Virus record (IMG/VR): IMGVR_UViG_3300025096_000135
Coordinates: 1-23,703 of that record
Length of the DNA stretch: 23,703 nucleotides
Origin: a virus
Strand: one strand, 5' to 3'
Shown here in pieces: positions 1 through 23,703 of the stretch (within the stretch, counting starts at the first letter, position 1; each line of letters opens with the position of its first letter). The notes under the pieces are model-generated. The model had not been told where the DNA came from, ran no database searches, and saw only the letters and a program-made list of their open reading frames with translations. A program made the position numbers and the translations under genes.

Positions 1-199
1 AGGTGCCCTCATATTCAAATCCTGAAAAGTCCGCACCCAAGACGGAACATGCCACCTCACAATGACCAACTATTCTTCCAAATTCAAAACCTTCGTTGTA
101 TGTAATGGTGGCGAGAACCGTCCCAACTGCTGCGAAAAGAAGCATGATAGCGGCTCGTTTCCAATAGTTTTTTATAAAATTGATTATTTTCTTTAACAT
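1..199 (-). CDS. Small single-helix membrane protein, 3' end cut by window edge
   Basis: The frame opens at ATG 197-199 and stays open to base 1, giving 66 visible residues. The N-terminus is basic (MLKKIINFIKNYWKR). A hydrophobic segment follows at about residues 16-33 (AAIMLLFAAVGTVLATI) and reads as one transmembrane helix, or possibly an uncleaved signal anchor. After it comes an acidic, aromatic stretch with Cys47 and Cys51 spaced CxxxC. By the positive-inside rule the short N-terminus should be cytoplasmic, with the larger part outside the inner membrane. It starts 9 bases after the stop of the tubulin-like gene and is probably co-transcribed with it; the Shine-Dalgarno match (AAAGA) is weak. 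I do not recognise a function. A membrane partner of the tubulin-like protein or a lysis-related protein are both possible but unproven. Confidence 0.7.
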   Translation of the reverse strand, partial: MLKKIINFIKNYWKRAAIMLLFAAVGTVLATITYNEGFEFGRIVGHCEVACSVLGADFSGFEYEGT

Positions 200-208
200 A
201 TTATCTTT

Positions 209-1045
209 TTAATTATTCGTCTGATTTGTGTTGGCTACGACATAGCCATAATTCTGTTCATACGACGTAGAGTGAACTTGAAATGCTGCCCTGATATCTT
301 TATCGCTATTTTTATTGATATTCTCGGTTAGTCGCCGTAGTAGTTTACCATCAGCCTCTAATACCTTTGAGTTGATAGCATAATAATAACTCTTTTCGGA
401 GATATTGTCAAGGGAAAAAAATAGTTTTTCTTCTCCGCTGTCCACATCGACAACACCAATCGTGCTCACCGTCGCTGTTTCTTTAGACTCAAAGGCTGTT
501 TTATGAACTGGTGTGTGGTGATTATACACATTCACCATATGAATTGCCGATACCATTAAATCGTTTAACTTATCATAATAGCCAATAATGGGAACATCGC
601 CCAATATTGCTTCAAGCTTTTTATTGTCAACCAAATAAATGCGGCTAATGGCATGAGATCGAGCATATTCTTGTAAAACGTTTCGTACCAATCTTTCTTG
701 AAAAGTATTTGTTTCACCCAAAAACTCAACATCAGGCTTGATATAGAGAATATTCAAATTTTTATGAGATAGTTGTTGTAAGATCCCCAGCGAAGCAGCA
801 GACGTATATCCAGCACCTGAAACCACAAATAAAATATCGTCCGTTGCATCTTTAAAAAACGCCTTTAGAGAGGGAATATTTTTTTCATATTTTTCAGGGT
901 GATCGTAGCGTCTAAGGAGGTATACCCTTTCCTCACTGTTGTCTATGCTTTCACTATCAATCTTAAACACTTTATATTGAGGATGCTGGGAAAACTTTTC
1001 TGCTATGGCACACCCAGCCTTTCCAAGACCGATTATTGTATCCAT
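209..1045 (-). CDS. Divergent tubulin/FtsZ superfamily-like protein
   Basis: This 278-aa protein has the order of elements expected of a reduced tubulin/FtsZ fold. It begins directly with a beta strand and glycine loop, IIGLGKAGCAIAEKF (residues 4-18), comparable to the first FtsZ nucleotide loop. A strand followed by VSGAGYTSAASL (75-86) sits where FtsZ has GGGTGTG. Next come a strand (LNILYIKPD), a helix (QERLVRNVLQEYAR) and IYLVDNKKLEAIL (136-148), which parallels the FtsZ segment around its 'vIpNdrLl' strand and helix. A helix LNDLMVSAIHMVNVY (160-174) follows. The G-box is degenerate, so GTP binding or hydrolysis may be altered. At 278 aa it is shorter than FtsZ or phage PhuZ (roughly 300-400 aa). 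The start ATG overlaps the polymerase stop by 13 bases and has a GGGGGA Shine-Dalgarno. A Rossmann NAD-binding protein is the main alternative. The family assignment is inference from motif order. Confidence 0.55.
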   Translation of the reverse strand: MDTIIGLGKAGCAIAEKFSQHPQYKVFKIDSESIDNSEERVYLLRRYDHPEKYEKNIPSLKAFFKDATDDILFVVSGAGYTSAASLGILQQLSHKNLNILYIKPDVEFLGETNTFQERLVRNVLQEYARSHAISRIYLVDNKKLEAILGDVPIIGYYDKLNDLMVSAIHMVNVYNHHTPVHKTAFESKETATVSTIGVVDVDSGEEKLFFSLDNISEKSYYYAINSKVLEADGKLLRRLTENINKNSDKDIRAAFQVHSTSYEQNYGYVVANTNQTNN

Positions 1046-2235
1046 TCTATCCCCCGCATCGCGCCATATGATTTTCCAGCACTTACATTGACCTTAAACT
1101 TACCAAAAGGAGTTTGAGAAAAAATATTAATTAACTCTCCAATAGTTTCTCGCTCACAATCATCATAATCTATGATAATACTATCATGAAGTGTAAAGGA
1201 AATAAAAGATTTTTTACCCTTTAGTGTGTTTGCAATCTTAAATGCTCTGGATAACACCAGATCGCTTGTAGTGCTCTGTATTAAATAGTTTAGTGCGTGA
1301 TGTTTGTCCGATTCGATTGTTCTATCAAAATAGGTCGTCACCTGCTGTCCGTTAAAATATTTTTGCAATATACCCTCTCGATCATAATGCCGATTTGATA
1401 AATAGTCCTTAGCCTTCGGGTTATATAGCCATGCAAAAATGCGCTTTTTTGCTTCCTCGCGGGTGCCAATGCCACGATAGATATTATCAATATTCCACTG
1501 GTGGATGTCATCTTGTGGCTGCTCTTTCCCGCTTAATCCGAGAAGAACACGAAGCTCCGCAGCATTATAATCAAGCTCAACAAAATAATCATTAGCGGGT
1601 TTCAATATAGATCTATAATCAGCGTCTAAAGTTAATATTGGAAAACCTCCTTTATAAGTTGTCATTCTGCCGGTCTTTGTGCCGTAAATATTGTATGAAA
1701 TATATGGTTTAATGTGCTTGCTTTTTTTTAAAAAATTTCTGGTCTTGAAGTGGTGGCTTTCTCTGGCGATTTCCGCATAGTCAATGTTTAGCTTTTGCTG
1801 CCCGATGTTATATGTAAATTCTGCCAGCTTTCTCAGGAAGTCATAGTTCTCTGGAGTGTCATATGTTTTTATAATATGCTCAGTAATTTTATTCTTCATC
1901 TCACAATGCTCAAGAAGAAATCGCTGCGGGACAAGATCGTAGAAACAGTGCCTCTCAAGAGAAATTTTTGCTGTCGAAAACGACTTGTAGAATGCTCTCA
2001 TACGAGCATTAATCGCCTCCCAGCGATGTCTTAAAAAATCAGGACATACCTCATTCAATGATTTCCCTCCGACGAACAGGGAGGCAATCAAAGTGCTATT
2101 TTGAGCAAACATAGGGTTATAATTCCAAGTTGCGCTTACAGCGTCGAAGTTAAATTCTTCGCAATTATAAAGTAACTTACCATCATGGTATATGCCAACA
2201 CAATGCTGTTTATCATCTAATGCTTGGGCAAGCAA
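1033..2235 (-). CDS. polA: Family A DNA polymerase without 3'-5' exonuclease domain
   Basis: This 400-aa protein carries the palm and fingers motifs of family A polymerases. A TGRMTT segment (188-193) matches Pol I TGRLSS. Motif A is LDYNAAELRV (221-230), with catalytic Asp222. The O-helix pattern RxxxKxxxFxxxY is complete (Arg259, Lys263, Phe267, Tyr271). A Gln-containing helix NYLIQSTTSDL (316-326) corresponds to the Pol I QGTAAD region. Motif C is LHDS (349-352), with Asp351 but Ser in place of the usual Glu. Phe267 is at the Pol I 762 position. No exonuclease motifs are visible and the N-terminal ~180 residues are too short and unlike that domain. The only reasonable start is TTG at 2233-2235, just after an in-frame TGA and 3 bases from AGGTGA. 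It presumably acts in phage DNA replication or repair. Its place at the end of a virion gene run is unusual. Confidence 0.85.
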   Translation of the reverse strand: MLAQALDDKQHCVGIYHDGKLLYNCEEFNFDAVSATWNYNPMFAQNSTLIASLFVGGKSLNEVCPDFLRHRWEAINARMRAFYKSFSTAKISLERHCFYDLVPQRFLLEHCEMKNKITEHIIKTYDTPENYDFLRKLAEFTYNIGQQKLNIDYAEIARESHHFKTRNFLKKSKHIKPYISYNIYGTKTGRMTTYKGGFPILTLDADYRSILKPANDYFVELDYNAAELRVLLGLSGKEQPQDDIHQWNIDNIYRGIGTREEAKKRIFAWLYNPKAKDYLSNRHYDREGILQKYFNGQQVTTYFDRTIESDKHHALNYLIQSTTSDLVLSRAFKIANTLKGKKSFISFTLHDSIIIDYDDCERETIGELINIFSQTPFGKFKVNVSAGKSYGAMRGIEWIQ

Positions 2236-2245
2236 AAATCACCTA

Positions 2246-3562
2246 TTACTTTGTTGTAGCGTTTTCGTAGTTCATCAATGCCAACTCTTTTGAAGGGTAG
2301 CGGTAAAAATTGAACTTATCTCCAATATAACCGATAGCGGTCTTAAAGTCAACACTTTTCTTTAAATCTTTTGCATTTTTTATTGTTTTATCTAACTGAT
2401 TCTCATTTAGCGGATTTCCTAATTCATAATTTAAAAACTCAGCATATAGTGGCAGCCAAAAATCTTGATTGTATTTTGTTGCCAAGTCATTGTCCGACAA
2501 AAAGCTTCTTTGAAACGATCCTGTTGTCGAAATACAGTTACGATAGGACTTGGGTTGAAGTGGTGGCTCGTTGCTAAGCGAGAATGTTCCTTCTACAAGG
2601 GTATATTTGTGTGCGAATCGAGTGCCGCGCATACTGGTTTCCGATAGGACCGGGAAAGCCGCGACATAATTATTATAAAATTGCATTAGATATACGCTGA
2701 TAATGTCATAATCGTAGTCCGTTGCCTTATAATACATCGATTCGAATAGCGTGTCAACATCAAGATTATAACTTGCCATATAATTCTGCATTTTTGGGGA
2801 GCCTAGATCAGCTATAATTCTCCCAGGATATTCTTTGTCTGCCATAAAACCAAATTTGTTAAGAGCATGCATATAAAACTTAAAATTTGAACTTTCTATA
2901 TATGTAAAGTTTTTTGAAGCATCATCGGAATAATCTAGTGTAGGAGTTATTTCTATAATAAGCCCGGAGGCATGTCGAGGGCACTTAGAGGATAAAATAT
3001 AAGAGGAACGACTTAGAGCAAGTTTGCTACCCCTTGTGCTGTAAAGATGTTTAATCGATTTCATATATTGATCGAAATTCTTTGGCTTTGCATATTGCAG
3101 CCCTTTTCCCTCACTTGGTTTTTCGAGATGAGACGTTACCAATACTTTATATAATGATTTAATATAAGTGGAATATCCAGTATGCACGCTTTGCCAGCCT
3201 TTAACTGGATTAATCGCTTGGACTGTATCCGAGTCTCGAACTAATATTCCGAGGCGGCGTGCTTTATTAAAATAATCCTGAAGGTCATGAAAAGCCTCGG
3301 CAACAAAATTCATTACGTAAACTGTATCGGCAGCAGAATCCGTGTTCTTGCGTAGAGGAGCGAGATGCGACTCAGAAGGATATACAACATTTCCTTTGCG
3401 ATCTACTTTTCCGTAATATGGTGTTCGAGATGAATCAAAGAAATTGTTAAACTCGTCGGTTGGAACAGTCTTGTTCAGATATTTCTTTCTTAAATTAAAA
3501 GTTTGCTTTGAGTTGCCTCGACCTATTATATTTCTACTATTTAGTTTTGTATTTTTTGCCAT
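2246..3562 (-). CDS. Uncharacterised 438-aa protein, possible virion protein
   Basis: I do not recognise a family. The N-terminal ~50 residues are basic and Asn-rich (KNTKLNSRNIIGRGNSKQ), followed by a mixed alpha/beta body with no signal peptide or membrane segment. The middle contains LIIEITPTLDYSDD and a Tyr/Phe-rich stretch (roughly residues 200-310), and many aromatic residues are spread throughout, as in phage structural proteins. The gene starts 77 bases after the 1145-aa structural gene. An AGGG Shine-Dalgarno lies in CAGGGTATAAACTATG. It ends 10 bases before the polymerase start, so it bridges the baseplate block and the non-structural cassette. A baseplate or head accessory role is inferred only from position. 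Confidence 0.75.
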   Translation of the reverse strand: MAKNTKLNSRNIIGRGNSKQTFNLRKKYLNKTVPTDEFNNFFDSSRTPYYGKVDRKGNVVYPSESHLAPLRKNTDSAADTVYVMNFVAEAFHDLQDYFNKARRLGILVRDSDTVQAINPVKGWQSVHTGYSTYIKSLYKVLVTSHLEKPSEGKGLQYAKPKNFDQYMKSIKHLYSTRGSKLALSRSSYILSSKCPRHASGLIIEITPTLDYSDDASKNFTYIESSNFKFYMHALNKFGFMADKEYPGRIIADLGSPKMQNYMASYNLDVDTLFESMYYKATDYDYDIISVYLMQFYNNYVAAFPVLSETSMRGTRFAHKYTLVEGTFSLSNEPPLQPKSYRNCISTTGSFQRSFLSDNDLATKYNQDFWLPLYAEFLNYELGNPLNENQLDKTIKNAKDLKKSVDFKTAIGYIGDKFNFYRYPSKELALMNYENATTK

Positions 3563-3639
3563 AGTTTATACCCTGTGTGTGCGCTAAATTTTACCTGTAC
3601 ATCTTCTGCTTCCGCAACTCTTTGAGACGTTCGCATAAG

Positions 3640-6600
3640 TTAAAATATTACTTCATCATAAGCAGCGGCTTCGGCGGCGGCGGCTTTGGCAGCTTTGGCA
3701 GCTTTGGCGGTGGCGGCGGCGGCGGCTGCTTCCTGTTGCCCGGTAACACACGCCTCGTCGTCGGGACTCAGCGCAACACTATCCTTGGGTTTCTTAATCC
3801 CACAAGCTTCAAACCCTGGAAGGTGGGCGAATGAGAGCCACCTTGTTTCCAGTGTAGTTTTCCAATCAGGGTTGTTTCCAAGATCTCCAAAATCATGACT
3901 TACAGTTATAACTACAAAATAACCTCCGAGACCCAGCGTTCTTGCAGCCGAAACAGCTTTGCCTGCGTTTGCGAACGGAGGCGGAATTATGGCTAGCCCA
4001 TCACCTAGATACGAGCCACCGTTGAGTAGGTGTGTCGGGGGGTCGATGGCACTCGCCAAAGAATCGGGATTAATATATACAACAGATCCGGGTTTAAAAG
4101 CAACATTGCCCCTTAAAAGAACAGTCGCATCATATTTTTCTCTCAATATCCCTAATTTATTTATTCCTCCGTCCGCCATCAAGTTAGCCTCTCTAAGTCC
4201 AGGCAAGTCACTTCTTTTAAACTGAGCAGATATCAACATTCCCTTTGGTCCAGATGATAGTTCAAACCAAGGGACACCATCCCTTTTATCGTCTCCCTGC
4301 GGGTCTGCACCCATTCCGCGCTTCATGGTAGAAGAGGGTTTTTGTGTCACTGCAAACACATTATATGTGGCTTGGGTGTCGTTGGCGACGGCGGCTTCAT
4401 GGCTTCTGTTTACCCTGTAAGACAAAGACTTTTGCCCTAAATAGCCCGCATATAGCAGCGAGCCGCCAAGCTGTGATGCCGCATCGTCTGCGACATCAGC
4501 GGCGTCTGGAGGGGGTTTGCAAGCAGCATCGGCAATCTGTTTATCTAGCACGGCTTCGGCTGCGCCCCGGTGGAGGGGTGTGCCCGAATTGAGTATTCCC
4601 GAAGAGGGCGGAGACGCGTGTTGAGCCAGAGCTTGCAGGTCCACGATCTCCTGCTTCAGTTCCTGAGCGGTTTTCGGTGGAGGTAGATCTGCTTTACTTA
4701 CCTCTGTGTTTAAGTCTGTGGGACGCCCTGACACCGAATAATAGGTTGCAATAGCTTGAGCCCCTTCGTTATCCTTCGAATTGGCTGTAAGCGAGGCTCG
4801 ATTATCAATTGCATAAGGGATTAGCGTATTTATCAGACCATTAATAAGATTTTTAAGGAAATATTTTTTTACGTTTGGACGCGAAACCACTTCATTATAC
4901 CAGAAAGTTCGAAATTGCTCAAACTCAATTGGAATATCTGCTATATTAATATATTTGGGCTCGTCTTCTCCAACTAACTGTGGAAGCTTAATATCGCCAA
5001 ATATATATTTTCCGTGACGTTTTATTGTTTTTTGTGCCTTTTCCCCCAAGCGACCCTTTTTATCTATCTCACTGAAAAATGCAACGCCTTGTCCGTGAAC
5101 GTAACTGCTCTTGGGGTATGCAGGTGGATGATCATTTTTAGCAAGAACCTCTAATGCAGCTTCTACAATATCGCCTAAAAAAACAAATTTAAAAAACTTA
5201 TATCCGAGGCGGTCCTGGATATTGGAAAGGAGTTCGTCTCTCTGACCTTCTTGTGGATCATATTTAGTATATTTACTGACCGAGTAGGGAGCTTCGGTAG
5301 ACCCTGCCTCGACTACTTCTTTGAGCAATCCTGTTTGTACGCCTTCGAGCGTATCCTTGATGCCGCCCGCATCCTTGGGGATAGCCCCCATGAAGCGGTC
5401 CGCATCCTTGGAGAGTTGTTTTTTCCAACCTGGGTTGTAGTCGTTGGGGTCGGGGAATTTAGAGGCATCCCAGGATGCCATATAGTTTTTTATTATAGGG
5501 GCTTGTGCGCCTTTGGTGGTCCCTGGTCTTGCCTCTGACCATATAGGATCGGTGTCCGGTACCGCTATGTCATAAATTCTTGATGTGTCATAATTCGGAC
5601 CTGCCAGTTTAATTTGATCGTGTAGCGTTCGCTTTGATATAAGCAACAATTCCTCATATTCTTTTTCAAACACCTTGGACTTCTCGTCAAGGTCGTTTGC
5701 ACAGGATTCTTTATACTTGTTTGTTGCTTTTGCTTCTTCCTTGGCTGCCTTCTCTTTTTCGTTCGTCTCGGGCATCTCATCAATATCTGCCTGAGTTCTT
5801 AATGCGGCCGTGCTTTGAGCTATTCTATCCATTTCATCATTCATTGCTTGTAGTTCTGCAACAATATTTGGATCTCCTAATAAATCGGCTTTATTGGTTC
5901 TTTGCATGGCTTCACCATACCCAATAAAATTTACTGTCATGCGGACGCCCAGGTCAGGATCTACGGTCAATTCATGATTTTGGAGCACTAAATGATATGT
6001 TTCTTTCTGTCCATTAATAATGTCTATAACTTCTTGCGCTGCATCGGACAAAGAGGGTGCTGGGTGAGGCTCTCCACTTTCGTTTCTGTCCGCAATGTCT
6101 AGGAAGTCCTGGTAGTCTTTTGAACCGGGTTGTCCGATTTTTCCCCTGGTTGCCATCTCGTCAACCCATGCATGGTCAATCTCCTCGTGGGCGACAGAAG
6201 TGCCGATGACTGATTGCATTATGGCTTTTTTGCGTAATTCATCGTCATCGACCGTGTAGCCTACTTGTAATTTTATTTGTGTTTCTTCTTCATCATATAT
6301 TCTATCGCAGGCACCATTGGCAAGTGTGGCGTTTGGGTTCATTTGAATTAAATCAATCCAAGCTATACCGTTTGGGAGTTCTCCCTTGTCTATAGCGTTC
6401 TTCCATTTCTCTTTAATGTGTGCAGGGAGTGTATCCGGGTGGGGAAGGTGTCTAAAAAATAAATTATTTAGGTTCATAGTTTCAATTGTTATTGAGACTT
6501 GAATATTCGATTCTACTTCTGCTGGATTACCTCCTAGTTTTTTAATGGTCAGCCCAGTTATACCAACCTTGGGTGCGTCTCCAAGGGTTGAAAAATGTCT

Positions 6601-7077
6601 TTCCCAATCTTGTGCTGTTTTCTGCTTGGCATTATATTCTTTTACTTTCGTAGTAAATTCGGTAGTGCCTTCTCCAAGCCACTCATTTGAAAATTCAATT
6701 TCAAATTTTTCGTCTTCAGATCTGCCTGAGCCTGGATAAACCTTAAATAATTTAATATCTGGAATGAGATTATCAATTTCGTCCTCGGGAACAGTAGGAT
6801 CGAATATATCTAAATAACGTGATGGCGTGGCAGAATTAAGAATAGTGTTACCATCTGCAACGGAAACGGGTCCGGTGCCCATGCTCTTACCAGTCGCTGT
6901 TCTGCCGTCGCTCACCACTCTTGTAATAGCAACAGCAGGTGGACCAAGCAGCGTATGCGTTACTGTGTTACTGTCAAAGCCAGCGGTTCTGCCAGTAATA
7001 CGATGCACCTCGTCTAAGTGTCGTATTAGATAACTTTGCGCTTTTTGCCTTTGTGTATATGATGAATCTTCTGCCAT
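3640..7077 (-). CDS. Large virion structural protein, probably baseplate or hub
   Basis: This 1145-aa protein follows the LysM baseplate gene after a 3-base gap. No recognised enzyme motif is present. Residues ~105-210 and ~360-390 look like paired beta-rich domains (IQVSITIETMNLNNLFF and LGVRMTVNFIGYGEAMQR). Residues ~400-490 are charged and probably coiled coil. A C-terminal globular part (~920-1090) includes TVLLRGNVAFKPGSVVYINP and a sheet around LGGYFVVITVSHDFG, the style of a baseplate hub or tail-associated domain. The last ~30 residues are an Ala/Lys/Glu low-complexity tail ending YDEVIF, coded by GCC/GCT/AAA repeats. T4 splits baseplate functions among many smaller genes; one long chain here could replace several. 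No Shine-Dalgarno is visible before the ATG, so translation is probably coupled to the upstream gene. The exact role is not established. Confidence 0.7.
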   Translation of the reverse strand: MAEDSSYTQRQKAQSYLIRHLDEVHRITGRTAGFDSNTVTHTLLGPPAVAITRVVSDGRTATGKSMGTGPVSVADGNTILNSATPSRYLDIFDPTVPEDEIDNLIPDIKLFKVYPGSGRSEDEKFEIEFSNEWLGEGTTEFTTKVKEYNAKQKTAQDWERHFSTLGDAPKVGITGLTIKKLGGNPAEVESNIQVSITIETMNLNNLFFRHLPHPDTLPAHIKEKWKNAIDKGELPNGIAWIDLIQMNPNATLANGACDRIYDEEETQIKLQVGYTVDDDELRKKAIMQSVIGTSVAHEEIDHAWVDEMATRGKIGQPGSKDYQDFLDIADRNESGEPHPAPSLSDAAQEVIDIINGQKETYHLVLQNHELTVDPDLGVRMTVNFIGYGEAMQRTNKADLLGDPNIVAELQAMNDEMDRIAQSTAALRTQADIDEMPETNEKEKAAKEEAKATNKYKESCANDLDEKSKVFEKEYEELLLISKRTLHDQIKLAGPNYDTSRIYDIAVPDTDPIWSEARPGTTKGAQAPIIKNYMASWDASKFPDPNDYNPGWKKQLSKDADRFMGAIPKDAGGIKDTLEGVQTGLLKEVVEAGSTEAPYSVSKYTKYDPQEGQRDELLSNIQDRLGYKFFKFVFLGDIVEAALEVLAKNDHPPAYPKSSYVHGQGVAFFSEIDKKGRLGEKAQKTIKRHGKYIFGDIKLPQLVGEDEPKYINIADIPIEFEQFRTFWYNEVVSRPNVKKYFLKNLINGLINTLIPYAIDNRASLTANSKDNEGAQAIATYYSVSGRPTDLNTEVSKADLPPPKTAQELKQEIVDLQALAQHASPPSSGILNSGTPLHRGAAEAVLDKQIADAACKPPPDAADVADDAASQLGGSLLYAGYLGQKSLSYRVNRSHEAAVANDTQATYNVFAVTQKPSSTMKRGMGADPQGDDKRDGVPWFELSSGPKGMLISAQFKRSDLPGLREANLMADGGINKLGILREKYDATVLLRGNVAFKPGSVVYINPDSLASAIDPPTHLLNGGSYLGDGLAIIPPPFANAGKAVSAARTLGLGGYFVVITVSHDFGDLGNNPDWKTTLETRWLSFAHLPGFEACGIKKPKDSVALSPDDEACVTGQQEAAAAAATAKAAKAAKAAAAEAAAYDEVIF
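3655..3735. repeat. GC-rich imperfect triplet/9-mer repeat in the 3' end of the 1145-aa gene
   Basis: On the plus strand this is a run of GGC triplets interrupted by tandem GGCAGCTTT units. On the coding strand it gives alternating Ala-rich and Ala-Ala-Lys units. It is far more GC-rich than the flanking sequence and is a likely site of length variation by slippage. Confidence 0.7.
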
Positions 7078-7080
7078 TGT

Positions 7081-7413
7081 TTAAAAAAGAGCCAACACTC
7101 TATTTAGAGGAGTCGGAATAACAATGAGTCCGCCTGCCTTAAGATGTCCTTCAGTTGGAGCAGAATTATATTTAGCGATTACCCACCAATATTCTGGATT
7201 TCCATAATAAGTGTTAGCTAGCTTATAATATCTATCTCCTGTTTTCCACACATGCCTTATCTCTGTAATTCCTATAGTTGACTTTATGGGGCGACTTGTG
7301 GGTGTTGTCCACTGAGTTAACAATGGTATTTTTTTTCGATTAAGAAGATCTCTATATCTACTATATACATTTCTGAAATATGATCTGTTTAAATTTCGAC
7401 TTCGTGATGACAT
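7081..7413 (-). CDS. LysM-domain baseplate protein (gp53-like)
   Basis: This 110-aa protein has a basic N-terminal arm (residues 1-45, many Arg and Tyr) and a C-terminal LysM-type fold at about 52-105. The LysM signature is clear: VWKTGDRYYKLANTYYGNP, then WWVIAKYNSA, then LKAGGLIVIP. In contractile tails, short LysM proteins encoded next to tube-cap genes lock the baseplate together (T4 gp53 and equivalents). The domain probably serves protein binding in the baseplate rather than cell wall binding; that point is family knowledge applied by context. The start ATG has a strong AAGGGG Shine-Dalgarno. The stop lies 3 bases before the 1145-aa gene, suggesting coupled translation. Confidence 0.75.
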   Translation of the reverse strand: MSSRSRNLNRSYFRNVYSRYRDLLNRKKIPLLTQWTTPTSRPIKSTIGITEIRHVWKTGDRYYKLANTYYGNPEYWWVIAKYNSAPTEGHLKAGGLIVIPTPLNRVLALF

Positions 7414-7430
7414 TTTTTACCCCTTTCATA

Positions 7431-7439
7431 AATAAATAG
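7431..7439 (-). promoter_or_regulatory. Candidate late-promoter box CTATTTATT
   Basis: The minus strand reads CTATTTATT, resembling the T4 late box TATAAATA, in the 50-base gap before the LysM gene. It lies only 18 bases from the start codon, so it is a weak call and depends on the similar boxes in other gaps. Confidence 0.25.
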
Positions 7440-7463
7440 CATAATAAAAATATTTCATTACTC

Positions 7464-8474
7464 CTATTGGTCGGGTTTGAGACGCTTAGCTCGCGCCTCT
7501 GCTGCCGCGACTGCGTCCTCCGTGCCCACAACGTCAACTTCCGTGTTGTCTATCTCCTGTGGAGCCCCCTCTTCCCAGACGGGTTCGGCGTCTGGATCTG
7601 CTTCGGGATCTCTGCGGACTATACCCATATCCCTGCGACAATAGAGAGCAGAAGGGATCGGTCCTGTTCCATGAGGCCAATCTAGATTGTCGGTTAATGA
7701 CCAGCCCACGCCCCCATGGCGACCAGTGCCACCAAAACAAACAGGTTTTGCGTGAAGCGCCAACATGGATAATGTAACATTGACCAATTTAGGTAAAACT
7801 TTTCCACTTTCTGAGCCGTATACATATTCCTGTTCTTGCAATTCCGACCCTGGTTTCCTTCCTTGCGCCCACCATTGTGCAGTTTGAGTTTTCCCAATAG
7901 CCTCCTTTCCTTCGCCATATCCAAGTAGAGCACTTCTTGCAGCCATCGGGGTCGAACCATAATCAAAAACACCCGCATCAAAATTCATTGAAAAATCAAA
8001 ATTAAGAATTTTAACGGACTGACTTCTTAAAAAAGTCCCAAAATTGATAATGTAAGTGCGTTGGTTTGTGTAATCATATGTGAGCACCGACCTGCCGCCG
8101 ATCTGTTTGGCACGCACAAACTCCATCTTGCCTGTTTTGGGGTTCGTCACCTTCTTTCTATCATATAGACCGTAAACAGAGCGTGCGAGAAGCTTGCAAT
8201 AATCTAGATTTACTTTGGCTTCATGCACATTTCTTGCAGCCAATTGAAACGAAATGTCAATGTTTCTTTCTGTGGTGCTATAAGTAACTCTTGGATTAAG
8301 CTTTCCAAACACATGTTCAAAATTAAGATTGGGAGCATATTTTTCAGAATAACTATCTAAAATAATATATTTGGCTACAAGATTGATCTCACCATCACTA
8401 GATTTTATCCAAAGCGGGGGATAAAGTCCGTCTCCGAGTCCTTTTAAAAAACTATATTGTCCTTCGCCTGCCAT
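7464..8474 (-). CDS. Baseplate/tail-tube cap-like protein (gp48/gp54-like candidate)
   Basis: This is a 336-aa protein between the 211-aa tube-cap-like gene and the LysM protein. After the tape measure, T4 encodes gp48 and gp54, which cap the baseplate and start tube growth; the same position here is the main evidence. The middle contains a strand-helix unit (RNIDISFQLAARNVHEAK then YCKLLARSVYG, about residues 90-125) that parallels FTFFVANASLEEARYNEQN in the neighbouring 211-aa protein. This suggests related tube-like folds. The C-terminal ~50 residues are acidic and Ala-rich and probably disordered. It starts 6 bases after the upstream stop, with AGGT as Shine-Dalgarno. I am moderately sure it is a baseplate protein and less sure which T4 protein it replaces. 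Confidence 0.6.
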   Translation of the reverse strand: MAGEGQYSFLKGLGDGLYPPLWIKSSDGEINLVAKYIILDSYSEKYAPNLNFEHVFGKLNPRVTYSTTERNIDISFQLAARNVHEAKVNLDYCKLLARSVYGLYDRKKVTNPKTGKMEFVRAKQIGGRSVLTYDYTNQRTYIINFGTFLRSQSVKILNFDFSMNFDAGVFDYGSTPMAARSALLGYGEGKEAIGKTQTAQWWAQGRKPGSELQEQEYVYGSESGKVLPKLVNVTLSMLALHAKPVCFGGTGRHGGVGWSLTDNLDWPHGTGPIPSALYCRRDMGIVRRDPEADPDAEPVWEEGAPQEIDNTEVDVVGTEDAVAAAEARAKRLKPDQ

Positions 8475-8480
8475 AATAAT

Positions 8481-9116
8481 TTACCTGTAAGAAGGATAGT
8501 TGACGGGTATAGGAGACAAATCGTCCATTAGATAGGTGTCGATCCTTACATTTCCCTCAATGGAGAGTTCGATTTTTGCTGGGTATATTTCGTCCTCCCC
8601 GAATATTCCCGTTGCTTTGCTAGTGATAAACCCAGCTTCAATATCTGGACTGTATGTCAGTGATGATATATAAATTGCCACACCATTAGCTTGTCCAGGC
8701 ACCGCACTATCAATAAAGCCCAAACCTTTAACACGCAGCATTGTTCCTTGTCCCACAAGAGCACCTTCTTGATTTCGCTTTGGATACATCATACACATCA
8801 ACAAATTAAGATTTTGTTCATTATATCGAGCTTCCTCTAAAGATGCATTGGCAACAAAAAATGTAAAAGACATTTTTCTCATTGTGTTTTTAGTTTTCAC
8901 AAGAGGATCAGTTTCCTTGTAAAGCATTGTCGTCCTTAAGTCTGAAGAGTGCGAATCACTGAACTTAGTTATGGTGCCTGGAAATGAAACCGAGTGTTCC
9001 GAAGCTGCATGTGTAAACTTTAGTATATACCCCTGTTGATCTGCCCAGGCAGATAAAGACTTGTCTTTATGGACTCCCTTATAGATGGTTCTATGTTCTG
9101 CTTTGACTATTCCCAT
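8481..9116 (-). CDS. Baseplate/tail-tube initiator-like protein (gp48/gp54-like candidate)
   Basis: This 211-aa protein is encoded directly after the tape measure gene (5-base gap; AGGG Shine-Dalgarno formed by the end of that gene). Its beta-strand and helix pattern, RKMSFTFFVANASLEEAR (about 80-97) followed by a Met-rich helix and then LRVKGLGFID and AKIELSIEGNVRID, fits a tail-tube-like fold used by tube initiator and baseplate cap proteins. No enzymatic motif is present. Tube-like domains of this size are common for the proteins that bridge baseplate hub and tail tube. The role is inferred from position and predicted fold, not from a recognised signature. Confidence 0.6.
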   Translation of the reverse strand: MGIVKAEHRTIYKGVHKDKSLSAWADQQGYILKFTHAASEHSVSFPGTITKFSDSHSSDLRTTMLYKETDPLVKTKNTMRKMSFTFFVANASLEEARYNEQNLNLLMCMMYPKRNQEGALVGQGTMLRVKGLGFIDSAVPGQANGVAIYISSLTYSPDIEAGFITSKATGIFGEDEIYPAKIELSIEGNVRIDTYLMDDLSPIPVNYPSYR

Positions 9117-9121
9117 TTATA

Positions 9122-11353
9122 TTACCCTGTTACCTTGGCAAATTTATTCATAAATCCGGCTCTTTCTAGATCGCTCTTGATGAGCACTGGTGGTTGGCTC
9201 TTAACGGCTGCGATAAGCTCATCCAGTTTGTTATTATTTGCTTCTAATAGTTTATTATTGTCGGTCATACCTATACCCTCACGACCTTGTGCATTTAATG
9301 GAACGACGGCTTCTGGACCTTTTTCGCCGGTAAGTGCCATCGTGGGTTTCGTTACAATGCCGCCGGTTGCAAGACCGCCCATCTTGGCCCCGGCGAGCGC
9401 TCCGCCGCCTGCGAGAGCCGCCATTATTCCCCAACCTAGCGGGCCCGACAGGACGCCAGCAGTGAGGAGTCCTGCCCCAAGTAGACCACCACCCGCAAGC
9501 CCACCGATCCCCATGCCCATTCGCTTTTTCTTCTTTTTGGCATTTTTTTCGGCTTGCACTGTATCCCATGCCATTTTCGCCATAGCAAAACCGGCGAGCC
9601 CGGCAGTGACACCTCCAGCAATCGCAGCAGCGCTGGCACCCGCCGCTGCTGGGGCTCCTGGTGGCAATGTGGTGGCACCGGCCGCGGCGAATGGGTCGAT
9701 TATCTGGCTAGCATGGGTGCCGCGCACTCCCGCCGCAGCCCGACCGGGCAGCACTCCTTGTCTTACCATCATCGCCGTAAACTGGGTGGCTATCTTCCCG
9801 ACGAGAACGGCGGTGGCGGAGGCACTTGCCGAGATCTCGGTCAGGAGCGCCATCTGTGGTACGCTAATAAGTTTAGACAACATTAGTTTTATTGTTTTGC
9901 CACTAATCCACGCGCCTGCGGCGACAACAGCCAGCTTTCCAAGACCGCCCATAACACCTTTGGGAAACATTCCCAGTATGTCACTCATCCCTCCTATAAT
10001 CCCTTTGATCAAACCGATAACTGGTTCAAGTGCTACAGCAAATTGCATTGCCAAAATCTTCATCTCGGTCATAAGATCTCGACCTTGTTCCTGGAGTTCG
10101 AGCATTTCTTCTTGGCTTAGCCCTGCTTTTTGCATAGCAGTATTTAATTTATTTGTTTCCTCTTCTTGGAGCAATATCCTGCGTGTTTCTTCAACAGACA
10201 TCCCCATTGTATTGGCAATGGCTTTTTGCTGATAGTAGCCAAGCTGTTCGAAATCGCCAACAGATTGTTGTATGGCATCAGAGAATAGTTGCATTCTTTT
10301 AGCCGGATCTGTTTCCTCAAGAATTTGCATTGTATCGACCAGGGGGGCTCCACCCATTTGTCCAAGAACGGCATTTAGGTTCCCTGCTGCCTGGGCTGCG
10401 GAGTCGAATGTATCGAATTGTTCAGCGAATGATACGATTTCACTCATTCCCATTCCTGTGCGTTTGGAAGCAGAATAAAGATTATTAAAAACCCCTTCAA
10501 GGTTCTGTCCGTGTATTGCAAGCTTGGGCATTATTTCGGCTGATTCTTCCATAACTTTGTTAAGATCGTCGCCAAAAGCATTCGCAGTGCCCATTATAGA
10601 TTTTTGGAGTCGCTGAGCCGCCGGGATTGACCTGCCGGTAGTTCTTGTGACGTTTTGCAAAAACTTAGTTGTGGTGCCAGCGGCGACACCAAATTTCTCG
10701 AATTGAGTAATCTCAGTTACTAATGCCTTTTGGAGATCTCCATCGATCATCAGGAATTCTGAAAATCCGCCAATCAACGTTGAGGTGGCTGCGGCTGACT
10801 CTGATGCTGATACCCCAAGACGACGATTATCTTGTTCTACTGAACTTATTAAGTTTTTATATTGGTTTCCTGTTCCCGTTGCTTTGGCAAATGCTGAGGA
10901 AGCATTATCAATTTCTATAGTCAAGGCAACTGATGCTTCTGCAAACTTTTTAAAGACTGAAATACCCATATTCATCGGGGTCATTGTCTTACTAATTGTC
11001 TTCCCCATGGTGCCCAGGGCTTGACCGAACGCCTTGGTCGCCGGGATCCCATCGTCCTTCAGATCCTTGGTCATTCGGAATATTCCGGCTACGACACCAT
11101 CAGCTTGTTGTTCAACCCCCGTCAAAGAGCGAATTAATCTTTCAGTGCTTCGCTCAAGAGATTTTGTGGAATCAGCTAATTCATGCTGTGCACGTTTGAG
11201 TGCCCCAAAGCTCGTAGCAACGGCTTCGGCATCGGCTGCATTTCTTTCGAGCCTCTCGGATAGCATTTCGAGTGCGTCACGATATTTTGGATCGGTCGCC
11301 GCTGAGATTGCTGCTTCGAGACTTTCTGCTAATTTTGTTGGATCTGTTGCCAT
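9122..11353 (-). CDS. Tail length tape measure protein
   Basis: This 743-aa, mostly alpha-helical protein lies between the tail-chaperone locus and the tube-cap genes, where tape measures are found. The first ~110 residues are Ala/Glu/Lys/Arg-rich coiled coil. Hydrophobic helices occur near residues 425-490 and 575-660 (Gly/Ala-rich, e.g. GLAGGGLLGAGLLTAGVL). The C-terminus carries the widespread tape-measure motif GGIVTKPTMALTGEKGPEAV followed by VPLNAQG (about 665-692). The protein threads through the tail tube and sets its length. At about 0.15 nm per residue the tail would be near 110 nm (an estimate, not measured). An AGGA Shine-Dalgarno lies 11 bases before the ATG. The stretch coding for the Gly/Ala region is locally GC-rich. 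Confidence 0.9.
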   Translation of the reverse strand: MATDPTKLAESLEAAISAATDPKYRDALEMLSERLERNAADAEAVATSFGALKRAQHELADSTKSLERSTERLIRSLTGVEQQADGVVAGIFRMTKDLKDDGIPATKAFGQALGTMGKTISKTMTPMNMGISVFKKFAEASVALTIEIDNASSAFAKATGTGNQYKNLISSVEQDNRRLGVSASESAAATSTLIGGFSEFLMIDGDLQKALVTEITQFEKFGVAAGTTTKFLQNVTRTTGRSIPAAQRLQKSIMGTANAFGDDLNKVMEESAEIMPKLAIHGQNLEGVFNNLYSASKRTGMGMSEIVSFAEQFDTFDSAAQAAGNLNAVLGQMGGAPLVDTMQILEETDPAKRMQLFSDAIQQSVGDFEQLGYYQQKAIANTMGMSVEETRRILLQEEETNKLNTAMQKAGLSQEEMLELQEQGRDLMTEMKILAMQFAVALEPVIGLIKGIIGGMSDILGMFPKGVMGGLGKLAVVAAGAWISGKTIKLMLSKLISVPQMALLTEISASASATAVLVGKIATQFTAMMVRQGVLPGRAAAGVRGTHASQIIDPFAAAGATTLPPGAPAAAGASAAAIAGGVTAGLAGFAMAKMAWDTVQAEKNAKKKKKRMGMGIGGLAGGGLLGAGLLTAGVLSGPLGWGIMAALAGGGALAGAKMGGLATGGIVTKPTMALTGEKGPEAVVPLNAQGREGIGMTDNNKLLEANNNKLDELIAAVKSQPPVLIKSDLERAGFMNKFAKVTG

Positions 11354-11366
11354 AATTTATAGTATC

Positions 11367-11693
11367 CTATTTAAATGGCCAAATAATTCCGGTTTCTCTT
11401 TCAAAGCTCTTTATTGCTTTATCCAGGGCTGTTTTGTTTTTTATAACCTTTGGATCATTTAGTCCATGCTTGTTCATTGCTCTGAGGTATTTGGCTTCGC
11501 CTCCGAGAGCTTTTTCAAAAGACTTTATCTGTGAACTTGACCCGACAACATTAACGGGAACAGAGCCTCCGCCGAACATTCCGCCTAGAATTGTTTGAAC
11601 TGCGCCGCCGAACATAGCCAGCCAACTTTCATTAATTGCATCGCCAATTGTTAAATCAATTTTAATTGGCACTAAATCACCATTATTTTCCAT
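11367..11693 (-). CDS. 108-aa conserved-looking protein preceding the tape measure
   Basis: The protein has an N-terminal acidic strand (VPIKIDLTIGD), an amphipathic Gly/Met-rich helix (WLAMFGGAVQTILGGMFGG, about 24-42), and a C-terminal Lys-rich helical half ending FERETGIIWPFK. It resembles short uncharacterised proteins that I associate with the tape-measure position in marine T4-like phages; no function is known to me. The gene starts with AAGGAA as Shine-Dalgarno, lies behind a terminator, and ends 13 bases before the tape measure start, so the two are probably expressed together. A tape-measure partner or chaperone is a reasonable guess from context only. Confidence 0.75.
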   Translation of the reverse strand: MENNGDLVPIKIDLTIGDAINESWLAMFGGAVQTILGGMFGGGSVPVNVVGSSSQIKSFEKALGGEAKYLRAMNKHGLNDPKVIKNKTALDKAIKSFERETGIIWPFK

Positions 11694-11742
11694 AGAAAGC
11701 TTTCCTTATATTGCTGCTTTTATAATTAGTCCCATAAACAAA

Positions 11743-11768
11743 GAAAATTGGGCGTTAACCCAATTTTC
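11743..11768 (-). terminator. Rho-independent terminator with perfect 10-bp stem
   Basis: The minus strand reads GAAAATTGGG, loop TTAACG, CCCAATTTTC, then TTTGTTTATG. The 10-bp stem is perfect and is followed by a T-rich run. It lies 15 bases after the stop of the 58-aa ORF and before the 108-aa gene, so it would separate the chaperone-like genes from the tape-measure pair. The A/T-rich outer stem means it could also work on the plus strand. Confidence 0.8.
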
Positions 11769-11783
11769 TCGTAGTTTAGTTTG

Positions 11784-11960
11784 TTAGTGACTTCTTGTCT
11801 TTTTATTCGCTTTGTCGATGTGTTGATTTTGTTCTTCGAAATGTTTCGACAACCTTCTTACAAACCAATTTCGTAACCCAATTGGCAGATTGTATGCTTC
11901 AAAAAAGCTCCAATTTCCGTGCTGTTTTAAATAAAAGAAATGTTCATAGACCATTTCCAT
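11784..11960 (-). CDS. Short 58-aa tail-assembly chaperone-like ORF downstream of gp26-like gene
   Basis: The gap between the gp26-like gene and the terminator holds a 58-codon frame starting ATGGAAATGGTC. Its product is compact and charged, with a conserved-looking core NWSFFEAYNLPIGLRNWF (about residues 16-33) and a Lys/Arg/Gln-rich tail. I associate similar short proteins with this position in T4-like marine phages. The ATG lies 7 bases after the gp26-like stop and has only a weak Shine-Dalgarno. Its frame is open back through the T7 run at the end of the gp26-like gene, so the protein may also be made as a C-terminal extension by frameshifting, as with lambda G/GT chaperones. Which form is real cannot be decided from the sequence. 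Confidence 0.7.
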   Translation of the reverse strand: MEMVYEHFFYLKQHGNWSFFEAYNLPIGLRNWFVRRLSKHFEEQNQHIDKANKKTRSH

Positions 11961-11967
11961 ATAATCA

Positions 11968-12843
11968 TTATCCAGGCCAAAAAAAGTCCGCTGTCAACGG
12001 CACCTCCATTTCGGATTCATAGCCGCAGTTTGAGCAAGAGTAGAGTTGTGACATATCAACATTTGGCGTTGCGCCGACAACACATGCCCGAAGAAAACGT
12101 GAATCAAGGGCAGGCATGTTGTCAATAAAATCACTTATCTCGTTTCCATTGGTTACATCATTAATTGAGATAAGCAACCTCTTTAACAAATCGGTAGCCC
12201 CCGCATCAGGTATTTTCAACTTTGATTTCTTATTGGCTGCTTCAGTAAGGTGTCTTTCGTCGTGACCAGTTAATAATCTAAATTCAGCTTTATATTGTGT
12301 CTTAGGCAGTGTTACCACAAATGTTCCATGTGGAGTTACTTCAACTTCTTCAATACCCTCGGACACTACATTTCCCGGATTGTTCGTTACATCGTTAAGA
12401 TCAAAACTATGATCTACTGCTGCATTGCAACCTGGACAGGTAACTTTGGTTTGATAATCTGCCCCATATCCAGAAATTCTTGCCGCAAGGATCAGCGCAC
12501 TCTTATCCCCCACAAGCAAATCGTTAACTTGAATCTCTTCGTTAATTAAAAGATTTTCTAATAGCCGATCAATTGCCAACCCTTTACGTAAGAGAGTCTG
12601 TGAAGTAAGAATATCTTCGTCTCTTGCGGTCATATATCGTATTTCAACAGTGTCTTGCTTATATAATGCATGACCTGGAGGATAATATCGTCCCCCGGAT
12701 GGAAGTTCCACAAACTCTGTGGGACTTACATATGAGAGCGTTCCTTTAGTTGGTGCCGATGTCGGTTCAACAGGAGGATCGCTCTCCGAAGCAGCAGTGG
12801 GTGCTTGGTTGGCACCGGTGCGTGCTTGGTTATTTCTAGCCAT
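11968..12843 (-). CDS. Baseplate hub/tail chaperone protein, gp26-like with zinc ribbon
   Basis: This 291-aa protein matches the T4 gp26 family pattern. After a Pro/Ala-rich disordered N-terminus (1-35) comes FVELPSGGRYYPPG (44-57), then EIRYMTARDEDILTSQTLLR (67-86) and a helix LAIDRLLENLL. Two CxxC pairs (Cys136/Cys139 in TCPGCN and Cys270/Cys273 in YSCSNCGY) probably bind one zinc ion. T4 gp26 is about 208 aa, so this version has extensions. In T4 the protein is assigned to baseplate hub assembly; its position before the tape measure also fits a tail-assembly chaperone. The ATG has GAGGTG five bases upstream. The gene ends FFWPG, coded across a TTTTTTT run. Confidence 0.85.
   Translation of the reverse strand: MARNNQARTGANQAPTAASESDPPVEPTSAPTKGTLSYVSPTEFVELPSGGRYYPPGHALYKQDTVEIRYMTARDEDILTSQTLLRKGLAIDRLLENLLINEEIQVNDLLVGDKSALILAARISGYGADYQTKVTCPGCNAAVDHSFDLNDVTNNPGNVVSEGIEEVEVTPHGTFVVTLPKTQYKAEFRLLTGHDERHLTEAANKKSKLKIPDAGATDLLKRLLISINDVTNGNEISDFIDNMPALDSRFLRACVVGATPNVDMSQLYSCSNCGYESEMEVPLTADFFWPG
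11979..11985 (-). promoter_or_regulatory. T7 slippery run, candidate programmed frameshift site
   Basis: The minus strand carries seven T (GAC TTT TTT TGG in the gp26-like frame) five codons before the stop. A +1 or -2 shift here enters the 58-aa frame through GGC CTG GAT AAT GAT TAT ATG. The receiving frame is open only from a TGA nine bases before the run, so any shift must happen here. A -1 shift gives only a short tail. Confidence 0.4.
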
Positions 12844-12869
12844 TTACACCTCTGTATTATTGTATTTTG

Positions 12870-12878
12870 TATCTATAG
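12870..12878 (-). promoter_or_regulatory. Candidate late-promoter box CTATAGATA
   Basis: The minus strand reads CTATAGATA within the 68-base A/T-rich gap before the gp26-like gene, 27 bases from its start codon. It resembles the T4 late box TATAAATA and boxes in other gaps of this window. Confidence 0.3.
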
Positions 12879-12911
12879 TATAGAATATATATTACGTTTT
12901 TTAAAATTAAA

Positions 12912-13472
12912 TTATTTTAATTCTTTACCCTTTCCGGCCATCTTCGTGTACTTCGCCCAATCATATCGCAATGTTAGACTTATTTCAACCATTTCGTCTG
13001 AATCGTAAGAGTGGGATCCAAAGTTAACCTCTGTAATGAAAGCATTGATTAAAGCCCACTCCCCAATGATCCTTGTCTCGTTTTCTTTACCTGTCCCAAG
13101 CTCTCTAATTTTAACATCGCCAAGTGCGTTAACAGCGGACTCTTTAGTAATTGTAGTACCAGTTGCCTCCCCAAAATCTCTGGGCTGTTGGATACCAATG
13201 TCTGCGAGGTATTGATAGAGAAGCTCCGTTGATCCGGGTTCTATAGCATCAACCAGAGTCATTCCGACTGTGTTCCAGTTCATTCTGCCAGGATAATAAA
13301 AGGTATGATTGAAGAACCGATGCTCTTGCTCGCCAATTGTATAGCTAGGGCGATCCGCAGTTTTAGCGGCGAACCTTAGTTCCTGTCCCGAAATACCGGG
13401 CTGCAAGCTTATAATAAATCTAAACTGGCGTTTTGGCTCTAAGTCTTTTGATGACCAAAAATTCTCTGACAT
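12912..13472 (-). CDS. Tail tube protein (gp19-like)
   Basis: This 186-aa protein directly follows the sheath gene, the standard T4 order 18-19. It is beta-rich with the tube-protein layout: RQFRFIISLQP, then LRFAAKTADRPSYTIGEQE, HRFFNHTFYYPGRMNWNTV, and a C-terminal ALINAFITEVNFGSHSYDSD with VEISLTLRYDWAKY. T4 gp19 is 163 aa, so the length is normal. The protein stacks in hexameric rings to form the inner tube through which DNA passes. AGGAG precedes the ATG. The last residues are a short basic tail. Confidence 0.88.
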   Translation of the reverse strand: MSENFWSSKDLEPKRQFRFIISLQPGISGQELRFAAKTADRPSYTIGEQEHRFFNHTFYYPGRMNWNTVGMTLVDAIEPGSTELLYQYLADIGIQQPRDFGEATGTTITKESAVNALGDVKIRELGTGKENETRIIGEWALINAFITEVNFGSHSYDSDEMVEISLTLRYDWAKYTKMAGKGKELK

Positions 13473-13495
13473 TTATTTATTTCTCCTGTTGCTAT

Positions 13496-13504
13496 AATAC
13501 ATAG
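13496..13504 (-). promoter_or_regulatory. Candidate late-promoter box CTATGTATT
   Basis: The minus strand reads CTATGTATT in the 43-base gap between sheath and tube genes, 24 bases before the tube start and upstream of its AGGAG. A separate promoter would allow extra tube protein. Confidence 0.3.
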
Positions 13505-13515
13505 TTCTTTTATTA

Positions 13516-16485
13516 TTAATCTTCAAAGCTCGCACCTGTATTTGTGATAACAAAATCAAGAGCAATAAACTCAATTGCGCGAGCAGGCTTCAAGAAGATC
13601 TTAGCATACAAGATATTTCTATCAATCAACTCAGGAGTTGTCGTAGTTTCATCAAGCACAACCTTGAAATCTGTGAGTCCGAGTCGCGCCTGTACACTCC
13701 GCAAGAAAGGATTGACTTTATTCAAGAACCTATCCCAAGTTGCTTGTACATTCTGATCAAACAAAATTGTAGTTGCCATTCTTGAAATTTCTTTCTTAAC
13801 AAAAATCATCAAGCGTCGAACATTAATTCGATCAAGTGCCGATGGTGTTACTTGCAATGTCTTTTGACCAAAGATTACGATGCCCTCTGATGGGAACGTG
13901 GCAATTGGATTAATATTTGCTTCGTAAAGATCGTCACGATTCCTAGAAGTTAATCTTTCACGAGTCTGAATTACTGGTAGTCCAGCGGAGCCTTCGGTTA
14001 ACCCTCCTCTGGTAAAGCCAGCGGGGGCAAACCAAAGCTCGCTCTTCTTCTGTGCGCTGGAAAATGTTCCAAGCGCTACAATACTGGGGGGTGCCCAAAG
14101 CAGGGCATTGCTTATGGTATCACGAATTTGTACCCATGGATAATAAGCACATCCATAACTTGAGTTCAGTTTTCTATTTCTTAAGTTTGTTACTGCGGTC
14201 GAAACGGATCCCAGGTTGGCACTTACTGAATTTGTATTCTCTGTCTCTGCATAGAATCCGGTCTTAAGATCGACAACTGCGAGCGAATCTCCGCGAGCCT
14301 CGCAAACCTCAATCATATGAGCGGTAAGAGGCTCGTCCCAAATACCAGGGAGTGCCATTAAATTGTACTCTGCAACTTCTGGATCTGCAATTGCGTCGAT
14401 TGCGCGTCTAACGGAATAGTGCCCGTAATTACCAACATCGGTACCGTCAGCAAGATCTGTGTTATTAAATGGTTCTTTTTGTCTAATGTTTAAGCCATTA
14501 AATCCGCCATGTAGAGGCACAGTAAAACGATTGTAACCTTCGTCTAGAATTTCTGTATATGTTCCACTGATTGCGGTATAAGACAAACCGGCTCTGCGCG
14601 AACCAGATGTGTAAACTGCTACGCCGACTCCGAGGCCATTAGGGTTCGCAGTTGTATGGGCAGAGGAACTGAGTTCATCAAGTGAGAATAAATATGAGTA
14701 TTCGGTAGCTCCTGTCTTGTTAAACGAGTCTCCATCGGCTGGCTGCGGATAAAGCATATCTCCATAACTGTCCTCGAATCTGTTATTCGAGGCTTGTGTA
14801 GAGTCTATTCCGAAATAGGCATCTTTGGGATTTGGCACACCACCGTCAGAAGCACTTACTCGCAATGGAATAGCTGGATAGACCGCTTTCAAGGATGCGG
14901 CACACCCGTCGAGGTGCTCTCCTATGTTGCCTGACACATTCAAAAATGCTTGAACGGCACCCACGACGTGTTGCGTTCCTGCAATTTTTGTGCCGCCAAA
15001 AACCCAGTTGTTCTGACCAGATGCATCAGGATTGGTGGGGGACGATGCACTAACGTATGACCAAGAATTTGGTCGTAATGGTCCATAAGATCCGAATGGT
15101 AGATATCGTGCGTCGGTGGCACCGGCATCAACATCAGAATTTACTTCAACACGAATATACTTTGATGCATTTAGGTAATTGCCGAAGACCTTGTGTCGTC
15201 TCTCTACGTCATCCCATGTAAGATACTGATCTCCGATTACTCTTGCAATATACTTGGAAGAATTGGGATTAAGATTAACAGAACTGTAGCGTTCTACAAC
15301 CACAGGGGCAAGATCGTTATCCCTTGCATCTCTAACCTCCACGCTAAAAGATCCGTAAGGATCCTCGTCGTTAGGCGAGACTTTGATATCTGCAATAGAT
15401 ATCTTGAGTTTTTTCATCTCGTCTTCACCAGACCCATCAAGCGTATGGAATTTGAATAACTTCTTTACTCGATTGGTGTCTGTAATATCATAATCTGCAT
15501 AAGATGTTTGGAGATCCTGTGAGACAAGCCACGGAGTTTGAGCGGCTTGAAATCCCATGCGGAAGTTCGAAGCATACACAGCGGTAGTCGATGCGCTTGC
15601 AATACCGAGAATGGCACCCCAAGCCTGTCCCGCTGAAGAACCAGTGGCATATTTTGCAAGGTGTCTTTCGAAGGAACCTCCCAGCCAATAAGTCTTTCGT
15701 TGTGCAGTGCTGGTAACTGCATCGGTGGTTAGTGTCGGATTGGTGTTGAACACCTTTCTAATATATCGATTAGATGATGGAGTAAAGTTAAAAGCTGTTT
15801 GCTTTTTAATATTGCCGTCTGCGTCTGTAATGATGGCATAAAATTCGTTAGCCACTGCGCCAGCAACGTCCGTCGTAGGTGACGGAGTATTTGAAGATAA
15901 TGATCTAATGAGCGCCGCACTACCAGTCGTAATAGTTCCGCCGGTACCGTCTACGGCACAATCTCTCAATGTTCCCGAGAGCACAATGGATCCTTCATTT
16001 AAATACCAGACAGCGGCGAGGGCTCCTGTCATCTCATAGCGGTCAGCCGCTGGTCTACTACCCGATGGCCAAACAAATAATCCATATGCTCCACCATTGG
16101 TCGCATTTGACGTAGTGTTGGTTGCATCGGTATCCCAACCAGCTTTTCCAGCAGAAGTTGCATTTGAGCTTTGTGCGCCAAGGAGACGAACCATTGTAAC
16201 GGCATTGCTATTTCTCAAATACGCTTGTGCTGCATATGCTGCATAAGTAGGGGCAAGATAATTTCCATCACGCCATACATCACCACTTCGGCCACCAGGA
16301 ATTGGATTACCGAAGATTTGAACAAATTCGGAAAATGAGTTAACCTTAACAGGTCTCATTCCTGGTCCGCGTTCTGTTCGCCCTATAATTACTGGTCCCA
16401 TTTCTTCTGGGAGGGCTGGTAATTCCGAATTGTCTATCTCATTAATAAAGATGCCGGGTGAAATAAACTTGAAAGATTTAGCCAT
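13516..16485 (-). CDS. Contractile tail sheath protein (gp18-like), unusually long
   Basis: This 989-aa protein begins with the sheath signature FISPGIFINEIDNSELPALP and continues with GPVIIGRTERGPG and SFSEFVQIFGNP. The conserved C-terminal part includes NINPIATFPSEGIVIFGQKT, INVRRLMIFVKKEI and VQARLGLTDFKVVLDE, and ends with the strand used in inter-subunit linking (ARAIEFIALDFVITNTG). T4 gp18 is 659 aa. The extra length lies between about residues 110 and 640, Ser/Thr/Asn/Gly-rich with many Tyr, as expected for outward-facing insert domains. The sheath contracts to drive the tube into the host. AAGGAG lies 10 bases before the ATG. The neighbours (gp15-like upstream, gp19-like downstream) keep T4 order. 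Confidence 0.95.
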   Translation of the reverse strand: MAKSFKFISPGIFINEIDNSELPALPEEMGPVIIGRTERGPGMRPVKVNSFSEFVQIFGNPIPGGRSGDVWRDGNYLAPTYAAYAAQAYLRNSNAVTMVRLLGAQSSNATSAGKAGWDTDATNTTSNATNGGAYGLFVWPSGSRPAADRYEMTGALAAVWYLNEGSIVLSGTLRDCAVDGTGGTITTGSAALIRSLSSNTPSPTTDVAGAVANEFYAIITDADGNIKKQTAFNFTPSSNRYIRKVFNTNPTLTTDAVTSTAQRKTYWLGGSFERHLAKYATGSSAGQAWGAILGIASASTTAVYASNFRMGFQAAQTPWLVSQDLQTSYADYDITDTNRVKKLFKFHTLDGSGEDEMKKLKISIADIKVSPNDEDPYGSFSVEVRDARDNDLAPVVVERYSSVNLNPNSSKYIARVIGDQYLTWDDVERRHKVFGNYLNASKYIRVEVNSDVDAGATDARYLPFGSYGPLRPNSWSYVSASSPTNPDASGQNNWVFGGTKIAGTQHVVGAVQAFLNVSGNIGEHLDGCAASLKAVYPAIPLRVSASDGGVPNPKDAYFGIDSTQASNNRFEDSYGDMLYPQPADGDSFNKTGATEYSYLFSLDELSSSAHTTANPNGLGVGVAVYTSGSRRAGLSYTAISGTYTEILDEGYNRFTVPLHGGFNGLNIRQKEPFNNTDLADGTDVGNYGHYSVRRAIDAIADPEVAEYNLMALPGIWDEPLTAHMIEVCEARGDSLAVVDLKTGFYAETENTNSVSANLGSVSTAVTNLRNRKLNSSYGCAYYPWVQIRDTISNALLWAPPSIVALGTFSSAQKKSELWFAPAGFTRGGLTEGSAGLPVIQTRERLTSRNRDDLYEANINPIATFPSEGIVIFGQKTLQVTPSALDRINVRRLMIFVKKEISRMATTILFDQNVQATWDRFLNKVNPFLRSVQARLGLTDFKVVLDETTTTPELIDRNILYAKIFLKPARAIEFIALDFVITNTGASFED

Positions 16486-16554
16486 TATGAAGTGTCTCCT
16501 TGTACTGCTTCAAATAAATATTAAAAATGAAGTTCTTCTGCTCTTACTATCGTT

Positions 16555-16563
16555 AATAAATAG
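16555..16563 (-). promoter_or_regulatory. Candidate late-promoter box CTATTTATT before the sheath gene
   Basis: In the 113-base gap between the gp15-like and sheath genes, the minus strand reads CTTTTGTTCAACTATTTATT. The CAACTATTTA part recurs at 19273-19281. It lies 70 bases before the sheath start, leaving room for a leader with the AAGGAG site. The rest of the gap is A/T-rich with no clear hairpin. Confidence 0.4.
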
Positions 16564-16598
16564 TTGAACAAAAGAGGAAAGCCCTAAATAAGTCAAAA

Positions 16599-17486
16599 CT
16601 ACTCTCGATAAAATGGCACATTTCCGCTAGTGTGTAAATGTTCGGGGATATCACCAAAGACCACATGTTCACGGGGTATTTTAACTTCTACAGCATTTTC
16701 TCGTCTAACAATCTTGGGTCTGTCTTCATTCTTGTCGCCGCCAATAATATATCCTCGGACTTTAAGAGAAATTTGAGTTTCATAGCCGCGTGCGTCTTCG
16801 TTCATTGATGCGGCATTGTTGCTTAACTCATAGCTAGGCTCTATAAATGTCTCGAACTGATGTCCGTCTTTAAAAACATTAAAATAATTTGGGCCACCTG
16901 TAGAAGTCATAAAGGGGGTTATAGCTTCATTGATTTGCTGTTGATATTCAGATTTAATTGTCAGGGTATATCCGGCTTCTACATAAATCGGGATCGGCAT
17001 TGTAATCGTCTCATAAACAACTTTTTTATTCTTTCTCGGAAAGTTCTTTTGCCCTGTTCCAATTGTATTAACTATTAATTTCTTTGAATCGGCATTGGCA
17101 AAATTAGCCGTTTTATCTTGTTTAATAACTCTGGCTATTGTCATTGTGCCGCCTTTATTATCTTGACGATTTGGAATAGCCGCATAAAGTGCACCCCGTT
17201 TAGCTATATCTTTGTCAACCGATATTCTTTCAAGAGTCATAATGGGATATATTAGCCAACCATTGGCATCTCTAAGATCTTTGTTGTACTTAATTTGATA
17301 GGCTCGTTCTGCTCCGACCCAGATAAAAGGTATTTTTTTAAAGCCCTTGTTTGTCGTGCAAAATATATTTAACTCATCATCAATATAGTCAAAAAGAGCA
17401 CGATCAATCGTCTCTATTGTCGAGGGCATAAAGGGAATTTCTTGGAGTGGTGCCAAGTCGGGTGTTTTTGGGTTATCAGGTGGCAT
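16599..17486 (-). CDS. Tail sheath stabiliser/tail completion protein (gp15-like)
   Basis: This 295-aa protein has features of the gp15 family, which forms the hexameric ring closing the tail at the neck. An N-terminal helix ALFDYIDDELNIFCTT precedes KKIPFIWVGAERAYQIK (about 50-66). LIYPIMTLERISVDK follows, then the central VYETITMPIPIYVEAGYTLT (about 160-180), which corresponds to the T4 'YELSIFTRY' strand. Next are a helix QQQINEAITPFM and the end strand ETQISLKVRGYIIG. T4 gp15 is 272 aa. The gene overlaps the previous one by 11 bases, has an AGGGA Shine-Dalgarno, and is followed by the sheath gene. Position and pattern agree, so I consider this call fairly safe. Confidence 0.78.
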   Translation of the reverse strand: MPPDNPKTPDLAPLQEIPFMPSTIETIDRALFDYIDDELNIFCTTNKGFKKIPFIWVGAERAYQIKYNKDLRDANGWLIYPIMTLERISVDKDIAKRGALYAAIPNRQDNKGGTMTIARVIKQDKTANFANADSKKLIVNTIGTGQKNFPRKNKKVVYETITMPIPIYVEAGYTLTIKSEYQQQINEAITPFMTSTGGPNYFNVFKDGHQFETFIEPSYELSNNAASMNEDARGYETQISLKVRGYIIGGDKNEDRPKIVRRENAVEVKIPREHVVFGDIPEHLHTSGNVPFYRE

Positions 17487-17967
17487 CGAATAGTCCCTCT
17501 CTTGAATAATAACAAGTCGCTACGATTTCGAATTTGTGATCAATCTGTCCAAATAACTGCCTTGCCCAGTTAAGGCTTGTTATTTCATAGAAGTAATCAC
17601 CATATAATACAAAATCGCCTTCTCTAACATATAGGTCTTGATCTTCTATTAACCTTCGTTTGTGAAAATATATTGTAATTGTATTTGCTTTATCAATTCC
17701 AACAGATTCATCTGCTTTTGTCTCAGTACCTTCATAATCAACAAGGGCATAAACCCTGACTGGTGAAAGAAAAGATTTCTCTATCGCCTCGCCATAAAGA
17801 TCATTATAGTTTGTGATGCTTTGATCTATTGGATAGTATACTATTTGTTGACCAATAACGCGCTCAATAAGTTCATCATTTACCTGCTTAACAAGGTTTC
17901 TTTCCTTCTCGCCAAGAAATAATGGGGGAGGTGGTTGCGTTGGTTGGGACCATTTATCGTCAGCCAT
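17476..17967 (-). CDS. Neck protein, gp14-like candidate
   Basis: This 163-aa protein sits between the gp13-like and gp15-like genes. A Pro-rich start (PTQPPPPLFLG) leads into a helix with a Tyr-rich strand (GQQIVYYPIDQS, about 39-50). A strand-rich domain follows with NTITIYFHKRRLIEDQDLYV (about 95-114), EGDFVLYGDYFYEITSLNW and a final strand HKFEIVATC. Neck proteins of the gp14 type are short and beta-rich and join the head to the tail-completion ring. T4 gp14 is longer (256 aa), so this would be a reduced version. The ATG has GGAGG seven bases upstream, immediately after the previous stop. The call rests mainly on position and general pattern. Confidence 0.6.
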   Translation of the reverse strand: MADDKWSQPTQPPPPLFLGEKERNLVKQVNDELIERVIGQQIVYYPIDQSITNYNDLYGEAIEKSFLSPVRVYALVDYEGTETKADESVGIDKANTITIYFHKRRLIEDQDLYVREGDFVLYGDYFYEITSLNWARQLFGQIDHKFEIVATCYYSREGLFDAT

Positions 17968-17978
17968 TTATTCCCTCC

Positions 17979-19253
17979 TTATCCAACAAATACGCCTGCT
18001 GGTATATTTTGATTAACTGTGTTAACTGAGTCTGCGATGGAAGCATCTTTCTCGGCTAAAGCGTGATATGTTAATTCGTCTAACGTCTCTTTTAGTTCTG
18101 TTCTTAAATTGGCTTGATCTTCCCTTCCCTCGGCAATTAATGCTGGACCGTTAAGAGTAACTGATTCGCCTGGGATGGGCACAGTGGCGAACTTGGAACG
18201 AATATGTCCTAATGTTTCTTTTGCCAACGAGAGCGCAAATCTACGAATCCACTGTTTTCCAATTGAATTAATATTTTTATAAGGAAGGTTTGCTAAAGGA
18301 ACTGTGTTCATATTGTTGATTCCGTCAACGAGGGAGCCAGAGGATGCGGTCCACGAATCTTCTACAATTCTAAAATTAAACCAAAAATAAGATGGACTTG
18401 AATTTGTATTTGGTGGGGTGGGGAATAGCCTTAACATATTATTATTTAATTCAAAAGAATAATGTGAATTTCTTGTATATATTGAATCCTCAAACGCCAT
18501 TGCTTGTGCTTTATTTTGCCAAACAGGAATTAGCTGAAACGTTGAATCGTCTGCATATTGTCCATAATTTGCTAAATTGCCAACGGTATTAAGTCCGCCA
18601 TAGTATCCGAAAAATCTCCACATAGAAGACGGTGTTTTATAATAGACTTTATCAACGATTATTTTGCTACCGCTTGTAAAGCCAGCGTAGGGAACTGGGT
18701 TTTTAGTCGCGACATCTACATTATGCACACTTGCGCTATTTAATACTTCTTGCAAATCATAGTCTGAAACACCACCAGTTGTTCGAAGTGATGCCGAGTA
18801 TATTCTTGAAGTGCCTCCGGCGCGAGCATCAGTAGAAAATGCTTCCGATATTCTTTGAGAATATGTAAATGTAGACTTGGGATATTTAAGAGCAACGTGT
18901 GAGCTACTAAGGCTTGATGTTATTGTGCCATGTCGATCAAAGGTTCCAGTTGTCATACCCAAAACATCAGGTAATATATTTTTTGCCTGATGCATGTTGA
19001 CAATATATGAATATTCTAAAACTGCCTCTTCATATCCGGCATAGATGCTGCCTGTGGTGATCTCAAGATCTAAGATGTCTCCACCAAGTTTTTTATATGT
19101 GTATGCAACTTGCTCAGCGGCTCCTGATAGGAACTCTACAGAGCCTGTGAACATTCCAAACGGGCACTCGCCAGCCACGCTACCTGCTGTTCCAGTGGCG
19201 GGCAATACAATCGCGCTAGTGGTGCTCTTTGGGGTAAGAGTGGGAATCGCCAT
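17979..19253 (-). CDS. Neck/head completion protein, gp13-like candidate
   Basis: This 424-aa protein is the first gene after the major capsid protein. The C-terminal helices contain WIRRFALSLAKETLGHIRSK, then PIPGESVTLNGPALIAEGRE (about 337-380). I recognise this arrangement from gp13-type neck proteins of T4-like phages: helix, Ser/Pro loop, 'LNG..L..EG', then a charged helix. The N-terminal ~300 residues are Ser/Thr/Tyr-rich and may hold an extra virion domain; T4 gp13 is 309 aa. Neck proteins close the filled head and receive the tail. The start has GAGGAG about 12 bases upstream and lies just after a terminator, so the gene may have its own promoter. Confidence 0.62.
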   Translation of the reverse strand: MAIPTLTPKSTTSAIVLPATGTAGSVAGECPFGMFTGSVEFLSGAAEQVAYTYKKLGGDILDLEITTGSIYAGYEEAVLEYSYIVNMHQAKNILPDVLGMTTGTFDRHGTITSSLSSSHVALKYPKSTFTYSQRISEAFSTDARAGGTSRIYSASLRTTGGVSDYDLQEVLNSASVHNVDVATKNPVPYAGFTSGSKIIVDKVYYKTPSSMWRFFGYYGGLNTVGNLANYGQYADDSTFQLIPVWQNKAQAMAFEDSIYTRNSHYSFELNNNMLRLFPTPPNTNSSPSYFWFNFRIVEDSWTASSGSLVDGINNMNTVPLANLPYKNINSIGKQWIRRFALSLAKETLGHIRSKFATVPIPGESVTLNGPALIAEGREDQANLRTELKETLDELTYHALAEKDASIADSVNTVNQNIPAGVFVG

Positions 19254-19272
19254 TAAATATAAGTCTCCTCAC

Positions 19273-19281
19273 CTTAAATAG
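19273..19281 (-). promoter_or_regulatory. Candidate late-promoter box CTATTTAAG
   Basis: The minus strand reads CTCAACTATTTAAGG just downstream of the capsid terminator and 20 bases before the gp13-like start. It shares CAACTATTTA with the box before the sheath gene. The short distance to the Shine-Dalgarno weakens the call. Confidence 0.3.
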
Positions 19282-19290
19282 TTGAGCAAT

Positions 19291-19323
19291 AAAAGAAAAC
19301 CCCCGCCAATTGAATGACGAGGG
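19291..19323 (-). terminator. Rho-independent terminator after the major capsid gene
   Basis: The minus-strand RNA forms a 9-bp stem CCCTCGTCA / TGGCGGGGG with loop TTCAAT, followed by TTTTCTTTT. Two of the pairs are G-U on the minus strand and would be C-A mismatches on the plus strand, so the hairpin is built for minus-strand RNA. It would cap the scaffold-capsid transcript. Confidence 0.82.
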
Positions 19324-19355
19324 CAATCTTTTATATTATCGCTTGTTCGTTTCTA

Positions 19356-21188
19356 TTAAACGAGGTCTACGACGACAACTACTCCATACATGTCAGGACG
19401 AACCATCTTCTTACCGTAGCGCGTCATGACTCCCTTGCGGGGCACGAAGTCTTCGGTTCCGAAGATAGTGGGCGTGACTTGTAGCGGAACATATGGAGCA
19501 TAGACGTATCCACTCTCCAAGAAAGATCCGCCCTTACGACCAACGAGAACAATGTTCCGTGGGAAGTAGGGGTCAACATAGACATCCCATTTCTTGGAAA
19601 GAGCACCTGTCTTGACTGCACCAACGGTACCCCTGTCAACATCACCAGTGACATTTGCACGGAATCCCGCAGTAAACTCAAGGACGTTAGCAACTTCAGG
19701 TCCAACGACGATGAAGTTAGCGCCACCTCTTAGAGTCTTACGGTGAATCTGTGCCGAAACATCATTGATTGTTTCAACAAGAGTCTCATACCATTCGGAA
19801 ACGGTACCCGTGAAGTCGGGAGTTGCTGTAGTGGCACCAATCTCCAGACCACCTGAGTTGCCTGTTCTGTTAACAAACTTGCCAGCGTGACGTGACCAGT
19901 AATATGTACCAGCGGTTGCACCCTTGACTAGATCCTCAAGAATCTCACGATCAATTTCTAGAGCAATTTGCTCAGAGAGAATTGAAGTAAGCTCGACCTC
20001 GGCATCCAAGTTGTGATAGGCATTAAGATCCTGTCCCAACTCAGGTGTCCACTTGGCCTTGAGCTTCTTGGTAATCGCGGTGATACTTACAGAATCAACC
20101 TTGATGTCGATCTCGGGGATAAGCCCGTCTTCTGTTCCAACTGCGTTGGTTGCTTCCTCAAGTCCCCAGAGCGGATCACCAACAACGGAGCCGACTGCGT
20201 TACTGACAACGAAATCGTCATCAATAGAATATTCAACCGTGACGGTGTTGTCACCACCAGTACCGTCGCCATCGGTATAAGAAGCTGACAAGTTCGCAAT
20301 TGTGCGAGTATCAGAATGGAAGAAGACCAACACATGTGTCGGATCACCATCTGACGGTTGCCACAATCCTCTGTCAGAACCAGAGAAAGCAGTCAAACGA
20401 CGTGCTTGGCCATCAGCAGCGTTACCCAGGGTACCAGAGACACCAACCAAGTTATCTAGGTTAAGCTGTGTTAACGAGCTAAGCAGAATTTTACCAACAT
20501 ACACGTTGGTTGTTCCAGAAGTGAAATCTGGATCGTAGCGGCAAAGCCGCTCCAGTGTGCCTGATGCTGCGATACAAGCCGCGTTAGTGCCCGCCAGTCC
20601 AGCAGAATAAAGCCTAGCTTGCTTGAGTTCTCCATCACCCATGCCGCTTGCACCAAAACACCCTGAAATTACAGGAATAATATTTGCAGACACGGATCCT
20701 GTGGGAGAAGAATAACCATTGTTTAGGTTATAAAAACTTCTCTCATTGTCTGGAGCCGATAAGCTAACACCACCGGTAATTTCGGCACCGACCTTTCCGC
20801 CACCATACAGTGAACCAGGGTTGATTAAACCACCCCTAGCACCTGTGTCATCCGACGTGGTGAAGTCAAGGAAGAAAATGAGCCCACTTGGGAGACTCAT
20901 TGGTTGAACACTGACGAGATCGTTAGCGATCAGTCCGCCGAATACACGGCGAACGATTGGAAATGCAACAGCCGCGAAGCCCTCGACATCACCACCAGCC
21001 ATTGACGAAACCTCACGAAGAAGCTCCTTGGCTTGATTTTCAAGAAGACGAGCCATGCTGTTTCTTGTTTGGTCATTGTCTAAACCTTCCAGAAGTCCGG
21101 TGCGTTCCCACTTTGTTAAAAGTGCAGCACCTTCTTTTGAAAGGTCTCTATCAACAATACCTTCAGTTAATTTATTTAATACGGACAT
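19356..21188 (-). CDS. Major capsid protein (gp23-like)
   Basis: This 610-aa protein shows T4 gp23-type landmarks. VRRVFGGLIANDLVSVQPMS (79-98) parallels gp23 'VRRAIPNLIAFDICGVQPM'. ITAITKKLKAKWTPELGQDL, LDAEVELTSILSEQIALEID and the C-terminal GYVYAPYVPLQVTP with MTRYGKKMVRPDMYG follow in order. T4 gp23 is 521 aa; extra Gly/Ser/Asp-rich sequence is visible around residues 115-350 and may form a surface domain. The N-terminus has several L-x-E sites (residues 7-9, 32-34, 48-50) like the T4 prohead protease cleavage consensus, so it may be trimmed on maturation. The start overlaps the scaffold stop by one base (TAATG). GGAGG lies in the end of the scaffold gene. Confidence 0.93.
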   Translation of the reverse strand: MSVLNKLTEGIVDRDLSKEGAALLTKWERTGLLEGLDNDQTRNSMARLLENQAKELLREVSSMAGGDVEGFAAVAFPIVRRVFGGLIANDLVSVQPMSLPSGLIFFLDFTTSDDTGARGGLINPGSLYGGGKVGAEITGGVSLSAPDNERSFYNLNNGYSSPTGSVSANIIPVISGCFGASGMGDGELKQARLYSAGLAGTNAACIAASGTLERLCRYDPDFTSGTTNVYVGKILLSSLTQLNLDNLVGVSGTLGNAADGQARRLTAFSGSDRGLWQPSDGDPTHVLVFFHSDTRTIANLSASYTDGDGTGGDNTVTVEYSIDDDFVVSNAVGSVVGDPLWGLEEATNAVGTEDGLIPEIDIKVDSVSITAITKKLKAKWTPELGQDLNAYHNLDAEVELTSILSEQIALEIDREILEDLVKGATAGTYYWSRHAGKFVNRTGNSGGLEIGATTATPDFTGTVSEWYETLVETINDVSAQIHRKTLRGGANFIVVGPEVANVLEFTAGFRANVTGDVDRGTVGAVKTGALSKKWDVYVDPYFPRNIVLVGRKGGSFLESGYVYAPYVPLQVTPTIFGTEDFVPRKGVMTRYGKKMVRPDMYGVVVVVDLV

Positions 21189-22150
21189 TATTTATTACCT
21201 CCTTTAATGCCTGCTAGCGCTCTCATCCGATCAAAATGCGGGTTTTGAGCACTAAGTGCCTCCCTTCTTCGGGGAAGCGTTGGTGACGGTTTCTCTACTG
21301 CTTCGCGGAGTGATTGTGGAGATTTACTATTTCTAGAACTTCCCACTGCGCTTTGAAGGGTTTCGTAAATAACCTTCGCCTCTTCTACAGAATCTGCGTT
21401 TGTAATAGACTCGACAATTTTAATTTTTTGTCGCTCATTCAAGGAGGTGCTATTTAATACACGATTAGTATAAAGTAAACGAGCGTTGGAAAGATTAACT
21501 TTTTCCAATCGCTCTTTAAGATGTAAAACTGTTTGTTGTAATTTGTTTGCCTTTGTTTTATAGGTTTCCACTTGCTCCATATACATGCCTGCTTCTTCTC
21601 TAGCTTTTTCTAGTGCGGCATGTTCTTCTGCAAGTTCATCGTCCTTAAGGGCGGCAAGGTGAACTTTTTGTCCCTCTAAATTTCTAGCTGTTGGAGTTGT
21701 GCGTCCTCCAAGTCCTTGGTCTGGAATGCCCAGATCAACTTTTAGCTCTTCTGCTATAGCGTTAAGAATCATTTCATCAAGTTCAATGTCTTCGTCGCCG
21801 TCGCTTTCTACGATATCGTCTTCAAGTTCTTCTGCAAGGTCTTCATGAGTTTCTTCGGCAACCGTAGAACCCTCATCATCGAGGGCACGTTCTAAAGCTT
21901 CAAGATCGAGTCGAACCATAATTGGATCATCACCCTCCTCAACAGCAAAAGGAACCTCGTCCATTACCGGGCTTGGGTCTTCTTCTTCTTCGAGTTCTCC
22001 GAAAAGGTCTTCCTCTCCTTCAATAAGAGACTCGACTGCGGCTTTAACCTCAGAGGAATACTTTTCGATAATCGTCGCTTCTGCGTTTTTGATAGCCGCC
22101 TCTTTAAGTGCCTCGGCGTCAACTATGGCTTGCTCAAGCAAATTGGACAT
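21188..22150 (-). CDS. Prohead core scaffold protein (gp22-like)
   Basis: This 320-aa, strongly acidic, helical protein is encoded immediately before the capsid protein, as gp22 is in T4. The N-terminal helix (MSNLLEQAIVDAEALKEAA) is followed by a Glu/Asp-rich region (about 45-145, e.g. LFGELEEEEDPSP) and a coiled coil (about 170-230). A basic C-terminus contains ALSAQNPHFDRMRALAGIKG, which would contact the capsid shell. L-x-E sites such as SLIEG fit cleavage by a prohead protease, which is not in this window. A longer frame begins at 22165, but its ATGGAG holds the GGAG Shine-Dalgarno for ATG 22148-22150 and has no site of its own, so I choose 22150. Confidence 0.82.
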   Translation of the reverse strand: MSNLLEQAIVDAEALKEAAIKNAEATIIEKYSSEVKAAVESLIEGEEDLFGELEEEEDPSPVMDEVPFAVEEGDDPIMVRLDLEALERALDDEGSTVAEETHEDLAEELEDDIVESDGDEDIELDEMILNAIAEELKVDLGIPDQGLGGRTTPTARNLEGQKVHLAALKDDELAEEHAALEKAREEAGMYMEQVETYKTKANKLQQTVLHLKERLEKVNLSNARLLYTNRVLNSTSLNERQKIKIVESITNADSVEEAKVIYETLQSAVGSSRNSKSPQSLREAVEKPSPTLPRRREALSAQNPHFDRMRALAGIKGGNK

Positions 22151-22183
22151 AGATATCAACTCCATAAAATATATTCAGTCACA

Positions 22184-22192
22184 ATTAAATAG
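22184..22192 (-). promoter_or_regulatory. Candidate late-promoter box CTATTTAAT before scaffold-capsid pair
   Basis: The minus strand reads CTTTTTAGAACACTATTTAATTG in the gap before the scaffold gene, 34 bases upstream of the chosen start. A promoter here would give a separate strong transcript for scaffold and capsid ending at the 19291-19323 terminator. The rest of the gap shows no clear hairpin. Confidence 0.4.
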
Positions 22193-22236
22193 TGTTCTAA
22201 AAAGTTAACAGCCTGCTTTTATGCTTAATTGCTGCA

Positions 22237-23481
22237 TCAGTCGTTTGTCTTTCCAGCACCAACGATATCACAAGCAATGCAGAACAATTTTTCTGTGCCA
22301 ATATTATCGTTACGGACGGCGGCTGTCCAATTTGTAGCATCCGTACTGCTCCAAATTCTTCCGCTGTTCCCTACTGCGACGGCCGTTACATGATCCGTAG
22401 CTATATCGTTCAGTTGGGTGCTATCAGGGGTTGACGGAGTATCCCAAGTATCTCCCGGTCCTCTAGCAGATGCGGTGAATGCTGTAGTCTTTATTGTGCC
22501 ACCTGCTCCAGCGGAGATCCATTTATTTACTGAGCCTTTCATATATACGAGTCCAAATAAATTATTAGACGTGCCAAGCTGGGCGGAAATCTCATCCCAG
22601 TCCACAGTTGGATGATCATTACTTCCCGACATGTCCGCAACGGGGACGATAGAAGTCCACCCGTCACCCGTAGATCCGGCAACTACCCATCGACCAGCCC
22701 CATCATATGCCATTGTATACCAATCTTTAGTTCCATCCAAAGCACCCATATCTGTCCAAGAAGCGCCATCATCCACGCTTTTCCATATATGAGATTGAAC
22801 TATCGCTAACCAGTTGCCGGATGTGCCTCCCTCATAACAGACGGCTCGACAATAATCATCAACCGTGTTGTCGAGGTCGAGCATGTTAAAAAGTGCGCCC
22901 CCGTTGGTCGATCTTCCGATGTTACGATATTCACCGGCATCATCGTTGTCCGCTACCTGTACGCCGCCTCTAACCCAAGTAGCATTACCAAAGCCAATCT
23001 GCCCATTAGAAACATAGTTATTGCCATATGGAACAGAACCTGAAGTCCAGTGGCTAGCGGTTGCGTATGTTGGGCGTCCAGCGCCATCAAGATCAGAAGG
23101 TTGGCAAGATTGAGAGTTTATAAAGGTTGTATTCCCCTTGGCTCCAGACTTAAGTTCAAATCCAAGCATCCATCGAGGAACTGGCGGATCATCGGTGGAT
23201 TCGCCATAGGCAATAGAGTTTGTTTGTCCACTACCAATATCTATAATAAAGCCGCCTCGTGCCCCGTTGCCATCCAGCCCAGGACCGTCACCCCATCCGT
23301 TAAGACCGTTTGATGCAGTAGTTGTATAAACATAACCTAGTCTTCCGCCTGCCATCCATCTTCCGGCTACACCAGCGGGAATGGTCGAGGTGCCAATCTT
23401 TATAATAGAAGTCTTGGCAACGCCATCAATACTTACAATATCTCCGATATCAACACCATCTATTTTAACTGCATCAGCCAC
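22237..23481 (-). CDS. Beta-propeller-like virion protein with Asp-box, probable adhesin
   Basis: The N-terminus has short repeats VKIDGVDIGDIVSIDG and AKTSIIKIG (5-30), a motif I associate with phage fibres and appendages. The C-terminal half looks like BNR/sialidase-type propeller blades. SVDDGASW (235-242) is a perfect Asp-box SxDxGxxW, and SSTDATNW (378-385) is a degenerate one. Between them are repeated strand patterns such as WYTMAYDGAGRWVVAGS. No sialidase catalytic set is evident, so binding rather than cleavage is likely. It uses a GTG start overlapping the previous stop by one base (TAGTG), so translation is probably coupled. It may recognise host surface glycans or decorate the capsid; its position before the scaffold gene leaves both open. 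Confidence 0.65.
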   Translation of the reverse strand: MADAVKIDGVDIGDIVSIDGVAKTSIIKIGTSTIPAGVAGRWMAGGRLGYVYTTTASNGLNGWGDGPGLDGNGARGGFIIDIGSGQTNSIAYGESTDDPPVPRWMLGFELKSGAKGNTTFINSQSCQPSDLDGAGRPTYATASHWTSGSVPYGNNYVSNGQIGFGNATWVRGGVQVADNDDAGEYRNIGRSTNGGALFNMLDLDNTVDDYCRAVCYEGGTSGNWLAIVQSHIWKSVDDGASWTDMGALDGTKDWYTMAYDGAGRWVVAGSTGDGWTSIVPVADMSGSNDHPTVDWDEISAQLGTSNNLFGLVYMKGSVNKWISAGAGGTIKTTAFTASARGPGDTWDTPSTPDSTQLNDIATDHVTAVAVGNSGRIWSSTDATNWTAAVRNDNIGTEKLFCIACDIVGAGKTND

Positions 23482-23703
23482 TATAGTTCAATCCAGTCAT
23501 TGCTTGGGTTAAAATATATAACATTTGCCACACTAGTTCCGAAACCAACTACTCTTACGACAGCACCTGGGGCTGCGGGTGCAGTAAAATCAATTTCTCC
23601 TATAGCCTCCGAAACATAACAAGCTGCGCCCTTAGCAAAAGAACCCTGCACGGATGATAAGTGGTGGAATCCGCGCAATAATACGCCATCGCTAGGATCG
23701 GCT
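23481..23703 (-). CDS. C-terminal fragment of a virion structural or fibre protein
   Basis: The frame is open to the right edge, so the N-terminus lies outside the window; 73 residues are visible. An internal TTG at 23676-23678 is not a likely start because the frame continues upstream (ADPSDGVLL). The fragment reads DGVLLRGFHHLSS, then AACYVSEAIGEIDF, VVRVVGFGTS and IYFNPSNDWIEL. This small beta-rich module, ending with an 'IYFNPSxxWxEL' strand, is one I associate with the C-termini of structural and fibre proteins in marine phages. It would often serve as a surface or trimer-forming domain. It is coupled to the next gene by a one-base overlap. Confidence 0.65.
   Translation of the reverse strand, partial: ADPSDGVLLRGFHHLSSVQGSFAKGAACYVSEAIGEIDFTAPAAPGAVVRVVGFGTSVANVIYFNPSNDWIEL

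Follow-up and report, generated by a model that had tools for sequence, protein, structure and literature searches.

The window analysed here, which is the whole 23,703-bp IMG/VR virus record IMGVR_UViG_3300025096_000135, carries on its minus strand a gene, termed D, that is flanked by a DNA polymerase gene and by a small gene cut by the record end (Table 1). A single query with D recovered 92 close relatives in IMG/VR, and a profile search identified at least 587 related stretches in the same collection; the contigs bearing D reach 184 kb. The reading frames in the relatives' loci run uninterrupted up to their stop. Among close pairs of relatives, dN/dS ranged from 0.06 to 0.15, with substitutions falling mostly at third codon positions, which shows that the family is under purifying selection. 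The number of relatives and the dN/dS values jointly establish that D is a real gene and not a chance reading frame.

Table 1. Positions of D, its parts and its flanking genes in the window, and of the Z gene in the large contig G003.
Feature	Position	Strand	Residues or length	Basis or remark
Small predicted membrane protein	2..199	(-)		Downstream of D; cut by record end
D, degenerate tubulin/FtsZ-fold protein (predicted)	209..1045	(-)	278 aa	ATG at 1045, stop ends at 209; AlphaFold2, Foldseek, relatives, dN/dS
C-terminal (activation) domain, strands S7-S10 and H10, without H9	227..469	(-)		DSSP, Foldseek
Region of T7 and H8 in FtsZ	470..520	(-)		In D no helix, no invariant acid
Core helix H7 with Tyr157 and Asn161	521..580	(-)	156-175	AlphaFold2 model, column counts
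Strand S6 and helix H6, IYLVDNKKLEAIL, with putative base-contact Asn141	602..640	(-)	136-148	Column counts, hhalign
Eroded T4 G-box, SGAGYTSA	797..820	(-)	76-83	Column counts
T1 phosphate loop, IIGLGKAGCAIA	1001..1036	(-)	4-15	Column counts, hhalign
Stand-alone family-A DNA polymerase domain	1033..2235	(-)	400 aa	Upstream of D
Z gene of G003	L171:1027-2121 (about 103.4-104.5 kb)	(-)		Relatives L174-L253

The polymerase was identified by matches to Pfam DNA_pol_A (PF00476, E 4.8e-11) and to a PHROG DNA polymerase family (2.9e-14), and the 3' end of its gene overlaps the start of D by 13 nt. Read by eye, its usual family-A HDE motif seems to be HDS. This arrangement is pervasive across the family: a polA gene precedes D in 43 of 45 non-redundant loci and lies upstream of it in all 147 scorable loci, a set that includes near-duplicates, overlapping D in 107 of them, and a gp32-like single-stranded DNA-binding protein (SSB) is encoded by the first or second gene after D in 45/45 non-redundant loci. 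Further downstream follow RecA/UvsX, often dCMP deaminase, 5'-3' exonuclease, DnaB and ribonucleotide reductase (RNR), and the identities of the SSB, RecA, dCMP deaminase, exonuclease and DnaB neighbours were confirmed by family searches. The polymerase neighbour and T4-like setting claimed in an earlier note on this sequence were thus upheld. Homologues of the small protein at the record end are found directly after D in close relatives; no family match was obtained for it, and its membrane segment was judged by eye. In the close relatives (e.g. L084:10839-11126) this small protein has a conserved GHCEV-C tail. In several loci a protein that resembles FKBP by eye is encoded between SSB and UvsX (e.g. 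L111:11795-12310).

The same module occurs without D elsewhere. The cultured Far-T4 phage immuto presents the order polA, SSB, RecA, exonuclease, DnaB and RNR, and a diverged D was sought in it between polymerase and SSB; the two small proteins encoded there bore no resemblance to D on reading. In a sister clade of uncultured phages, other small genes occupy that place. Since immuto and the sister clade do without it, D is not in itself required for the replication module.

Beyond IMG/VR, D appears to have gone undescribed. No relative was found when three members of the family were compared by tblastn with 50,697 GenBank phage records, the third query returning only two insignificant matches, and D is absent from the cultured phages RM378, immuto and Mel-JY01. 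The family lies outside Pfam, PHROG, NCBIfam and all GenBank-phage families, which bears out the earlier proposal of a new branch. A GTDB host assignment was considered and rejected, because the sole match, within a WOR-3 "chromosome", turned out to be a binning contaminant; this short viral contig with D (L270, CP070664.1 2243213-2260046) lies between 100-N spacers in the WOR-3 metagenome-assembled genome.

A predicted tubulin/FtsZ fold with eroded motifs

The structure of D was predicted with AlphaFold2 from a 24-sequence alignment, yielding a model of high confidence (pLDDT 91.9, pTM 0.90) that comprises two domains, a GTP-binding domain and, beyond the core helix H7, a C-terminal activation domain. 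When the model was compared with the PDB using Foldseek, 50 of the 50 listed matches were FtsZ, TubZ or gamma-tubulin, with alignments spanning about 310 columns and the whole length of the protein. The best of these was Staphylococcus aureus FtsZ (3vo8, E 1.5e-13, TMq 0.73, 12% identity), followed closely by Bacillus cereus TubZ (4ei7, E 1.7e-13, TMq 0.71), whereas PhuZ of phage Noxifer, although likewise a phage-encoded tubulin fold, was matched only at E 8e-7. The best viral structural match (TMq 0.81, E 4e-13, 16% identity) was A0A6J5RW92, annotated as "FtsZ Cell division GTPase" from an uncultured Caudovirales phage, which at 452 aa is much longer than D and is itself available as a predicted model only. 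The structure is a prediction, but a tubulin/FtsZ fold is very likely on this evidence, and the reduced FtsZ/tubulin core proposed in the earlier note is supported. The observations that the note had said would refute its reading, namely a Rossmann-type fold lacking the tubulin intermediate domain or best matches to dehydrogenases, were not made: D has the C-terminal activation domain, and no dehydrogenase figures among its best structural matches.

Sequence searches, on the other hand, gave nothing significant, and the fold was recognized by structure prediction alone. Only weak matches were obtained in Pfam, PHROGs and NCBIfam. The Pfam Tubulin family (PF00091) was matched by 8 of 64 diverse members with E values up to 1 (best E 0.019), and D does not meet its gathering score. 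The commonest weak Pfam match was instead the NAD-binding family TrkA_N (14/64 members, best E 0.0011), which in the D protein of the window covers residues 4-42 only. Neither tubulin nor any other significant match was found when the D sequence profile was run against the PDB, and phmmer ranked FtsZ first among PDB sequences, yet at E 0.34. In the profile-profile comparison that the earlier note had proposed as a check, the two highest hhalign scores were those of the Z family described below (29.7) and FtsZ (26.5), versus 14-22 for seven control families; these alignments are weak on their own, but they are colinear through T1, T4, S6 and H7.

The motif content of the family was assessed through column counts over 64 diverse members. 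The glycines of the T1 loop (GxGxxG, as in FtsZ), which hhalign aligns with the FtsZ T1 loop IGVGGAGCN, are nearly invariant (G6 63/64, G8 64/64, G11 63/64), as is C12 (61/64). The T4 box, by contrast, has decayed to a G-S/A-G-x-I-S-G consensus in place of GGGTG[TS]G, with G77 and G79 each retained in 55/64 members and S82 in 53/64, while the Thr and the following Gly of the canonical signature are not conserved. Asn141, present in 63/64 members, aligns with the Asn of the FtsZ VIPN motif, and H7 holds Tyr or Phe at position 157 (56/64), N161 (63/64) and H169 (64/64). In tubulin, guanine is contacted by N206, Y224 and N228; Asn141, the aromatic residue at 157 and Asn161 occur in the same order and at nearly the same spacing. 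The guanine-contact positions hence appear to be retained, with the caveats that the register within H7 (as tubulin Y224/N228) was inferred from spacing and that nucleotide binding itself is an inference.

The features tied to catalysis show the opposite pattern. No invariant acid corresponding to the T7 motif NxDxx[DE] was found between H7 and S7, where position 189 is E or D in 44/64 members. Helices H8 and H9 are missing from the D model according to DSSP, whereas both are present (H8 at 250-257) in the Z protein predicted in the same way. The T3 and T4 loops that line the subunit interface are altered as well. The FtsZ-type conserved C-terminal tail, which binds membrane anchors, is also not present in D, the chain ending soon after the last strand, and 113 distinct C-termini from the family proved short and variable. 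A sliding-clamp-binding C-terminus, suspected from tails reading PLDLFA, was rejected, as the pattern occurs in 4 of these 113 tails. The erosion of the T4 box and the loss of the T7 acids and of H8 and H9 are well supported by alignment and model, and by its motifs D is not an active GTPase member of the superfamily, the absence of hydrolysis being inferred from motifs and model. Of the claims made in the earlier note from the letters alone, the feature order (glycine loop, SGAGYTS loop, strand, long helix), the degenerate GGGTGTG signature and the short length of the protein were all borne out. The loss of the signature motifs explains why D had remained unannotated until now.

Carrier phages and a second, intact tubulin

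Other genes of the window specify a T4-like capsid protein together with T4-like proteins of the sheath, tube, head-tail adaptor and baseplate, and the carriers of D are uncultured marine T4-like phages with Gp23 capsids. A branch of the capsid tree with modest support (84/70) sets them apart, together with a fragment carrying only Z (G022). The nearest capsid relative of the window is the large contig G003 (71% identity), which carries both D and Z, and the closest cultured capsid relatives are the Far-T4 phages Rhodothermus RM378 and Flavobacterium immuto as well as Microcystis phage Mel-JY01. The Far-T4 group, near which the D carriers stand, also takes in contigs from fresh water. Hosts predicted for Far-T4 phages are Bacteroidota/Flavobacteriales (PMC7198788, PMC13037479), and the words "tubulin" and "FtsZ" are both absent from the Far-T4 genome paper (PMC4360716). 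Two structural proteins of the window are long: the tail sheath (13516-16485, minus strand) has 989 aa and the major capsid protein (19356-21188, minus strand) 610 aa, versus 523-542 aa in cultured relatives.

About 83 kb from D, G003 encodes a 364-aa FtsZ-like protein, Z, whose family presents an invariant GGGTGS box and the T7-like acids D249 and D252 and matches solved CetZ/FtsZ structures in the PDB (E 6e-10); its best viral structural match is again A0A6J5RW92. No Z was found by tblastn in GenBank phages. Beside the Z gene of G003 lies one that weakly matches a late sigma factor. Contigs carrying Z, which come from large uncultured T4-like phages, reach 281 kb, and D and Z occur together on at least seven contigs, G003 and 6 of the 20 large Z contigs, although the two genes are not adjacent and most large Z contigs lack D. 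Conversely, no Z was seen on G001 (184 kb) or G002 (172 kb), both of them large contigs with D, from which it follows that D is probably independent of Z, with the reservation that these records may be incomplete.

Possible roles of D

The fold, the family, its conservation, the motif losses and the gene context are shown by computation; what D does has to be inferred, in the absence of biochemical data. The explanation we favor is that D is a tubulin/FtsZ-fold protein which, with its T1 loop and its positions for guanine recognition retained, would bind guanine nucleotide without the usual subunit-to-subunit hydrolysis and would not form a standard tubulin protofilament through T7 and H8. It would then most likely act at the phage replication centre, as part of it or as a scaffold, clustering or positioning the replisome, and would be static or nucleotide-switched. 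The replication-centre role is proposed because of the fixed place of D between polymerase and SSB and the overlap with the polymerase gene in most relatives; gene position, however, bears only indirectly on function. Moreover, none of the sequence-profile matches to the superfamily reaches significance by itself. The complete statement, a non-hydrolysing tubulin-fold protein at the replication centre, is consequently one that we judge slightly more apt to fail than to stand. The earlier suggestion of a non-hydrolysing or regulatory filament protein likewise remains unproven, since neither filaments nor GTP binding nor a regulatory role has been shown.

Several other explanations can be set against this one. 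D could imitate FtsZ and so cap or poison the ring formed by the host protein, adding to a filament end, halting growth and blocking division. It lacks the T7/H8 longitudinal face while keeping the base-contact residues of the other face, as such a cap might, and other phages do use dedicated FtsZ inhibitors, including lambda Kil (PMC3961180), T5 Hdi (PMC10714956) and P1 Icd (PMC11897509). These inhibitors, however, are not described as FtsZ-fold mimics, the T3/T4 interface loops of D are themselves altered, and D sits beside replication genes at every one of the 45 non-redundant loci; we regard capping as unlikely. It is similarly doubtful that D is a partner or regulator of Z, in which case Z would hydrolyse GTP and polymerise while D caps, nucleates or co-assembles with it. 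The co-occurrence on G003 and other contigs and the intact box, acids and CetZ/FtsZ match of Z speak for this possibility; the lack of any Z on G001 and G002 (with the same reservation on completeness), the predominance of large Z contigs without D and the separation of the two genes speak against it.

D might instead polymerise by itself as a PhuZ-like protein and centre phage DNA through an unconventional interface replacing T7/H8. A phage tubulin with a DNA-centring role is known (PMC4244570), D has the tubulin fold, and its place in the replication module would suit DNA positioning. Nevertheless, the protofilament interface common to tubulin, FtsZ and phiKZ TubZ, the last a competent GTPase, consists of T7, S9 and the base of H8 (PMC3678025), and D lacks H8 and the T7 acids. 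In addition, D matches PhuZ less well in structure than it does FtsZ or TubZ, and the nucleus-forming jumbo phages that encode PhuZ or phiKZ TubZ differ from the D carriers, which have T4-like Gp23 capsids. A self-assembling PhuZ-like filament therefore seems improbable, and D, which lies in a replication module, shows no specific likeness to PhuZ. TubZ, an active GTPase of DNA partition, works with an adjacent DNA-binding partner, TubR; the conserved neighbours of D are polA and SSB, and the small adjacent reading frames were neither folded nor deeply searched. Finally, the likeness to tubulin could be superficial and D a Rossmann enzyme or sensor that binds a dinucleotide, as the prevalence of TrkA_N among its weak Pfam matches might suggest. 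The TrkA_N score of the D protein of the window lies below the Pfam cutoff, N141 and N161 are conserved, the profile alignment to FtsZ is colinear, and every listed PDB match is to the tubulin superfamily over the whole length, so that a Rossmann identity was rejected as very unlikely. The other three alternatives, in which D caps FtsZ, partners Z or assembles into filaments of an unconventional kind, cannot be dismissed.

Returning to the replication-centre reading, a bolder version of it can be entertained as a possibility: a catalytically dead tubulin-fold protein would have been taken into the DNA replication machinery, where it would sense nucleotide or serve the replisome as a scaffold, being produced together with the polymerase and forming no cytoskeletal filament; part of the clade has it alongside an intact phage tubulin. 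The known phage tubulins, PhuZ and TubZ among them, have GTPase activity. The family described here, with a degenerate tubulin fold and hundreds of members, is fixed within the replication module of uncultured marine T4-like phages, some of whose genomes encode two tubulins. If D does act with the replisome, it would be a case of the tubulin fold put to use in DNA synthesis instead of in movement or division, and would offer a natural experiment on how much the fold can do without hydrolysis.
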